This document shows positions 1 through 61,600 of a stretch of DNA of 61,600 nucleotides, one piece after another. Under the pieces are notes generated by a model. The model saw only the letters and a list, made by a program, of their open reading frames with translations, ran no database searches and had not been told where the DNA came from. This DNA is from Candidatus Cloacimonadota bacterium. Its GTDB lineage: Bacteria > Cloacimonadota > Cloacimonadia > Cloacimonadales > JAIOQZ01. Made by a program: the position numbers and the translations under genes. The stretch is from the NCBI GenBank assembly GCA_021108395.1, contig JAIOQZ010000061.1, positions 1-61,600 on the forward strand, written 5' to 3'. Position 1 is the stretch's first letter. Every line of letters begins with the position of its first letter.

Positions 1-1
1 G

Positions 2-265
2 AATCGCGTCATCCGCCGCGCCAGACAGATTCTGGCCAACCTCGAGGAGCACGAGTTGAGTCCGCAGGGTCTCACGGCGCGACTGCGCAAGCAACTGTCC
101 GGCTCCAGCCCGCAACGCGACATCTTCGAGGTGATCTGCGAGAAGGCCGAGGAGAAGAACGAGTTGCTCGAAGAGCTGCGCGGCCTGGACGTGGAGAACA
201 TGACGCCGCTCGAAGCGCTGACGGCACTGGCGGAACTACAGAAGAAGCTGGATGAGCAGAACTAA
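2..265 (+). CDS. mutS: DNA mismatch repair protein MutS, C-terminal fragment
   Basis: This is the 3' end of a gene that runs in from outside the window; the frame is open from base 2 to the TAA at 263-265. MutS recognises mispaired bases and recruits MutL. The 87 visible residues match the extreme C-terminus of the family: an ATPase-domain helix (VIRRARQILANLEEHEL), a variable linker, then the helical tail ending MTPLEALTALAELQKKLDEQ, which is typical of MutS. No start is present, so the ATPase motifs cannot be checked. The following Fic gene begins 16 bp later and has its own ribosome-binding site. Confidence 0.85.
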   Translation, partial: NRVIRRARQILANLEEHELSPQGLTARLRKQLSGSSPQRDIFEVICEKAEEKNELLEELRGLDVENMTPLEALTALAELQKKLDEQN

Positions 266-281
266 TAAGAAGGAGTTAACA

Positions 282-1733
282 ATGAGTTGGAATCCGATTA
301 CAGACTTGCCAGTCGATTGGCGTTCTTTGGAATCGACAGAACTGCATGGTTTGATAAGTGTCTGGAAAGAGCAGAAAGAGCACCTTCAAAAACTCGATGC
401 TGTAAAAGTATTCAATGAGCAATTGCGCAGAGAATGGGCTATCGAGACAGGTGTAATCGAAAACCTGTACACACTTGACAGAGGTGTCACTCAACTCTTA
501 ATTGAACATGGTTTTCAAGAAAACCTGATCCCCTCCAACAGCACAGGCCAGTCTTCTGAGCTGATAATTGAACTTCTTCAAGATCATGAAGGAGTTTTTG
601 AAAGCCTGTTTGACTTTATTGGCGGGCAAAGAGAACTAACCACATCTTACATAAAACAAACGCATGCACTATTTACAAGGCATCAACCTTCCACAATTGC
701 TGAAGATCAAAATGGCAATCGTGTTGAAATCGAGCTCATCAGAGGTGATTACAAAAAGCGGCCCAACAACCCCAAACGAAAGAATGGCACTATGCATATG
801 TACTGCCCACCAGAACAAGTTTCATCAGAAATGGATGAACTGATAAGACTACACTGCCAACATGTGAAAAACCAAGTACAGCCAGAAGTTCAAGCCGCAT
901 GGCTACATCACCGGTTTACTCAGATACATCCTTTTCAAGATGGTAACGGACGTGTTGCCAGAGCATTGGCCACCCTTGTTCTGCTCAAAGGTGATGGATT
1001 CCCATTATCGATACATAGAACAATACGTAACCAGTATATTGAAGCCTGCGAAGCGGCAGACGCAGGCAATCTTGCTCCACTTGTGTCTGTCATTGTCTCT
1101 ATTCAGAAACAATCCTTTGTCAAAGTACTTAGTATTGCCGACAATCTTATCAGCCGTCACAACAAAACTCAAGACATGCTTGAGGCCATAAAAAAGCGCA
1201 TCTCTGCTCGCAAACATGATGTGGAAATATCGCATCGCAATGTCTTCAATACTACAGATAAGCTCAAAACCATAACAACACAAAGGTTAACTGACATATC
1301 AGAAAGTATTTTGCCCATTGTCCACGAGATTTCTGCCAATGGTAAATGTTTTGTTCACCCTAGCGACGAGGGCAATTCATTCTGGTTCAAGCATCAAGTC
1401 ATAACCGTTGCAAAAGAACTGAACTATTTTGCCAGTGTACCTGACTATCATTCATGGGTCAGGCTACACATCGAAGAAGAGCGCAATGTCGATTTGATTG
1501 TCTCTTTTCATTCTCTTGGTTATGATTTTGTGGGCATCATTGCCTCATCGGCGTTCATTCAATTCAGAGATAAAGATCAGGAACACAGCAATCCTGACGG
1601 CCCGTATCGATTGTGTAACGAAGTTTTCCAATTCTCGCACAGCGAAAAGGAAACTGATGTCACCAAGAGATTTAACAAATGGATCGAAAACGTGATTCTA
1701 ACCGGTTTGGATCAATGGCGAAAGCAAATCTAA
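282..1733 (+). CDS. Fic-domain protein (probable AMP transferase), class II self-inhibited layout
   Basis: A 483-residue Fic protein. Fic enzymes usually transfer AMP (sometimes other phosphate groups) to Ser/Thr/Tyr of target proteins. The active-site motif HPFQDGNGRVAR is near residue 215 and has the catalytic His, the acidic residue and the anion-binding GN-R residues. An N-terminal TGVIEN (about residues 56-61) fits the inhibitory motif [S/T]xxxE[G/N], which suggests built-in autoinhibition. The C-terminal 200 residues are not recognised. I chose ATG 282 because AGGAG at 271-275 lies 6 nt upstream; an ATG at 252 would overlap mutS. The gene is clearly richer in A+T than mutS and rfbD, so it is probably acquired. 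No separate antitoxin gene is visible. Confidence 0.88.
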   Translation: MSWNPITDLPVDWRSLESTELHGLISVWKEQKEHLQKLDAVKVFNEQLRREWAIETGVIENLYTLDRGVTQLLIEHGFQENLIPSNSTGQSSELIIELLQDHEGVFESLFDFIGGQRELTTSYIKQTHALFTRHQPSTIAEDQNGNRVEIELIRGDYKKRPNNPKRKNGTMHMYCPPEQVSSEMDELIRLHCQHVKNQVQPEVQAAWLHHRFTQIHPFQDGNGRVARALATLVLLKGDGFPLSIHRTIRNQYIEACEAADAGNLAPLVSVIVSIQKQSFVKVLSIADNLISRHNKTQDMLEAIKKRISARKHDVEISHRNVFNTTDKLKTITTQRLTDISESILPIVHEISANGKCFVHPSDEGNSFWFKHQVITVAKELNYFASVPDYHSWVRLHIEEERNVDLIVSFHSLGYDFVGIIASSAFIQFRDKDQEHSNPDGPYRLCNEVFQFSHSEKETDVTKRFNKWIENVILTGLDQWRKQI

Positions 1734-1735
1734 CC

Positions 1736-2608
1736 ATGCCCCACTACCTCATCACCGGCGCCGGCGGCATGCTGGCACACGCCTTTCGCACCGACCCCGA
1801 CTTCGCCGACCACGTAGCGCTCTCCCACAGCCAGCTCGACATCACCGACGGCCGCGCCTGCCACGATGCCCTGCGCCGGCACAAACCCGCCGTAGTGCTC
1901 AACTGCGCCGCCTTCACGGACGTAACAGCCGCCCAGCAAGACCCCCGTGAAGCCTACCGCGTCAACGCCGACGGCCCCCGCAACCTCGCCGACGCCTGCC
2001 GCGCCGCCGGTTGCAGACTGGTGCACTTCAGCACCGACTACGTCTTCCCCGGCACACACGGTGGCTACCGCGAGACCGACCCCACACTGCCGGTAAACCG
2101 CTACGGCGCCAGCAAGCTGGAAGGCGAGGAACTGGTGCGTGGGCTGCTGCCCGGTGCGCTCATAGTGCGGGTATCGTGGCTGTTCGGCCCCGGCGGGCAC
2201 AACTTCGTCAGCGCTGTCGGTTCGTGGCTGCTCGAACGCGACGAGGTGCGCATCGTCGATGACCAGTTCGGCAAAGTGACCTACACGCGGGACGTAGCGC
2301 AAGCCGTGCTGGGCCTGTTGCGCCGCGAGGCCGCCGGAGTGTTCCACTACGCCAACGCCGGACGTTGCTCGCGCTTCGAGTTCACCGTCGAGATGGCGAG
2401 ACTGCTGAGCGAGAAGCACATGGTCGCCCGCGTGTCGCCCACTAGCGCAGACGCCTTCCCCGACCCCACGCCGCGCCCCACCGACAGCAGCATGAGCACC
2501 CACAAGTACGAGCGCTTCACCGGCTCGCCATCACCATCCTGGCAGAACGCGCTGCAAAGATACTTAAAGACAGGGGCTTTGCCCCTGAACCCCACTCGCC
2601 TTTTGTAA
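1736..2608 (+). CDS. rfbD: dTDP-4-dehydrorhamnose reductase (RmlD/RfbD)
   Basis: A 290-residue short-chain reductase that makes dTDP-L-rhamnose from dTDP-4-dehydro-6-deoxymannose for surface polysaccharide. It has the N-terminal nucleotide-binding motif GAGGML, the substrate-site stretch FSTDYVFPG and the catalytic YxxxK in YGASKLEGE, and its length is normal. The other rml genes are absent, so it is an isolated family member; related sugar reductases cannot be excluded. ATG 1736 puts the Rossmann strand at the N-terminus, though no strong ribosome-binding site precedes it. The last dozen residues are encoded by a palindromic repeat (2571-2616) and are not conserved family sequence. The gene overlaps the 3' end of the convergent YkgJ-like gene by 45 bp. 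Confidence 0.83.
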   Translation: MPHYLITGAGGMLAHAFRTDPDFADHVALSHSQLDITDGRACHDALRRHKPAVVLNCAAFTDVTAAQQDPREAYRVNADGPRNLADACRAAGCRLVHFSTDYVFPGTHGGYRETDPTLPVNRYGASKLEGEELVRGLLPGALIVRVSWLFGPGGHNFVSAVGSWLLERDEVRIVDDQFGKVTYTRDVAQAVLGLLRREAAGVFHYANAGRCSRFEFTVEMARLLSEKHMVARVSPTSADAFPDPTPRPTDSSMSTHKYERFTGSPSPSWQNALQRYLKTGALPLNPTRLL

Positions 2609-3124
2609 AAGGCGAGTGACTTCGAGCCAGGCGGTGAAGATTTCGCGCAGGCGATCTTCGCGCTCGTCGAGACGCGCCAGCGCCTCATAAACGGTCAGCG
2701 CGTTTTCCTGCGCCAGGCAGGTGGCCGAGCGCAACAGCATCAATCGGTCGTCCGGCGTGAACCAGAACGGGTAGAGCCGACAGTAGAACGGTCGCACCGG
2801 TTCCGGCAGGCGGCACCCCGACTGGCCCAGGAAGTGGCAGCCTCCCTCAGCAATGCGTAGGTGCGTACGGCGTCCCTGCGGCATAGTGAGCGCAAAGGCC
2901 GGGTGAATGCGGCGCAGCGCCTCGACAAACCCCGGCGGGGCGATGTCGCTTTGCGTGAATGTATCGATGTTCTCGCCTGTGTGGCTTGCAATCGCGCTAC
3001 ACTCGGTGGGCGTGAGGCCGAACAGCAGCGCTTCTGTGCCGGGCAGCAGCTTGCAGCAGCCTGTGCCTCGCTGATGGCAGCGGGCGCAGATGGTAGGGTC
3101 GGCGGAGCGTGAGTTTCGTTGCAT
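2564..3124 (-). CDS. YkgJ-type cysteine-cluster protein
   Basis: A 186-residue protein with the cysteine pattern of the YkgJ/UPF0153 family, thought to bind iron or zinc. The N-terminal cluster is CARCHQRGTGCCKL and the second is CHFLGQSGCRLP, followed by RPFYCRLYPFWF. The biochemical role of the family is unknown. I used ATG 3124 because the only longer start is a TTG at 3130. The C-terminal tail reads through repeat A and is probably an accident of insertion. It is transcribed toward rfbD, and no promoter is evident. Confidence 0.72.
   Translation of the reverse strand: MQRNSRSADPTICARCHQRGTGCCKLLPGTEALLFGLTPTECSAIASHTGENIDTFTQSDIAPPGFVEALRRIHPAFALTMPQGRRTHLRIAEGGCHFLGQSGCRLPEPVRPFYCRLYPFWFTPDDRLMLLRSATCLAQENALTVYEALARLDEREDRLREIFTAWLEVTRLLQKASGVQGQSPCL
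2571..2616. repeat. Palindromic repeat family A, copy 1
   Basis: Two adjacent hairpins: CAGGGGC-TTT-GCCCCTG, then CTCGCCTT...AAGGCGAG. Related copies lie at 15334-15385 and 35060-35136. Here the element lies inside the overlapping 3' ends of two convergent genes and encodes the C-terminal residues of both. Confidence 0.8.
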
Positions 3125-3167
3125 GAGCAATACATGGCTGATAGGTTAGCGGTTGTCAAGTGCGCAA

Positions 3168-3212
3168 GAAAAAAAAGGTTGCACTCGGGGTGATATTCCC
3201 GATATGCAACCT
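3168..3212 (-). terminator. Intrinsic terminator (minus strand)
   Basis: The 8-bp stem AGGTTGCA (3176-3183) / TGCAACCT (3205-3212) has an inner CGGG/CCCG helix and is followed, on the minus strand, by eight consecutive T residues (3169-3176 complement). It would end transcripts coming from the flagellin side or from the structured RNA block. Confidence 0.8.
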
Positions 3213-3706
3213 GTAAACCTTCATGTTAACCGAACCATTGTTTCGGTATCGACGCGCACTCGCGTCTTTCTGGCACGAGCATCTTTTCCCGGATACGACA
3301 TCCTGGACGATGCGATTGTGGTGAGATTTCATAAAATGGGCGGAGCGTCCCCCGCCCATCTGGTTCGGTTAGCCTAGCACTCCCAATGCCATCCCAGCGA
3401 ACTGGAACGACATTGCCACAGCAGATTTGCCCAAGATGGATATACGTTTGAAATCGTACCGGTGTCGAGCATGGAACTTTTGTTCCTTGCGAGAGACCCT
3501 TCACGCAAGCGCCGGAAGTTCGAGCCAGCATAAACCCCGGGAATGAACCCGGAAAAGTCTGGCTGTGGTATGTGCTTAAGCTCCGACGTTATGCTGTGTG
3601 AGTGCCAAAGGTTCCCTGCCTTTGATCGGTACAATTTGTATGACGCATCGAACGGACCCTCGTGGTCCGGTATCGATTGGACCTTGGGGGTCCTGGTTGG
3701 CATTGG
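3168..3706 (-). ncRNA. Candidate large structured RNA (about 540 nt), family not recognised
   Basis: No convincing gene lies between 3125 and 3826. The block is dense in nested perfect inverted repeats: 3383-3391 with 3698-3706 (9 bp, extendable), 3227-3236 with 3362-3371 (10 bp), 3526-3533 with 3589-3596 (8 bp), 3336-3343 with 3352-3359 (8 bp), 3647-3651 plus 3653-3658 with 3664-3669 plus 3673-3677, 3606-3611 with 3619-3624, 3486-3491 with 3504-3509, 3537-3541 with 3548-3552, and 3251-3256 with 3261-3266. The series ends in an intrinsic terminator that works only on the minus strand, which sets the orientation. A weak -10-like TAGAAT (3716 to 3711) would start a transcript near 3704, at the closing helix. 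No tmRNA, RNase P, SRP or group II intron hallmarks were seen. A long 3' UTR of the flagellin message is the main alternative. Confidence 0.45.
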
Positions 3707-3775
3707 CCGTATTCTACATGCTGACAGCTGACGCTTGATTCTATGCGGGGGCTCCCTTTACAGGCAGATCAGCGT

Positions 3776-3799
3776 TGAGACGTTCCTCAACGAACGTCT
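3776..3799 (-). other. Hairpin just downstream of flagellin 1
   Basis: Perfect 8-bp inverted repeat GAGACGTT / AACGTCTC with an 8-nt loop, about 28 nt past the flagellin stop on the minus strand. There is no T-tract, so it is not a classical terminator; it may stabilise the 3' end of the flagellin mRNA. Confidence 0.5.
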
Positions 3800-3826
3800 C
3801 CTCTTGCTGTCGCGAGCTCAGGGGCT

Positions 3827-4783
3827 TTATCGCATTAGGGTCAACGCCAGTTGCGGCAGAGAATTGGCCTGTGCCAACATACCAACTGCAGCCTGTGTCA
3901 GAATCTGGTTCCGAACGAATTCGGTCATCTCCAGGGCCACGTCCACATCGGAGATGCGGGACTCGGCAGCCTGGACATTCTCAGCCTGAACAGACAGGTT
4001 AGTGATGGTGTTCTCGAGACGGTTTTGCGCTGCACCGAGAGATGCTCGGGCGTTTTCCTTGCGGATCATCGCCGTGTTGATGCTCTCGAGTGCGAGCTGC
4101 GCTGCGTGCTGAGTGGAAACGGCCACATCTGTGGACCCCACACCCAGTGCGCTGGTGCGCATGTCGCCGATACGTATGAAGTAGTAGTCCTCCGCACGAT
4201 CGTTTCCTGTGCCGAAGTGAATTTTGATGCCGCCGATGATCGCGTCACCGGACGCAGTGCCTTCCACTTCCTGCCAACCGCTCGAGTTGGCCCATACACC
4301 TTCAGTTGCGCTCCAGGTATTGCCGGTTGTCCAGCTTCCGCTGTTGCCAGCTATCGAGACGTTGCCGTCCAATAGCTTGACACCGTTGAAATCGGTAGCT
4401 GTGGCGATACGGTCGATTTCGGCCGCCATTGCCGCAAACTCCGAATGAATGATGGCGCGCTGCGTGTCGGTGTAGGTACCTGTCGCAGACTGCTCCGCCA
4501 GTTCTTTCATGCGGATCAACTTTTCGTCGATGACGCTCATGGCGCCTTCGGCGGTCTGGATAAGCGAGATGCCGTTCTGGGCATTGCGAATACCCTGGTT
4601 GAGGGTGGCTACATCTGCGCGCATCTGCTCGCGGATAGCCAATCCGGCAGCGTCGTCCGCCGCTGAATTGATTCGCAGTCCCGTTGACAATCTCTGAACC
4701 GATACAGCCAGCCTGCTATAGGCTGAGGTCAGATTCCTGGCGGTGTTCATCGCCATCAGGTTGTGGTTGATTACGAGTGACAT
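3827..4783 (-). CDS. Flagellin 1
   Basis: A 318-residue flagellin, the subunit of the flagellar filament, exported by the flagellar type III system. The N-terminal D0/D1 helices (INHNLMAMNTARNL; RLSTGLRINSAADDAAGLAI; KELAEQSATGTYTDTQR) and C-terminal D1/D0 helices (NRLENTITNLSVQAENV; MTEFVRNQILTQAAVGMLAQ) are intact. The middle is short (about 80 residues) and holds a conserved IHFGTGNDRAEDYYF segment in place of large D2/D3 domains. ATG 4783 aligns with the other copies and sits better behind AAGGAGG than the ATG at 4786. It is last in a tandem run of four and nearly identical to flagellin 2. Confidence 0.95.
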   Translation of the reverse strand: MSLVINHNLMAMNTARNLTSAYSRLAVSVQRLSTGLRINSAADDAAGLAIREQMRADVATLNQGIRNAQNGISLIQTAEGAMSVIDEKLIRMKELAEQSATGTYTDTQRAIIHSEFAAMAAEIDRIATATDFNGVKLLDGNVSIAGNSGSWTTGNTWSATEGVWANSSGWQEVEGTASGDAIIGGIKIHFGTGNDRAEDYYFIRIGDMRTSALGVGSTDVAVSTQHAAQLALESINTAMIRKENARASLGAAQNRLENTITNLSVQAENVQAAESRISDVDVALEMTEFVRNQILTQAAVGMLAQANSLPQLALTLMR

Positions 4784-4805
4784 CATTCCTCCTTGATTGT
4801 TGGTT

Positions 4806-4842
4806 GGCTTCCTTGCCGTATAAGGTCTTTGTCTTATACGGC
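4806..4842 (-). promoter_or_regulatory. Flagellin 1 leader: GGA-containing motif and 10-bp hairpin
   Basis: On the message, a 10-bp hairpin (GCCGTATAAG/CTTATACGGC, 4842-4815) overlaps GGCAAGGAAGCC (4817-4806), which is followed by an AAGGAGG ribosome-binding site. The GGCAAGGAAGCC element recurs before flagellin 4, with variants before flagellins 2 and 3. A GGA exposed in a short hairpin loop upstream of a second GGA in the ribosome-binding site is the layout bound by CsrA in flagellin leaders. The link to CsrA is inference. Confidence 0.45.
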
Positions 4843-4908
4843 GCTGCGCAAATCTGCTGTGCGCAGGCTAACGCCAAACCATATCAGGAGATAAAAGTCA
4901 CTCGCGGT

Positions 4909-5865
4909 TTACCCCATCAGCCTGAGGGCTAACTGCGGAAGCGAGTTGGCCTGCGCCAACATGCCTACCGCGGCCTGTGTCAGGATCTGGTTCCTCACGA
5001 ATTCAGTCATCTCAAGCGCCACATCGACGTCTGAGATGCGTGATTCCGCAGCCTGGACATTCTCTGCCTGGACGGCCAGGTTGGTGATGGTGTTTTCGAG
5101 GCGGTTCTGGGCTGCACCAAGCGCGGCTCTTGCATTCTCCTTGCGGATCATCGCCGTCGTGATGGTTTCCAGAGCGAGCTGCGCTGCGTGCTGAGTGGAA
5201 ACGGCCACATCTGAGGCCCCCACACCCAAGGCGCTGGTGCGCATGTCGCCGACGCGTATGAAGTAATAGTCCTCCGCACGGTCGTTTCCTGTGCCGAAGT
5301 GAATCTTGATACCGCCGACGATAGAGTCGCCGGACGCGGTACCTTCCACTTCCTGCCAGCCGCTCGTGTTGGTGTAAACACCTTCATCCGCGCTCCAGAC
5401 GTTGGTTGCTCCCCAACTTCCGTTGTTGCCGGCTATAGAGACGTTACCGTCCAATAGCTTGACACCGTTGAAGTCGGTAGCTGTGGCGATACGGTCGATT
5501 TCGGCCGCCATTGCCGCAAACTCCGAATGAATGATGGCGCGCTGCGTGTCGGTGTAGGTACCTGTCGCAGACTGCTCCGCCAGTTCTTTCATGCGGATCA
5601 ACTTTTCGTCGATGACGCTCATGGCGCCTTCGGCGGTCTGGATAAGCGAGATGCCGTTCTGGGCATTGCGAATACCCTGGTTGAGGGTGGCTACATCTGC
5701 GCGCATCTGCTCGCGGATAGCCAATCCGGCAGCGTCGTCCGCCGCTGAATTGATTCGCAGGCCTGTTGATAATCTCTGGACTGATACAGCCAGCCTGCCG
5801 TATGATGCGGTCAGGTTCCTGGCGGTGTTCATTGCCATGAGATTGTGGTTGATTACGAGTGACAT
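4909..5865 (-). CDS. Flagellin 2
   Basis: A 318-residue flagellin with the same architecture as flagellin 1: intact N- and C-terminal D0/D1 helices and a short central region. It differs from flagellin 1 mainly in the central surface-exposed segment. Bases 5474-5760 are identical to 4392-4678 in flagellin 1, including synonymous positions, which indicates recent duplication or gene conversion. ATG 5865 follows AAGGAGG by 6 nt. An intergenic gap of about 125 bp with its own leader elements separates it from flagellin 1, so separate transcription is possible. Confidence 0.95.
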   Translation of the reverse strand: MSLVINHNLMAMNTARNLTASYGRLAVSVQRLSTGLRINSAADDAAGLAIREQMRADVATLNQGIRNAQNGISLIQTAEGAMSVIDEKLIRMKELAEQSATGTYTDTQRAIIHSEFAAMAAEIDRIATATDFNGVKLLDGNVSIAGNNGSWGATNVWSADEGVYTNTSGWQEVEGTASGDSIVGGIKIHFGTGNDRAEDYYFIRVGDMRTSALGVGASDVAVSTQHAAQLALETITTAMIRKENARAALGAAQNRLENTITNLAVQAENVQAAESRISDVDVALEMTEFVRNQILTQAAVGMLAQANSLPQLALRLMG

Positions 5866-5892
5866 CTTCTTCCTCCTTGATTGGTTATACTT

Positions 5893-5924
5893 GGCTTCCG
5901 TGCATATAAGACAGAGGTCTTATA
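5893..5924 (-). promoter_or_regulatory. Flagellin 2 leader: hairpin and GGA motif
   Basis: The hairpin TATAAGAC/GTCTTATA (5905-5912 with 5917-5924, loop of 4) is followed on the message by GCACGGAAGCC (5903-5893) and then the ribosome-binding site. The stem sequence differs from the flagellin 1 leader, but the arrangement is kept. Confidence 0.4.
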
Positions 5925-6009
5925 CAGCTCGATATTCAGGCGAACCTGCCTGTGTGTGCTTAGGCTATACCGAACCAATCTTATGGAGATAAAATACACT
6001 CGCTTGTCA

Positions 6010-6969
6010 CTACCCCATTAGTCTTAGGGCAAGCTGCGGCAGCGAGTTGGCCTGAGCCAACATGCCCACCGCGGCCTGAGTGAGTATCTGATTGCGCACG
6101 AACTCGGTCATCTCCACCGCGACATCCACATCGCTGATACGCGATTCGGACGCCTGCAGATTCTCTGCCTGGACGGAGAGATTGGTGATGGTGTTCTCCA
6201 ACCGGTTTTGCGCTGCCCCGAGCGCTGCTCGGGAGTTTTCTTTGCGAATCATCGCCGTCGTGATGTTCTCGAGGGCCATCTGGGCCGCGTGCTGGGTCGA
6301 TACAGCGATATCAGAAGCGCCGACGCCCAGAGCGCTGGTGCGCATGTCGCCGACACGGAAGAAATAGTAGTCTTCCGCACGCTGGTTTCCTGTACCGAAG
6401 TGAATCTTGACGCCGCCTATGATATTCCCGCTGGAATTATGGGCGCCGGTCACTTCCTGCCAGCCGCTGCCGTTGGTCCATACACCTTCATCCGCGCTCC
6501 AGGTGTTATTGGCGTTCCATGCTCCATTGGTGCCGGCAATAGAGATATTGCCGTCCATCAGCTTAACCCCGTTGAAGTCGGTAGCTGTGGCGATACGGTC
6601 GATTTCGGCCGCCATTGCCGCAAACTCCGAGTGAATGATGGCGCGCTGCGCGTCGGTGTATGTACCTGTCGCAGACTGCTCCGCCAGTTCCTTCATACGG
6701 ATCAGCTTCTCGTCGATGACGCCCATGGCGCCTTCGGCGGTCTGAATCATGGAGATGCCGTCCTGGGCATTGCGGATTCCCTGGTTGAGGGTGGCGATGT
6801 CTGCGCGCATCTGCTCGCGTATCGCCAATCCTGCCGCGTCGTCCGCAGCGGAATTGATTCGCATTCCGGTGGACAATCTCATCACAGATGTCGCCAGCCT
6901 GCTATATGAGGCTGTCAGGTTGCGAGCCGTGTTCATCGCCATGAGGTTGTGGTTGATTACGAGTGACAT
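6010..6969 (-). CDS. Flagellin 3
   Basis: A 319-residue flagellin with all conserved terminal helices, starting MSLVINHNL and ending LPQLALRLMG. It is a little more divergent than copies 1 and 2 (for example RLATSVMRLSTGMRIN, and a central HNSSGNIIGG insert of a few residues) but keeps the IHFGTGNQRAEDYYF core. ATG 6969 follows AAGGAGGAACTA. Like the others it lacks D2/D3-sized insertions, so the filament surface is probably thin. Confidence 0.95.
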   Translation of the reverse strand: MSLVINHNLMAMNTARNLTASYSRLATSVMRLSTGMRINSAADDAAGLAIREQMRADIATLNQGIRNAQDGISMIQTAEGAMGVIDEKLIRMKELAEQSATGTYTDAQRAIIHSEFAAMAAEIDRIATATDFNGVKLMDGNISIAGTNGAWNANNTWSADEGVWTNGSGWQEVTGAHNSSGNIIGGVKIHFGTGNQRAEDYYFFRVGDMRTSALGVGASDIAVSTQHAAQMALENITTAMIRKENSRAALGAAQNRLENTITNLSVQAENLQASESRISDVDVAVEMTEFVRNQILTQAAVGMLAQANSLPQLALRLMG

Positions 6970-6990
6970 TAGTTCCTCCTTGATGTGTTA

Positions 6991-7002
6991 CTTCTTCCTT
7001 GT
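6991..7002 (-). promoter_or_regulatory. Flagellin 3 leader GGA motif
   Basis: The message reads ACAAGGAAGAAG here, about 21 nt before the start codon and upstream of the AAGGAGG ribosome-binding site. It matches the ACANGGA core of CsrA sites better than the other three leaders. The rest of 6970-7220 (251 bp) holds no gene; a block with ATAAAGTGTTAGCTTGCACG lies in the upstream half, but no sigma-factor class could be assigned. Confidence 0.35.
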
Positions 7003-7220
7003 AGAATCGAAGTATCCATCCGGCTCTGCTGAGGGTGCTGCTGTGCGAGATCGTGCAAGCTAACACTTTATCTCACCACGTTATGTGCCTGTGAAAGACC
7101 GTGTGGTTGTCGGAATGATGGTCTTGTTTGAGGTCGTACTCATAGACCGATTGCTTTTGACGTTACAGTTCTACTTTGCTTCTTCTTTATGACTCTGTTC
7201 GATACATTTTCATCGGGAAA

Positions 7221-8186
7221 TTAGCCCAGCAGTCTGAGCGCCATGCTTGGAAGCGCGTTGGCCTGGGCCAGTACGGCGATTGCCGCCTGTGCGAGAACCT
7301 GGTTCTTCACGAACTCCGTCATCTCGGTAGCGATATCGACGTCGGAGATCTGTGATTCGGCAACCTGAAGGTTTTCGGCCTGGCCGATGAGGTGCTTGAT
7401 GGTGTTGTCGAGCCGCTCCATCATCGTGCCGACGTGGGCGCGGTTGCGCTCTTTCATGCTGATGGCCGAATCGAGCTGTTCGAGGGCCATCTGTGCCGCG
7501 TGCTGGGTCGAGATCGAGACCTTGTCCGCCGCCAGCACGTTGGGATCGCCAATCGAGCGAAAGAGGCCGTTGGTGCTCATGTCTGCGATGTTGATGAAGT
7601 AGTAATCCTCGGCGCGTTGGTTACCCGTGCCGAAGTGGATTTTTACTCCGAAGTTCGAGACATACTCACCATCAGCGTCCAGGTCGCGGCTGGGATCGAT
7701 GGCGCCGAATCCGGGCTGCACCCATCCACCGACTGTGGACCAGTGATAGGCGTTTGTCGAGAGCTCGCCGTTGATCAGTTTTCGTCCGGCGAACTCGGTG
7801 GATGTGGCAATTCGGTCGATTTCTGAAGCCATGGCCGCGAACTCGGAATGAATGATCTGGCGTTGAGCGTGGGTGTATGTGCCCGTAGCTGCCTGCTCGG
7901 CCAGTTGCTTCATGCGAATCAGCTTCTCGTCAATGACCGCCATCGCGCTTTCTGCTGTCTGCAGCATGTTCATAGCCATTTCGGCATTTCGAACACCCTG
8001 CTGATACACGCCGATATCCGCTCGCATCTCTTCCCTGACCGCCAGACCCGCAGCATCGTCCTTCGCTGAATTAACGCGTAACCCCGTGGACAAACGCTGA
8101 ATCGACTTTCCCATTGCGGAGTAGTGCGACCTGAGGCTGTTTGCAGCGCCCAGGGCGTACAGATTGTGATTGATGTAAAGTGCCAT
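7221..8186 (-). CDS. Flagellin 4 (divergent copy)
   Basis: A 321-residue flagellin, first in the minus-strand series and clearly different from copies 1-3 (start MALYINHNLYALGAANSL, end ALPSMALRLLG). The conserved D0/D1 helices and the IHFGTGNQRAEDYYF core are present; the central segment is distinct (WSTVGGWVQPGFGAIDPSRD). ATG 8186 lies 6 nt after AAGGAGG; an ATG at 8192 abuts that site and is unlikely. A different paralogue may form another zone of the filament, for example near the hook, but position is inference. Its leader has a GGCAAGGAAGCC motif, and a G-rich tract lies further upstream. Confidence 0.94.
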   Translation of the reverse strand: MALYINHNLYALGAANSLRSHYSAMGKSIQRLSTGLRVNSAKDDAAGLAVREEMRADIGVYQQGVRNAEMAMNMLQTAESAMAVIDEKLIRMKQLAEQAATGTYTHAQRQIIHSEFAAMASEIDRIATSTEFAGRKLINGELSTNAYHWSTVGGWVQPGFGAIDPSRDLDADGEYVSNFGVKIHFGTGNQRAEDYYFINIADMSTNGLFRSIGDPNVLAADKVSISTQHAAQMALEQLDSAISMKERNRAHVGTMMERLDNTIKHLIGQAENLQVAESQISDVDIATEMTEFVKNQVLAQAAIAVLAQANALPSMALRLLG

Positions 8187-8223
8187 TGTCATCCTCCTTG
8201 ATGTGTTGGCTTAATTGCCGGTA

Positions 8224-8272
8224 GGCTTCCTTGCCTTACTTGCACATAGTTTCGGTGTAGTTGTCTTACCGA
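8224..8272 (-). promoter_or_regulatory. Flagellin 4 leader: hairpin and GGA motif
   Basis: The message carries the stem TTCGGT/ACCGAA (8272-8250) and then GGCAAGGAAGCC (8235-8224) before the AAGGAGG ribosome-binding site. The motif is identical to that in the flagellin 1 leader although the coding sequences have diverged, which argues for selection on the leader. Confidence 0.4.
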
Positions 8273-8273
8273 A

Positions 8274-8324
8274 GGGGTTTGGGGTTTAGGGGGTTTTGGT
8301 CTTGGGGTCTGTGGGGTCTTGGGG
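8274..8324 (+). other. G-quadruplex-capable tract
   Basis: Six runs of four or five G (8274-8277, 8281-8284, 8289-8293, 8304-8307, 8313-8316, 8321-8324) lie within 51 nt of the plus strand, separated by short T-rich spacers. Four such runs suffice for a stable intramolecular quadruplex. The tract lies between the FlgN-like gene and flagellin 4, on the template strand for both. Confidence 0.75.
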
Positions 8325-8338
8325 TCGAGATGTTGCGG

Positions 8339-9175
8339 TTATTTGGTCGTGTCAACGAAGCGGGATTGGCGTAGCGCATTGGCGTATCGAGAGATAGCCT
8401 TTGCGCCGGCATTGCGCTTCCCGAGCTCTGCTTTCACTTCTTCCTTCTGGTTCCGAAGTTCCACACTATTTTGGTTTTCCCTGTCAAGGATCCGATTCAT
8501 CACGCTATGTATATCGGAGAGAATGCGGTTTGCTTTAGCCCTTTCTGCATCCTCTTCCGACCGGCCCCTGAAGAGTTCGATATCCAGCATTTCCTGTAAG
8601 ACATGCGCCCGCTCGAGAAGATCCTTCTTGGTGTTCATCAATTGGTGTAGGGTTGGCAGGTCGCCCTTGCCGATCATCTCGGTTTCCTGCTCGGTGTTGG
8701 AATAGTATTGGCGGTATAGCTCGCGCAGTTCCGTCAGCCCCTGCATCTGCCGGTCCAGCTCCAACTTCTCGGGCGAGGCCGTGCGGTGGGTCTCTGCCCA
8801 GTCCAGATTGGCAATCTTCTGCTCGAGTTCGGCAATGCGGCCTTTGATGCGAAGCAAATGGTTATCGCGAGAACGCCGTTCCTTGCGCTCTGAGGGCAAA
8901 TCGGGGACAGCGTCCTCTTCCTGTAGCGAAGTGAACAGCGACAGCTCGAGATTCTTTTGCTCCATAAGCAAACGCCCCAGTTCGATTTGATAGTGCCACC
9001 ACTGCGGAGTCGCTTCTGCTGCCGGTTCCTGCCGTGGTTGCCCGTCCTGCTGCTCGTGATCGTCTCGGCGCTGTTGTTCGCCATTATGCCGCGGCTGCGG
9101 CGACTCTCGCCGCGAGGCGATACGAATTCGCTGCACCTTGGGAATCGCAGTGAGTATATGGTTGTCTTCGGCCAT
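8339..9175 (-). CDS. Coiled-coil protein, possible FlgN-type flagellar chaperone
   Basis: A 278-residue protein. The first 35 residues contain several basic residues, residues 35-60 are a charged low-complexity stretch rich in Q, R and D, and the rest is predominantly helical with heptad-like leucines (QIELGRLLMEQKNLELSL; HQLMNTKKDLLERAHVLQEM). FlgN chaperones for hook-associated proteins share this helical character, and the gene sits directly upstream of the flagellins on the same strand, so a flagellar chaperone role is plausible but not proven. ATG 9175 follows GGAGGAAAGC well; an upstream start at 9271 would add 32 unlikely residues. Confidence 0.5.
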   Translation of the reverse strand: MAEDNHILTAIPKVQRIRIASRRESPQPRHNGEQQRRDDHEQQDGQPRQEPAAEATPQWWHYQIELGRLLMEQKNLELSLFTSLQEEDAVPDLPSERKERRSRDNHLLRIKGRIAELEQKIANLDWAETHRTASPEKLELDRQMQGLTELRELYRQYYSNTEQETEMIGKGDLPTLHQLMNTKKDLLERAHVLQEMLDIELFRGRSEEDAERAKANRILSDIHSVMNRILDRENQNSVELRNQKEEVKAELGKRNAGAKAISRYANALRQSRFVDTTK

Positions 9176-9554
9176 GCTTTCCTCCGTACGCACTATCGAC
9201 ACGGTTGACCCTGGACTGAAGCCTAATATTGGCAGATGGTTGTCAGACGCCGCCCTGCCCGTTGTGAGCACATCTTTATGTGCATATCCAAGATGCCACC
9301 GGCGCCGAGATTGGGCAAGTTATTTTCCGGAGGGCAGCAACGGGCGAACATCTATATCTCTATGAAATGCTTACAGTTGGACTCTATGTGCCCTGGTTTC
9401 TCATCTATGCAATGGAGTTACTATAGTCTTTGCAGAAAGGGAATTAAGAAAAAAAAGTGGCATCTGGCAACAAATTCTCTTGACAGAAATACCTCCCGAA
9501 TCCCTTGTCTATAATTGAGAGTATGTTGCGCAATCAGCCACAAGGGGTTCAGTG
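9176..9554. other. Intergenic region between divergent flagellar and pilus genes
   Basis: About 380 bp without a gene, so it must carry outward promoters for both sides. On the plus strand a perfect TATAAT lies at 9510-9515, 39 bp before the pilus ATPase start, and AAGGGG before the start can serve as ribosome-binding site. A TTGACA at 9480-9485 is 24 bp from the TATAAT, too far to pair with it as a standard -35. No clear flagellar sigma-28 or sigma-54 box was seen on the minus strand. Confidence 0.4.
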
Positions 9555-10772
9555 ATGAGGTTTTCATTCTCTGCCGATCTTGAACGCATCCATGACCATG
9601 TCCTGGGTGTGGACCGCATCGCCGAGATTTCCGATATCATCGCGTCCGATACCGACTTGCGACTGGAGGCCAGGAGCAAACTCGACGAGTTTCTGATGCA
9701 CATGATCGACCTCGAAGCCTCCGATGCCGACTTCGGCGGCCAGGGTTCGCAAGGCGCTGTCTGGTACCGGATACACGGCGCCAAGACCCGCAGCACAAAC
9801 TTCGACTTTCTGGCGAAGGATGACGCCACCGCCCTCATCTGCTCCATTCTCACCGAGCGCCAGATAGACGCGATAACCATCAGCCACAACGCGGACTTCA
9901 GTTATCGCATCCAGCTCATGGACAAGGTTTACCGTTTTCGCGCCGACGCCTACATGGACATGGGCTATCTGGCCATCAACTTCCGCTTCATCAATCCCAA
10001 GCCGTTCGACCTGCAAACGCTGGGATTTCCCCCTCAGATTCTGCGCCGCTTCGATCTTGGCTTTGAAAAGAAGGGGCTCATCCTGGTTACCGGCATCACC
10101 GGTTCCGGCAAGAGCACCACTCTGGATGCAATCATTAACTCGAACAATCACAAGAACGAAGCGCACATCGTCATCATCGGCTCGCCCATCGAATATTTCC
10201 ACAGTTCCGAGAAATGCCTGGTGCGCCACCGCGAAATCGGGCGCGACACGATCAGCTTCAAGGACGGCTCGATTGAAGCTCTGCGCCAGGACCCTGACAT
10301 CATCGTCATCGGCGAGATGCGCGACCCCGAGACCATCATGACGGCGCTCGAGATTACCGACTCCGGCCACAAGGTGTTTTCCACCCTGCACACCGGCTCG
10401 GCGGTGGAGAGCGTTCATCGCATCGTGGCCGAGTGCCCGACCAACGAGCAGAACCGCGTGCGCATGCGACTGGCAGATACGCTGTCGGTTGTCATCTCGC
10501 AGAAGCTGGTGCCCTCTGTCGATGGCCGTCGCGTTCTGGCCAAAGAAATTCTCAGCGTCACGCCCTGGGTCTCCGCCGCCATTATCAACAGCAACATCGG
10601 CGAGATTTACCAGATGATCAACGAGGGCAAAGAGCACGGCATGATTACCCTCGAGCAGGATCTGATGCGGCTGCTCGTTACCAAACAGATAACCAAAGAA
10701 ACTGCCATTTCGCATGCAAACAGCAAAAAACGCCTCATGGAACTGATGAGTTATTATAAGAGGAAGATGTAA
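9555..10772 (+). CDS. PilT-like type IV pilus ATPase
   Basis: A 405-residue hexameric secretion ATPase of the PilT/GspE superfamily, which powers pilus retraction or assembly at the inner membrane. Walker A is GITGSGKST (about residue 178), the acidic Walker B region is DPDIIVIGEMRDPET, and the His box is STLHTGSAVESVHR. The ending, with QDLMRLLVTKQITKETAISHA, resembles PilT/PilU more than PilB, and there is no C-terminal zinc-binding cysteine region. I preferred ATG 9555 over the adjacent GTG 9552 for ribosome-binding-site spacing. It heads a four-gene pilus cluster; with no pilB or pilin nearby, direct proof of retraction versus extension is lacking. Confidence 0.88.
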   Translation: MRFSFSADLERIHDHVLGVDRIAEISDIIASDTDLRLEARSKLDEFLMHMIDLEASDADFGGQGSQGAVWYRIHGAKTRSTNFDFLAKDDATALICSILTERQIDAITISHNADFSYRIQLMDKVYRFRADAYMDMGYLAINFRFINPKPFDLQTLGFPPQILRRFDLGFEKKGLILVTGITGSGKSTTLDAIINSNNHKNEAHIVIIGSPIEYFHSSEKCLVRHREIGRDTISFKDGSIEALRQDPDIIVIGEMRDPETIMTALEITDSGHKVFSTLHTGSAVESVHRIVAECPTNEQNRVRMRLADTLSVVISQKLVPSVDGRRVLAKEILSVTPWVSAAIINSNIGEIYQMINEGKEHGMITLEQDLMRLLVTKQITKETAISHANSKKRLMELMSYYKRKM

Positions 10773-10811
10773 CAAACATGCGCAACGACTGCGCTACGCC
10801 AGGACGCATAC

Positions 10812-13016
10812 ATGCCTAAACAGCTAAAGGCTTTTGGGGTTTACCAGGATGGCGACGAACTCCGTATCGCCACCGTTCTGCTCGATGGTGAAACGCTGCT
10901 AATCGACAGCCTCTATAAAGAACGGATGGCCGGCGAGAAAGAAGCTGCCGAGCTGGCAATGCAGGATCAGTTCGCTTCGCCTTTCGATGAACCGACGCAA
11001 AAAAACGGTGGCGCCGAAATTTTCGACTTCGGTGAATCAGACGACAAGAAGGAAGACGAGGCGCTCGAGTTCGAGGAACTCGATGTCATGGAATCCTTTG
11101 ACGAGGAACCCAACAGCGGGCCGGGGCAAGACGCCCTTGCCAATGCCGCCACAGCCGTGCAGATGACATCGGGATTGGTTTGCACCAACATGGATGTATC
11201 CAATATCAAATACCGGCGCATCACCATCCCCACAAAAACGCCGGCAAAAAAGATCAATTCCGAAGTGCATAAGGCGTTCTACTCGCCGGAGCAGCAAGCC
11301 ATCACCGCCTGCTCATACTTCGGATCGAACGAGCAGGACGAAGTAATCGGTATCCGCCACCAAGGCTCTATGGACCTTCTCGAAAACCTGGTAATGGTCA
11401 ATCAGGAAAACTTCAACAGCGAGTTCGGGTTTTGCATGGTGCAGCCCAACGAAGTAGCGTTGATGAACGCCATACGCTACAACTACGAGATATTCGGCTC
11501 TGACGTTATCGCCATCTTCTACATCGGCGTTGACTTCTCGCGCATCACGCTGATGCAGGGCGAGCACTACCTGCTCGACCTACCCATCATCAACGAGGGT
11601 TACGGCTCCGATAACATCCTCAACACGGTTTACTCACGCTTCCTGCTCGAAAAAGCGCATCACAACATCCCCAGTCTCGATCGCATCTACCTCGCCGGCA
11701 GCGGCCTGAGCGAAGAAACCCTCGAGCTGCTACGCGAAAAAGAGCCGGACGCCTCGATCCAGTACCTCCTGCCGCTCCGTCTGATGGACCAACTGGACAC
11801 AGCCCTCGATTACACCAACGAGGAACTGGCGGAGTTCATCATTCCCATCATGCTGGCCGTAGTCTGCCTGCTGCCACGCGAACCACTCCTGTTCCAGTCC
11901 AATTTCCTACCAAAGCAATTGCGCCAGCAGAAAGCCTTCGCGCTCGGCTTTGGCGGAGTGATCATTCTGGCTGCTATCTTCGCTGTAATCCTGCTTGGCA
12001 TGAACGGCATCATCAAGCAGCGTTCGGCTATCCGAAAGATTGAATCCGACATTCAGGAACTTGCCCAGCGGATTGAAATCAACATGGGCGTTATCAAAGA
12101 AATCCAGGACATGGAAGGGCTGATATTTGAACACGAAAGCAATCTGATGCGCTTTAAGCATCTCATTGGCAATCGCAACCAGTGGCACTACATTCTCGAG
12201 GAGATTTCCGGCAGCTACCTCGACAATTACCTGAGCTGGAGCACCAATATCTTCCGAGAGGACGACGGGCAGTTCCGTCTCAAGGGGTCAACGACGCGTC
12301 GGCAGAATATCGTGGCGTTCTCGCTGCTGTTCCCCAACGGCCGCATCGACAGGATCGTCGAGAAAGAGATCGAGGGCTACACTGTTTGGGACTATGATAT
12401 CGCCTTCTCGATGCCGGATCAACTACACACCCAGAAGCTGGACTTGAAGCGCGAAGGCATCGACATCACGCCGCCAACCCTCGAACGGAACAACGTGGCC
12501 GCAGAGCACGACGAGGCGCCTTCGCCGACAGTGACACAACCAGTGGCGCAGCCACAGCCAAATGTTCAGCCCATTCAACAACAGGCAGTGACGCAACAAC
12601 AGCCTGCGACACAGCAGCAACCTGTGGCAACCACGCCTGCTGTTGTCAAAGGGCCCGCAGGATATGATGAGGCTCTGACCACTTACTTCAGGGGCGACCT
12701 TGCCGGGGCCGCCAAACTGTTCGAGACTTTCATCGAGGGGTCGAGCAGTCCCTGGGTCTCCAACGCCACCTACTTCCTCGGCGAGATACTCTACCGTCAG
12801 CAGAGCTATCCGGCAGCCATCAAGAAGTTCGAGGAAGTGCTTGCCATGAGTGACCGCAAGCAGCCAGAATCGCTGATGATGCTGGGTAACGCCTGCAACA
12901 ATATCGGGCAGGCGAATAAAGCGATTGGCTACTGGAACACACTGGTCGCAGACTATCCCACCAGCCAGTTCGCAGCGCTCGCGAAGCGCAAGATCAACGA
13001 AGCGGGTGCAGAATGA
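10812..13016 (+). CDS. PilM-PilN-like fusion with C-terminal TPR domain
   Basis: A 734-residue inner-membrane protein that seems to join three parts. Residues 1-370 are an actin-like PilM/GspL-type domain, with FYIGVDFSRITLMQG as phosphate-loop-like strand and IYLAGSGLS as adenosine-motif-like segment; an acidic insert lies at about 45-110. A transmembrane helix follows (about 377-402, FGGVIILAAIFAVILLGM), then a PilN-like coiled coil and small alpha/beta domain to about 560. After a Pro/Gln-rich linker (570-620) come TPR repeats to the end (YDEALTTYFRGDLAGAAKLF; TYFLGEILYRQQSYPAAIKK). PilM and PilN are normally separate partners aligning the pilus machine across the envelope. The nucleotide-binding residues look degenerate. 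It overlaps the next gene by 4 bp. Confidence 0.75.
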   Translation: MPKQLKAFGVYQDGDELRIATVLLDGETLLIDSLYKERMAGEKEAAELAMQDQFASPFDEPTQKNGGAEIFDFGESDDKKEDEALEFEELDVMESFDEEPNSGPGQDALANAATAVQMTSGLVCTNMDVSNIKYRRITIPTKTPAKKINSEVHKAFYSPEQQAITACSYFGSNEQDEVIGIRHQGSMDLLENLVMVNQENFNSEFGFCMVQPNEVALMNAIRYNYEIFGSDVIAIFYIGVDFSRITLMQGEHYLLDLPIINEGYGSDNILNTVYSRFLLEKAHHNIPSLDRIYLAGSGLSEETLELLREKEPDASIQYLLPLRLMDQLDTALDYTNEELAEFIIPIMLAVVCLLPREPLLFQSNFLPKQLRQQKAFALGFGGVIILAAIFAVILLGMNGIIKQRSAIRKIESDIQELAQRIEINMGVIKEIQDMEGLIFEHESNLMRFKHLIGNRNQWHYILEEISGSYLDNYLSWSTNIFREDDGQFRLKGSTTRRQNIVAFSLLFPNGRIDRIVEKEIEGYTVWDYDIAFSMPDQLHTQKLDLKREGIDITPPTLERNNVAAEHDEAPSPTVTQPVAQPQPNVQPIQQQAVTQQQPATQQQPVATTPAVVKGPAGYDEALTTYFRGDLAGAAKLFETFIEGSSSPWVSNATYFLGEILYRQQSYPAAIKKFEEVLAMSDRKQPESLMMLGNACNNIGQANKAIGYWNTLVADYPTSQFAALAKRKINEAGAE

Positions 13017-14050
13017 TTACTAAACTGCTGATCCTGGGCGCGGGAGTTCTCGTCGTCTTCGTCATCGCCAGCATCCTGATGAACAAGAAAAAGAAAGAGT
13101 CAAGCGACGGCCAGGGCGAAGAATATACAATCGCCAACTACAAGATGGGCAAGAACTACAAGAATCGCAACATGATCCTGTTGAGCCTGCTGTTGCTGGC
13201 TGTGGGCACATGGTGGTTCCTGTCAAGCCGTTCGCTGAAAAAGACGACTCAGGCAAAAACGGCACGCAAGGCTGTCCTGGTGGCGCGCGAGGATTCGACC
13301 CACACCCAGACCATGCGACTCGAGGGCGTCGAGGAGCAGCTCATCCAGATCAGGTGGGAAGATGAGTTGAACAACAAGATAATGATGCGAAACGACTCCT
13401 CAACCCGTTCTCTCGAATACTTCTTCAAACTCGCCGACCACTACGCCACCTACCTGCACTTCGACTTCGGGCTTTCCGAGTCGGGAGTGGCCGAGGGCGA
13501 CACGCTGGTGAGATATAACGAATATTTCATCACCGCTACGGCGTATATGAACCAGATATTCGCTTTTATCGATCAGCTCGAGCGGCAGGCGCCGTTTTAC
13601 TCAATCGAGACAGTCGCGTTTGAATCGCTGCCGGCGGACGAACGCGGCAAGGTGAAGTTCAGCCTCCAGTTGCGCGCCTACTTTACCGAAAACGGCACGA
13701 TAATCGAAAAGATCGACCTGGAAAACTACGAAAGACGGCTTCTGACCTACAATCCCTTCCTGCCGCGCCTGCATTCACCCATCACCCCCGAGGAAGGCGA
13801 CGGGATTATATCGCTGTTCGAGATACAGAACGGCAGACTGATTGCGCTTTCCATCGAGCGGGTGTTCATGAAGGACAGCAGCTCGGGCATCATCCACATT
13901 TTCAACATCGGCGACCAGGTTCGCTACGGCTATCTCGAAAATATCGACTGGCCCAACCAGCAGGCCGTGTTCCGAATCAACCGCTTCGGCATCCCCGAGC
14001 AAGTGAGGGTAAGCCTGCATGAAAAACCAAGACCACTCCAGTCCGACTGA
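13013..14050 (+). CDS. PilO-like alignment protein, possibly fused to a PilP-like domain
   Basis: A 345-residue membrane protein with two hydrophobic segments (about 3-22 and 54-71) and a periplasmic body. Position after PilM/N, the membrane topology and a helical region followed by an alpha/beta domain (residues 100-240) fit PilO. The C-terminal 75 residues (ISLFEIQNGRLIALS; HIFNIGDQVRYGYLENIDW) look like the beta-rich PilP segment that docks on the secretin, and no separate pilP is present. Start ATG 13013 overlaps the upstream stop (ATGA), indicating translational coupling. Sequence similarity is weak, so the call relies heavily on gene order. Confidence 0.62.
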   Translation: MITKLLILGAGVLVVFVIASILMNKKKKESSDGQGEEYTIANYKMGKNYKNRNMILLSLLLLAVGTWWFLSSRSLKKTTQAKTARKAVLVAREDSTHTQTMRLEGVEEQLIQIRWEDELNNKIMMRNDSSTRSLEYFFKLADHYATYLHFDFGLSESGVAEGDTLVRYNEYFITATAYMNQIFAFIDQLERQAPFYSIETVAFESLPADERGKVKFSLQLRAYFTENGTIIEKIDLENYERRLLTYNPFLPRLHSPITPEEGDGIISLFEIQNGRLIALSIERVFMKDSSSGIIHIFNIGDQVRYGYLENIDWPNQQAVFRINRFGIPEQVRVSLHEKPRPLQSD

Positions 14051-14107
14051 GCTGTTCGAGACACCGATGCATCATGATAATGAGAAAGCCACGATAAAGA
14101 GGAAATC

Positions 14108-15325
14108 ATGAAAGCGACACAATTGATCCTGCTGTCCGTTATGCTCCTGCTCACCTGTCTGCCCCTGGCGGCGCAACCGGTCGATGAGGAGTCCGGTGAC
14201 TTGGTGAGCATGGATGCTACGATGCGTTTCTCCGAAGCGATGAGCATCCTGCAGTTCTACTTCGTGAAATACGAAGGCAAGATAATCGTCGATCTTTCGG
14301 GAATGAAAGAAGCCATCAGCATCCCAATCAACCGCATCCACTGGAAGGCGGCTTTTCGCAGCATCATGACCGCGCACCAACTCCGGTTCGATGAAACTGT
14401 GAACGCTTACGTCATCTATCCCATGGATGAAGATGGCGTTGGCCGCGCCTCCCCCGGAGGCTCACCTGAAGGCGGCAGAGTGGCTTCCCTGGCCGACGAG
14501 GTGCTCATCGAGGTGACATTCTTCGAGGCCGACCAGAACACGCTTCACGAAATCGGCATCGACTGGAGCACGCTGGCCAACGGTGATGTTGACTTCACCG
14601 CCAATCTCTCCGGCGCAAGCAACGTGGCCGCAGACATCTTCCGGCTCTCGTTCGACCAGACCTTTGATACCGGCTCGGGCACCATCGCCCTGAACACGCT
14701 GCTGCGCACAATCGAAGCGCACGATAGGGGCCACGTCATCAGCCGGCCACAGATCACCGTCATCTCGGGTGAAGAAGGTTTCGTGCATGACGGCATGGAC
14801 TTCTCTATCAAGACCGTTGACGATAACGGCAATGTCTCTGACACGTTCTTCAGCGCCGGCACCATAGTGACTGTCACTCCGACTGTGCGCACCGACGCCA
14901 GCGGCCTCAAATATGTGCAGTTGGACATCGATACCGAGCGCAGCTCGGCAGAGCCGGGAGCAGTGAGCACGGTGGTCAAGATTTCCAAAGCGCGCACTCA
15001 GAAAATCCTCTATAATGGCGAGGAATCCATCATCGGCGGATTGACCAGCAAAGAGATTCAGACCGTGCGTCGAGGCCTGCCATTCTTCAAAGATTTGCCC
15101 TGGTGGGTGTTCGGCCTTCGTTACCTCACTGGTTACGACTATCACTCGGTCAACACCAAAGAACTGCTCATCATTATGCGCGCCACTATCCTGCCCAGTA
15201 TGTATGAGCGTCTGGACAGCCAAGAGGGTATCCGCAATGAGGTTGACAGCATCCGCGAGCAGATTCTGCGCCTCGATCATGAATTATTGGAGCCGACTGA
15301 CATCAAGCCGGTTGATACCGAATAA
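14108..15325 (+). CDS. Secretin (PilQ/GspD family)
   Basis: A 405-residue outer-membrane channel subunit through which the pilus exits. It has a signal peptide (about 1-22, ending LPLAAQP), a short STN-like N-terminal domain (35-105), and a secretin core from about 125 (LADEVLIEVTFFEADQNTLHEIGIDW) containing RTIEAHDRGHVISRPQITV, VTPTVRTDASG and the late GEESIIGGLTSKEI/LPFFKDLP signature. It is short compared with typical PilQ (over 600 residues) because there are few periplasmic N-domains. ATG 14108 follows AGAGGAAATC. A family A repeat lies just downstream. Confidence 0.85.
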   Translation: MKATQLILLSVMLLLTCLPLAAQPVDEESGDLVSMDATMRFSEAMSILQFYFVKYEGKIIVDLSGMKEAISIPINRIHWKAAFRSIMTAHQLRFDETVNAYVIYPMDEDGVGRASPGGSPEGGRVASLADEVLIEVTFFEADQNTLHEIGIDWSTLANGDVDFTANLSGASNVAADIFRLSFDQTFDTGSGTIALNTLLRTIEAHDRGHVISRPQITVISGEEGFVHDGMDFSIKTVDDNGNVSDTFFSAGTIVTVTPTVRTDASGLKYVQLDIDTERSSAEPGAVSTVVKISKARTQKILYNGEESIIGGLTSKEIQTVRRGLPFFKDLPWWVFGLRYLTGYDYHSVNTKELLIIMRATILPSMYERLDSQEGIRNEVDSIREQILRLDHELLEPTDIKPVDTE

Positions 15326-15333
15326 CCTAAGAG

Positions 15334-15385
15334 CAGGGGCGCTGCCCCTGAATCCCACCAAACTTTTGGCGGATGCTGCGCATCC
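15334..15385. repeat. Palindromic repeat family A, copy 2
   Basis: Three small hairpins: CAGGGGC-GCT-GCCCCTG, CCAAA-CT-TTTGG and GGATGC-TGC-GCATCC. The last is shared with the copy at 35060-35136. There is no T-tract, so it is not an obvious terminator for the pilus operon. Confidence 0.75.
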
Positions 15386-15611
15386 TGAGTAAAAGACAAA
15401 CTTGCTCCCAATGGCATCAGGAAGATACTCTGGCCCTTCATCTAAACACGTCAGCCCCAAGCTTGACGTTTGGCGAGTGAGTTTTTACTTGCGTTTTCTT
15501 GTATTGCAAGTAGATTACAGATAATATGCTTGACTGAAGAGGTGAGTGCCTTTAGAATGCGATTCGCATAATAAAGACAGTGGAACAATAATCATGTTGG
15601 AGTTTTAACCT

Positions 15612-15788
15612 ATGACGATCAGAGAACACAAAAAATATCTTGATGAGTTCACAGCATACTTGAAAGACGTTACCTCAACTGAGGAAAAAGCAAAAGGTTT
15701 TTTGTCTCGAGCTGGCATCATTACGCCAACTGGACAACTTAAGAAAAACTATAAGACTGCGGCCTGTCCAGACACTGCAAATAAATAG
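15612..15788 (+). CDS. Small putative antitoxin-like protein (58 aa)
   Basis: A 58-residue open frame, rich in Lys and Thr, starting MTIREHKKYLDEFTAYL and carrying FLSRAGIITPTGQLKKNY near its end. Its stop TAG shares a base with the GTG start of the next gene (TAGTG), a coupling typical of two-gene toxin-antitoxin operons. The protein is helical in appearance with no DNA-binding motif I can name. The AT-rich composition matches its partner and differs from the flanking pilus and flagellar genes. The small-ORF role is inferred from size, order and coupling. Confidence 0.6.
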   Translation: MTIREHKKYLDEFTAYLKDVTSTEEKAKGFLSRAGIITPTGQLKKNYKTAACPDTANK

Positions 15789-16411
15789 TGTATTCCAAGC
15801 AGCCTTCCCTGGTATTGGGTTTTCATGGATGCGATCGTTCAATTCGTGATAAAGTAGTTTCCCAAAGGGGAATTTTATTAAATCCAAGTGAAAACAAATA
15901 TGACTGGTTAGGTAGCGGTGTCTATTTTTGGGAAAACAACTATCAAAGAGCTATAGATTTTGCAACATTTCTTTATGAGTATAAACCACACAACTTAAAA
16001 CAAACTATAAATGAACCATCTGTTATTGGCGCTATAATAGATTTGGGATTCTGTCTGAATTTGCTTGATACGGAATACCTTAATTTACTGAAAGTGGGAT
16101 ATGACTCACTACTAAAGTTTCATACAGATTACAACCTTCCGATACCGAAGAATGTGCCCTTAGTTGAAAATGGTGATTTGCTTAAAAGAAATTTAGACTG
16201 TGCAGTTATCGAGACAATACATACATTCAATAAAGACAAAGGCAAGCAGGAGTTTGATTCAATCCGGGGAGTTTTTATAGAAGGAAATGATTTATATCCA
16301 AATGCTGGATTTAAAGAAAAGAATCACATTCAAATTGCAGTGAGAAATCCAAATTGTATTAAAGGCTATTTCATTCCAAGAGACATTGATCCAAGGTATA
16401 ATAAGCCTTAA
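15788..16411 (+). CDS. ADP-ribosyltransferase-like protein, putative toxin
   Basis: A 207-residue AT-rich gene starting at GTG 15788. It has features of the H-Y-E class of ADP-ribosyltransferase folds: GFHGCD (His13), WLGSGVYFWE (Tyr46), and a late strand pair GVFIEG (Glu165) and FKEKNHIQIAVRNP (Glu177). These resemble the NAD-binding His, the GxGxYF strand and the final catalytic strand of PARP-like and DUF3990-like proteins. The family is one I recognise as widespread but unnamed. ADP-ribosylating activity and toxicity are inference. The GTG overlaps the stop of the 58-residue partner gene. Confidence 0.6.
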   Translation: MYSKQPSLVLGFHGCDRSIRDKVVSQRGILLNPSENKYDWLGSGVYFWENNYQRAIDFATFLYEYKPHNLKQTINEPSVIGAIIDLGFCLNLLDTEYLNLLKVGYDSLLKFHTDYNLPIPKNVPLVENGDLLKRNLDCAVIETIHTFNKDKGKQEFDSIRGVFIEGNDLYPNAGFKEKNHIQIAVRNPNCIKGYFIPRDIDPRYNKP

Positions 16412-16654
16412 TTTTTTTCAGTGTGATTTCCCAAACAAGAACCCTTCCATCAGCCCATTTTTTGTCCCAAATTCTGCAATAATACCAAGCCGTTGACATA
16501 GTACTGACTTGATTACCAATATGTAGAACTACATCACTGGAGCAGTTGGCGGATTAAGCAGGAACAAGCTTCAGGAACTCGCCAGTCTCATGATTGGCGA
16601 GTTTTTCCCCAATCGATTTTGTCAACAGACTGAGCCGCCTGGTGAACGTATTCG
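16412..16654. other. Intergenic region after the two-gene cassette
   Basis: AT-rich. On the minus strand a start-less open frame of roughly 60 codons (about 16555 down into the cassette end, including WYYCRIWDKKWADGR) may be a gene remnant. The region also holds a plus-strand terminator. No complete gene is supported. Confidence 0.3.
16576..16606 (+). terminator. Intrinsic terminator after the ART-like cassette
   Basis: Perfect 9-bp stem AACTCGCCA/TGGCGAGTT with a 10-nt loop, directly followed by a T-tract (16602-16606) on the plus strand. It would insulate the convergent flgH operon from cassette transcription. Confidence 0.75.
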
Positions 16655-17212
16655 TCAGAAAATAAAATTGAACAGCTTGGTGAGCAGGCCAACCTTAGCA
16701 GCTTGTCTCAAGTCGCCACTGCCCTTCACCTCGATAACCGCGTCGGCGATATTGTATGAGTAAACCGAGTTGTTGGCACCCACGTCCTGAGGCCGCACCA
16801 CACCTTCCACTGTGGTGATTTCTTCCTCGCCATTCACCCGCACCGAGCGCGTACCGGAAATCAGCAGATTACCGGCATCGTCGATGTGAACTATCTTGGC
16901 GGTAATAGTGCCCTTGAGGCTCGAAGTGCGCCTGGTAGTGCCTTCGCCCTTCGAGGTGGCGCCCGCATCGACGCCGAAGGAGGCGAGTGGGATGAAATCG
17001 AACGGCCCCTGCCCGGCCGCGACATTGAGGCCATGATTGAAGCTCTTGGCCGTTTCGGTGTTGGCGGCGGCGTTTGCAGATGTGCTCTCGACAATGAACA
17101 CGGTGATAACATCGCCCACCTGAAAACTCTTGTGATCGGAATAGAGTGACGGCGCCTGTGCGCCAAGGGCGCAGATGATACCAGTCAGAATGATTATCAG
17201 AGTGTAACGCAT
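16655..17212 (-). CDS. flgH: Flagellar L-ring protein FlgH
   Basis: A 185-residue FlgH, the outer-membrane ring of the flagellar basal body. The mature N-terminus SLYSDHKSFQVGDVITVFI, the GEGTTRRTSSLKGTITAKI segment, and GNLLISGTRSVRVNGEEE followed by VVRPQDV are family hallmarks. The N-terminal hydrophobic stretch is a signal peptide, but the cysteine in GIICALG has a poor lipobox (Ile at -1), whereas FlgH is usually a lipoprotein. ATG 17212 shares a base with the flgA stop (TGATG), behind GGAGG. The flgI and flgJ genes that usually follow are missing. Confidence 0.92.
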   Translation of the reverse strand: MRYTLIIILTGIICALGAQAPSLYSDHKSFQVGDVITVFIVESTSANAAANTETAKSFNHGLNVAAGQGPFDFIPLASFGVDAGATSKGEGTTRRTSSLKGTITAKIVHIDDAGNLLISGTRSVRVNGEEEITTVEGVVRPQDVGANNSVYSYNIADAVIEVKGSGDLRQAAKVGLLTKLFNFIF

Positions 17213-18144
17213 CAGTCCTCCAGATTGACTTCGGCACGACCATGTCCGGTCACCAGAGCTTTGAAACGCTGGCGGGTCGCGGTGTTCTCGCATTCGATTA
17301 TGTCGCCGATCTGCCCGCGACGCTTGGCTACGGCCTCGAGGGTAAGCTGGACACTGCCGCTGCTTACGATGACGATTATAGGATCGCCTCGCTCAACAGC
17401 CGGGCATGTTTCGGTGTTGCCGGCATCTAACACTGTGCCGGCAGCCATGTATCGCGCTGCCTGGCGTGACTGTAGCGCATCCAGGCTGGTCAGCGACGTG
17501 CTGAGGTAGTTGCCCGCCTGTTTGATGGTTGTCACATCCTCGGCGGTGATAGCGTCTCCGCGCCGCTTGGCCGTGCGCAGCGTCAATACTTCACGGGTCA
17601 CTTCCACGCGAGCTTGCAGCAGAAAATTGTGCACCTCGCGTCCCTCGACCAGTACCACGCCGCGCAGCACCAACATGCGCGGGTTTTGCGAAACAAGCGT
17701 ATAGCGAAGCTCGAAGGCGTCTTGCGGAGCGCGTACGTCCGGTATCCGCTCGATGGTGACACGGGCGTTGTCGCCCAATCCCAGCGCCTGAAACACGAAG
17801 CCGTCGGCTGTCAGGCGGATGTATTCCTGGCCGATGTTCTGCTGCTGCCAGCGCACAACGCACACGCCCCCCGCCACCTCGATGGTGCAGCCGGTCTTCT
17901 CGCGGACGCGGTTGGCCACTTCAGCAGCGTAGAGGTTGCGATATTGCAGCTCCCAGGGCAGGTCGAGGACAACGGTGTCGCTCAGTTGCTCAAAGAGATC
18001 GCGCTCGCCGGCGATGCGCGTGGCCACGTCGCACAGGCGCACCTGCGAGGCGCTGACAAACGCCCGCTCACGCAGTTCGAGCCGTAGTCCAGCCAGCGAA
18101 GCGGCGAGACTCAGCACGATAACGAGTGACAGGATGCGCTGCAA
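17212..18144 (-). CDS. flgA: Flagellar P-ring assembly chaperone FlgA
   Basis: A 310-residue periplasmic FlgA, which assists assembly of the FlgI P-ring. It has an N-terminal signal peptide (VIVLSLAASLAGL) and a C-terminal SAF/FlgA domain (KRRGDAITAEDVTTIKQAGNYLS ... AAGTVLDAGN ... GDPIIVIVSSGSVQLTLEAVAKRRGQIGD, given here in segments). It is longer than the enterobacterial protein but similar to FlgA in other phyla. It lies 4 bp after flgG and overlaps flgH by one base, so it is clearly part of one operon. Its presence implies a P-ring gene elsewhere. Confidence 0.88.
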   Translation of the reverse strand: MQRILSLVIVLSLAASLAGLRLELRERAFVSASQVRLCDVATRIAGERDLFEQLSDTVVLDLPWELQYRNLYAAEVANRVREKTGCTIEVAGGVCVVRWQQQNIGQEYIRLTADGFVFQALGLGDNARVTIERIPDVRAPQDAFELRYTLVSQNPRMLVLRGVVLVEGREVHNFLLQARVEVTREVLTLRTAKRRGDAITAEDVTTIKQAGNYLSTSLTSLDALQSRQAARYMAAGTVLDAGNTETCPAVERGDPIIVIVSSGSVQLTLEAVAKRRGQIGDIIECENTATRQRFKALVTGHGRAEVNLED

Positions 18145-18148
18145 GTTA

Positions 18149-18937
18149 CTACCTCTTGATGTTGTTGGCGGTCTGGATCATCGCGTCGCTGGTGCGAATC
18201 ACTTTCGAGTTGAGATCATAGGCACGCTGGGCTGTAATCATGTTCACCATCTCCTCGACCAGCTCCACGTTCGAGCTTTCGATCCAGCCCTGCTCGACCG
18301 CACCGAATGTCTGTGAGGTCGGCGCACCGGTGATGGGTTGACCCGAAGCCTCTGTCTCGGCATAAACGTTACCGCCCAGGCTGCGCAGGCCCGCTGCGTT
18401 CACGAACCTCGCCAGCTCAATCTGGCCGATTTCCTGAGCCTCGACTTCGCCATATACGCGGGCGAGCACAATGCCGTCCGGCGTGATGCTGAGCGCCTCG
18501 GTGTCGGCGGGTATCGTTGTGCCGGGTTCGAGAAAGTAACCGCTGGAGGTGACTATCTGGCCTTCGGCGTCCAGCTTGAAGCTGCCGTCGCGGGTGTAAA
18601 CGGTATCGCCTTCGGCGTTGACGAGCTGAAAGAAGCCCTCGCCGGCAATGGCGATGTCCAACGGATTGCCGGTGTTCTGCAACGACCCCTGACTGAAGCT
18701 GCGCTGCGTGGCCACTGCCCGTACGCCAGCGCCAACCGCGAGTTCGGTGGGACGCCGCGTCGAGTCGGAGGTGGCGGCGCCGGCTTCCTTGATCGTCTGG
18801 TACATCAGGTCTTCAAACTGCATACGAGACTTTTTGTAGCCATTGGTGTTCACGTTTGCCATATTGTTGGCAATCGTGTCGATGTTCATCTGCTGCGCAT
18901 ACATGCCCGATGCGCCGGAATAGAGGGAGCGTATCAT
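18149..18937 (-). CDS. flgG: Flagellar distal rod protein FlgG
   Basis: A 262-residue FlgG forming the distal part of the flagellar rod. The N-terminus (MIRSLYSGASGMYAQQMNID, then NNMANVNTNGYKKSRMQFED) and the C-terminus (WIESSNVELVEEMVNMITAQ, then RAYDLNSKVIRTSDAM) are textbook FlgG. The body includes GNPLDIAIAGEGFFQL and YTRDGSFKLDAEGQIV. Length is normal. A ribosome-binding site AAGGAG precedes ATG 18937. It lies 23 bp after flgF and directly before flgA. Confidence 0.95.
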   Translation of the reverse strand: MIRSLYSGASGMYAQQMNIDTIANNMANVNTNGYKKSRMQFEDLMYQTIKEAGAATSDSTRRPTELAVGAGVRAVATQRSFSQGSLQNTGNPLDIAIAGEGFFQLVNAEGDTVYTRDGSFKLDAEGQIVTSSGYFLEPGTTIPADTEALSITPDGIVLARVYGEVEAQEIGQIELARFVNAAGLRSLGGNVYAETEASGQPITGAPTSQTFGAVEQGWIESSNVELVEEMVNMITAQRAYDLNSKVIRTSDAMIQTANNIKR

Positions 18938-18960
18938 AATCTATCTCTCCTTAGTTGTCA

Positions 18961-19773
18961 TCATTTACCCACGTTGTTCACCGACTTCCGCAGGGTCTCG
19001 TCATGGGCGCGAATTACCTTGCCATTAGCATCGTAATGACGTTGTACAGCGATCATATCCACCATCTCGCGGACGATGTTGACGTTCGACAGCTCGAGGT
19101 AACCCTGCATCACGCCGGGGGACTCCACAGGCTCGCCGCCGCTCTGGTGCAGCGGACGATACAATGCGTCTTTCACCCGCGCCAGGCCTTCTGTATCGAA
19201 ATTGCGTATCATCAGGCGGTTGACCACCTCGTTATCGACAATAATCTCGCCCATCGGCGCAATCTCCACCTGCCCGCCGGTTATCTGCACCGGCCCGCCC
19301 TCACCCTGCACGAAGAATCCTGCCGAGGTGACGAGGTTGCCGGTGGCGTCGAGGGAGAACTGGCCGTCGCGGGTGTAGGCCACGCCATCTGGGGTGAGCA
19401 CGGTGAAAAAGCCCTCGCCGTTGAGCGCGACATCGAGCGGGTTGCCTGTCTGCCGCATGCCGCCAGGGGAGTAATCGGTGAAGGTGGCGATTTCGCCATC
19501 CAACCGGCGCTGCATGCCACGCGGACGGCAGCACGAGGTGTGCACATGCGGACTGAAGCGGTGTGGATTGTAGGTGAGGTTTTCGGTGTGCAGGTTGCGC
19601 AGGCCGATCTGGTTGCGTTCGAGGGCCTGCTCTTCGGCCACGAGCTGGCGAAAGAAGACGCCTTTGCGTTGATAGCCGTTGGTGCTCACATTGGCCAGAT
19701 TGTTGCCGATGGCGCTCATCTTGTCGATGAGTAATTGCATCGAAGCGGAATTTTTGTATAGCCCTTCTACCAT
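18961..19773 (-). CDS. flgF: Flagellar proximal rod protein FlgF
   Basis: A 270-residue FlgF/FlgG-family rod protein that heads the flgF-G-A-H operon. It shares the rod N-terminus (MSAIGNNLANVSTNGYQRKG) and C-terminus (GYLELSNVNIVREMVDMIAV) with FlgG, but it lacks the canonical SLYSGASGM start and has an insert with THTSCCRPRG near residue 80. Its place immediately before flgG supports FlgF. ATG 19773 follows GGAGGTACTC. Confidence 0.88.
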   Translation of the reverse strand: MVEGLYKNSASMQLLIDKMSAIGNNLANVSTNGYQRKGVFFRQLVAEEQALERNQIGLRNLHTENLTYNPHRFSPHVHTSCCRPRGMQRRLDGEIATFTDYSPGGMRQTGNPLDVALNGEGFFTVLTPDGVAYTRDGQFSLDATGNLVTSAGFFVQGEGGPVQITGGQVEIAPMGEIIVDNEVVNRLMIRNFDTEGLARVKDALYRPLHQSGGEPVESPGVMQGYLELSNVNIVREMVDMIAVQRHYDANGKVIRAHDETLRKSVNNVGK

Positions 19774-20002
19774 GAGTACCTCCGCGCGTTATTAGTGCAA
19801 AGCCTGTGCCAAGAAGCGTTGAGGCACATAGCCATGTGTTGCAGGCACATACGAAATCCAGCCACATCGCTGCAAGCGGCCTGAAGCGGAAACATTTTCC
19901 GTCTCTCGGCGCCACTGCGCGATTTCGTCCGAAATCTGTTGACGCCAAAATAGCCGGCGCAAGAGTGTCGCCTGATTCTCAAAATGCGGAGTAAACAGAA
20001 AA

Positions 20003-20033
20003 CGCCGATTGCGGACTTTGTCAGCAATCTGGG
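20003..20033. repeat. Palindromic repeat family C, copy 1
   Basis: A short imperfect palindrome GATTGCGGACTTTGTCAGCAATC sits just before the YitT gene; the arms GATTGC/GCAATC are perfect. A related copy is at 36029-36056. Bases 19774-20040 otherwise hold no gene I can support. Confidence 0.55.
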
Positions 20034-20040
20034 AGGAGTA

Positions 20041-20994
20041 ATGAAACAGAAAACGATGCGGACTATCGGGCAGTTCATGGGTATCGTTTTGGGCTCGTTT
20101 TTCTTTGCCATCGGCTACGCATGGTTTCTGGTGCCCTACAAGATCGCCCCCGGTGGCGTGGGCGGCCTGTCGCAGATATTTTATCACCTGCTGGGGGTAC
20201 CGCTGGGTCTTTCGATGATTCTGATGAACATACCGTTGTTCATCATCAGCGTCATATTCCTGGGCAAGCAGTTCGGCATCCGCTCGTTCTTCGGGATGAT
20301 GGTGTCTGGCCTGATGATCGAGCTCGTCTCGCTGCCCAACCTGCACAGGCTGGGCATCATCGGCGACCTCTCGCGCTACACCTTCACCCTGGCCGACGGC
20401 AGCGCCATAGTCTCTATGATAGCGCCGGATGACATCTATCTCGCAGGCATCGCCGGCTCGGTTCTGCTGGGATTCGGGCTGGGCGTCATTTTCCGGTTCC
20501 GCGGCTCCACCGGCGGCACCGACATCCCGGTGGCTCTCATCAAACAAAAGACCGGCCTCTCCATCGGTACCGGCTACTGGATTGTCGAGACTCTCATCAT
20601 CCTCACTGTGGGGCTGGTGTTCAAGGATCTCAAGCTTGTCATCTGGGGATATGTGAACCTGTTCATCTCGGCGCGCATCACCGACCTGGCCAGTGAAGGC
20701 CTGCCCTACATCAAGGGCGCCTATGTCATCAGCGACAAGGTGGATGAAATCAAGGAACTCATTTACGACCAGCTTCAGCGCGGCGTGACGTTTTTTCACA
20801 CACGCGGCGGATATACCGGCAATGAGCAGCGGATGCTGTTCTGCATTGTCAACCGCCGCCAGGTGGCCCTCCTGCGCGACATCGTCCGCGACACCGACCC
20901 CGAGGCGTTCATGATTCTCACCGACGTGACCGATGTGATGGGCTATGGTTTCAAGAGCCGCAATCTCGACCTGACCGCCGACGACAGCGGTTGA
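20041..20994 (+). CDS. YitT-family membrane protein (DUF161/DUF2179)
   Basis: A 317-residue integral membrane protein with about five or six transmembrane helices (for example GIVLGSFFFAIGYAWFLVPY, LIILTVGLVF) followed by a soluble C-terminal DUF2179 domain (YVISDKVDEIKELIYDQLQR; RQVALLRDIVRDTDPEAFMI). The conserved APGGVGGLSQI and GSTGGTDIPVALI motifs mark the YitT family, whose transport role is not settled. ATG 20041 follows GGGAGGAGTA; a longer frame from 19984 would begin inside the repeat. It is divergent from the flg operon. Confidence 0.87.
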   Translation: MKQKTMRTIGQFMGIVLGSFFFAIGYAWFLVPYKIAPGGVGGLSQIFYHLLGVPLGLSMILMNIPLFIISVIFLGKQFGIRSFFGMMVSGLMIELVSLPNLHRLGIIGDLSRYTFTLADGSAIVSMIAPDDIYLAGIAGSVLLGFGLGVIFRFRGSTGGTDIPVALIKQKTGLSIGTGYWIVETLIILTVGLVFKDLKLVIWGYVNLFISARITDLASEGLPYIKGAYVISDKVDEIKELIYDQLQRGVTFFHTRGGYTGNEQRMLFCIVNRRQVALLRDIVRDTDPEAFMILTDVTDVMGYGFKSRNLDLTADDSG

Positions 20995-21010
20995 AGCATA
21001 CCAGCTATTA

Positions 21011-21195
21011 ACAAACCTGTTTCAGGATGGGACACCCCATCCCCGGCCCTTCCCTTGCATAGGGGAAGGGAGTAAGAGATGTCAACGCAGTCCTTTACCC
21101 TCTCCTATGCAGGAGAGGGTCGGCGGTACTCCGGCGGGGTGAGGTGTCCTCGGAATGACGCGAAGCGGCCGGGTGGGGTTCAGGAACAGGCGCCC
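21011..21195. repeat. Palindromic repeat family B, copy 1 (paired inverted hairpins)
   Basis: Two facing hairpins (CCCTTCCCTTGCATAGGGGAAGGG split by its loop, and ACCCTCTCC-TATGCA-GGAGAGGGT) with a short spacer, followed by a GC-rich tail with GGGTGGGGTTC. A second copy lies at 24722-24870. The two hairpins are inverted versions of each other, like REPIN doublets. The gap 20995-21294 contains nothing else. Confidence 0.7.
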
Positions 21196-21294
21196 CGCCC
21201 GTTCTGCCGCTGTGCGGCCACAGCGTGAAAAGACATTGACAGATTCGGCCTGTCCGGCGGTGATTGCAGGAATAATGCAACGCGGGAGAGCGGA

Positions 21295-22047
21295 GTGAAA
21301 CAAACCGTTTACGAAAAGCTTACCGGCCTGTGCCGTACACGCACGGGCTACATCTGCCTCATCGACCCCGACCGAGCGCCCCAGGACGAAACAGTCGAGC
21401 TGGCCACGCTGTGCGCAGACAACGGCGCCGACATCCTGCTCATTGGCGGCAGCCTCATGCTGCACGACCGGTTTCACGGCGCCCTGCGCGCCATCCACGA
21501 GAGCGTCGAGACGCCTGTCGTCATCTTCCCCGGCATCTACGACTTCGTCTCGCCCCACGCCGACGCCATCTTCCTGCTGTGCATGGTGTCCAGCCGCAAT
21601 CCGCAGATGCTCATTGGCGAGCAGGTGCGCGCTGCACCCAAAATCCGCGCCTGCGGCCTCGAATCCATCGGTACCGGCTATATGCTTGTCGAGTCTGGCC
21701 GCATGACCTCGGTGCAATATATGAGCGCCAGCCTGCCCATCCCCGCCGCCAAGCCCGACATCGCCGTGGCGCATGCCCTGGCCGCCCAGTATCTGGGCAT
21801 GAGGCTCATCTATATGGACGCCGGCAGCGGAGCGGAGCGCCCCATCTCCTGCGAGATGGTGAACGCCGTGAGCGAGGCCATCGACGTGCCGCTCGTGGTG
21901 GGCGGAGGCATCCGCAATCCCGAAGAAGCCGCCGACATTGCCCGCGCCGGCGCCGACTTCATCGTTACCGGCACCGTGCTCGAGGATAACGGAGACCCGG
22001 CGCTCGTCCGCGAGATTGCCGCAGCGTTGCGGGAAGCGCGTCTATGA
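21295..22047 (+). CDS. Geranylgeranylglyceryl-phosphate (GGGP) synthase family
   Basis: A 250-residue TIM-barrel prenyltransferase that joins a polyprenyl diphosphate to sn-glycerol-1-phosphate, the first ether bond of archaeal-type lipids. Motifs in order: CLIDPDRAP, ADILLIGGS, VVIFPGIYDF, AIFLLCMVSSRNPQMLIGEQ, IGTGYMLVESG, YMDAGSGAERPIS, VVGGGIRNPEEA and GADFIVTG. The series matches the GGGP synthase/PcrB family throughout, and the length fits the archaeal-like group found in the FCB superphylum. PcrB-type use of heptaprenyl diphosphate cannot be excluded. The start is GTG behind GGGAG. It overlaps the next gene by 4 bp (ATGA). Confidence 0.9.
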   Translation: MKQTVYEKLTGLCRTRTGYICLIDPDRAPQDETVELATLCADNGADILLIGGSLMLHDRFHGALRAIHESVETPVVIFPGIYDFVSPHADAIFLLCMVSSRNPQMLIGEQVRAAPKIRACGLESIGTGYMLVESGRMTSVQYMSASLPIPAAKPDIAVAHALAAQYLGMRLIYMDAGSGAERPISCEMVNAVSEAIDVPLVVGGGIRNPEEAADIARAGADFIVTGTVLEDNGDPALVREIAAALREARL

Positions 22048-22835
22048 TAGACATCCACACGCACATCCTGCCAGGCATCGATGACGGCGCGCCCGACATC
22101 GAAACCTCTGTGCAGGCCATGCGGGCCGCAGTCGATGCCGGCATCACCGATGTCGTCTGTACTTCGCACTTTCTGCGCGGCCAATATCACAACCCGCGCT
22201 CGATAACCCTGCCGTTGATGCAGGAACTACAGGCGTTGGCCCGCAAGCATGATATTCCGCTCAAGCTCCACATCGGCGCCGAGGTGATGCTCGACTCGAC
22301 TATCCCCGAATCCATCGGCGAACTCGAACTGTTCATCGCCGACACGCACTATGTCCTTGTCGAGTCGGAGATAAACGCCATGCCGGTCAATTTCCTCGAC
22401 CTGCTCTTCGAGATCGTGAGGCGGGGCTGGAAGCCCGTGCTGGCGCATCCCGAACGTTACCCCGCCATTATGAGCAACCTGTCGATTGCCGAAGACCTGC
22501 TGCACCGCAATGTTCATCTGCAAATCAACTCCGGCAGCCTGCTGGGCGGTTATGGCGGCAAGGTGCAGGAAACGGCCTGGAAGATGATCGAGCGCGGCTG
22601 TGCGCACTTCCTGGCCTCCGACACCCACGCCAGGGGAAACGAAAACACGCTCAAAAAGGCCACCGAACTGCTGACCGAACGCTTTGACGCCTATACCGTC
22701 GAACTGCTCACTCGCATCAACCCCGCCAAGCTGCTGGCCGACGAACCCATCGACTACGTCTATCTCAATCTCGTCAAGCAGCCCAAACAGCAGAATCTAT
22801 TTACCAGGGCACGCGACTTCCTGTTGGGACGCTGA
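22044..22835 (+). CDS. CpsB/YwqE-type PHP-domain phosphatase
   Basis: A 263-residue metal-dependent PHP-fold enzyme. MIDIHTHILPGIDDGAP at the N-terminus, HIGAEVML, PVLAHPERYP and LASDTHARG carry the histidine/aspartate metal ligands of the CpsB/CapC/YwqE tyrosine-phosphatase family, which controls capsule and exopolysaccharide kinases. A tyrosine kinase partner is not in the window. It overlaps GGGP synthase by 4 bp and ends 6 bp before the epimerase, so the three are likely one transcript. Other PHP-domain phosphoesterase activities are possible. Confidence 0.85.
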   Translation: MIDIHTHILPGIDDGAPDIETSVQAMRAAVDAGITDVVCTSHFLRGQYHNPRSITLPLMQELQALARKHDIPLKLHIGAEVMLDSTIPESIGELELFIADTHYVLVESEINAMPVNFLDLLFEIVRRGWKPVLAHPERYPAIMSNLSIAEDLLHRNVHLQINSGSLLGGYGGKVQETAWKMIERGCAHFLASDTHARGNENTLKKATELLTERFDAYTVELLTRINPAKLLADEPIDYVYLNLVKQPKQQNLFTRARDFLLGR

Positions 22836-22841
22836 GCCGCT

Positions 22842-23822
22842 ATGAGCGAGCATCCTCGCGTTCTCATCACCGGCGTCACCGGATTCATCGGGCAGCATGT
22901 CGCTCGACTGCTGGCAACCGAAAAATTCCACCTGACCGCCCTTGTGCGCCCCACCACGCCTGTCTCCCGTCTGGGCGATCTCGCCGACAAACTACAGGTG
23001 GTACGGCTGGCGCTCGATGACATCAATGGCCTGAAGGAATACCTCGCCGCGCAGCAGTTTGACGCCATCGTTCACATTGGTGCGGTGCGGGGCGGCCGCC
23101 GTGCAAATCGCGCAATGTACGAGCGCGTAAACGTGCAGGCGACCGAGCAGCTCGCCATCTCTGCCCGCGAGACGGGGGCGCGATTCATCTTCTGCTCTTC
23201 TGTGGGCGTGTTCGGGGCCATTCCGCTCGAACTGCCGGCCAACGACCAGTCACCCCGCCAGCATGACAGCCTCTATCACAGCACCAAGATACGCGCCGAA
23301 GCGCTTGTTCAGCGCCTGGCGCTCGAAGGCCTCGACGCCGTCATTGTGCGACCGGCCATCACCTATGGCAGCGGCGACGACGGCTTTCCCCAGACGCTCA
23401 TCCGCATGGTTGACCGCCGCCGACTGTTTCTGCCGGCTCGCCCCGTGCTCATTCATCTCACCGAGGTGAAGTTGCTGGCGCGGGCGTTTCTGCGGCTTCT
23501 GTCGGATGACATCCCCTCCGGCAGGGCCTACATCGTCGCCGACCCCGAACCCGTCTCGCTGCCGGCCCTCACCGACGCCATCCACGAACGCCTGCACGAC
23601 CGGCCATACCCGCGTTCCCGCGTTGTCAGCGGCCACTGGTTCGACATGGGCGCATCCATCGCCCGCAAGCTGAAAAAAGAGACGTGGACAGCCCGTTTCC
23701 AACTCATCAGCCGCCACTGGTTCTTCGATGTCGAGGACACCTACGCCGACCTGCGCCTTCCCCGCATCAAAACCCTGGCCGAGTTCATGAACCTGGTTGA
23801 CGAATACCGTCGCAAAGACTGA
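22842..23822 (+). CDS. NAD-dependent epimerase/dehydratase (extended SDR)
   Basis: A 326-residue extended short-chain dehydrogenase. It has the nucleotide-binding TGVTGFIGQH near residue 10, the serine region FCSSVGVFG, and the catalytic YHSTK. The family modifies nucleotide sugars, or steroid- or flavonoid-like substrates; the substrate here cannot be named. Its placement between a capsule-type phosphatase and a methyltransferase in a lipid/glycan cluster suggests an envelope sugar or lipid. The spacing to its neighbours is a few bases. Confidence 0.82.
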   Translation: MSEHPRVLITGVTGFIGQHVARLLATEKFHLTALVRPTTPVSRLGDLADKLQVVRLALDDINGLKEYLAAQQFDAIVHIGAVRGGRRANRAMYERVNVQATEQLAISARETGARFIFCSSVGVFGAIPLELPANDQSPRQHDSLYHSTKIRAEALVQRLALEGLDAVIVRPAITYGSGDDGFPQTLIRMVDRRRLFLPARPVLIHLTEVKLLARAFLRLLSDDIPSGRAYIVADPEPVSLPALTDAIHERLHDRPYPRSRVVSGHWFDMGASIARKLKKETWTARFQLISRHWFFDVEDTYADLRLPRIKTLAEFMNLVDEYRRKD

Positions 23823-23824
23823 AT

Positions 23825-24697
23825 ATGGCTATCCCGATTCTGCATTTCTGGCGCAACTACTTCGAGCAGCCCGACGAGGGGCTTGGTTCGTCCTACGAGC
23901 GTGTCATCATCAACCAGCGCCTCGACGCCATCCGCCGCCATTATGGCGTTAAGCGGCTGCTCGAATCGCCCAGCTTCGGCTTCACCGGGCTGTCGGGCAT
24001 CAACAGCATGGACATGGCGGTTCACGGCTGCGATGTGACCATCACCGACCACGACGCCGAACGGCTGGAGCTCGTGCGCCAGGTGTGGCGCGAGACCGGC
24101 CTGCCGCTCGAGGCCGTCCTCACCCCCGACTACGCCGCGCTGCCCTTCGACGATGACTCGTTCGACATGAGCTGGAACTTCTCGGCGCTGTGGTTCACGC
24201 AGGACCTCGACGCGTTTCTGTCCGAACTGAGCCGCGTTACGCGGCGGGTCATCGTGCTGTGCGTGCCCAACCGCAGCGGACTGGGCTATCTGGGTCAAAA
24301 GCTGCAAGGGCGCCATGACCTGCGCAGGCTGCTGCGCGAGGAGCACATCAAGCCACGCCGGTTTGTGCCCGCCATGCGGCGGCGAGACTGGCGCCTGCTT
24401 GAATGGTCATACATCGACTGCCCGCCCTGGCCCGACATTGGGATGCACAAAGAGAAACTGTTGCGCGGCCTGGGGCTGGGCTTCCTTGTCCGCGAGCCTG
24501 CCGAGCCGCGCCCGCCGCTCACCATCATGGAGCGCTACCGCGGCAATGACGACGGCTTTCCTGAACGCATGTTGCGCTATGCCTGGTTCGAGCGCCACGC
24601 GCCGAGGCCGGCCAAGCATGTGTGGGCGCATCACCGCTGCTATGTGTTCGTGCGGGAACACGATGAAAAGCATCGCACTCGGAAAGAAACACGATGA
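23825..24697 (+). CDS. SAM-dependent methyltransferase-like protein
   Basis: A 290-residue protein with a class I methyltransferase core: an NSMDMAVHGCDVTITDHDAE region where motif I would lie, ALPFDDDSFDMSWNFSALWF as the motif II/post-II strand typical of methyltransferase 11, then VIVLCVPNRSG. The glycine-rich SAM loop is atypical (SFGFTGLSGINS), so binding should be treated as probable only. The C-terminal half is rich in Arg and Trp and is not recognised. It starts 2 bp after the epimerase stop. Confidence 0.65.
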   Translation: MAIPILHFWRNYFEQPDEGLGSSYERVIINQRLDAIRRHYGVKRLLESPSFGFTGLSGINSMDMAVHGCDVTITDHDAERLELVRQVWRETGLPLEAVLTPDYAALPFDDDSFDMSWNFSALWFTQDLDAFLSELSRVTRRVIVLCVPNRSGLGYLGQKLQGRHDLRRLLREEHIKPRRFVPAMRRRDWRLLEWSYIDCPPWPDIGMHKEKLLRGLGLGFLVREPAEPRPPLTIMERYRGNDDGFPERMLRYAWFERHAPRPAKHVWAHHRCYVFVREHDEKHRTRKETR

Positions 24698-24921
24698 AGA
24701 TTATCGTGTCATGGCTGTTGTCAAATCTGTTTCAGGACGGGACACCCCATCCCCGACCCTTCCCCTGCATAGGGGAAGGGAGTAAGAAGTGTTTAATCAG
24801 CATCTTACCATCCCCTATGCAGGGGAGGGTGGACGCGAAGCGTCCGGGTGGGGTTCCGGAGCAGGCGGCCACTGCTTACCGACTTTATCAACTGTCTGAC
24901 ACGATGAAAATCATCGTGTCA
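24689..24921. repeat. Palindromic repeat family B, copy 2, with flanking 23-bp direct repeats
   Basis: The repeat B core (24722-24870) contains CCCTTCCCC-TGCATA-GGGGAAGGG and the inverted TCCCC-TATGCA-GGGGA. It is bracketed by two near-identical 23-bp sequences at 24689-24711 and 24899-24921 (two mismatches). The right-hand one lies within a 12-bp perfect palindrome CTGACACGATGA/TCATCGTGTCAG (24895-24921). The arrangement looks like an insertion between duplicated target sequence. Confidence 0.7.
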
Positions 24922-24935
24922 GGACGGGATGAACG

Positions 24936-26054
24936 ATGAAACCCATCGTCTATGCTCACTCCGCCGCCGACTTCGCTTCCAGCGTCGACAAATTGCTGAA
25001 TGACATCGGGTTCGACGCGATGTTTTCCGCAGGTGACACAGTGGTTCTCAAGCCCAATTTCGTCGCCCCCCGCGACAACAGCGCCGGGGCCACAACCAGC
25101 CTCGCCCTCATCGAGCGCCTGGCGCGGCGTCTGCGTTCGCTGGGCGCAATCCCTGTGCTCACCGAAGTGTCCGGGATGGAATTCGACACGCGCCAGGTGT
25201 TCGGCTTTCTCGGCGTTGACGAGATGGCGAAGGCGTGTGGTCTGGAGATACTCATCCCCACTGAGGCGGACTACGTGCGTGTTTTCCTCACTCGCGGCAA
25301 AGCCCTCAAACAAGCGAGGATCAACCGGCTGGCGTTCGAGGCCAAGCTCATCAATCTGCCGGTGCTGAAGACGCATGTGATAACCGGGGTGACCACCGGC
25401 ATGAAGAACCTGATGGGACTGGTGGACAACCGCACCCGCAAACAGATGCACATCAGGGGCATCCATCAGTGCATCGCCGACCTCGCAACCGTTATCCAGC
25501 CGACGCTGACAATCTGCGACGCCACCCGCAGCATGGAGGGTGACGGGGCTGTGTATGGCACTGCTCGCAAGACCGACATGCTGTTCGCCTCCACCGACCA
25601 GCGGGCGCTCGACCGCGTACTGTGCGACTTCATGGGGGTGGACTGGCGATCAATCGGCTACATCCGCCGCTCACTGCCGCCGGCCGACATCGATCTGCGG
25701 GGCGGGTTCACGCCGCAGCGGTTTGTCATGCCTCGGCAGGGTGCCATCTATCGCCTGTTCTATCGTGCCATGTATCTTGTCGATATGGTCTGGGAGCCGC
25801 TGTTTCACATCCACTTCAACGAGTTCCTGTACAAAACCGGACGCTTCGGCACCCACCCTTTCATTCTCGCAGACAGTGAATGCGCCGCCTGCCGTCGCTG
25901 CATCGAAGTATGCCCCACCGACGCCATACACGGCGACTGGTCAATCGACCCCAAGCGCTGCCTGCGCTGCCTGCGCTGCTATGACGCTTGCCCGCGTGGA
26001 TTGATTCATGTAAAGGGCTTTTCCAACCCAGAGCGCTATACAAATGAAACATAA
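24936..26054 (+). CDS. DUF362 protein with two 4Fe-4S ferredoxin motifs
   Basis: A 372-residue protein. Residues 10-300 are a DUF362 domain (VLKPNFVAPR, INLPVLKTHVITGVTTGMKN, THPF region), and the C-terminus holds two cysteine motifs for 4Fe-4S clusters (CAACRRCIEVCPTDAI; CLRCLRCYDACP). The function of DUF362 proteins is not established; an electron-transfer or reductive role, for example in lipid or cofactor modification, is a guess. It overlaps the flippase-like gene by 11 bp, tying it to the envelope cluster even though repeat B separates it from the upstream genes. Confidence 0.82.
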   Translation: MKPIVYAHSAADFASSVDKLLNDIGFDAMFSAGDTVVLKPNFVAPRDNSAGATTSLALIERLARRLRSLGAIPVLTEVSGMEFDTRQVFGFLGVDEMAKACGLEILIPTEADYVRVFLTRGKALKQARINRLAFEAKLINLPVLKTHVITGVTTGMKNLMGLVDNRTRKQMHIRGIHQCIADLATVIQPTLTICDATRSMEGDGAVYGTARKTDMLFASTDQRALDRVLCDFMGVDWRSIGYIRRSLPPADIDLRGGFTPQRFVMPRQGAIYRLFYRAMYLVDMVWEPLFHIHFNEFLYKTGRFGTHPFILADSECAACRRCIEVCPTDAIHGDWSIDPKRCLRCLRCYDACPRGLIHVKGFSNPERYTNET

Positions 26055-27057
26055 ACACCTCCGCATCCTGCTCAGTGTCCTTTTCGGCCTCATCTGCCTG
26101 GCAGTGTGGGTTCACATCACCGATATGAACGAGCTACTGGATTACATCCGTCAGGTTCATATCGGGTTGGCCGCTCTGGCCGCTGTCGCTTACATCGTGT
26201 CCTACATCCTGCGCTCGCTGCGCTGGACTACCATAATGTCCACTGTCCACCGCGTATCGCCGCTGCCCATGTTCGCTTACTACATGGCAGGCAATTTCTT
26301 CAACTATCTGGTGCCGATTCGAGCGGGCGAGCTGGCCAAGTGCTACTTCGTGAAACAACGCTACGGGGTGCGGGTGTCGCGCTCGCTGCCCACAATCTTC
26401 ATCGACAAGCTGTTCGACTCGGCGGCCATTTTCCTCGTTCTTCTGTTGATACCACTTCTACCGATTAATCTGAACAAACCGCTGTGGATACTCATCATTT
26501 TCATCGTCGGGGTCGTGCTGGCGGGCATTGGTGTGCTGATAGCGGCCTCTCTGGCTCGTGAGCAGACAACCCGCCTGCTGCAAAAGCTCCTGTTCTTCGT
26601 GCCCAAGAAATACAGCGAACGCCTCCAGGACATCTCGTCGCTGTTTGTCGAGGGCATCGGCCTGTTTCGGCATCACCACGCCTTGTTGCCGCAGATCGCC
26701 GGCCTCACGCTGCTGGCCGTCCTCTCCGACAGCATGATGATCTTGTTTCTGTTCTGGTCTTTCGGGGTCAGCGTCAACTATTTCATGGTGCTGTTTGGTT
26801 ACACACTCATCTACCTGTCCTACATTCTGCCGCACCCACCCGCACAGATCGGCAGTAACGAGCTGCTGATGGTGCTGATCTTCAGCGTCGGTTTCGGCCT
26901 CGACCGCAACCTGGTGAGCGCGGTAATGGCGTTTGGCCATCTGATAACCGGCGTGCTCATTGTGAGCATCGGCCTCAGCGCTGTCAGTTGGACCGGCACT
27001 GGCATTTTTCGCACGAAGTTCGACGTTGACAACGGGGATGAGAATGAGACTGGCTGA
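26044..27057 (+). CDS. Flippase-like integral membrane protein (LPG-synthase TM / UPF0104 family)
   Basis: A 337-residue polytopic membrane protein with about eight transmembrane helices. Family landmarks include LRWTTIMSTV, a FNYLVPIRAGELAKCYFVKQ region and LPHPPAQIGSNE. Members of this family (AglD/YbhN/MprF membrane region) are associated with moving or handling polyprenyl-linked or phospholipid substrates. The position in the cluster with GGGP synthase and glycan-type enzymes suggests a lipid- or glycan-transport role. It overlaps both neighbours. Confidence 0.82.
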   Translation: MKHKHLRILLSVLFGLICLAVWVHITDMNELLDYIRQVHIGLAALAAVAYIVSYILRSLRWTTIMSTVHRVSPLPMFAYYMAGNFFNYLVPIRAGELAKCYFVKQRYGVRVSRSLPTIFIDKLFDSAAIFLVLLLIPLLPINLNKPLWILIIFIVGVVLAGIGVLIAASLAREQTTRLLQKLLFFVPKKYSERLQDISSLFVEGIGLFRHHHALLPQIAGLTLLAVLSDSMMILFLFWSFGVSVNYFMVLFGYTLIYLSYILPHPPAQIGSNELLMVLIFSVGFGLDRNLVSAVMAFGHLITGVLIVSIGLSAVSWTGTGIFRTKFDVDNGDENETG

Positions 27058-27835
27058 ACGCCTGAATAAACTCGGCATCGTGCATGTGCTGCTGAACCGG
27101 CTCGGATTGCGCTATGTCATCACCTGGCTGCTGCATCGTCTGCCGCTGGCGCGTCGGTTGCCGAGTGGCGCAAAATACCGCATCCGCCACGTCGAATCGT
27201 TTATCCTCGCCAGTGAGGTGTTCGGCTCTGGCGTGTATGCCACGGCCATGCCTTCCAAGCTGGCCACGTTTGTCGATATTGGCTGCAACACCGGCTACTT
27301 CTGCGCTCTGGTGGCCGATATCACCGGTTCACGCGGCCTGCGCGGCCTTGCGATTGACGCCAACCCCGCCATGTACGATGAAACCCGCTGGCTGCTGCGA
27401 GTCAACGGACTGGACGGCGTTATCGCCGTCAACGGACTGGCCGCTTCGCCTGGTGAAACCCGCGACGCCGAATTCTTTATCAGCGACTCGCACATCATCT
27501 CATCGCGGTTCCCGCAGGGTGAGCCAGGGCTGCCCGCCAAGGGCCGCTGGCATCGGATTGTCGTGCCGTCCATTGACATCGAGACGCTGTGGCTGAGGCA
27601 TGTGGGCGACGTCCCCTGCGAACTTGCCAAGATCGACATCGAGGGTGGCGAGGCTGACCTGGTTGTGCCCCAGAACCCGTTTTTCAAGCGCGTCGATTCG
27701 ATTCTGCTCGAGTGGCACGACTGGATAGCGCCCCGCGCCGAGATGACTCGTCAACTCGAAACGATGGGGTTCACGCTCGTCTCGACGCTCGAGGATCTGC
27801 CAACGCGCGGTGTGGGGTTGTATCGGCGACAATAA
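27044..27835 (+). CDS. FkbM-family methyltransferase
   Basis: A 263-residue SAM-dependent methyltransferase of the FkbM type, which often O-methylates sugars of glycans or natural products. The SAM loop FVDIGCNTGYFCALV is near residue 82; LAIDANPAMYDE follows, and the FkbM signature LAKIDIEGGEADLV is in the C-terminal half. The start codon is uncertain: ATG 27038 and 27044 are both possible and both overlap the upstream gene. It is the last gene of the envelope cluster; a CAAAAGT/ACTTTTG hairpin (27860-27876) lies just after it but lacks a T-tract. Confidence 0.87.
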   Translation: MRLAERLNKLGIVHVLLNRLGLRYVITWLLHRLPLARRLPSGAKYRIRHVESFILASEVFGSGVYATAMPSKLATFVDIGCNTGYFCALVADITGSRGLRGLAIDANPAMYDETRWLLRVNGLDGVIAVNGLAASPGETRDAEFFISDSHIISSRFPQGEPGLPAKGRWHRIVVPSIDIETLWLRHVGDVPCELAKIDIEGGEADLVVPQNPFFKRVDSILLEWHDWIAPRAEMTRQLETMGFTLVSTLEDLPTRGVGLYRRQ

Positions 27836-27982
27836 ACGCCCCGAGTGGTAACGCAATTACAAAAGTGATACTTTTGCATATAGAGCTAAAGGAACTTGGG
27901 GCACATTTTTTTGTGTTCAGTAATAGATCAAGCGAAAGCGAGGTTGTTCTGATGTGCAGGACAACACAGAGGAGTAAGGGCA

Positions 27983-29002
27983 ATGATTGATAGTGAGCGA
28001 AATATTATAATCTACAACACCCCTGATGGTAAAGCCTCTGTGTCTCTATATGCTCAAGATGGGTCGGTATGGATAAACCGGGCCCAACTTGCTGAACTTT
28101 TTAACACCTCCAGGCAAAACATTGGACAGCATATCGCAACCATATTAAAGGACAGTGAGTTGGAAGCTGAATCAGTTGTAAAGAAATTCTTTACAACTGC
28201 CGCAGACGGCAAAAAATACAACGTTTCTTTTTATTCACTTGATATGGTTTTGTCAATAGGTTTTAGAGTGAGAAGTAAACGTGGAACGCAATTCAGAGTT
28301 TGGGCGAATGGGAATCTAAAAGAATATATGGTAAAAGGGTTTGTAATGGATGACGAGAGGTTGAAAAACCCTAATGGCAGACCTGATTACTTTGATGAAT
28401 TGCTTCAGCGCATCAGAGATATTAGAGCTTCCGAAAAACGATTCTATCAGAAACTGCGAGAACTTTTCGCTTTAAGTAGTGATTATGATAAAACAGACAA
28501 AGCCACTCAGATGTTTTTTGCGGAGACACAAAACAAGTTGCTTTACGCAGTTACAAACAAAACTGCCGCCGAGTTAATTGTTAGCCGAGCAAACGCAGAG
28601 CGCCCCAATATGGCTCTTACTTCATGGAAGGGGAATATCGTTAGGAAACAAGACATTTTTATCGCAAAGAATTATTTGACTGAAGACGAAATTGACACCC
28701 TCAACCGTTTAGTAGTAATCTTTTTAGAAACTGCGGAACTGCGTGCCAAGGATAGAATGGACATTACTGTGAATTTCTGGCAGAACAATGTTGATAATCT
28801 ATTGATATTTAATGAAAAGCCAATTCTGCCGTCCAGAGGGCAGGTTAGTAAAAAAGCAATGGAAGAAAGAGTGCAAAGTATTTATCGAACATTCGAGAAG
28901 AAGAGAAAAATGGCTGAAGCAAGGCAAGCTGACCTTGAAGACTTGGAAGAATTGAAGCAAATAGAAGACAAATTCACCGATATTTCTAAGATCAAAAAAT
29001 AG
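27983..29002 (+). CDS. RhuM-family protein
   Basis: A 339-residue protein of the RhuM family (first named from a Salmonella pathogenicity island; function unknown). The N-terminal half contains WINRAQLAELFNTSRQNIGQ and NVSFYSLDMVLSIGFRVRSK, then FRVWANGNLKEYM, all family hallmarks. The C-terminal half (FAETQNKLLYAVTNKTAAEL; DRMDITVNFWQNNVD) resembles the helical domain found in RhuM/Fic-associated proteins. The gene is markedly AT-rich between GC-rich neighbours, has its own ribosome-binding site (GGAGTAAGGG), and is probably transferred cargo, often seen beside restriction or phage genes. Confidence 0.85.
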   Translation: MIDSERNIIIYNTPDGKASVSLYAQDGSVWINRAQLAELFNTSRQNIGQHIATILKDSELEAESVVKKFFTTAADGKKYNVSFYSLDMVLSIGFRVRSKRGTQFRVWANGNLKEYMVKGFVMDDERLKNPNGRPDYFDELLQRIRDIRASEKRFYQKLRELFALSSDYDKTDKATQMFFAETQNKLLYAVTNKTAAELIVSRANAERPNMALTSWKGNIVRKQDIFIAKNYLTEDEIDTLNRLVVIFLETAELRAKDRMDITVNFWQNNVDNLLIFNEKPILPSRGQVSKKAMEERVQSIYRTFEKKRKMAEARQADLEDLEELKQIEDKFTDISKIKK

Positions 29003-29133
29003 TGAAGTCTCGGAAAGTGCCGCCACTCTTTGTCCCGAATCGAGCATACTCGTTCGGTCTGTAGGGCTTTTTTCCTTGCAAGCATAGCCCGATTCAAACA
29101 AATGTGACAGCAATGAAGCTGAAAGGACTCGAT

Positions 29134-30126
<993 letters not shown>

Positions 30127-30201
30127 GCGCCCCGCAGGCAGCCATGCGCGACTGCTCCATTGTCTTTTCGCTGTCAGATGGGCGAATAGAGAATTTTCTA
30201 T

Positions 30202-30230
30202 TTGACTTTCCGCTCCCCTGTGCCGATAAT
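30202..30230 (+). promoter_or_regulatory. Strong housekeeping-type promoter
   Basis: TTGACT (30202-30207), a 17-bp spacer, then GATAAT (30225-30230), each hexamer one mismatch from consensus. It would start transcription about 80 nt before the small membrane protein gene. Confidence 0.6.
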
Positions 30231-30317
30231 CAGAATGACTCGTTTTAGTTCGAGGAGCGAGCATAGTATCTCGCCGGCGGCGTGACGGGGAGTCGGTGAA
30301 GCGAATAAGGAGACGCC

Positions 30318-30581
30318 ATGCGATTGGTTCTGATTGTGCTCTTGTTGCTGGTAGCGCTAAACACCTTTCTGGGTGACGGGCGTATCCTGCGGCACATCGG
30401 TGTCTATCAAGACGCCTGGAACTCGCTGCGTCTCGTCTTTTATGTGGCCGGTACGCTCCTGCTGGCGCTCATGTTCATCGACATCGCCTTCGAGAACTTC
30501 TCCCGCTACCCCTACGACCCGCCCGAAGAAGAAGACGAGCCTGAAGAAGACGACGAAAACCCCGATGAGGTTGACGAGTAA
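30318..30581 (+). CDS. Small membrane protein with acidic tail
   Basis: An 87-residue protein with two predicted transmembrane helices (about 3-18 and 36-57) and a C-terminal tail of about 20 residues that are almost all Glu, Asp or Pro (PPEEEDEPEEDDENPDEVDE). Its family is not recognised. A good ribosome-binding site (AAGGAG) and the promoter at 30202 support expression. It lies 70 bp before the PorV-like gene, with which it may be co-transcribed. Confidence 0.7.
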   Translation: MRLVLIVLLLLVALNTFLGDGRILRHIGVYQDAWNSLRLVFYVAGTLLLALMFIDIAFENFSRYPYDPPEEEDEPEEDDENPDEVDE

Positions 30582-30651
30582 CAGCCGAAACAGCTTGACC
30601 ATTCCAGATGCGACTACCCATTTTGCGATACTAAGATTTTCAGGAGCTTCC

Positions 30652-31737
30652 ATGCGCATTCTCATCGCCGTCTGTTTGCTCGTTATTATTACGCCATGTA
30701 TTGCAGTTAGTAGAGGCGCCGCTTTATTTCTGCAACTCAACACGTCTGCATATGAGTCCGCCTTTGGCCGCCGCGCCGGCGCCGCCAACATCTGGAACAT
30801 CGGCCCGGTGGAATGCCTGAACAACCCGGCCAAGCTGGGCTATGTGGGCGAGGGCGCAAGCTGGGGCTTCTCACATTCAAACTGGATGGACTTCTCTGAC
30901 ATTGGCCTGTCGAGTTCCTACGTCGCCTATAGCTGGAACGGCATTGGCATAATGCTGCCAAGCCTGAACGCCGACGGACACTGGGGCAAGTCACTCGATT
31001 ATGGCGAGATGAGCGCTACAGGTGAACAAGGGCAGGAGCTTGGCACAATCAACCCCTATGAGTCGGGAAGTACATTCGGGGTGGGAGTAAACCTGTTGCA
31101 ATTCCTCGCGAACGTACGCCAGGATCGACACCTCGGTGATTTCTCGAAAATATACGAGCTGTCTATCGGCTACCAATATACATATGTGATCACGGACTGG
31201 GATAGGGATGGAGTATTTCCAGATGCACAAGAAGCTGACGGCGCCCACGTGAATAATCTCGGCCTGCTTGCCCGCTGGACGCCTCTGGGAGACACGCCAG
31301 ACAGCGACGAGCCACTGGAGTTCGAATTTACCGGCGCGTACTTCACATTGAACCCGTTTGATAGTGAAGTGAAATATTCTGAGGGGCAGGATTGGCCCAT
31401 TGTATCTGCTGAGTATATCTCGTTTGCCGCACAGCTTCGAGTGCCAAACAGGCTTGGCATCCTGCCAGATTACTGTCAGAACCTCATCAGCGCCACGGCA
31501 ATGGCCGACATGTGCGACGAGGATTCCTACAATACTTCCACCTCCGGCTGGGGCGTCACCCTCCTCGACATACTATCCTTCCGTTTCGGCGACGAATGGG
31601 GCTGGGGCGTCAACCTCAACTACCGCGACATTGTTCAGTGCCAGTACAACTGGGCACAGATCGACGCCGGCGAGCTAACCGACCACAACGAGTTGTGGGA
31701 CATAAGCGTGCGAGTAAACCTGCTCGAGCTGCTGTAG
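30652..31737 (+). CDS. PorV/UPF0164-like outer-membrane beta-barrel protein
   Basis: A 361-residue secreted protein with a signal peptide (LIAVCLLVIITPCIAVSRG). The mature N-terminus has AGAANIWNIGPVECLNNPAK, like the NPA motif of the PorV/PorQ/UPF0164 group of FadL-like barrels linked to type IX secretion, followed by alternating aromatic-rich beta strands (GASWGFSHSNWMDF; WGWGVNLNYRD) and a C-terminal VRVNLLELL strand. PorV shuttles type IX substrates; this protein may do so or may be a general barrel of that group. ATG 30652 follows CAGGAGCTTCC. A longer frame upstream would overlap the small membrane protein gene and is rejected. Confidence 0.65.
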   Translation: MRILIAVCLLVIITPCIAVSRGAALFLQLNTSAYESAFGRRAGAANIWNIGPVECLNNPAKLGYVGEGASWGFSHSNWMDFSDIGLSSSYVAYSWNGIGIMLPSLNADGHWGKSLDYGEMSATGEQGQELGTINPYESGSTFGVGVNLLQFLANVRQDRHLGDFSKIYELSIGYQYTYVITDWDRDGVFPDAQEADGAHVNNLGLLARWTPLGDTPDSDEPLEFEFTGAYFTLNPFDSEVKYSEGQDWPIVSAEYISFAAQLRVPNRLGILPDYCQNLISATAMADMCDEDSYNTSTSGWGVTLLDILSFRFGDEWGWGVNLNYRDIVQCQYNWAQIDAGELTDHNELWDISVRVNLLELL

Positions 31738-31809
31738 TAGCCCGCTTCCATCCATCTCCCGGCGTAAAAAGCTTGACACGCCCTCCCCATGCGCAAGGTA
31801 GATGCTATT

Positions 31810-32325
31810 ATGGAGTATTACAACCGAGACGCACGCTACTGCATCCGTTGCGGCAGCCAGATGGAATCGCGGCCAGACCGCGAAGGCAAGCTGCGCGCCA
31901 CCTGCACCGGTTGCGGCTGGATTTTCTATCGCAACCCGATACCGGCGGCGGCGTGCGTCATCTTTGACGAGCAGGGCAGGCTGCTGCTCATCAAACGGCG
32001 CTGCGAGCCCAAGCCGGGCGAGTGGGCGCTGCCCAGCGGTTATATCGAAATCGACCAGACTCCCGAAGAAACCGCCGTGGCCGAGATGCGCGAGGAAACC
32101 GGCCTCGTGGGCGAAGTTGACCGCTTCCTGGGCTACTTCGTCGGCCATTCCCCGCTTTACCAGAGTATCCTCTCCTTCGGATATCTCATGCGCGTGACAG
32201 GAGGCAAGCTCGAGGCTGGCGACGACGCCGCCGAAGCTCGCTATGTAGCCCCCAGCGAAGCGCCGCCTGTGGCCTTCGCCTCGCACCGGCGCTACATCGC
32301 CCTGGCGCACGGCCTGGCCCGCTGA
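31810..32325 (+). CDS. Nudix hydrolase with zinc ribbon
   Basis: A 171-residue protein. An N-terminal zinc ribbon (YCIRCGSQM ... CTGCGWIF) is followed by a Nudix domain that cleaves nucleoside diphosphates linked to another moiety. The Nudix box is GYIEIDQTPEETAVAEMREE; the metal-binding glutamates near its end are kept, but the usual Glu at position 7 is Gln and the usual Arg at position 15 is Ala. NADH/ADP-ribose-type substrates are likely from the zinc ribbon. ATG 31810 is used; ATG 31789 would add seven residues. TTGACA lies just upstream (about 31774). Confidence 0.82.
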   Translation: MEYYNRDARYCIRCGSQMESRPDREGKLRATCTGCGWIFYRNPIPAAACVIFDEQGRLLLIKRRCEPKPGEWALPSGYIEIDQTPEETAVAEMREETGLVGEVDRFLGYFVGHSPLYQSILSFGYLMRVTGGKLEAGDDAAEARYVAPSEAPPVAFASHRRYIALAHGLAR

Positions 32326-32378
32326 CTCCCGTCCCACCGACAACGACAAATAATAGACGATATACACAAGAGGATATC

Positions 32379-35057
32379 ATGAGCGACAAACCATCAAAAG
32401 ACAACTTGAACGAGATTCCCAAGACATACAGTTCACAGGACATAGAGGGAAAGTGGTACCGCCGCTGGAATCAATCCGGCTGCTTCTCCCCCACCATCGA
32501 CCCGAAAAAGAAACCGTTCACCTTGCTTATCCCGCCGCCCAATGTCACCGGCATCCTGCACATGGGCCATGTGCTCAACAACACCTTGCAGGACGTGGCG
32601 GTGCGCTATCACCGCATGACTGGCCGCCCTACGCTGTGGCTGCCAGGCGTCGATCACGCCGGCATCGCCACGCAGAACGTGGTCGAAAAGGAGCTGGCAA
32701 AAGAGGGCAAAACCCGCCATGACCTTGGCCGTGAAGAACTGGTCGCAAAAATCTGGCGCTGGAAAGAAGAGAAGGGCGGCCGCATCATCGAGCAGCTCAA
32801 ACAGCTCGGTTGCAGCTGCGACTGGTCACGGGAGCGGTTCACGATGGACGAGGGGCTGTCGCGCGCGGTACGCGAGGTGTTTGTGCATCTCTACGAGAAA
32901 GACCTTATCTACAAGGGCAAATACATCATCAACTGGTGTCCGCGCTGCGTCACTGCGCTGGCCAACGACGAAGTGGAACACACCGACGAGCAGGGCAAGC
33001 TGTGGCACATGCGCTATCCGCTGGCCGACGGCAAAGGCCACCTCGTGGTCGCCACCACGCGCCCCGAAACCATGCTGGGCGATACCGCCGTTGCCGTGAA
33101 TCCCAGGGACGAACGCTACGCTCATCTCATCGGCAAGATGGTGGCGCTGCCGTTCACAGGCCGACAGATTCCTGTCATCGCCGATGAGCACGTTGACCCT
33201 GAGTTCGGCACGGGCTGCGTGAAGGTGACTCCGGCGCACGACCCCAATGACTTCGAGATTGGCGCTCGGCACGACCTGCCGCGTGTGCTGGCGATGGACG
33301 AGCACGGCGTGATGAACGCTGAAGCAGGCGAGCAGTTCGAGGGCCTCGACCGCTATGACTGCCGCAAGAAAATCGTGGCGATGCTCGAAGAAAACGGCCT
33401 GCTCGAAAAAATCGAAGACCACGAGCACTCGGTTGGCCGCTGCTACCGTTGCGAAACCGTCATCGAGCCGTATCTGTCCGACCAGTGGTTCGTGCGCATG
33501 AAGCCTCTGGCCGCACCTGCCATCGACGTTGTCAATGACGGCCAGGTGCGCTTTGTGCCTGACCGCTGGACAAAGGTGTATCTGCACTGGATGGAGAACG
33601 TGCGCGACTGGTGTATCAGCCGCCAGATATGGTGGGGGCATCGTATCCCGGCGTGGTATTGCGATGCCTGCGGCGAGATCGCCGTGAGCGTGGATGATAT
33701 ATCGGAATGCCCCAAATGCGGCGGCGCTCTGCGACAGGACGAAGACGTGCTCGACACCTGGTTCAGTTCGTGGCTGTGGCCGTTCTCGACGATGGGCTGG
33801 CCAGAGCGCACCGCCGATCTCGAATACTTCCTGCCCACCAACCTGCTCATCACCGCCTACGGCATCATCTACCTGTGGGTGGCGCGCATGATTATGGGAT
33901 CGCTCGAGTTCATGGACAAGATACCGTTCGACACCGTGCTCATTCACGGCATGGTGCTGGACGAGCAAGGCCGTAAAATGAGCAAGAGCCTGGGCAACTC
34001 GCCTGACCCGATTCACATCATCGAGGAAGTGGGCGCCGATGCGCTGCGGTTCAGCATCGTGTTCAACGCGCCACGCGGCCAGGACAGCGTGTATAGCGCT
34101 ACGATACTCGATAACGGCCGCAACTTCGCCAACAAGATATGGAACGCCTATCGCTTCATCATGATGGGCACGGAGTCCATCGAGGGGCTGCCAAAGCCCA
34201 CCGAGCTGCGCCTCGAACTGGCCGACCGCTGGATATACAGCCGCCTGCACGCCGTCACCCGCGACGTGACGGCCGCCTATCGTACCCAGCGCTACAGCGA
34301 AGCCGCCGCCATGCTACAGGATTTCATCTGGCGGCAGTACTGCTCGTGGTACCTCGAACTGGCCAAAGAACGCATCTACAACGCTGCGGACAAGGTGGGC
34401 CAGCGCACCGCCAAGTACATCCTCCTGGACGTGCTCCAGTCGTCCATGCGGCTGCTGCACCCCATCATGCCGTTCATCACCGAGGAGATATGGCAGCGTT
34501 GCGGCAAGCGCTTCCCGACCGGCGATGACATGCTCATCACGGCGCGGTTCCCCGTTGCCGACGAATCCCGCATCGATCCGCAGATTGACGCCGACATGGC
34601 GCTGATACAGGAGACTATTTCGTCGATACGCAACCTGCGCAAGCAGGTGAACATCAAGCCGGGGCTGGATGTCGAGATACACATCCGCACTGCGCGTGAA
34701 AGCCAGAACGACCTGATCGAGCAATATGGCAGCTATTTCACCAAGCTCGCCCGCGTGAGCGACATGTTCACCGGCGTCGGCATCGTCAAGCCAAAGCGCT
34801 GCATCGGCGATGTGGTGCAGGAACTCGAAGTCTTCCTGCCGCTGTCTGGGCTGGTGGACGTGGATGCCGAACTGGCGCGGCTGCAAAAGCAGGCCGGCAA
34901 GCTCGAACAGGAAGTGGCGCGGCTGGAGAAAAAGCTGAACAACGCCAACTTCATCGAGCGCGCCCCTGATGTGGTGGTGGAAAAGGAACGCGCCAAACTC
35001 GATGAAGCAGCCGCGCAACTCGCCAAGCTGCAAGTGCTCATAGCAGATATGACTTAA
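32379..35057 (+). CDS. valS: Valyl-tRNA synthetase
   Basis: An 892-residue class I synthetase that charges tRNA-Val. HMGH (residues 61-64) is the HIGH signature and KMSKS is at about 533. The editing (CP1) domain includes TTRPETMLGDTAVAVNPRDE and the synthetic site has RQIWWGHRIPAWYC. The C-terminal coiled coil (ELARLQKQAGKLEQEVARLE) is the tRNA-binding arm typical of ValS. Length is normal. It is preceded by a Nudix gene and followed by a palindromic repeat, and it appears to be its own transcript. Confidence 0.97.
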   Translation: MSDKPSKDNLNEIPKTYSSQDIEGKWYRRWNQSGCFSPTIDPKKKPFTLLIPPPNVTGILHMGHVLNNTLQDVAVRYHRMTGRPTLWLPGVDHAGIATQNVVEKELAKEGKTRHDLGREELVAKIWRWKEEKGGRIIEQLKQLGCSCDWSRERFTMDEGLSRAVREVFVHLYEKDLIYKGKYIINWCPRCVTALANDEVEHTDEQGKLWHMRYPLADGKGHLVVATTRPETMLGDTAVAVNPRDERYAHLIGKMVALPFTGRQIPVIADEHVDPEFGTGCVKVTPAHDPNDFEIGARHDLPRVLAMDEHGVMNAEAGEQFEGLDRYDCRKKIVAMLEENGLLEKIEDHEHSVGRCYRCETVIEPYLSDQWFVRMKPLAAPAIDVVNDGQVRFVPDRWTKVYLHWMENVRDWCISRQIWWGHRIPAWYCDACGEIAVSVDDISECPKCGGALRQDEDVLDTWFSSWLWPFSTMGWPERTADLEYFLPTNLLITAYGIIYLWVARMIMGSLEFMDKIPFDTVLIHGMVLDEQGRKMSKSLGNSPDPIHIIEEVGADALRFSIVFNAPRGQDSVYSATILDNGRNFANKIWNAYRFIMMGTESIEGLPKPTELRLELADRWIYSRLHAVTRDVTAAYRTQRYSEAAAMLQDFIWRQYCSWYLELAKERIYNAADKVGQRTAKYILLDVLQSSMRLLHPIMPFITEEIWQRCGKRFPTGDDMLITARFPVADESRIDPQIDADMALIQETISSIRNLRKQVNIKPGLDVEIHIRTARESQNDLIEQYGSYFTKLARVSDMFTGVGIVKPKRCIGDVVQELEVFLPLSGLVDVDAELARLQKQAGKLEQEVARLEKKLNNANFIERAPDVVVEKERAKLDEAAAQLAKLQVLIADMT

Positions 35058-35059
35058 GA

Positions 35060-35136
35060 CAGGGGTTTCACCCCTGAACCCCACTCGCTTTTTGTAAAAA
35101 GCGAGAGCAAAAACTTCTGGCGGATGCTGCGCATCC
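35060..35136. repeat. Palindromic repeat family A, copy 3
   Basis: Hairpins CAGGGGT-TTC-ACCCCTG, CTCGCTTTTT-GT-AAAAAGCGAG and GGATGC-TGC-GCATCC. Compared with copy 1, changes on one arm of the first two stems are matched by compensating changes on the other arm. Confidence 0.8.
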
Positions 35137-35166
35137 TTGTGTCATAAGAAGTATGTACTATGCACA

Positions 35167-35181
35167 GGATACGTAGTATCC
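35167..35181. promoter_or_regulatory. Candidate TetR operator
   Basis: A perfect palindrome GGATAC-GTA-GTATCC 21 bp before the TetR start codon. TetR-family proteins often bind such sites to repress their own genes, so autoregulation is likely but inferred. Confidence 0.45.
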
Positions 35182-35202
35182 GTCAATGCTTAGGAGCCAC
35201 AC

Positions 35203-35820
35203 ATGACCCTACGAGAGCGTGAGATGTTGCGAAGGCGCGAGGAGATTATCTCCGTGGCGCACGAGCTGTTTGTGGCGCAAGGGTTCGAGCGGGTTATCGT
35301 GGCCGAGGTGGCCAGGCAAGTCGAGTTTTCGCGCAAGACGCTGTACTCGCACTTCAAGAGCAAGACCGACCTGATGGTGGTGGTCGTTATCCGCATTCTA
35401 TACCGTCTGGACAAAGCGCTGATGGAGAGCCTGGACTCATACGGCACCTGGCACCAGCGGTTTATGACCTACGGCATGCTCTATCTGCGCTTTTTCCAGT
35501 CAAACCCGGGGTCGTTCGAGCTGATCAACTACTTCGATGTGGCCGTGCACAACAATCCACACAAACTGAGCGATGACGTTCTGGCAGAACTGCGCCGCTA
35601 TCGAGAAACCACGTCGCCGATTGTACCACGATTGCTACAGGGTGGTATTCATGCGGAGGAGTTCCGCGAGGATCTGCCGATTCAACTGGCCAGGGATTTC
35701 TTCTGCAAGGCCATCTCTGGCGTAGCGCACGAATACATCATCCACCCGGGAGGCAACGAAAACAACTACCGCGAAGAGTTGCGAATGCTGTTGCGAGCCT
35801 TCACCCGCCCGAAATCGTAA
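35203..35820 (+). CDS. TetR/AcrR-family transcriptional regulator
   Basis: A 205-residue regulator with the N-terminal helix-turn-helix VIVAEVARQVEFSRKTLYSHFKSK split over residues 31-54, typical of TetR, and a helical C-terminal ligand domain. The ligand is unknown. A ribosome-binding site AGGAG lies just before the ATG. The downstream genes are convergent, so the regulated target apart from itself is not obvious. Confidence 0.88.
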   Translation: MTLREREMLRRREEIISVAHELFVAQGFERVIVAEVARQVEFSRKTLYSHFKSKTDLMVVVVIRILYRLDKALMESLDSYGTWHQRFMTYGMLYLRFFQSNPGSFELINYFDVAVHNNPHKLSDDVLAELRRYRETTSPIVPRLLQGGIHAEEFREDLPIQLARDFFCKAISGVAHEYIIHPGGNENNYREELRMLLRAFTRPKS

Positions 35821-36028
35821 GCCTCAAGTGCCTCAGACTGTTAACAAACCTGTCTCAATATGAAATTTCTCAAGGTAAGCGCTCTTTGCCACTTCGTGAA
35901 GTATAAGATACAGGTCAGAGCATCTCTTGCCAAACTTCGGGGATTGAAGCGTATTAAAATACGCATTCACCCTCAGTTATGACAAGAGCTATCTCTGATT
36001 TGCTTTTCATAAAGCAAACACAAAACGC

Positions 36029-36056
36029 AGATTGCTGACTTTGTCAACAATCTGTA
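36029..36056. repeat. Palindromic repeat family C, copy 2
   Basis: Stem CAGATTG-(C)-TGAC ... GTCA-(A)-CAATCTG with a three-base loop, related to 20003-20033. The 240 bp between the TetR gene and the next gene otherwise holds only repeat-like sequence. Confidence 0.55.
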
Positions 36057-36060
36057 TGCC

Positions 36061-36723
36061 TCAGGCGTCTGGCGGCAGGTGCACGGCGATTTGACAGAAA
36101 TCATCGCCGAGCAAGAGACTCGCCAACATCTCCACCCTCACCTCACGCTCCAGCACCGTCTCCCAAATATACCGATAGAACCCGGCGGCGCAATAGCAGT
36201 ACAGTGGGTCGATCTGCCGACCCTGGGCAATTGCTTCACGGATTTGCGGGCAATGGCAGAAAATACTGCGGCGCACCTCAGGGTCAGGTTCGTGCAGCCA
36301 TTGCTTCAGCCAGCCGCTCTTGGGTATCTTGGTCGAGACAATGACGTTGTCGTTCCGCTCTCCGGCAGGCCCAATGCCCAGTTTCCGTACCTGCGCTATT
36401 TCCTCTTCATCCAGCCCGAGACGCTCGCGCATCATCTTCTCGAAACTCGCCTGCAAACTTGCCATCACCGCGTCAACAGAGCCGGTCTCTTCGTACACAC
36501 GGCGAAAAGTTGCCAACTCGTCGGCGGGATAGCGACAGGCGCAGCAAGTGAGAATACGCTTTGCCTCGTCAGGACTGAACTGTTCATGCAGGCGGTTCAT
36601 CGCCCCGTTGATCCACCCGACGGCGTCAGGTTCTTCGGTTGCGGGCAGGCAGATGTCTTTGCGGCCGGTGGCTTCGACTGCGGCGGCGAGCCGAGCGCGC
36701 CAGTGTTGTTCAAATGTTTCCAT
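36061..36723 (-). CDS. Cysteine-rich protein of unknown function
   Basis: A 220-residue protein I do not recognise with confidence. It contains CCACRYP near residue 60, FCHCPQIREA near residue 155, YCYCAAGFYRYIWE near residue 180 and GDDFCQIAVHLP at the end. The ordered cysteines suggest metal or cluster binding, or a redox role. The C-terminal GDDFC...LP segment is reminiscent of V4R-like or amino-thiazoline-hydrolase-like domains, but this is only a resemblance. ATG 36723 follows a GGGGGGAA stretch. The next gene on the same strand ends 89 bp upstream, so the two may share a transcript. Confidence 0.62.
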   Translation of the reverse strand: METFEQHWRARLAAAVEATGRKDICLPATEEPDAVGWINGAMNRLHEQFSPDEAKRILTCCACRYPADELATFRRVYEETGSVDAVMASLQASFEKMMRERLGLDEEEIAQVRKLGIGPAGERNDNVIVSTKIPKSGWLKQWLHEPDPEVRRSIFCHCPQIREAIAQGRQIDPLYCYCAAGFYRYIWETVLEREVRVEMLASLLLGDDFCQIAVHLPPDA

Positions 36724-36811
36724 TGTTCCCCCCGCGCCTAATGTGAGAGAAACACCTGACGTGCGCAAGCTCTTTCTATACAGACGTCACCTGTAGCGAC
36801 GCATCACACTC

Positions 36812-37969
36812 TCACATAGTAATCTCCACCAGCGGCACATGCATCTCATGCTCGCTGGGACCGCCGTGGAAGCCGATCAGGTCAAGAGGGCCCTCGCCCA
36901 GCACAGCCTGGGTCAACACCCAGCCATCGTGCATGAGCAGGATGTAGTCGCCCACGCGGTCAGCCCAGTCCGGATGCGGCTCGCCCACGCCATACCAGCC
37001 ACCATCGAGCGTCTGCTGGCGGGTGAGCAGAGTGCAGCAGTGCCCCAGCTTCTCGCGCACCAGAGACTCAAACCGTTGCGCCTGCGCCGGTTTCACATAG
37101 GCGTAGGGTACTCGCGGTTCGCCGCACAGCGGGATATTGAGACAGGTGACGATGTCGGGGTAGTCCTCGACGCGCAGCCTGGTCTCTGGTGTGCTGCCGC
37201 AGAAACCATGATCGGCGGTGGCCAGCAAGTGCGCTCCGCTTCCAGCAAGCTCTTGAGCCAGTCGCTCGATGGCGCTGTCGAGGGTGGCCAACTGCTGCTC
37301 GGCCTCGTCACTGTTTTTGCCGCACTGATGACAGATGCTGTCATATTTGGGCCAGTAGGCGTATGTGAACGACGGCCCCGAAGCCTCCTGCACAGCGCAC
37401 TTTATCTGGTCAATGAAGTCGTCGAGGGTGGCATAGGCATAGTTGCGAGCGCTTGCGCTGGTGTGCGTCGTGTAGGCCGAGCCTGTGTAGGCCGCCGGCG
37501 AAACCACGGCGCAATCGCGGGGGATTTGCGGCAGCAGTGGTGGAAAGCTATAGATGTCGCGGTAATCGATGCCGCCCACATCGAAAGCCCGCCACTCCCA
37601 GCGTGGCACGAACGGCAGAATGGCCGAGGCCGATCCCAGCTCCTTCAGCCACACAAACCAGCCGGTCATGGCGTGTTCGAGGGGTGTGAGGCCGCTGAGA
37701 AACGTTGTCAAGGCTGCGGCGGTGGTGCTGGGGAACACCGAGGTCATGCGGCGGCGCAGGTGGCGCGCCAGAAACGAATCGGCGCCATAGTCGCTCAGGA
37801 CATCCCAGCCCAGTCCATCGAGCACCAACAGCACCAGGTGCTGCGACTCGCCCCAGGCGGATGTGTCATGGTCGCGCAGGGGCGGGTGAATCGGCCGGCC
37901 GCCGCAACTCTGGGTGATACTCGCGACGAGATTGACGATACTGTTTCCCTGATAATCAGGCTTGTACAT
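36812..37969 (-). CDS. Type I phosphodiesterase/nucleotide pyrophosphatase-like enzyme
   Basis: A 385-residue metallohydrolase of the alkaline-phosphatase superfamily. The first metal site is VLDGLGWDVL, the nucleophile region is FPSTTAAALTTFLSG (Thr in TTAA), followed by TPLEHAMTGW; KYDSICHQCG and TADHGFCG provide further metal ligands. No signal peptide is seen, so it is probably cytoplasmic. The substrate (nucleotide, phosphonate or sulfate ester) cannot be named. ATG 37969 follows AAAGGA; an earlier ATG at 38002 lies toward the repeat region. Confidence 0.83.
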   Translation of the reverse strand: MYKPDYQGNSIVNLVASITQSCGGRPIHPPLRDHDTSAWGESQHLVLLVLDGLGWDVLSDYGADSFLARHLRRRMTSVFPSTTAAALTTFLSGLTPLEHAMTGWFVWLKELGSASAILPFVPRWEWRAFDVGGIDYRDIYSFPPLLPQIPRDCAVVSPAAYTGSAYTTHTSASARNYAYATLDDFIDQIKCAVQEASGPSFTYAYWPKYDSICHQCGKNSDEAEQQLATLDSAIERLAQELAGSGAHLLATADHGFCGSTPETRLRVEDYPDIVTCLNIPLCGEPRVPYAYVKPAQAQRFESLVREKLGHCCTLLTRQQTLDGGWYGVGEPHPDWADRVGDYILLMHDGWVLTQAVLGEGPLDLIGFHGGPSEHEMHVPLVEITM

Positions 37970-38015
37970 AGTGTTCCTTTCGCTGTTTTGTTGGTTCATC
38001 ATGGCATATCCTTTA

Positions 38016-38195
38016 ACACCCCCCTGGCAAGGGGGGGAAGACCCGTAGTCGGGTCAGGGGGGTATAAAAATGTAGATGGTGCGCTGACAGAGAAGACAAT
38101 ACCCCCCTGCTTCGCTTTGAAAAGAGGTAGAACCGCGCTTCGCGAACGGTTCACCAAGCTCAGCTGCCCCCCTTGACAGGGGGGTGAAGAGCCGT
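38016..38195. repeat. Palindromic repeat family D (composite)
   Basis: G/C-run hairpins at both ends (CCCCCC-TGGCAA-GGGGGG near 38020 and CCCCCC-TTGACA-GGGGGG near 38170) with an inner GACCCG-TAGT-CGGGTC. The inverted end hairpins with unrelated sequence between them give a REPIN-like layout. Confidence 0.65.
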
Positions 38196-38222
38196 CATGG
38201 ATACATGCCATGTTCATTGCAA

Positions 38223-41147
38223 TCACTTCAGCAGCACCACCTTGCGCACCACCGAAGCGCCTCCTGCCTGGAGCCGCAACAGATATACACCCGAAGCGCT
38301 GCCGCCGGCATCCCACGTCCAGGTTTGCGCTCCCTTGTAGCGATAGCCCAAGTCACGGCGCAGCACACAGCGACCGCGTACGTCGTATATGTTTAGCTCC
38401 ACTCGGGCGGATTCCGGTAAACTGAACTCCAGTATCGTGCGCGGATTGAACGGGTTTGGTCGGGCGCTCAGCGCAAGCGCGGGCGGGGTGACAACGTCCT
38501 CATCTGTCGCCAGCTCTCCAAAGTCGATCATAGCTCTGAACATGAAGGCGGTCACGTCTTCCTCTTCGAGGTAGTAGAGCGGGAAACCGAGCAACAGCAG
38601 ATAACCACTATTGCCGCCACCACCTATGATGGCGCATGGTTCATCCTGCCAGGGCGGTTCGCCCGAGGCGGAATCGAAGCGATAGAGCGCCACTGCGTCA
38701 TCATAGGGCTCGAAAGTATAGACCTGCGCCAGATTGTCGCCCCAGGTGGTCAGGGGGATTTTATCGGGGTCAACGGCAATGTCTGGCCAGCCTTCGCCCA
38801 GCGCACCCGTGAACTCAGGCGAGTTGCAGAACTCCATCGACTCCACACCAAATGTCTCGCGCAGCATGTCAGCATCCATCTGGCTCAGTTTGCGGCTCTG
38901 CGATATCAGCATATTGCCACCGGCCAGCAGATAGTTTTGCAGGTTATAGTAGCAGTCGGCCAGATCGCCCTGTAGGATGTCATCGGCATGCCAGACGACG
39001 GTGGAGTAGCGCGCCAACTCGGTCAGCGGCGGCTCGCCCTGCGTGGCCACATCCCACATGGCTGGTTGCAGAGACGCCAGCACGGCGATGTAGAAGGCGT
39101 CCATCTCCTCATCGGTGGGAAAGCCGGGGGTGGTGAAGTCGGCGCTGTTGTCCACAATCAGCACGCCTTCGTCGAGGGTATATTCAATGGGTGTCGCCTC
39201 GATGACGTTGGACGGCGCGCCTCGGTAAACCCCATCGTAAACGACTTCGATGAAATACCTGTAGGTTGAGGCGGGGTCGAGGCCTTCGTCCAGCCAGCCC
39301 GTGCTGTTCACGGGAGCAGTGGCGACATACTCCCATTGCCCTTCGTCCTGACTGCGATAGATGCAGAAGCCGTCGATGGCGTCGTCGAAGTAGGGCTGCC
39401 ACACCAGTCCAACGGAGCCGTCGCGCGTGGGAATCTGTTCGAGCACAGGGCGCTTCTCGGTGAAGCCGCCGTCGAGAACCCATCCCTGCGAGTCCCAGTC
39501 GATACTGAGGCTCGTGCCGGGAATTGGCAGCAGCAGGTGGTTCATGCCGCCGGGGACAAACAGCCTGCCCTCGTAGTCCATGTAGGTGTATGGCAGATAC
39601 ATATCGAAGGTCTCGCCGGAGTATGGCAGCGAGTTGATGGCCACGACCGGCGGCAACGCTGGATCCATCACATACAGAGCGTACTCGTAGCGAGGCCGCC
39701 CCTCCTGATAGAACCACTGGTCGAAGAACCAGTCGAGCTGGCTTCCGTGCACGGCTTCGGCGACGTTTTCGAGCGCCTGCATGTCGGTGTTGCCGTAACG
39801 CAGGTCGGGGTCGGAGAAGTAGGCCGGCAGGAAGTCGAAGAAGGCGTCGTCGCCCATGACATAGCGCAGCATGTGCACCGTCCAGCCGCCTTTGCGATAC
39901 ACTACACTGTTGAAGATATGGCTGGCCGTGCCGTCAGGGTCGCGGTAGAGGGGTTCATCGAGGGCGCTGCCGCTGTCCTCGGCGTCCATGTAGTCAAACA
40001 GCGCCTGCGACCCGAAGTTGTGCTCCGCCCACAGCGCCTCGCTGTACACCGCGAAGCCTTCCTTCAGCCACACATCGCTCCAGCTCGATATCGTCAGGCT
40101 GTTGCCCGCCCACGAATGCCCCAGCTCGTGGGCCACGGTGTAAACGGCTGCTTCGTCGTTGATGTAGCCTGCGTCGAACGAGGTGCAGGTCTGGTGCTCC
40201 ATAGCCAGCGCGCCCAGGTTGGTGCAGGTGGCATGGCCATACTTCTCGTTCATGAAGGGGTATTCGCCGTAGGTGTCGGAAAAGAACGTGAGCATGTCTT
40301 CGCAGGTACCATACAGCGCGATGGAAACTTCTTCCTGCTCGGGGTAGTAATAGTTGTCAACGGGGATTGTCTGGTCGTTGTATGTCCAGTCGAAGCTGAA
40401 GACTTCGTAGTTGGTGCAGGCGAAGCTGGTAAGGTAGGTGGCAATCGGATAGCTCTCGTGCCACTTGCTGGTCACGGTGGAATCGCCATTGTCTTCTATC
40501 TCGACAAGCGCTCCGTTGGCGACGCAGGTGTACATGTATTGATGCCGCACCCAGATGTCGAGACTGTCGGGTTTGTCGGCGGGGGAGTCCTTGCAGGGCC
40601 ACCACTTGCGCGCTCCGCGTGGCGACACCATCGTGAAGGCGACCGTTTCGCCGCCCTGGGGGCTGTGGCTCTCGAACTTCAGCCCATCCTCGAGCCGGTC
40701 AGGGTCGGGAAAGCCGGAGTATTGCACCTGCACCTCGACCATCTCGCCCTGCGAATAGCTCTGCCCCAGGTCGATGGCGAGGATGCCGTCGGTGTGGGTC
40801 CAGTCCAGCGGTTGCGCGCCCATCGTCACGCCATCGACGGTGAGGATGTGAGCGAAGTGAAGGTGCAACGAGTCGAGCGCGGCGGCAGTCACCTCGACGC
40901 GTATCGTATTATCGGCCTGCACCCACTCTTCGTCAAAGGCCAGGGCGATGACGATCTTGTAGTAGCGCACGTCGTAGTCGTCCATCTGACGGGTAGTAGT
41001 CGGCGCATTCTCCATCCAGCGGATGTAGGCCTGGCGCTCGGCCTCGCGCACCTCGTGCTGTCGCTGCACGATGGCGGCAAAGTCCGGCATGGCGAGCAAT
41101 GGCAGGCAGACGGCGACGAGAGCAAGCATGGCGGCAACGCGCTTCAC
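38223..41147 (-). CDS. Secreted M1-family metallopeptidase with C-terminal sorting domain
   Basis: A 974-residue exported aminopeptidase-like protein. It has a signal peptide (VAAMLALVAVCLPLLA), an M1 N-terminal beta domain, then a catalytic domain with LGALAMEHQ (GAMEN-like) and HELGHSWAGN near residue 335 with the third zinc ligand in LKEGFAVYSE. A fibronectin-III-like domain (about 600-670), a class I amidotransferase/ThuA-like fold domain (about 680-890) and a C-terminal beta domain with ARPNPFNPRT ... YDVRGRC ... SGVYLLRL follow; the last is the type IX-secretion-style sorting module. The start is GTG 41147 behind CTGGAGG. It probably degrades peptides outside the cell. Confidence 0.9.
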   Translation of the reverse strand: MKRVAAMLALVAVCLPLLAMPDFAAIVQRQHEVREAERQAYIRWMENAPTTTRQMDDYDVRYYKIVIALAFDEEWVQADNTIRVEVTAAALDSLHLHFAHILTVDGVTMGAQPLDWTHTDGILAIDLGQSYSQGEMVEVQVQYSGFPDPDRLEDGLKFESHSPQGGETVAFTMVSPRGARKWWPCKDSPADKPDSLDIWVRHQYMYTCVANGALVEIEDNGDSTVTSKWHESYPIATYLTSFACTNYEVFSFDWTYNDQTIPVDNYYYPEQEEVSIALYGTCEDMLTFFSDTYGEYPFMNEKYGHATCTNLGALAMEHQTCTSFDAGYINDEAAVYTVAHELGHSWAGNSLTISSWSDVWLKEGFAVYSEALWAEHNFGSQALFDYMDAEDSGSALDEPLYRDPDGTASHIFNSVVYRKGGWTVHMLRYVMGDDAFFDFLPAYFSDPDLRYGNTDMQALENVAEAVHGSQLDWFFDQWFYQEGRPRYEYALYVMDPALPPVVAINSLPYSGETFDMYLPYTYMDYEGRLFVPGGMNHLLLPIPGTSLSIDWDSQGWVLDGGFTEKRPVLEQIPTRDGSVGLVWQPYFDDAIDGFCIYRSQDEGQWEYVATAPVNSTGWLDEGLDPASTYRYFIEVVYDGVYRGAPSNVIEATPIEYTLDEGVLIVDNSADFTTPGFPTDEEMDAFYIAVLASLQPAMWDVATQGEPPLTELARYSTVVWHADDILQGDLADCYYNLQNYLLAGGNMLISQSRKLSQMDADMLRETFGVESMEFCNSPEFTGALGEGWPDIAVDPDKIPLTTWGDNLAQVYTFEPYDDAVALYRFDSASGEPPWQDEPCAIIGGGGNSGYLLLLGFPLYYLEEEDVTAFMFRAMIDFGELATDEDVVTPPALALSARPNPFNPRTILEFSLPESARVELNIYDVRGRCVLRRDLGYRYKGAQTWTWDAGGSASGVYLLRLQAGGASVVRKVVLLK

Positions 41148-41257
41148 AGACGCCTCCAGGTTGTTTTTTTCACCTATAGCGCAGCAACCGTGTTCTGGCA
41201 AGGTTTTTCGCAACAGATGTCAGGGGATTGTCGAATCAAGGATTTTCAGGATAGTTT

Positions 41258-42112
41258 TCAAGCAACGGTGTTCATCTTATAATACTTGTTTATGGTCAAC
41301 GAGGCAAGAATAACAAGCGTGCCGATTGCAAGCCTTGTATAATCGGCGCTTTCATGAAAAAACGCGATGGAGCAAATAACTGCCAGAGGAATTTTCACGT
41401 TATTCATCACTGCAACCGCCCCCAGATTTGTGTGCTTCACGCCGACATTCCACAAGAAAAAGCAGATACCAGAAGGCAATACGCCTAAGTACAACAGGGT
41501 CAGCCACTGCTTGCCGCTGATACTAACATGGGCAAAATCGGCCGTAAGCAGGCTTGCCAGGCCGGTAATGAACAAAGCGCCCAGGTAAAGAACGAAATAC
41601 ACGTTTCTATCACCTGGCTCTGAAGGCTGCATGATGCGTTTATAAAAAACCTGCCCTGCCGCAAAACAGACATTCGATAGTTGAATTATGAAAAACCCTG
41701 TGAGAAAACTGCTGTCGCCCAGGTTTGAATATACAATAACCGCTGTGCCGATAACAGCCAAACTGGCATTCAGCTGGAATTTGAGATTGACGCGCTTCTT
41801 CAGAACATCATTCAGAATGGTGACGTATATTGGAGTGAATATTGTAAACAAAGCAACCTGGTGAGCTTGCAGGTATTGGTATGCCTTGATGTAAAATATG
41901 TACATCAGTCCAAACTGCACCATTCCAACAAGAAATAATTTACCTGCATGTCTATAATCAATGTTCTTGTATTTCATAATTGGAAGAAAAATAGCTGCGG
42001 CAATGCTCATTCTTATAAAAGCGACTAAATTTGAATCGATACCGGTCAAGTTGCCCTTGATCAATCCAAATGAAAACGCCCATATAAACGAAACCACAAG
42101 CAATATAATCAT
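41258..42112 (-). CDS. DMT-superfamily permease (EamA family)
   Basis: A 284-residue membrane protein with about ten transmembrane helices and the two-repeat layout of EamA drug/metabolite transporters (ILLVVSFIWAFSFGLIKGNL at the start, LYLGVLPSGICFFLWNVGVK in the second half). Export or uptake of amino acids or metabolites is typical; the substrate is unknown. Base composition is more AT-rich than the neighbouring peptidase and LolC-like genes, suggesting acquisition. It is divergent from the LolC-like gene. Confidence 0.85.
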   Translation of the reverse strand: MIILLVVSFIWAFSFGLIKGNLTGIDSNLVAFIRMSIAAAIFLPIMKYKNIDYRHAGKLFLVGMVQFGLMYIFYIKAYQYLQAHQVALFTIFTPIYVTILNDVLKKRVNLKFQLNASLAVIGTAVIVYSNLGDSSFLTGFFIIQLSNVCFAAGQVFYKRIMQPSEPGDRNVYFVLYLGALFITGLASLLTADFAHVSISGKQWLTLLYLGVLPSGICFFLWNVGVKHTNLGAVAVMNNVKIPLAVICSIAFFHESADYTRLAIGTLVILASLTINKYYKMNTVA

Positions 42113-42248
42113 GTTTGCTCCTTGTCCCAGTCAAAGTGCAAGTAGTGAAATATGAAATAACAGTCAACAGAAATCGACCCGACAGGTTTGTATTGACAAC
42201 TCGGCTTCCCCGTCACATTTTGCAAAAAAACGGGCATGGGAGGCGTTC

Positions 42249-43472
42249 ATGTACGGGCACGGTTGGATTGCACTACGGTTTCTGCGTCAGCGCAGCCGCC
42301 TGCCGCTGGCGATGGTGCATTTGCTGTCACTGGCGGGCATCGCGCTGGGGGTGTTTGCCATCCTTGTCGTCTCCTCGGTCATGAACGGGTTCGACAACTA
42401 CATGGTGGACAGAGTGACCGGGATGCGGGCGCACATCTGGGTGGAGCGTGCCGACGGCAGCCCCACCCTGGCCTGGCGTTCGCTCTGTGCCCGCATAGAA
42501 AACGACAACGACGTTTTGGTGGCAAGCCCGGTGGCCGCGGTGGAGCTGATGATTCAGGAGGGCGAGAACATCGCGCCGGTGACGCTGTTGGGAGTTGACA
42601 TTGCCCGTCACGCCAGAGCCACCGCCCTGCTCGACTCGATGCTCATCGGCTCACCAGACGCCGGCGATATCGAAGAGGGCGGCATCATCCTGGGCTGGGA
42701 GCTTTCCTACGCATTGGGTGCGGTGACTGTGGGCGAATACGTCACCCTCAGCTCGGTTGCCGCGATGCAACCCACGCCGTTTGGCCCGGTACCCCGCACC
42801 AAGCAGCTCCGCGTGGCTGGCGTTGTGCAGTCGGGGTTGCCGGACTACAATCGCACGCTGGCCTTCACGAACCTGCGCACCGCCCAGATGTTAGCCGGCC
42901 TTCCCGACGCCGTTGACCGCATCGAGGTGCGCACGGTGGACGCGTTTTCCTCCCGGCACACGGCACAGCGCCTGTCGCAGCTTCTGGGGCCAGATTACCG
43001 AATACGCAACTGGAGTGAATTCGAGGCCAATCTCTTTCAGGCCATCCACCTCGAAAAGGCCGTGATGTTTCTGGTGCTCTGCCTCATGTTCGTCATCGTC
43101 GGCTTCAACATCAGTGGCAGCTTCCTCAAGATGGCGGCGGAAAAGAGCCGCGACATCGGCGTGCTGCGCGCCTGTGGCTCCACTCGCCGCTACATCGGCG
43201 GCCTCTTCGTGCGGGCCGCGCTGATACTGGGCCTATCGGGCACGCTGACGGGACTGGCCGCAGCCCTGGCGCTGACGTTGAGCCAGATGCAGGCTGCCTG
43301 GATAAAGGTGCCTGTACGCGGATTGCCCATGCGTACGCTGCCCATGCAGCTTCGTTTGACAGACGTGATAACAGTGTGCGCTGTGGCCATGTTCGTGAGC
43401 CTGCTGGCCAGCCTGTACCCTGCCATGAAAGCCCACCGCATGCAGCCCGTCGAGTTGCTGCGCGACCCTTGA
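42249..43472 (+). CDS. LolC/LolE-type ABC transporter permease
   Basis: A 407-residue FtsX-like permease. There is one N-terminal transmembrane helix (LLSLAGIALGVFAILVVSSV), a large periplasmic MacB-like domain (about 45-270), and three C-terminal helices (MFLVLCLMFVIVGFNISGSF; ALILGLSGTLTGLAAALALT; the last near AMFVSLLASLYPA). KSRDIGVLRACGSTRRYI is the coupling region typical of LolC/E. LolCDE extracts lipoproteins from the inner membrane. No LolD ATPase is adjacent, so other FtsX-type exporters remain possible. Confidence 0.82.
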   Translation: MYGHGWIALRFLRQRSRLPLAMVHLLSLAGIALGVFAILVVSSVMNGFDNYMVDRVTGMRAHIWVERADGSPTLAWRSLCARIENDNDVLVASPVAAVELMIQEGENIAPVTLLGVDIARHARATALLDSMLIGSPDAGDIEEGGIILGWELSYALGAVTVGEYVTLSSVAAMQPTPFGPVPRTKQLRVAGVVQSGLPDYNRTLAFTNLRTAQMLAGLPDAVDRIEVRTVDAFSSRHTAQRLSQLLGPDYRIRNWSEFEANLFQAIHLEKAVMFLVLCLMFVIVGFNISGSFLKMAAEKSRDIGVLRACGSTRRYIGGLFVRAALILGLSGTLTGLAAALALTLSQMQAAWIKVPVRGLPMRTLPMQLRLTDVITVCAVAMFVSLLASLYPAMKAHRMQPVELLRDP

Positions 43473-43601
43473 GCCTGCTGGGCGATATTGTCGCGCCCGA
43501 ATCGAGATTTTCGCTTGCCAAGAAATCCCTGCCGCACAATGTGGAAGCGTGTAGCTATCTTGTGTGGCTGACAATCATTTAATCAAATAATGGAGCAATA
43601 T

Positions 43602-45911
43602 ATGAACGAACCGAGCCAGCGCATCCCGCGCACGCTCGCCGTAATCCACGTGAACAACGTGGTGATGTTTCCCTATCTCATGCTGCCGCTGGTGGTCACA
43701 GAAGAGCCACTGAAGCAGGTGATCGATCACGCTCTGGCCAGCGACAAGCTGCTGGGCTTTTTCCTTGTGGACGATTCCAAGAGCGGCGGCGAACTTCAGG
43801 AGTATGGCACGGCGGTCACGATTCTGCGTATGCTGCGCAACAACGAAGGCTCGATCAGCCTGCTGTTGCAGGGCGTAAGCCGCATCCGCATCGAGCGGGT
43901 GGTGCAGAGCGACCCCTTCACGATGGTCGAGGTGGAGCCTCTCACCGAAGACAAGCGCGGCACTTCGCGCATCACTGCGCTACGCAAGATTACCATCGAA
44001 CTGCTGGAAAAGGTACTGGCCGAAACGCCGGACGCCAATCGCGACCTCATCGCGGGCCTGCGCCAGGTGAAACCATCGAGCCGCGTAGCCGATATTGTCG
44101 CCGGCAACATCAATCTGCCGTTGCTTCAAAAGCAGGAACTGCTCAACACCCTCGACGTGAAGAGCCGTTTTCAGAAGCTCAATCGTTTTCTCGCCCAGCT
44201 CGTCCGTCAGATGCGCATGGAAAACAAGATTCGCAACAACATCCAGCTCGAGATGGACGAGGATCAGCGCCGCTACTATCTTCACGAGCAGCTTCATGCC
44301 ATCAAGAAAGAACTGGGTGAATATGACGAGGTGGATCAGGAAACCGACAAGTGGAAAAAGGAGATTGCCAAAGCCGACCTGCCGGATTACGTCGAGGAAG
44401 TGGCTCTCGAAGAGCTTGCCCGCCTGGGAATGATGTCTCCGGCCGGCAGCGAATACAGCGTTGTGCGCAATTACCTCGAGTGGATCGTTCTGCTGCCATG
44501 GCACAGGTATTCCACAGACCGCCTCAACCTGCCTCGCATCGACCAGATTCTCACCAGCGACCACTACGGCCTCGATAAACCAAAAGAGCGTGTGCTCGAA
44601 TTCATCGCGGTGAAGAAGCTGAAGGATTCGCTCAACGGCCCCATCCTGTGTTTCGTCGGCCCCCCCGGCGTGGGCAAGACGTCGCTGGGGCGCTCGATTG
44701 CGCGGGCGATGAAACGCAAGTTCATCCGTCTGTCGTTGGGCGGTATCCACGACGAAGCCGAGATTCGCGGCCACCGGCGCACCTACATCGGCGCCATGCC
44801 CGGCAAGATCATCAACGAAATCAAGCGCGCCGGCACGGCCAACCCTGTCTTTATGTTAGACGAGGTGGACAAGCTGGGGCGGGACTTCCGCGGCGATCCC
44901 GCTTCAGCGCTGCTCGAAGTGCTCGACCCCGAGCAGAACAACAGCTTCATGGACAACTACCTAAACCTGCCGTTCGACCTCTCCGAGGTGATGTTCATCA
45001 CCACGGCCAACAGCCTGGGCACCATCCCCGCGCCCCTGCGCGACCGCATGGAAATCATCGAGTTCTCGAGCTATATCGAAGAAGAGAAGATTCAGATCGC
45101 TCGGCACTATCTCGTTCCCCGCGAAACCCGCGACAACGGTCTCAGTGGCCGCCACGTTCGCGTGATGACCAGCGCCCTGCGGGAGATTATCCGCTACTAT
45201 GTGCGCGAGGCCGGCGTACGCGGCCTTCAGCGGCGCATTGGCGCTGTCATGCGCAAGATTGCGCGGCGCGTGGCCGAGAACGACAAACATCTGCACACCA
45301 TCACCGCCGACAACCTGAAAGACTATCTGGGCCGTCGCAAGTTCAGCTATGAGCTGGCGGGCCGCGAACCTGAAGTGGGCGTGGCAACAGGCATGGCCTG
45401 GACTTCCGTCGGTGGCGAGATTCTGTTCTGCGAAGCGAGCCAAGCGTCAGGCAAGGGCAAGCTCGTCCTCACCGGCCTGTTGGGCGAGGTGATGAAGGAG
45501 TCGGCGCGCATCGCCATAACCCTGGTGCGCAGCCGCGCCGAGTCGCTTGGGTTCGCCGCCATCGACTTCGACAAAACCGACATCCACATCCACCTGCCCT
45601 CCGGCGCCGTGCCAAAAGACGGCCCTTCGGCGGGCGTCACCCTCACCACGGCGCTGGTATCGCTGTTCAGCCGGCGCAAGGTGCGGCACGACATCGCCAT
45701 GACCGGCGAGATAACCCTGCTGGGCAAGGTGCTGCCCATCGGCGGAGTGCGCGAGAAAATCCTGGCGGCCAAACGCGCCGGGATCTCGCAAGTCATTCTT
45801 CCCGCAGAAAATCGCGATGAGTTTGAAGAGATCAAGGCCAACATCCGCGAGGGCGTCGAGCCTCAATTCGTGAAAACCGTGGACGACGTGCTGACGCTCG
45901 TGCTTCTTTAG
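43602..45911 (+). CDS. lon: ATP-dependent Lon protease
   Basis: A 769-residue Lon protease that degrades damaged and regulatory proteins in the cytoplasm. It has the N-terminal LON substrate domain (about 10-200) and an AAA+ domain with Walker A GPPGVGKT and MLDEVDK. The C-terminal protease domain has the Ser-Lys dyad in KDGPSAGVTL and GGVREKILAAKRAG. Length fits bacterial LonA. ATG 43602 has GGAG 7 nt upstream; the ATG at 43590 lacks a ribosome-binding site. Confidence 0.97.
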   Translation: MNEPSQRIPRTLAVIHVNNVVMFPYLMLPLVVTEEPLKQVIDHALASDKLLGFFLVDDSKSGGELQEYGTAVTILRMLRNNEGSISLLLQGVSRIRIERVVQSDPFTMVEVEPLTEDKRGTSRITALRKITIELLEKVLAETPDANRDLIAGLRQVKPSSRVADIVAGNINLPLLQKQELLNTLDVKSRFQKLNRFLAQLVRQMRMENKIRNNIQLEMDEDQRRYYLHEQLHAIKKELGEYDEVDQETDKWKKEIAKADLPDYVEEVALEELARLGMMSPAGSEYSVVRNYLEWIVLLPWHRYSTDRLNLPRIDQILTSDHYGLDKPKERVLEFIAVKKLKDSLNGPILCFVGPPGVGKTSLGRSIARAMKRKFIRLSLGGIHDEAEIRGHRRTYIGAMPGKIINEIKRAGTANPVFMLDEVDKLGRDFRGDPASALLEVLDPEQNNSFMDNYLNLPFDLSEVMFITTANSLGTIPAPLRDRMEIIEFSSYIEEEKIQIARHYLVPRETRDNGLSGRHVRVMTSALREIIRYYVREAGVRGLQRRIGAVMRKIARRVAENDKHLHTITADNLKDYLGRRKFSYELAGREPEVGVATGMAWTSVGGEILFCEASQASGKGKLVLTGLLGEVMKESARIAITLVRSRAESLGFAAIDFDKTDIHIHLPSGAVPKDGPSAGVTLTTALVSLFSRRKVRHDIAMTGEITLLGKVLPIGGVREKILAAKRAGISQVILPAENRDEFEEIKANIREGVEPQFVKTVDDVLTLVLL

Positions 45912-45915
45912 ACCC

Positions 45916-47382
45916 ATGCTCATCGAACAGGGAACCAGGCCGCTGAATATACTGCTCAATGTCGAGCCTGACTTTGTGCCCAGGGCGCGCTGGGCGCTGG
46001 AAACCTTCTTCGCTCGGCTTGGTTGCAGAATCCGCATCCATGAGCGCTATGCCAGCGAGCGTGTGCAAATCTATTATGGCCCGCCCACTGCGCTCAACTA
46101 CCCGATAAAGATTCGGCACAATCCCGACGCGGCGAGCTTCTTTAACGGCGAAACCGACTATCCCGACAGCAAGCTGCGGTTTTTTGCCTGTGGCGACGAC
46201 ATGCTGCCGTTTCTCTTTTCACCGCCTGGCGAGGTGTTTCACGTTCACGGCAAGCAGATTAACATTCGCAAAGACATCGTCGCCTCGGCGTTCTACTTCC
46301 TTTCCTGCTGGCAGGAACACACCAGTGCATGTGGGGATGACGGCCGCCACCGCTACAGCCAAACGCTTCAGTCACGCTGGAACCTGGCGCATGTTCCCAT
46401 CGTCGATCGCTATGCAGGCCTGCTGCAACAGGCGGTGTCGATAGCCTTGCCGCAGGTGTTGTTCGAGCCGCGCTGGCCGGATGGCAAGAGCATGGCCGTG
46501 TCGTTGTCTCACGACCTCGACTACTGGAACTACTGGACCAAAGAAGAGCTGGGCAAGGCCGGCATGTATAACCTGCGCCGGTTGCCACGCGCTCCGCTGA
46601 ACGCCATCTACAAGCTCGTCGGCCACCAGGTGGACAAGCGGCTGATCTATCATCCCTCGCGGCGCAATTCGGCGGTGGTGCAGCACGAGCAGCGCCGAGG
46701 GTATCGCTCGACCACCTTTGTTATCAGTGACCCGGAAATGAGCGACTCGCGCCAGAATTATCTCGTTGACCAGGGGCAGGAACTGAAGGATTTTCTCACC
46801 ATCATCAACGACCGGATGGTGCAGTTGCATGGCTGCGGCGAGGCCTCGGAGAACATCGAGGCCCTGCGGGAGCAACTGCTGAACCTGCAACAGAGCGGCT
46901 ACAGATGCCGTGGCTATCGCGCCCACATGCTGCGCTTCGACTACGACATCACCTTCGACCTGATCGAGCGCTGCGGACTGGCATACGACAGCTCGCTGGG
47001 CTGGTGGGAGCACACCGGCTACCGCGCAGGCACAGGCACACCTTTTCGTCCATATTGCCACAGGGAAAACCGGCCATACCGCGTGCTCGAAATCCCCCTG
47101 ACGGTGATGGACACAACGCTGCACTCACAGCGCGCTATGAAGCTTTCCGCCGGCCATGCCCGCAGGCTGTTGGGCGAGCTTGTACGCAACGGGCGAAAAC
47201 ACGGCGGGCACCTGAGCCTGCTGTGGCATTACCGCACCTTCGACCCGATTGACTTCCCCGCCTGGCGAAGGCTATACTGGTGGCTGCTGAACCATGCGGC
47301 ACAGCAGGATGCCTGGCTCTGCTCGCTCGACGAGATGTACGACCATTGGACTACAAAATTATATATACAGGAGTCATCATGA
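45916..47382 (+). CDS. Polysaccharide-deacetylase-like protein
   Basis: A 488-residue protein that starts 4 bp after lon. The N-terminal 200 residues form a domain often attached to such proteins in this group of bacteria. The C-terminal NodB-like region begins with SLSHDLDYWNYW, whose two Asp residues match motif 1 of the carbohydrate esterase 4 fold, and later has GLAYDSSLGWWEHTGYRAG. The usual HxxxH zinc motif is not obvious, so activity is uncertain. It overlaps nrdJ by 4 bp (ATGA). Confidence 0.7.
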   Translation: MLIEQGTRPLNILLNVEPDFVPRARWALETFFARLGCRIRIHERYASERVQIYYGPPTALNYPIKIRHNPDAASFFNGETDYPDSKLRFFACGDDMLPFLFSPPGEVFHVHGKQINIRKDIVASAFYFLSCWQEHTSACGDDGRHRYSQTLQSRWNLAHVPIVDRYAGLLQQAVSIALPQVLFEPRWPDGKSMAVSLSHDLDYWNYWTKEELGKAGMYNLRRLPRAPLNAIYKLVGHQVDKRLIYHPSRRNSAVVQHEQRRGYRSTTFVISDPEMSDSRQNYLVDQGQELKDFLTIINDRMVQLHGCGEASENIEALREQLLNLQQSGYRCRGYRAHMLRFDYDITFDLIERCGLAYDSSLGWWEHTGYRAGTGTPFRPYCHRENRPYRVLEIPLTVMDTTLHSQRAMKLSAGHARRLLGELVRNGRKHGGHLSLLWHYRTFDPIDFPAWRRLYWWLLNHAAQQDAWLCSLDEMYDHWTTKLYIQESS

Positions 47383-49634
47383 AATTGACCGATAACGCCC
47401 TGACCGTGCTGAAGAAACGCTATTTCCGCAAGGATGATCACGGCAAGATTGTAGAGGACTGGGACAGCCTCGTGCGCCGCGTAGCCGGCAACATCGCCGC
47501 CGGAGACACGGCAAAAGAACAGCGCTATGCCCGTCTGATAGATTCCGGCGCCTTTCTGCCCAACTCGCCCACGCTGATGAACGCAGGGGGCGACCTACAA
47601 CAGCTTTCCGCCTGTTTCGTGCTCCCCGTCGAAGACAGCATGGACAGCATTTTCAGCAGCATTCACAACGCGGCGCTCATTCACAAGAGCGGCGGCGGCA
47701 CGGGGTTTTCGTTTTCACGGCTGCGCGAGGCGAACGCGCGCGTGCGCAGCACAAACGGCGTTTCCAGCGGCCCGCTGAGCTTCCTCAGGGTATTCAACGC
47801 CGCCACCGACGCCGTCAAGCAGGGCGGTACCAGGCGCGGCGCCAACATGGCCATCCTCAGTGTCGAGCATCCCGACATCATCGAGTTCATCACTGCCAAG
47901 GACGACCTGACACAACTGACCAACTTCAACCTCAGCGTGGGCATTACCGAGCAATTCATGCAGGCTGTGAACCGCGACGAGGAATACAACCTTGTCTCGC
48001 CGCATAACGGCGAGGTGAAAAAACGAATCAAAGCGCGTGACGTGTTTGCGCTCATCGTCGAGATGGCGCACAAGAACGGCGAACCGGGCATCGTTTTTCT
48101 CGACCGCATCAACAAGTTCAACCCCACGCCGCACATCGGCGAGATCGAAAGCACCAATCCCTGCGGCGAGCAGCCCCTGCTGCCAAACGAAGCCTGCAAC
48201 CTCGGCTCGCTCAACCTCGCCGCCTTCTGGAACGGCGACGCCATAGACTGGGACAGCCTGCGCGACACCGTCAGGGAAGCCGTAGATTTCCTCGACGACG
48301 TCATCGACCGCAGCCGCTTTCCGCTGCCCGAAATCGACGAGATGGTGAAAGCCAATCGCAAGATCGGGCTGGGGGTGATGGGCTGGGCCGACCTGCTCTT
48401 TTTGGCGCACATTCCCTATGACAGCGAAGAGGGCATTGAGCTGGCCGCCGACATGATGGAGTTCATCGACTACCACGCGAAGATGCGCTCGGTGGAGCTG
48501 GCCAAAGTGAAGGGGCCGTTCCCCAACTATCGCGGCAGCACATACGATCGTGGCGACTTGATGCGCAAAGCGCGCAAGATGGACTGGGACGCACTGCGAG
48601 CGGGCATCGCCGCGCACGGCATCCGCAACGCCACGCTCACCACCATCGCGCCCACAGGCACCATCTCGATGATTTGCAACACCGCCAGCGGCGTCGAGCC
48701 GCAGTTCTCGCTGGTGTTTCACAAGAACGTGCTCGACGGCGAGAGCCTGCTGTATGTGAATCCTGTGTTCGAGGCGACGCTGCGCGAGTCGGGGCTATAC
48801 ACCGATGAGCTGATGAAAGAGGTGTCAGCCGCCGGCGGCGCTCACAATGTCAGCACGATACCGGACAGCCTGCGCCGCGTGTTCGTCACCTCGCACGACA
48901 TCAGCCCGGAGTGGCACATCCGCATGCAGGCGGCCTTTCAAGACTACACTGACAACGCCGTATCCAAGACCATCAACTTTGGGCGCGAGGCAACCCGCGA
49001 GGAAGTGCACATGGCCTTCGAGCTCGCCTACACCCTGGGCTGCAAGGGACTGACAGTATATCGCGACGGCAGCCGCGACAACCAGGTGTTGAGCGCCGGT
49101 GCCTCAACTCACAAGAAGGAAGCTGTGCGCCATGACCGCATCGCGCCGCGTGAACGCCCCGAGATAACGAGGGGGTTCACCCAGCGTGTGGAGACCGGCT
49201 GCGGACATATGTATGTCACCATCAACACTGACGAGCAGGGGGCTTTCGAGCTATTCACCCAGATGGGCAAGGTAGGCGGCTGCGCTTCGGCTCAACTCGA
49301 GGCCATTGCGCGACTTGTGTCTCTGTGCCTGCGCAGCAACGTGCAGGTCGAGTCCATTGTGCGGCAGCTCAAAGGTATCCGCTGTCCATCGCCCATGTGG
49401 TTCAAAGGCAAAATCATCACCTCGTGCTCGGATGGTGTTGGAACAGCGCTTGCAACTGTTCTGAAGATGGACCGTGACCAACTCACCATCGACTTCGATG
49501 ATGACAAAGAAAACAGACCGGCGCCCTCTCTGGGACAGATTAAGATGAGCAAGACCTGCCCCGACTGCGGCTCGGCGGTGGAGTTTGCCGAGGGCTGCAT
49601 GAAATGCAGTTTCTGCGGCTGGTCGAAGTGCTGA
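47379..49634 (+). CDS. nrdJ: Adenosylcobalamin-dependent ribonucleotide reductase (class II)
   Basis: A 751-residue class II reductase that makes deoxynucleotides without oxygen, using vitamin B12. It has the N-terminal SGAFLPNSPTLMNAG and ACFVLPVEDSMDSI, a GGGTGFSFSRLR loop, and the active-site NPCGEQPLLPNEACNLGS (cysteinyl radical Cys and Glu). A TSCPD domain follows (GGCASAQLEAIARLVSLCLR), then a C-terminal zinc ribbon with CPDCGSAV and CSFCGWSKC. Complete and standard length for this type. ATG 47379 follows AGGAGTCATC. Confidence 0.95.
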   Translation: MKLTDNALTVLKKRYFRKDDHGKIVEDWDSLVRRVAGNIAAGDTAKEQRYARLIDSGAFLPNSPTLMNAGGDLQQLSACFVLPVEDSMDSIFSSIHNAALIHKSGGGTGFSFSRLREANARVRSTNGVSSGPLSFLRVFNAATDAVKQGGTRRGANMAILSVEHPDIIEFITAKDDLTQLTNFNLSVGITEQFMQAVNRDEEYNLVSPHNGEVKKRIKARDVFALIVEMAHKNGEPGIVFLDRINKFNPTPHIGEIESTNPCGEQPLLPNEACNLGSLNLAAFWNGDAIDWDSLRDTVREAVDFLDDVIDRSRFPLPEIDEMVKANRKIGLGVMGWADLLFLAHIPYDSEEGIELAADMMEFIDYHAKMRSVELAKVKGPFPNYRGSTYDRGDLMRKARKMDWDALRAGIAAHGIRNATLTTIAPTGTISMICNTASGVEPQFSLVFHKNVLDGESLLYVNPVFEATLRESGLYTDELMKEVSAAGGAHNVSTIPDSLRRVFVTSHDISPEWHIRMQAAFQDYTDNAVSKTINFGREATREEVHMAFELAYTLGCKGLTVYRDGSRDNQVLSAGASTHKKEAVRHDRIAPRERPEITRGFTQRVETGCGHMYVTINTDEQGAFELFTQMGKVGGCASAQLEAIARLVSLCLRSNVQVESIVRQLKGIRCPSPMWFKGKIITSCSDGVGTALATVLKMDRDQLTIDFDDDKENRPAPSLGQIKMSKTCPDCGSAVEFAEGCMKCSFCGWSKC

Positions 49635-49649
49635 GCAAGGAGACACACT

Positions 49650-50024
49650 ATGGAAGCGAAAATCTACAAAGGCTCGACAAAAGAAGGCAGCGCAATAGCT
49701 GTCCTGGTTGACAACAAGGTTTACTTCAGCGCATATAAGGCTGGCAACTCCGTATTGACCATCGAGGACAACAAGATATGGAAGGGCGCCTTCAAGCAGG
49801 GGTCGGCCGTTGCCTTCATCGAAGACAACAAAGTCTATGCCGGCAGCTTCAAGGCGGGCAGTCCCATCGCCGTATGCGACGGGCAGCGGGTGTTTGCGGG
49901 CAACGTTCGTAGCGGTGAGGTAATGGCCAACCACACCGGCGACAACATGGCCGGCGCCGTTGCCGCCGTGCTGCTGCTGCTGGATGTCGTGAAGAAACCC
50001 ACATCGTTCTACTTCGGAATGTAA
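49650..50024 (+). CDS. Five-repeat beta protein (possibly 4-fold beta-flower type)
   Basis: A 124-residue protein made of five consecutive 19-residue units with pattern [KR]-[IV]-[YWF]-x-G-x-x-K-x-G-S-x-[IV]-x-x-x-x-D-N, beginning at residue 4: [76 protein letters not shown], and a degenerate fifth. A hydrophobic C-terminal segment ([14 protein letters not shown]) follows. The repeat style resembles the small beta-flower domain family, whose function is unknown. Short gaps to nrdJ (15 bp) and aspS (17 bp) suggest one transcript. Confidence 0.7.
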
Positions 50025-50041
50025 CCACGAAAGGACAGATT

Positions 50042-51832
50042 ATGCTCGACCTGTTAGGCTCGAAAAAGCGCACCGCCTGGTGCGGCAAAGTGACGACCGA
50101 CGACATCGGACGCGAAGTGACGCTGATGGGGCATGTGCACCGCCGACGTGACCTGGGCGGCCTCATCTTCCTCGACCTGCGTGACGTCACCGGCATCGTG
50201 CAGCTTGTGTTCAATCCTGAACTGGAAGAACTGCACGCCAAAGCGCACAGAGTGCGCAACGAATATGTGATTGCCGTGACTGGCGCCGTGTGTGCCCGCG
50301 AGCCGAAAAACGTGAACCCGAACATGGCCACCGGCGCTATCGAACTCGAAGCGACCGGCCTGCTCGTGCTCAATGACGCCGAACCGCTGCCCACTCAGGT
50401 GAACGAAAACGTGCTGGCCGACGAAGACCTGCGCCTCGCCTATCGTTATCTCGACCTGCGCCGTCCACTGCTGCGCGACAAAATTTTGATGCGGCATCGC
50501 ATCATCTGGGCGCTGCGCGAATTTCTGGTGGCGGAAGGCTTCTTTGAGCTGGAGACGCCCATCCTGATGAAAAGCACCCCCGAGGGGGCGCGTGACTTTC
50601 TTGTTCCCAGCCGTGAATATCCGGGCGCTTTCTTCGCCCTGCCGCAGTCGCCGCAGATCTATAAGCAGTTACTGATGATCGCCGGATTCGATCGCTATTT
50701 CCAGATCGCGCGCTGCTTTCGCGATGAAGACCTGCGCGCCGACCGCCAGCCGGAGTTCACCCAGCTCGACATCGAGATGAGCTTTGTCACCCAGGATGAC
50801 ATCTTCGAGGTGTGCGAGCGAATGATGGCGCACCTGTTCCGTGCGACGCTGGGGCGCGACCTGTCGCTGCCCCTGCCGCGGCTCACCTACGGTGAGTCCA
50901 TGCGGCGTTTTGGCAGCGACAAGCCCGACACCCGCTTCGGTCTCGAGCTGTGCGATGTGAACAAGGCTGTGCAGGACTGCGGGTTCAAGGTGTTTACGGG
51001 GGCGCTGGTGTCGGGCGGCAGCGTACGCTGCCTGGTCGCGCCCAGCTGCGCAGCATACTCGCGCAAGCAGATCGACGCGCTCACCGAACTGGCGCGGCAT
51101 GTCGGCGGCAAAGGCCTGGCCTTCTGCAAGGTGGCCGACGGCGCGCTGACGGCCGGCATCAGCAAGTTCCTCAGCGAGAGCGAGCAGGCGGCCATCCTGG
51201 CAACCAGCGGAGCGGGTGACGGCGATTTGATTTTGTTTGCCGCCGACACCGACAGCGTTGTCTTCAAAGTACTGGGCGCGGTGCGTTCGCATTTGGGCAA
51301 GGAACTGAAGCTCATCGACGAAAGCCGCTTCGACCTGCTGTGGGTCACCGACTTCCCGATGTTCGAGCGCATCGAGGGCGGTGGCTGGACGACCGCTCAC
51401 CACATGTTCACCCTGCCCAAAGAGGAGCACCTGCCGCTGCTTGACGACGAGAGCCAGTGGGGACGCATCCAGGGACAGCTCTACGACCTCGTGTGCAACG
51501 GCGTCGAGCTGTCGAGCGGCAGCATCCGCTGTCACCGGCTCGACATCCAGAAAAAGATATTCGAGGTGCTCGGGTTCGAGGAGGAGGAGCTGGAGAAGCG
51601 TTTCGGGTTCTTCCTCAACGCGCTACGCTATGGTACCCCGCCACACGGCGGCATCGCCCCGGGCATAGATCGCCTGGTGATGCTGATGACTGGCTCCGAC
51701 TCGATTCGGGACGTCATCCCCTTCCCCAAGACCCTGCGCGCCTCCGACCTGATGAGCCAGGCGCCTGCGGCAGTGGACGAGGAACAGCTGCGCGAGCTGT
51801 GCCTCCGGCTCGATCTGCCAAACAAGGAATAA
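50042..51832 (+). CDS. aspS: Aspartyl-tRNA synthetase (bacterial type)
   Basis: A 596-residue class IIb synthetase. It has the N-terminal OB-fold anticodon domain ([19 protein letters not shown]), motif 2 around [20 protein letters not shown], the bacterial GAD insertion (about 290-410) and motif 3 [15 protein letters not shown]. Whether it also charges tRNA-Asn (non-discriminating) cannot be told from sequence alone. Normal length. It starts 17 bp after the repeat protein gene and ends 3 bp before purN. Confidence 0.97.
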
Positions 51833-51835
51833 TCG

Positions 51836-52411
51836 TTGAAACGCATCGCCGTCATCACCTCTGGACGCAGCCGCGGCTCGAACTTCGAGGCCATAGCGCG
51901 GTTTCTGAACGATAAACCGGTAGAGATAGCCTTCGTGGTAGTCACCAGCCGCAGAGCGCCCATCATCGAGCGCTGCGCCGAGCTCGGCGTGCCGGCGCTC
52001 TATTTTCCAATGCGCGATATGGCGGCCTTCGAGGCAGAACTGCTACAAGCCCTAAGACGCCACGATGTGAGCCTGATCGCGCTGGCTGGTTTCCTGCGCA
52101 AGTTCACCCCCGCCTTCCTGCGTGACTGTCCGTGCCCGCTGGTCAACATACATCCGGCGCTGTTGCCCGCTTACGGCGGACAGGGCATGTATGGCATTCG
52201 GGTGCACGAAGCCGTGTTCGCCGCCGGTGAGCGGGTTTCGGGGGCGACGGTGCACTATGTGAACGAGGAATATGACGCCGGAGACATCATTGCCCAGCGA
52301 GAGGTGGACATCACCGCCTGCACCACGCCGCAGGAAGTGGCCAGCGCCGCTCTGCGGGTAGAACACGAACTCTACCCCAACACGGTTTGGGGCCTGCTTC
52401 AAAAGCTTTAA
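51836..52411 (+). CDS. purN: Phosphoribosylglycinamide formyltransferase
   Basis: A 191-residue PurN that transfers a formyl group from 10-formyl-tetrahydrofolate to glycinamide ribonucleotide in purine synthesis. The catalytic triad is visible: NIHPALLP (Asn, His) and the Asp in NEEYDAGDIIAQ. N-terminal SGRSRGSNFEAI binds the ribose phosphate; it is slightly unusual, with two extra residues against the common SGxGSN loop. The start is TTG 51836, 3 bp after aspS, with the aspS tail AAGGAAT acting as ribosome-binding site. Confidence 0.9.
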   Translation: MKRIAVITSGRSRGSNFEAIARFLNDKPVEIAFVVVTSRRAPIIERCAELGVPALYFPMRDMAAFEAELLQALRRHDVSLIALAGFLRKFTPAFLRDCPCPLVNIHPALLPAYGGQGMYGIRVHEAVFAAGERVSGATVHYVNEEYDAGDIIAQREVDITACTTPQEVASAALRVEHELYPNTVWGLLQKL

Positions 52412-52424
52412 TCCTGGAGGCAAC

Positions 52425-53528
52425 ATGCTCGATTTGATTAAGATTCGAGAAGATTTGCACCGCATTCCAGAGCTTGGCTTTCTGGAACACAAGACCCACG
52501 CCTGCATCAGTGAAGCGCTCGACCGCTACCCCGACCTCGAACGCATCACGTTCGATGTGCCGGGCGTGCTGGCGGTATATCGCAACGGCGACGGGCCGTT
52601 CAAGCTGTTTCGCGCCGACATGGACGCGCTGCCCATCGTCGAGACCACCGGCGTGAGCTTCTCGTCCACGCACAGTGGCATGATGCACGCCTGCGGCCAC
52701 GACATCCACATGACAGTGCTGCTGGGGCTTATCGACCAGGTTTGCACCCAACGCCTGCCGGGCAATTTCCTCTTTCTGTTCCAGCCTGCCGAGGAAGGAC
52801 GCGGCGGCGCCAGGCACATCCTCGGTGCAGGCCATCTCGACGGCTTCGACATCAAGGCTTGCTATGCGCTGCATGTGAGCGGGCAGTATCCCGTGGGCAC
52901 GGTGGCCAGCAGGCCCGGCATCTTTTTCGGCATCCCGCAGGAGTTCAAAGTCACCTTTTGCGGCCAGAGCGCCCACGCAGCCTTTCCGCACCAGGGCAAC
53001 AACGCCCTCGACGCCGGCGTGATGTTCTATCAGTCGATGCGGGCGGCGATGGCACAACGCTTTTCGCCCACCGACGCCGTTGTGTTTCACGTCGGGCGAA
53101 TGACGGCGGGACGCGTAATGAACGCCGTGCCCGACCTCTGCGAGATCGAGGGAACCACGCGCAGCCTCACCCGCGAGAACCGCGATCTCATCAGCCACCT
53201 CATCGAGCACACAGCGCTTCACGCTTCCGGAGCATTCGAACTGAAGGGCGAAGTTGAATTCCTCGAAACGTTTGACCCCGTGATGAACGACACCACCCTG
53301 CTGAAAGCTTTTCGTGTCCATCTCCCCGAAAACGTCTGCTTCGAGGAGGCGCCCATTGTGCTCACCGGCGAGGACTTCGGTTTTTTCACCACGCGCTGGC
53401 CGGGACTGCTGTTCTGGCTGGGCGCAGGAGTCGAGTCGGGCGACCTGCACACCAGCACGTTCCTGCCCCACAACGACTGCATCGACGTTGGCGTACGGGC
53501 GCTGGAAAGCCTCGCCAGATCGCGGTGA
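52425..53528 (+). CDS. M20D-family amidohydrolase
   Basis: A 367-residue metal-dependent amidohydrolase of the M20D group (N-acyl-amino-acid, hippurate or IAA-amino-acid hydrolases). Motifs: FRADMDALPIVETTG, MMHACGHDIHMTVLLG, QPAEEGRGGARHIL and LTGEDFGFF. These supply the metal ligands and the catalytic Glu. The dimerisation domain is between about residues 175 and 285. A strong ribosome-binding site (GGAGG) precedes the ATG. The exact substrate is not known. Confidence 0.9.
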   Translation: MLDLIKIREDLHRIPELGFLEHKTHACISEALDRYPDLERITFDVPGVLAVYRNGDGPFKLFRADMDALPIVETTGVSFSSTHSGMMHACGHDIHMTVLLGLIDQVCTQRLPGNFLFLFQPAEEGRGGARHILGAGHLDGFDIKACYALHVSGQYPVGTVASRPGIFFGIPQEFKVTFCGQSAHAAFPHQGNNALDAGVMFYQSMRAAMAQRFSPTDAVVFHVGRMTAGRVMNAVPDLCEIEGTTRSLTRENRDLISHLIEHTALHASGAFELKGEVEFLETFDPVMNDTTLLKAFRVHLPENVCFEEAPIVLTGEDFGFFTTRWPGLLFWLGAGVESGDLHTSTFLPHNDCIDVGVRALESLARSR

Positions 53529-53648
53529 CCATCGTCACCCAGGCCAGTGGCGGCTTTCTTGATTCCGTGAAGGAAATAGATTGACCGTGGGAAGTTTTCA
53601 TCCAGATATTGTTGTTAATAAAAAAAATATGCAATGGAGGATTACCGC

Positions 53649-54722
53649 ATGAAGTATCGTGTTCTGGCCATCAACCCCGGCTCGACATCCACCAAGATCG
53701 CCGTATTTGACGATGAGACACCGGTATTCATCAAAACGTTGCGCCACGATCCCAAGCAGATCGACCAATTCGGCGGCATCATCGAGCAATACGATTATCG
53801 CAAAGGCCTCGTGCTCGAAGCCATGAAAGAGAACGATGTCCCCGCCAACACGCTCGAGGCGGTGGTGGGTCGCGGCGGACTGGTGCGCTCGCTTCCGGGC
53901 GGCACCTACAAGGTTTGCGACAAAATGATGGCTGACCTGAAAGACCCCGCCCACTGGGGTCGCATTCATGCCTCCAATCTCGGCGCCTTCATCGCCGACT
54001 CAATCGCCTCAGACCTGAATATCCCGGCCTTCATCGTCGATCCGGTAACCGTTGACGAATTCGACGACATCGCCCGCATGTCCGGCATCAAGGAGATCGA
54101 GCGCAAGTCGCTGTTTCACGCTCTCAACATACGCTTCACGGCACGTCACGCGGCCAAGGATATTGGCAAGCCATTCGACCAATGCAACATGATCCCCGTC
54201 CACATGGGCGGCGGCATATCCGTTGGCGCCATCAGGAACGGCATGGTCGTGGATATGAACAACGCGCTGCTGGGCATGGGCCCGTTCTCGCCCCAACGCG
54301 CCGGCGCCCTTCCCATCGGCGACCTCATCGATCTCTGCTACAGCGGAAAGTGGACCAAAAAGGAGCTTACCGGCTACCTCACCAGGGGAGCCGGCCTCAT
54401 CAGCTACCTCGGCTCCGACGACGGCATCTGGATAGAAGAGGAGATTCGCAAGGGCAACAAGGACGTCAAGTTCGTGCACGACGCCATGTGCTACCAGATC
54501 AGCAAGGAAATCGGCGCCTACGCGGCAGTGCTCGAAGGCGACGTGGACTGCATCTTCCTCACCGGCGGCCTGGCCTACAACCCCTTCCTCGTAGCAGAGA
54601 TAAAGCGGCGCACCTCGTGGATCGCGCAGGTGCTGGTCTATCCTGGCGAGAAGGAGATGGAGGCGCTCAGTCAGGGCGGCGTACGCGTCCTCAAGGGCGA
54701 GGAAAAAGCTCGCGAATATTGA
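53649..54722 (+). CDS. buk: Butyrate kinase-type acyl kinase
   Basis: A 357-residue acyl kinase of the acetate/butyrate kinase family that makes ATP from acyl phosphate. NPGSTSTKIAVFDDE at the N-terminus, GRGGLVRSLPGGTY, HMGGGISVGAIRNGMVVDMN and LTGGLAYNPF are typical of Buk rather than acetate kinase. Substrate could be butyrate or a branched-chain acid. No phosphotransbutyrylase is in the window. ATG 53649 follows GGAGGATTACCGC; the ATG at 53634 overlaps that site. Confidence 0.92.
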   Translation: MKYRVLAINPGSTSTKIAVFDDETPVFIKTLRHDPKQIDQFGGIIEQYDYRKGLVLEAMKENDVPANTLEAVVGRGGLVRSLPGGTYKVCDKMMADLKDPAHWGRIHASNLGAFIADSIASDLNIPAFIVDPVTVDEFDDIARMSGIKEIERKSLFHALNIRFTARHAAKDIGKPFDQCNMIPVHMGGGISVGAIRNGMVVDMNNALLGMGPFSPQRAGALPIGDLIDLCYSGKWTKKELTGYLTRGAGLISYLGSDDGIWIEEEIRKGNKDVKFVHDAMCYQISKEIGAYAAVLEGDVDCIFLTGGLAYNPFLVAEIKRRTSWIAQVLVYPGEKEMEALSQGGVRVLKGEEKAREY

Positions 54723-54847
54723 GAAGATTCAGAAATAGCCGGTGTCGGTTTTGCCTGGCTCAAACTATCGGGTAACAGATGTCTCTTTGCTTAGTTCTAT
54801 TTGCAAACAATAGCTTGAAACACTGGCGCAACAAGGGGAGGGATTAC

Positions 54848-56044
54848 ATGAAAACCACGATTTACGCATTAGCCGTCATTGTGGCCGTTTTGATAACTGG
54901 GTGCAACAAAAGCACATCACCGGAAGCGCCTCTCAGAATATTCATAGAGATATTGCATAATGGAACAGTGCAAAGAACGTATGTTATTACTGAGGAAGAT
55001 GATGGGAACGTCTATCCGATTAACTATGATAGCCAGCAGATTGGTGAACTGGAGATAGATGTATCTCATTATATAGATTACTTTTCCGGAGATGAGGTAA
55101 ATGTGATATACACTTTTCACTCAATTGCACGGAAAGATGGGTGCTATACAAAATTCAATGTCATAGATCATTATGAAACTTTGCGAATAGACTACCAACA
55201 GGATTTTGATGAATGCAATGCAAGCCTGAACTGCGGCACTCTCATTGGTACTCATTTCGGAGTACTTCAGAATACCGGTTTGGCTGTGTGGAAGGACACC
55301 GTTTTTATTGACTCGATTTTCACAGACAATCAGGGGAGATTTGAAACCGATATAGCGGCAGATGACTATACATTGAAGTACGTGGTGTATGGTGATCATT
55401 ATGAATATGAAGTTGAGTTTCACTTGATTGCAGGTTATTCTGACTATACTGTCCCCATTAATGTTGCTATGCCTAGCAAACCGAATATCTACCTCTATCC
55501 CCAGACCACTATCGACCTGGATGTTAATATCTCGTTTCCACTCAAAGGCAATGTCACCACGTCAATACCGCAGTTCCCTGATGAATGGCAGAATCTGCGC
55601 GTTGAACCTGACGGGACAATCAATAGTCAGTTCAACTACCTCTTTTATGAATGCGTTGTGCCTGCTTTCTCTCAGAAAACGGCAGGCTGGGTTGTTAAAC
55701 GGGAGGAACTGGAAGCCTTCTTCATCGACAACCTGCAAGAAACAGGTTTCATTCAAGCCGAGATAGACGACTTCATCGAGCACTGGATACCGAGGTTGCT
55801 GGATGCCGAGTACTACGCCATCTACCCGCAATACAACGAACAGCTCGATCCGCTCATCCGGCTCGAATTCTCGCAGCAACCGGACAATGTTTTGAGATTA
55901 TCTTATTATGTCCAAGAGCTTGACTCGAATGACCTCGAACTGCAAGCGCCCGTGATTCCGCCATTTGAACGCACCGGTTTTGCCGTTGCCGAATGGGGAT
56001 TGATTCGTGCCGATAAGCCAGAAGAATTGTTGTCGGTCAGGTGA
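54848..56044 (+). CDS. Lipoprotein of unknown function with PNIYLYP domain
   Basis: A 398-residue predicted lipoprotein with a signal ending in the lipobox LITGC (Cys at about residue 19). The N-terminal 200 residues are AT-rich and beta-like (carboxypeptidase-regulatory-like strand EYEVEFHLIAGYSDYTVPIN). The C-terminal part starts with KPNIYLYPQTTIDLDV and includes TAGWVVKREELEAFFIDNLQ; this domain recurs in uncharacterised secreted bacterial proteins. The composition shift along the gene suggests a mosaic. ATG 54848 follows GGGAGGGATTAC. Confidence 0.75.
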   Translation: MKTTIYALAVIVAVLITGCNKSTSPEAPLRIFIEILHNGTVQRTYVITEEDDGNVYPINYDSQQIGELEIDVSHYIDYFSGDEVNVIYTFHSIARKDGCYTKFNVIDHYETLRIDYQQDFDECNASLNCGTLIGTHFGVLQNTGLAVWKDTVFIDSIFTDNQGRFETDIAADDYTLKYVVYGDHYEYEVEFHLIAGYSDYTVPINVAMPSKPNIYLYPQTTIDLDVNISFPLKGNVTTSIPQFPDEWQNLRVEPDGTINSQFNYLFYECVVPAFSQKTAGWVVKREELEAFFIDNLQETGFIQAEIDDFIEHWIPRLLDAEYYAIYPQYNEQLDPLIRLEFSQQPDNVLRLSYYVQELDSNDLELQAPVIPPFERTGFAVAEWGLIRADKPEELLSVR

Positions 56045-56104
56045 AGCGATAATTGGAGAGCGCTGGCTGTGGCTGGGCAAAGCACCCGCGTTTGCCGACG
56101 CGAC

Positions 56105-56605
56105 TCACCTGCAATAATTGTTTAGCAAATCCACCGTCGTTGCCAGGCTATACTCTTCAGCAGAACTCAGTAGTGGCTTCATCATCTCCAGAGCGGCAGT
56201 GAGGTTGCTTGCCGCCTTATCGGTAAGCTTCGCCATGAAATCCCACTCGAAGCCGCGCAGGTGCAGCAGATAAGCCTCAGGCGGTGTCTCGGTGAGCCTC
56301 GCTGACAGATCGAGCACAAACTCCGGCGAAACCGAGTGCATTGTGAACGATTGCTTCGCAGAGGGTTGCAGGCGAGTCAGCTTGAAGTCTTCGATAGCCT
56401 CTTCGACGGTTGCATCGGCAAAGACGACGATGTCGAAAGCGGCAATGTTGTCGGCGTCTTCAATGTTCAACTGATAATTGCTGTCACAGCAGATATAATC
56501 GAGCTCGCTGTCGGCGGCCCAACTCTGTATCGCCTCGGCAAAAAGAACGCCCAGGCCGTCATCGCGACGGCCCGGGTTGCCATATCCGTAGATAAGGATT
56601 TTCAT
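56105..56605 (-). CDS. hoxW: Hydrogenase maturation endopeptidase
   Basis: A 166-residue protease of the HyaD/HybD/HoxW family that removes the C-terminal peptide of the hydrogenase large subunit after nickel insertion. N-terminal YGYGNPGRRDDGLGVLFAE carries the first nickel-sensing acidic residue (Asp in RDDG); FADATVEEA provides the second, and TMHSVSPE the His. It is one base after hoxH on the same strand, as expected for a dedicated protease. Confidence 0.88.
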   Translation of the reverse strand: MKILIYGYGNPGRRDDGLGVLFAEAIQSWAADSELDYICCDSNYQLNIEDADNIAAFDIVVFADATVEEAIEDFKLTRLQPSAKQSFTMHSVSPEFVLDLSARLTETPPEAYLLHLRGFEWDFMAKLTDKAASNLTAALEMMKPLLSSAEEYSLATTVDLLNNYCR

Positions 56606-56606
56606 C

Positions 56607-58061
56607 CTATCTCAGTTTGCGGTCGATTACATTATTGTCCTGATCAACGATGGTAACTTCCAGCGGCATTCTGCCCAGGGCGTGAGTGGCACAGGAAAGA
56701 CAGGGGTCATAGGCCCTGATAGCGACTTCAACCGCGTTCATCATGGGTTCCGTGATTTCTCTCTGGCCAGTCATCTGAGCAACGGCCACCTTGTTGACAG
56801 CTACGTTCATCGGCTCGTTGTTGTTGGTAGTGGAAACAATCAGGTTGGCCATTTCAATCAGGTCGTCTTCGCCGACGCGATAGTGATGGAACAGAGTGCC
56901 ACGGGGAGCTTCAATGAGGCCAACGCCTTCACTCTGACGGGCGCCGGAGGTTGTGAGTTCGCCGGAATAGAGGTCAGGATCGTTCAGCAGCCGCTTCATC
57001 TCTTCGGCGGAGTGCAGAATCTCGATCAACCTGGCCCAATGCTGGTGCATTGTGTGGTTGTTCACCTTGCCGCCGGTGTAGGCGCGGAACAGCTCGAACT
57101 CTTTCTGCGCCAGCGGTGAGTCGATGAAATCGCAGGTGTTCATGCGAGCCAGCGGCCCCACCCGATACCAGCCGTCTTTCTTGCCTATGCTTCTGAGATA
57201 CGGGAACTTCATATAGCTCCACGAACGCACCTCTTCGTCGATGTAGGTGAGATAGTCCTGATAATCGACATCGTCCAGAATACGGTTGCCATTGGTGTCA
57301 ACCGCTCGCAGAACGCCATGATAGAGGTCCAGCGCGCCGTCTTTGCGCACCAGCGACAGATGGCTTGACTCATGGAAGGCAAAGTCATCGATGATTGCCC
57401 TGTTTGCCTTGTGAAAGCCCTTCAGCAAGTCCAGGCCGGCATGTGCCCACTCGATCATCTTGTCGATGTTCATCGGGTCTGGGCCATTGAGGAACTGCTC
57501 TTTTTCTTCCTGTGTAAGGTGTTTGTTGATTCCACCGGGGATTGCGCCCGTGCCATGGATTTTCTTGCCGGCGGTCGCCTTGATGATCTCCTGCCCGTAC
57601 TTGCGCATCATCACCGCCTGCACGGCGATGTCCGTGAACTCGGGGGTGACGGCGAGCCCAAGTACGTTCCTGATGGCCGGGTCTGCATCGATGCCAAAGA
57701 GCAGGTCTGGCGAGGCAAGGTGAAAGAAATGAAGCACATGCGACTGGAAAATCTGTCCATAGTGCATGAGGCGGCGCATTTTTTCGCCGGTGGGGGTAAG
57801 GCCGTCGCCGGCGCCGGCGCCAACAACCACGTCCATGGCTTTTGCAGCCGCCAGATGATGGCTGACCGGGCAGATTCCGCACAGCCGCTGCACCACAACC
57901 GCCGCTTCCCAATATGGACGGCCCTGAATGAAGCGCTCGAAACCTCTGAATTCTACGATATGCAGCCTGGTTTGAGTAATGTTACCCTTATCATCCTGCA
58001 TGATGGTCACTTTCCCGTGACCCTCGACCCGTGTTACTGGCTCTATCGTTATTTTCCTCAT
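56607..58061 (-). CDS. hoxH: [NiFe]-hydrogenase large subunit (HoxH-type, group 3)
   Basis: A 484-residue catalytic subunit. The four nickel-binding cysteines are in RLCGICPVSHH (N-terminal) and DPCLSCATH (C-terminal). About 27 residues follow the CATH histidine (ALGRMPLEV...), which hoxW is expected to cleave off. EPVTRVEGHGKVTI at the start is typical. Together with HoxF and HoxU it points to an NAD(P)-linked bidirectional (group 3d) enzyme that takes up or evolves H2 in the cytoplasm. Confidence 0.95.
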   Translation of the reverse strand: MRKITIEPVTRVEGHGKVTIMQDDKGNITQTRLHIVEFRGFERFIQGRPYWEAAVVVQRLCGICPVSHHLAAAKAMDVVVGAGAGDGLTPTGEKMRRLMHYGQIFQSHVLHFFHLASPDLLFGIDADPAIRNVLGLAVTPEFTDIAVQAVMMRKYGQEIIKATAGKKIHGTGAIPGGINKHLTQEEKEQFLNGPDPMNIDKMIEWAHAGLDLLKGFHKANRAIIDDFAFHESSHLSLVRKDGALDLYHGVLRAVDTNGNRILDDVDYQDYLTYIDEEVRSWSYMKFPYLRSIGKKDGWYRVGPLARMNTCDFIDSPLAQKEFELFRAYTGGKVNNHTMHQHWARLIEILHSAEEMKRLLNDPDLYSGELTTSGARQSEGVGLIEAPRGTLFHHYRVGEDDLIEMANLIVSTTNNNEPMNVAVNKVAVAQMTGQREITEPMMNAVEVAIRAYDPCLSCATHALGRMPLEVTIVDQDNNVIDRKLR

Positions 58062-58074
58062 TGTTCCTCCATTC

Positions 58075-58626
58075 TTAGTCGAACTTGACTACTTCGTAGG
58101 GCAGATCCATCTCTCTACCCTCGATCAACGCGACAAGCGCTTCCCAGATTAAATCGGCTCGCGGGGCGCAACCAGGCAGGAAATAATCAATCTTAACGAT
58201 CTCGTGGCATGGATAGACCTTGTCCAGAATCATCGGCAGCTCATCGTCGTTAGGGATAATCCGCTCATCGTTGGCCTGCACCGATGGACAATTGAGATAC
58301 GCCTCTTCCAGGCACTCGGAGACTGGAGCGTTGTTGTTACGCATCGCAGGCAATCCGCCCATAATCGCGCATTCACCCAGAGAAATGAGGATTTTGCAGT
58401 TCTTGCGAAAGTCCTTCAACACATGGATGTTCTCGCTGTTGCAGCAGCCGCCCTCAATGATTCCGACATCGCACTGCTTGGTGAATGTCTTTATATCGTT
58501 AACGGGTGATTTATTGAACTCGACAAGCTCGACAAGCTTCAGGATTCTCTCATCAATGTCGAGCAGCGACATATGACAACCGAAACAACCGGCGAGTGAT
58601 GTTGTGGCTACGATTGGCTTACTCAT
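58075..58626 (-). CDS. hoxY: [NiFe]-hydrogenase small subunit (HoxY-type)
   Basis: A 183-residue short small subunit that carries only the proximal 4Fe-4S cluster. Cysteines: LAGCFGCHMSL, EGGCCNSEN, LGECAIMGG and FLPGCAPRADLIW. There is no twin-arginine signal or C-terminal extension, which agrees with a soluble cytoplasmic enzyme. ATG 58626 shares a base with the hoxU stop (TAATG), and the gene ends 13 bp before hoxH. Confidence 0.93.
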   Translation of the reverse strand: MSKPIVATTSLAGCFGCHMSLLDIDERILKLVELVEFNKSPVNDIKTFTKQCDVGIIEGGCCNSENIHVLKDFRKNCKILISLGECAIMGGLPAMRNNNAPVSECLEEAYLNCPSVQANDERIIPNDDELPMILDKVYPCHEIVKIDYFLPGCAPRADLIWEALVALIEGREMDLPYEVVKFD

Positions 58627-59336
58627 TAGCAATTCCCCCCTTTAGCTTCTACATCGCTACCGATGGGCTTAGTGTCATATTTGCGCCGGCCAATGGGCAC
58701 ATCAAAGCCCTTGCCCTTGAGGATAAGCGCTCCCACCGGGCAAATCTCCATTGCCTGCCGCGCAAGATCATCTGTCAGTTTGGCCGCCTGCTTCCTGTCC
58801 AGGTTGATGACAACTTTGTGTCCCCTGCGAGCAAAGGCGAAGAAGCTCTTGCCGTCTTCGTCTTTGATGCCCCGAATACAGCGCTTGCACATGATGCAGC
58901 GGTTGTTGTCTTTCATCAGCTTGGGGTTTGTGGCCTCGATGTCTCTTGTCTGGAAGAGAAAGCTGAAGCGCGGAACCATCATCAGGAAGCGATAGCCCAG
59001 AGCCTGGAGTTCGCAGCTTCCGCTTCGCTCACAGCCAGGGCAGAAGTGATTGCCCTCGACAAACAGCAGCTCGACAATCGCTTTGCGCATATCGTTCAGC
59101 TTCGCGGTGTCGTTCTCGATTTCCATTCCATCTTCTACCTGTGTAGTGCAGGCGGTCATCAATCTGCCGCTGATGTAAACGCTGCATATTCGGCAGGAAC
59201 CCTTGGGCTTCACGTTGTCAACATTGCACAAGGTGGGAATGAATATGCCGTTTTCTCTGGCTGCTTCAAAGATGGTTTTCCCGCGGGTGGTTTCAACTGC
59301 AACACCATCAATGGTAATTTTTATGGTATTACTCAT
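58626..59336 (-). CDS. hoxU: NAD-linked hydrogenase diaphorase Fe-S subunit HoxU
   Basis: A 236-residue electron-transfer subunit homologous to the N-terminal part of NuoG. It has a 2Fe-2S ferredoxin domain (CNVDNVKPKGSCRICS and the distal Cys in MTACTTQV), a His/Cys 4Fe-4S ligand set HFCPGCERSGSC, and a further 4Fe-4S set RCIMCKRCIRG with ICPVGALI. It passes electrons between HoxF and HoxY. ATG 59336 follows GGAGGTCATC and overlaps the hoxF stop by 8 bp. Confidence 0.93.
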   Translation of the reverse strand: MSNTIKITIDGVAVETTRGKTIFEAARENGIFIPTLCNVDNVKPKGSCRICSVYISGRLMTACTTQVEDGMEIENDTAKLNDMRKAIVELLFVEGNHFCPGCERSGSCELQALGYRFLMMVPRFSFLFQTRDIEATNPKLMKDNNRCIMCKRCIRGIKDEDGKSFFAFARRGHKVVINLDRKQAAKLTDDLARQAMEICPVGALILKGKGFDVPIGRRKYDTKPIGSDVEAKGGNC

Positions 59337-61137
59337 GATGACCTCCGTCAAGGTTTGGTATGCGACCGGCAGCTTTGCATGACTCTGCCACAGCTTCCGC
59401 CATGTCGAAGTCACTTACGAAATCTGCGTCAACGAGAAGTTGCTCGTAAAGCTGCGGGAAGTTCTGGATCGTGGTTAGAATCGGATTGGCTGCGGTGTGG
59501 CCCAGGCCGCAACGATTCATCAGCATTATGTTCCGCCAGGATCTCATGGCGACGATGTCGTTTTCTGTGCCTTTGCCACGAAGTATTTTCTTGAGGGTTT
59601 CTTTGTATTGAACAGTAAGGGCGCGGCAGGGAACACAGGAGCCGCAGGATTCTTCGATGAAGAACTCGGTGAAATTGAGCACAACGTCACTGAGCAGGCA
59701 ACGGTTTTTGCCAATCACTATCAATGAGCCGCCCGTCGCCAGATCGGCAAAGCAGAGCTGCCGGAAAAACTCATCCGGCCCAACGCATCTGCCGGAAGGC
59801 CCGCCAACCTGAACAGCCTGCACATCTGCGGCGCCGGCCATTTCGAGAACTTCCGCCACCGTAAACCCCCATTCCAGTTCGTATATACCCGGCTTCGCGC
59901 AGTCGCCGGAGATGGACAGCAGCTTTGTGCCGGTGGATTTACCGGTACCCAGATCCTTGAACCAATCTGCTCCATCTAATAGAATTTTTGCACAGGAGCA
60001 CAGGGTCTCGACGTTGTTGACAACGGTTGGTTTTTGCAGGTAGCCGCTGGTTACGGGGAACGGAGGCCGGTCGCGTGGCTCGCCTCGTTTGCCTTCGGCA
60101 GATTCGATGAGAGCCGTCTCTTCGCCGCAAACGTAGGCTCCACCGCCAAACTGGATGCGAACGTCAAAATCGAATCCTTTCTTTCCAGCGATACTATCGC
60201 CAAGCAGGTGTTGTTCCCGCAAAGCAGATAACACGCCCTCGAGGTGTGTTTCCAGATATTTGTATTCATAGCGCAGATAGAGAATGCCCTGCTTTGACCC
60301 AACAGCGTAACCGGCAAGAGCCATTCCCTCGAACAGCAGTTCCGGTTGAGTGGTCAGGATAACCCGGTCTTTGAATGTACCCGGCTCGCCTTCATCTGCG
60401 TTGCAGAAGATGTATCGCGTTTGCTCCTCTGTCTTTGAGCAGAATTCCCATTTCAATCCAGTGGGAAACCCTGCGCCACCGCGTCCTCGCAACCCGGAGT
60501 CCTTGATCTCGTCGATTACCTCCTGCGAGGTCATCGAGACTGCTTTTCGGAGAGCTGCGCCAGGTTCGTGATCGCCCAGGATTGGACCCTTCACGCGGAT
60601 GTTGTTCTCCACTTTCGACTTTATCGGGGCGCAACCTTCTGCCCTGGAACAGCAATCATTGCCCAACAGGGCACACACGTCTTTGCCGTTGCGGATACCC
60701 TTGATGATCTCGGTAGCTTGGGCTGCCGTAAGATTGGTATAGACAACGTTGTTGATGAGCGCGGCCGGTTCCTGGTCGCTCATGCCAATACATGCCGTGT
60801 CAAACAAACCGATCTGATTGTCTGGGGTAACCTCGCCAAATTTGATTCCCGCTTCTTGCTCAAAGGCTGCTTTCACTTCTTTGCGCCCTTTCATATTGGC
60901 AACGACAGAGTCGTCCAGAAAGATTCGCACCTTGCCGCTTGGCTCAGTCGAGAAGAAGTGGTAAAATGACACCGTTTGCACAATATCGGCTTCTGGCAAA
61001 TCAAGCTCCCGGCCAAGCAACGCAATTCCCTCTTCAGGAATATAGCCAACTGATGACTGGATCTGGATTAATATATCCATTAACCGTGTCTGATCTTTGC
61101 CATACTTCGCGATTGTGCTCGAAATGAAATCAAGCAT
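59329..61137 (-). CDS. hoxF: NAD-linked hydrogenase diaphorase flavoprotein HoxF with fused NuoE-like domain
   Basis: A 602-residue subunit that exchanges electrons with NAD(H). Residues 1-160 are NuoE-like (LMDILIQIQSSVGYIPEEGI) but only CIGMSDQEPA remains of the usual four-cysteine 2Fe-2S site, so that cluster is probably absent, as in HoxF of known soluble hydrogenases. The NuoF part has the FMN/NADH motifs LRGRGGAGFPTGLKW and CNADEGEPGTFKDR, and 4Fe-4S ligands ESCGSCVPCR with RCGLGHTAANP. First gene of the hox operon. Confidence 0.94.
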   Translation of the reverse strand: MLDFISSTIAKYGKDQTRLMDILIQIQSSVGYIPEEGIALLGRELDLPEADIVQTVSFYHFFSTEPSGKVRIFLDDSVVANMKGRKEVKAAFEQEAGIKFGEVTPDNQIGLFDTACIGMSDQEPAALINNVVYTNLTAAQATEIIKGIRNGKDVCALLGNDCCSRAEGCAPIKSKVENNIRVKGPILGDHEPGAALRKAVSMTSQEVIDEIKDSGLRGRGGAGFPTGLKWEFCSKTEEQTRYIFCNADEGEPGTFKDRVILTTQPELLFEGMALAGYAVGSKQGILYLRYEYKYLETHLEGVLSALREQHLLGDSIAGKKGFDFDVRIQFGGGAYVCGEETALIESAEGKRGEPRDRPPFPVTSGYLQKPTVVNNVETLCSCAKILLDGADWFKDLGTGKSTGTKLLSISGDCAKPGIYELEWGFTVAEVLEMAGAADVQAVQVGGPSGRCVGPDEFFRQLCFADLATGGSLIVIGKNRCLLSDVVLNFTEFFIEESCGSCVPCRALTVQYKETLKKILRGKGTENDIVAMRSWRNIMLMNRCGLGHTAANPILTTIQNFPQLYEQLLVDADFVSDFDMAEAVAESCKAAGRIPNLDGGHHE

Positions 61138-61314
61138 TTCTTCACCTCACTTATGTTGTGTCTTAGATTATGATTTTCACACCACGTTATTGTATAAATA
61201 TTTGATTATCGATAAATTTATGTCAAGTATAGTTTGCTCTATCGGCATTTTTTTTGCAAAACGTGGAAAACAGGGTAGTGCACACCATATTTTGGGCAGT
61301 GCATAAGACAGATT
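61138..61314 (-). promoter_or_regulatory. Upstream region of the hox operon
   Basis: AT-rich, with no gene. On the minus strand TTGACA (61226 to 61221) is followed by an AT-rich stretch including a TATCGATA palindrome, and a purine-rich GTGAGGTG precedes the hoxF start. The -10 element is not clear; TATACAAT lies too far (about 24 bp) for standard spacing. A regulated promoter is likely, but the regulator is unknown. Confidence 0.35.
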
Positions 61315-61600
61315 CTACTTGTCTGAATTCAAGGGGGAGAGTTGCTGCAAAGTGACATCTATGTTTTCATTTTGTGACAGCATGATTTCACTACTTCCAC
61401 TTGTTGAATGGACAAAGAACGGCCTTATCTCTTTTATGTCTCGTCGCTTAGATGCAGTCGTTTTCGGAATCTTCCAGTGACGGCAATTTTTCCTTAAGGA
61501 AAACATGCTCCAGATTGTAGCTATTTCGCTCCCTTCCACACATAGACTATGGCAAACAACTGGTTTTCGCAGAACATTATTGAGCAAAGACTGAAAAATG
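61315..61600 (-). CDS. Possible C-terminal end of an unknown gene entering from outside the window
   Basis: A frame open from the window edge to a TAG at 61315-61317, at least 94 codons, without a clear start inside the window. The visible protein (KRRDIKEIRPFFVHSTSGSS, ending QQLSPLNSDK) matches no family I recognise. AT-rich composition resembles the acquired genes elsewhere in the window. It may be a chance open frame. Confidence 0.25.
   Translation of the reverse strand, partial: IFQSLLNNVLRKPVVCHSLCVEGSEIATIWSMFSLRKNCRHWKIPKTTASKRRDIKEIRPFFVHSTSGSSEIMLSQNENIDVTLQQLSPLNSDK

What the first reader, a model, noticed from the sequence alone, without database searches (positions are those of the whole stretch)
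3168..3706. Unrecognised roughly 540-nt structured RNA candidate downstream of the flagellins
Seen: a gene-free block has a 9-bp long-range helix (3383-3391/3698-3706) enclosing further stems, and a second 10-bp helix (3227-3236/3362-3371) enclosing at least three hairpins. It ends in a textbook terminator that works only on the minus strand. Known large bacterial RNAs of this size (OLE, ROOL, GOLLD, group II introns) are rare, and I see no hallmark of any, nor of tmRNA or RNase P. Inference: a new ornate RNA, or an unusually structured flagellin 3' UTR.
Basis: partly seen in the sequence, partly recalled or inferred. Interest (0 to 1): 0.8.

Follow-up and report, generated by a model that had tools for sequence, protein, structure and literature searches.

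The report
Flagellin-pairing small RNA in Cloacimonadota
Behind the tandem flagellin genes of several uncultured Cloacimonadota bacteria sits a conserved, apparently undescribed ~105-nucleotide RNA element whose two best-kept stretches are complementary to the untranslated leaders of those same flagellin genes, so it is probably a small regulatory RNA that controls how much flagellum protein is made.

Summary
The block is gene-free, folds far better than shuffled controls and ends in a minus-strand terminator, but it is not a 540-nt ornate RNA. Only a ~105-nt core (3335-3438, minus) is conserved. It occurs in 8 of 107 Cloacimonadota-order genomes, all 8 among the 11 with flagellin genes. It always follows the last flagellin of a tandem array, on the same strand, with a terminator 36-125 nt downstream. 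No Rfam family matches.

The core has two supported hairpins (P2, P3; P3 with compensatory changes) and two nearly invariant segments flanking P2. Those segments are reverse-complementary, in the right order, to a two-part motif in the 5' leaders of the distal flagellin genes. Among 3,076 windows of this contig, those leaders are the best predicted partners after the locus's own antisense. Each RNA pairs better with its own genome's leaders than with swapped ones (p=0.0001). Flagellated relatives checked without the RNA lack the motif.

The core also resembles the 3' end of a flagellin coding sequence, suggesting a collapsed flagellin gene. Best reading: a new, Hfq-independent, base-pairing sRNA family regulating distal flagellin mRNAs through a three-way-junction duplex. 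Pairing is strongly supported computationally; transcription and direction of regulation are inferred.

The parts
3335..3438 (-). Conserved RNA core (about 105 nt)
   Evidence: CM R1 115.7 bits; homologues in 7 other Cloacimonadota genomes, 91-112 bits
3417..3434 (-). Pairing segment 5' (UUGGGCAAAUCUGCUGUG), nearly invariant
   Evidence: 88% mean identity; complementary to the 3' half of the leader motif
3384..3415 (-). Hairpin P2 (basal stem 3409-3415 / 3384-3390 plus apical stem)
   Evidence: 98.2% of basal cells paired; apical sequence only 30% identical yet predicted to pair in every genome
3362..3380 (-). Pairing segment 3' (GUGCUAGGCUAACCGAACC), nearly invariant
   Evidence: 97% identity over alignment columns 70-86; complementary to the 5' half of the leader motif
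3335..3360 (-). Hairpin P3 (GAUGGGCGG...CCGCCCAUU)
   Evidence: 100% of cells paired, 4 of 9 pairs with compensatory double changes
3169..3211 (-). Intrinsic terminator (hairpin 3177-3211 plus U8)
   Evidence: -19.6 kcal/mol hairpin; an equivalent terminator follows the core in all 8 genomes
4844..4880 (-). Target motif in the leader of flagellin 3827-4786 (-94 to -57 from ATG)
   Evidence: two complementary blocks; net RNA-RNA energy -24.4 kcal/mol; second-ranked partner region in the window scan apart from self-antisense
5936..5976 (-). Target motif in the leader of flagellin 4909-5865 (-111 to -70 from ATG)
   Evidence: two complementary blocks; net -29.6 kcal/mol; top-ranked partner apart from self-antisense
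5879..5886 (-). AACCAAUC strand abutting the Shine-Dalgarno; pairs with GAUUGGUU at 5973-5980, which overlaps the target motif
   Evidence: sequence; conserved in most motif leaders
3827..4786 (-). Last flagellin gene of the array (target mRNA)
   Evidence: Pfam Flagellin_N/C
4909..5865 (-). Third flagellin gene (target mRNA)
   Evidence: 93% identical to flagellin 3827-4786
6010..6969 (-). Second flagellin gene (weak or partial target motif in its leader)
7221..8192 (-). First flagellin gene (leader without the motif)
   Evidence: Pfam

Best explanation
The locus encodes a small regulatory RNA, transcribed on the minus strand either from its own promoter or as the processed 3' end of the last flagellin transcript, and ended by the terminator at 3169-3211. 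Its two exposed segments on either side of hairpin P2 pair over about 30-35 bp with a two-part motif 50-115 nt upstream of the start codons of the distal (major) flagellin genes. The duplex is a three-way junction: P2 protrudes where the two halves of the target abut, and P3 stacks at the end. Pairing displaces the leader's own closing stem (GAUUGGUU/AACCAAUC), which abuts the Shine-Dalgarno sequence, and so changes translation or stability of the flagellin mRNA. I lean slightly to activation by strand displacement (about 55:45 over RNase III-type repression). The RNA probably arose from a collapsed flagellin gene at the end of the array. Shown computationally: conservation, P2/P3, the terminators, the complementarity and its co-variation. 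Inferred: transcription, pairing in the cell, and direction of regulation.
For: Phylogenetic profile: 8 of 107 order genomes carry it, all among the 11 with flagellin. It always lies directly after the last flagellin, same strand, with a terminator downstream in all 8. P2+P3: 99.2% of cells paired and covariation score 0.328 against 0.240 shuffled (1/500) and <=0.114 slid. The 17-nt 3' segment is 97% identical, while third codon positions of neighbouring flagellin CDS ends are 45%. Two-block complementarity in the right order in the leaders of distal flagellins of all 8 genomes, not in first-flagellin leaders. RNAcofold net -20 to -32 kcal/mol against -2 to -13 for control leaders, with the three-way junction predicted de novo. 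The two leaders are the best partners among 3,076 windows after the locus's own antisense. Own-genome pairing beats swapped RNAs: p=0.0001, and 0.0008 without the window genome. Flagellated G016 and G012 lack both RNA and motif. No Hfq found, consistent with long Hfq-independent pairing.
Against: No expression data exist here; promoters upstream of the core are not better than chance. Blocking the motif in silico does not change Shine-Dalgarno accessibility consistently, so the regulatory outcome is not predicted. Only eight homologues are available, and leaders within a genome are paralogues. The pairing in L016 and part of L013/L014 is weaker. In L013/L015 the core begins 55 nt after the flagellin stop, so there it may simply be a 3' UTR. 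The RNA-leader co-variation test does not correct for phylogeny.
Confidence: 0.74

Rival explanations
1. It is a cis-acting 3' UTR element of the flagellin array transcript: the segments pair within the same polycistronic or last-gene mRNA to protect or cyclise it, with no free sRNA.
For: Always the same strand directly behind the last flagellin, 55-611 nt from its stop, followed by a terminator. In L013/L015 the gap is only 55 nt. Significant promoters were not found.
Against: Targets are leaders of several genes of the array, not only of the last one. L014 has a terminator-like hairpin between flagellins and a TTGACA-N17-TAAATT sequence before the core, arguing for separate transcripts.
Confidence: 0.17
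2. A flagellin gene fossil without function: the core is the decaying 3' end of a collapsed flagellin copy.
For: The core reads ILAKSAVAM...MALRVLG* and resembles flagellin 3' ends (summed score 315 against 202 +/- 14 shuffled, 0 of 60). Non-self CM hits fall on real flagellin 3' ends. Flagellin start fossils lie upstream in L010 and L016.
Against: The core is far better conserved across families than flanks or flagellin third codon positions. The frame is broken while stems keep compensatory changes and the RNA tracks its leaders. A fossil explains the origin, not the conservation.
Confidence: 0.03
3. A protein-binding or CsrA-titrating RNA: P3 (loop GGGACGCU) or P2 sequesters CsrA or another regulator, and the leader complementarity is secondary.
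For: CsrA and FliW are encoded in the flagellated genomes (FliW not found in the 81%-complete G001). Flagellin leaders carry GGCAAGGAAGCC hairpins and a CAAGGAGG Shine-Dalgarno, like CsrA sites of C. jejuni flaA (PMC4894983).
Against: No GGA in the P3 loop of L014 or L016, and no ANGGA hexaloop conserved in the core. It does not explain the invariant unpaired segments.
Confidence: 0.03
4. A DNA-level element (recombination or integration site of the flagellin array) whose inverted repeats only look like RNA stems.
For: Both strands fold equally well; tandem paralogous arrays recombine.
Against: Single copy per genome; constant strand and terminator; complementarity to leaders rather than identity to other sites.
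Confidence: 0.03

Closest known systems
FliX sRNA of Escherichia coli (from the fliC 3' UTR; eLife 2023, PMC10578931)
   Same: Encoded directly behind flagellin and acts on flagellin mRNA by base pairing.
   Different: FliX is Hfq-bound, pairs inside coding sequences of fliC and the S10 operon and has REP sequence. Here no Hfq was found, pairing is with 5' leaders over about 30 bp in two blocks, and there is no match in Rfam.
CJnc230 (FlmE) and CJnc170 (FlmR) sRNAs of Campylobacter jejuni (PMC11187230)
   Same: Flagellar sRNAs; CJnc230 is encoded behind a flagellar structural gene and cut out of its mRNA.
   Different: CJnc230 pairs with ribosome-binding sites of flgM and Cj1387c, not with flagellin leaders; it is encoded behind flgE, not behind a flagellin array.
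CsrA-FliW-flagellin leader circuit (C. jejuni flaA, PMC4894983)
   Same: Flagellin leader with GGA hairpins and a Shine-Dalgarno that may be CsrA sites; CsrA and FliW genes present.
   Different: The known circuit has no pairing RNA; here an RNA complementary to the leader is added.
OLE, ROOL, GOLLD and similar large bacterial ncRNAs
   Same: Structured non-coding RNA.
   Different: The conserved element is about 105 nt; no Rfam hit.

Membership tests
Trans-acting base-pairing sRNA | Conserved unpaired segment complementary to target mRNAs | tested here: met
Trans-acting base-pairing sRNA | sRNA and target co-vary between species | tested here: met
   permutation p=0.0001; 0.0008 without the window genome; not corrected for phylogeny
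Trans-acting base-pairing sRNA | Intrinsic terminator at the 3' end | tested here: met
   all 8 genomes
Trans-acting base-pairing sRNA | Own promoter or processed discrete transcript | tested here: inconclusive
   promoter scan not above chance; no RNA-seq
Trans-acting base-pairing sRNA | Changes target expression in trans | not testable with these tools
   needs an experiment
FliX-type flagellin 3' UTR sRNA | Encoded in the 3' region of the flagellin gene | tested here: met
FliX-type flagellin 3' UTR sRNA | Hfq partner | tested here: not met
   no Hfq in 8 genomes
FliX-type flagellin 3' UTR sRNA | Pairs inside coding sequences | tested here: not met
   best partners are leaders
Any Rfam 15 family (incl. 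OLE, ROOL, GOLLD, group II introns, RNase P) | Covariance-model match | tested here: not met
   none at gathering score over the window, none at E<=10 for 2600-4000
CsrB/RsmZ-type CsrA sponge | Repeated conserved ANGGA loops | tested here: not met
   no conserved ANGGA loop in the 8-sequence alignment

The most novel reading that the evidence does not exclude
A flagellin gene at the end of the array collapsed into a non-coding RNA that kept the shape of the gene's 3' end and became a trans-acting, Hfq-independent regulator of its former paralogues, pairing with their leaders as a conserved three-way junction: an sRNA born from a pseudogene of its own target, kept across several families of a candidate phylum.
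Probability: 0.5. Interest if true: 0.75.

Novelty: new variant of a known kind. Interest (0 to 1): 0.62.

Why it matters
Pairing RNAs are hard to identify outside model bacteria, and none was found described for Cloacimonadota in the papers searched. Here an RNA family, its targets and their co-variation can be read from genomes alone. It adds an RNA layer to flagellin control beside CsrA-FliW, in organisms without detectable Hfq, and offers a traceable case of an sRNA probably derived from a copy of the gene family it regulates.

Tried and rejected
BLASTN against phages and plasmids: no match. The BLAST hit in G104 (L017) lies outside the core with no flagellin nearby. A collection-wide 20-nt pattern scan gave 13 hits: 7 are the known Cloacimonadota loci; the 6 others and 2 viral hits score at most 20 bits and are judged chance. 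A protein-coding reading was considered because the core can be read as ILAKSAVAM...MALRVLG* or as ...SARLTEPDGRGTLRP: it was rejected because frames are not kept, stops and indels intervene and third positions are not the variable ones. A basal stem P1 (CUUGGC/GCUAGG or UUGGCU/GGCUAA) was left undecided: two registers fit and neither has covariation. Shine-Dalgarno accessibility did not give a direction of regulation. The leader motif pattern genome-wide shows only chance hits outside flagellin leaders.

Full report
What was checked. The block 3168-3706 is gene-free and folds much better than chance on both strands (z -7.2 minus, -7.4 plus). The minus strand ends in a hairpin followed by eight U (3169-3211). 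No Rfam family matches, even at permissive thresholds. One is conserved nowhere else, and the other competes with a hairpin (P2) that is conserved. The flanks of the core also fold well (z -4.2 and -3.8) but have no detectable homologues, so the unit under selection is about 105 nt (3335-3438, minus).

Homologues. BLASTN in 148 relatives found seven further copies in as many genomes. A covariance model built from the eight copies finds the same eight in the 107 held genomes of the order (91-116 bits) and nothing comparable in the 125 of the phylum. The best extra hits are 25 bits: one lies on a flagellin 3' end, one in a class member was not followed up. Public records name the organisms as Candidatus Cloacimonadota. 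Eleven of the 107 genomes encode a flagellin, and all eight with the RNA are among them. In every case the core lies 55-611 nt behind the stop of the last flagellin gene of a tandem array, on the same strand, and a terminator follows within 36-125 nt.

Structure. Hairpins P2 and P3 are paired in 99.2% of cells. The covariation score is 0.328, against 0.240 in shuffles (1/500) and at most 0.114 when slid. In P3, 4 of 9 pairs show double compensatory changes. The apical part of P2 has only 30% identity but is predicted to pair in every genome. By contrast the segments around P2 are nearly invariant: 88% for the 5' segment and 97% for the last 17 nt of the 3' segment, while third codon positions of the adjacent flagellin ends are 45% identical. 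A basal stem P1 is possible in two registers and is not supported by covariation.

Targets. The invariant segments are reverse-complementary to a motif GGUUYGGUUAGCCUA...CACAGCAGAUUUgCC in the leaders of the distal flagellins. In each such leader the two halves occur in the order required, between -117 and -48 from the start codon, with most pairing scores above 100 shuffles; first-flagellin leaders do not show this. Cofolding predicts a three-way junction with P2 and P3 intact. Net energies are -20 to -32 kcal/mol, against -2 to -13 for control leaders. In an unbiased scan of 3,076 windows of this contig, the two leaders (4844-4880 and 5936-5976) rank first after the locus's own antisense. 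RNAs pair best with the leaders of their own genome (all permutations: p=0.0001; without the window genome 0.0008). Examples: RNA GCAAAU with leader AUUUGC in the window; RNA GGCUAAAU with leader GUUAGCC in L016; RNA CUACUGU with leader ACAGUAGA in L011. Flagellated G016 and G012 lack both RNA and motif, and the motif pattern is otherwise at chance level across the order.

Leader. Most motif leaders also carry a stem GAUUGGUU/AACCAAUC whose 3' strand abuts the Shine-Dalgarno AAGGAGG. The RNA's AACCGAACC mimics that strand, so pairing should displace it. Thermodynamic estimates of Shine-Dalgarno accessibility do not move consistently, so the direction of regulation is inference. I lean slightly to activation, because a stem flush with the ribosome site would be opened; cleavage of the long duplex is the main alternative. 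CsrA genes are present in the RNA-bearing genomes and FliW in seven of the eight (G001 is 81% complete), and Hfq is not detected in any of the eight.

Origin. Read as codons the core resembles the 3' end of a flagellin gene (ILAKSAVAM...MALRVLG*). The summed similarity to 27 flagellin 3' ends is 315, against 202 +/- 14 for shuffles, and weak model hits fall exactly on flagellin 3' ends. Flagellin start fossils stand about 80-90 nt upstream of the core in L010 and L016. The frame is not kept, so this is ancestry and not coding. A collapsed last flagellin gene is the simplest origin.

Known relatives. FliX of E. coli comes from the fliC 3' UTR and pairs inside coding sequences with Hfq (PMC10578931). 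CJnc230 of C. jejuni is cut from flgE mRNA and acts on flgM (PMC11187230). The CsrA-FliW-flaA leader circuit has no pairing RNA (PMC4894983). The present element works like a flagellar base-pairing sRNA but belongs to none of these families. Searches for papers on Cloacimonadota flagella or non-coding RNA found nothing that describes it.

Limits. Eight sequences, no expression data, paralogous leaders, and a co-variation test without phylogenetic correction. Existence of the conserved structured element is near certain, pairing with flagellin leaders is likely (about 0.85), and trans action and its sign are open.

Noticed in passing
window leader of flagellin 7221-8192 (8193-8300), and first-flagellin leaders of L010, L011, L014, L016: Leaders carry GGCAAGGAAGCC-type GGA hairpins plus a CAAGGAGG Shine-Dalgarno, as expected for CsrA sites; CsrA and FliW are encoded in these genomes and Hfq was not found.
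   Followed up: partly
L016, about 20-610 nt downstream of its last flagellin: Flagellin pseudogene pieces (INHDLMAMNTGR and PQLA*RLIG*), with a leader-like motif before them, lie between the last flagellin and the RNA core.
   Followed up: partly
L013 and L015, just upstream of and across the core: A small open reading frame with a possible ribosome-binding site overlaps the core (MQYKTVYQKQLKILAKSAVAMSRQMPKDIERC and a close relative); not conserved in other genomes.
   Followed up: no
3227-3236 (minus): This genome alone has a second UGGUUCGGUU in the RNA's 3' part that could mask the core's AACCGAACCA pairing segment.
   Followed up: no
3445-3706 (minus): The stretch between last flagellin and core is strongly structured (z -4.2) but has no homologues detected.
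   Followed up: partly
8339-9271: A conserved gene without a Pfam match precedes the flagellin array here and in L010, L011, L013, L014 and L016; possibly a flagellar accessory protein.
   Followed up: no
252-1733: Fic/DOC family protein gene near the window start.
   Followed up: no
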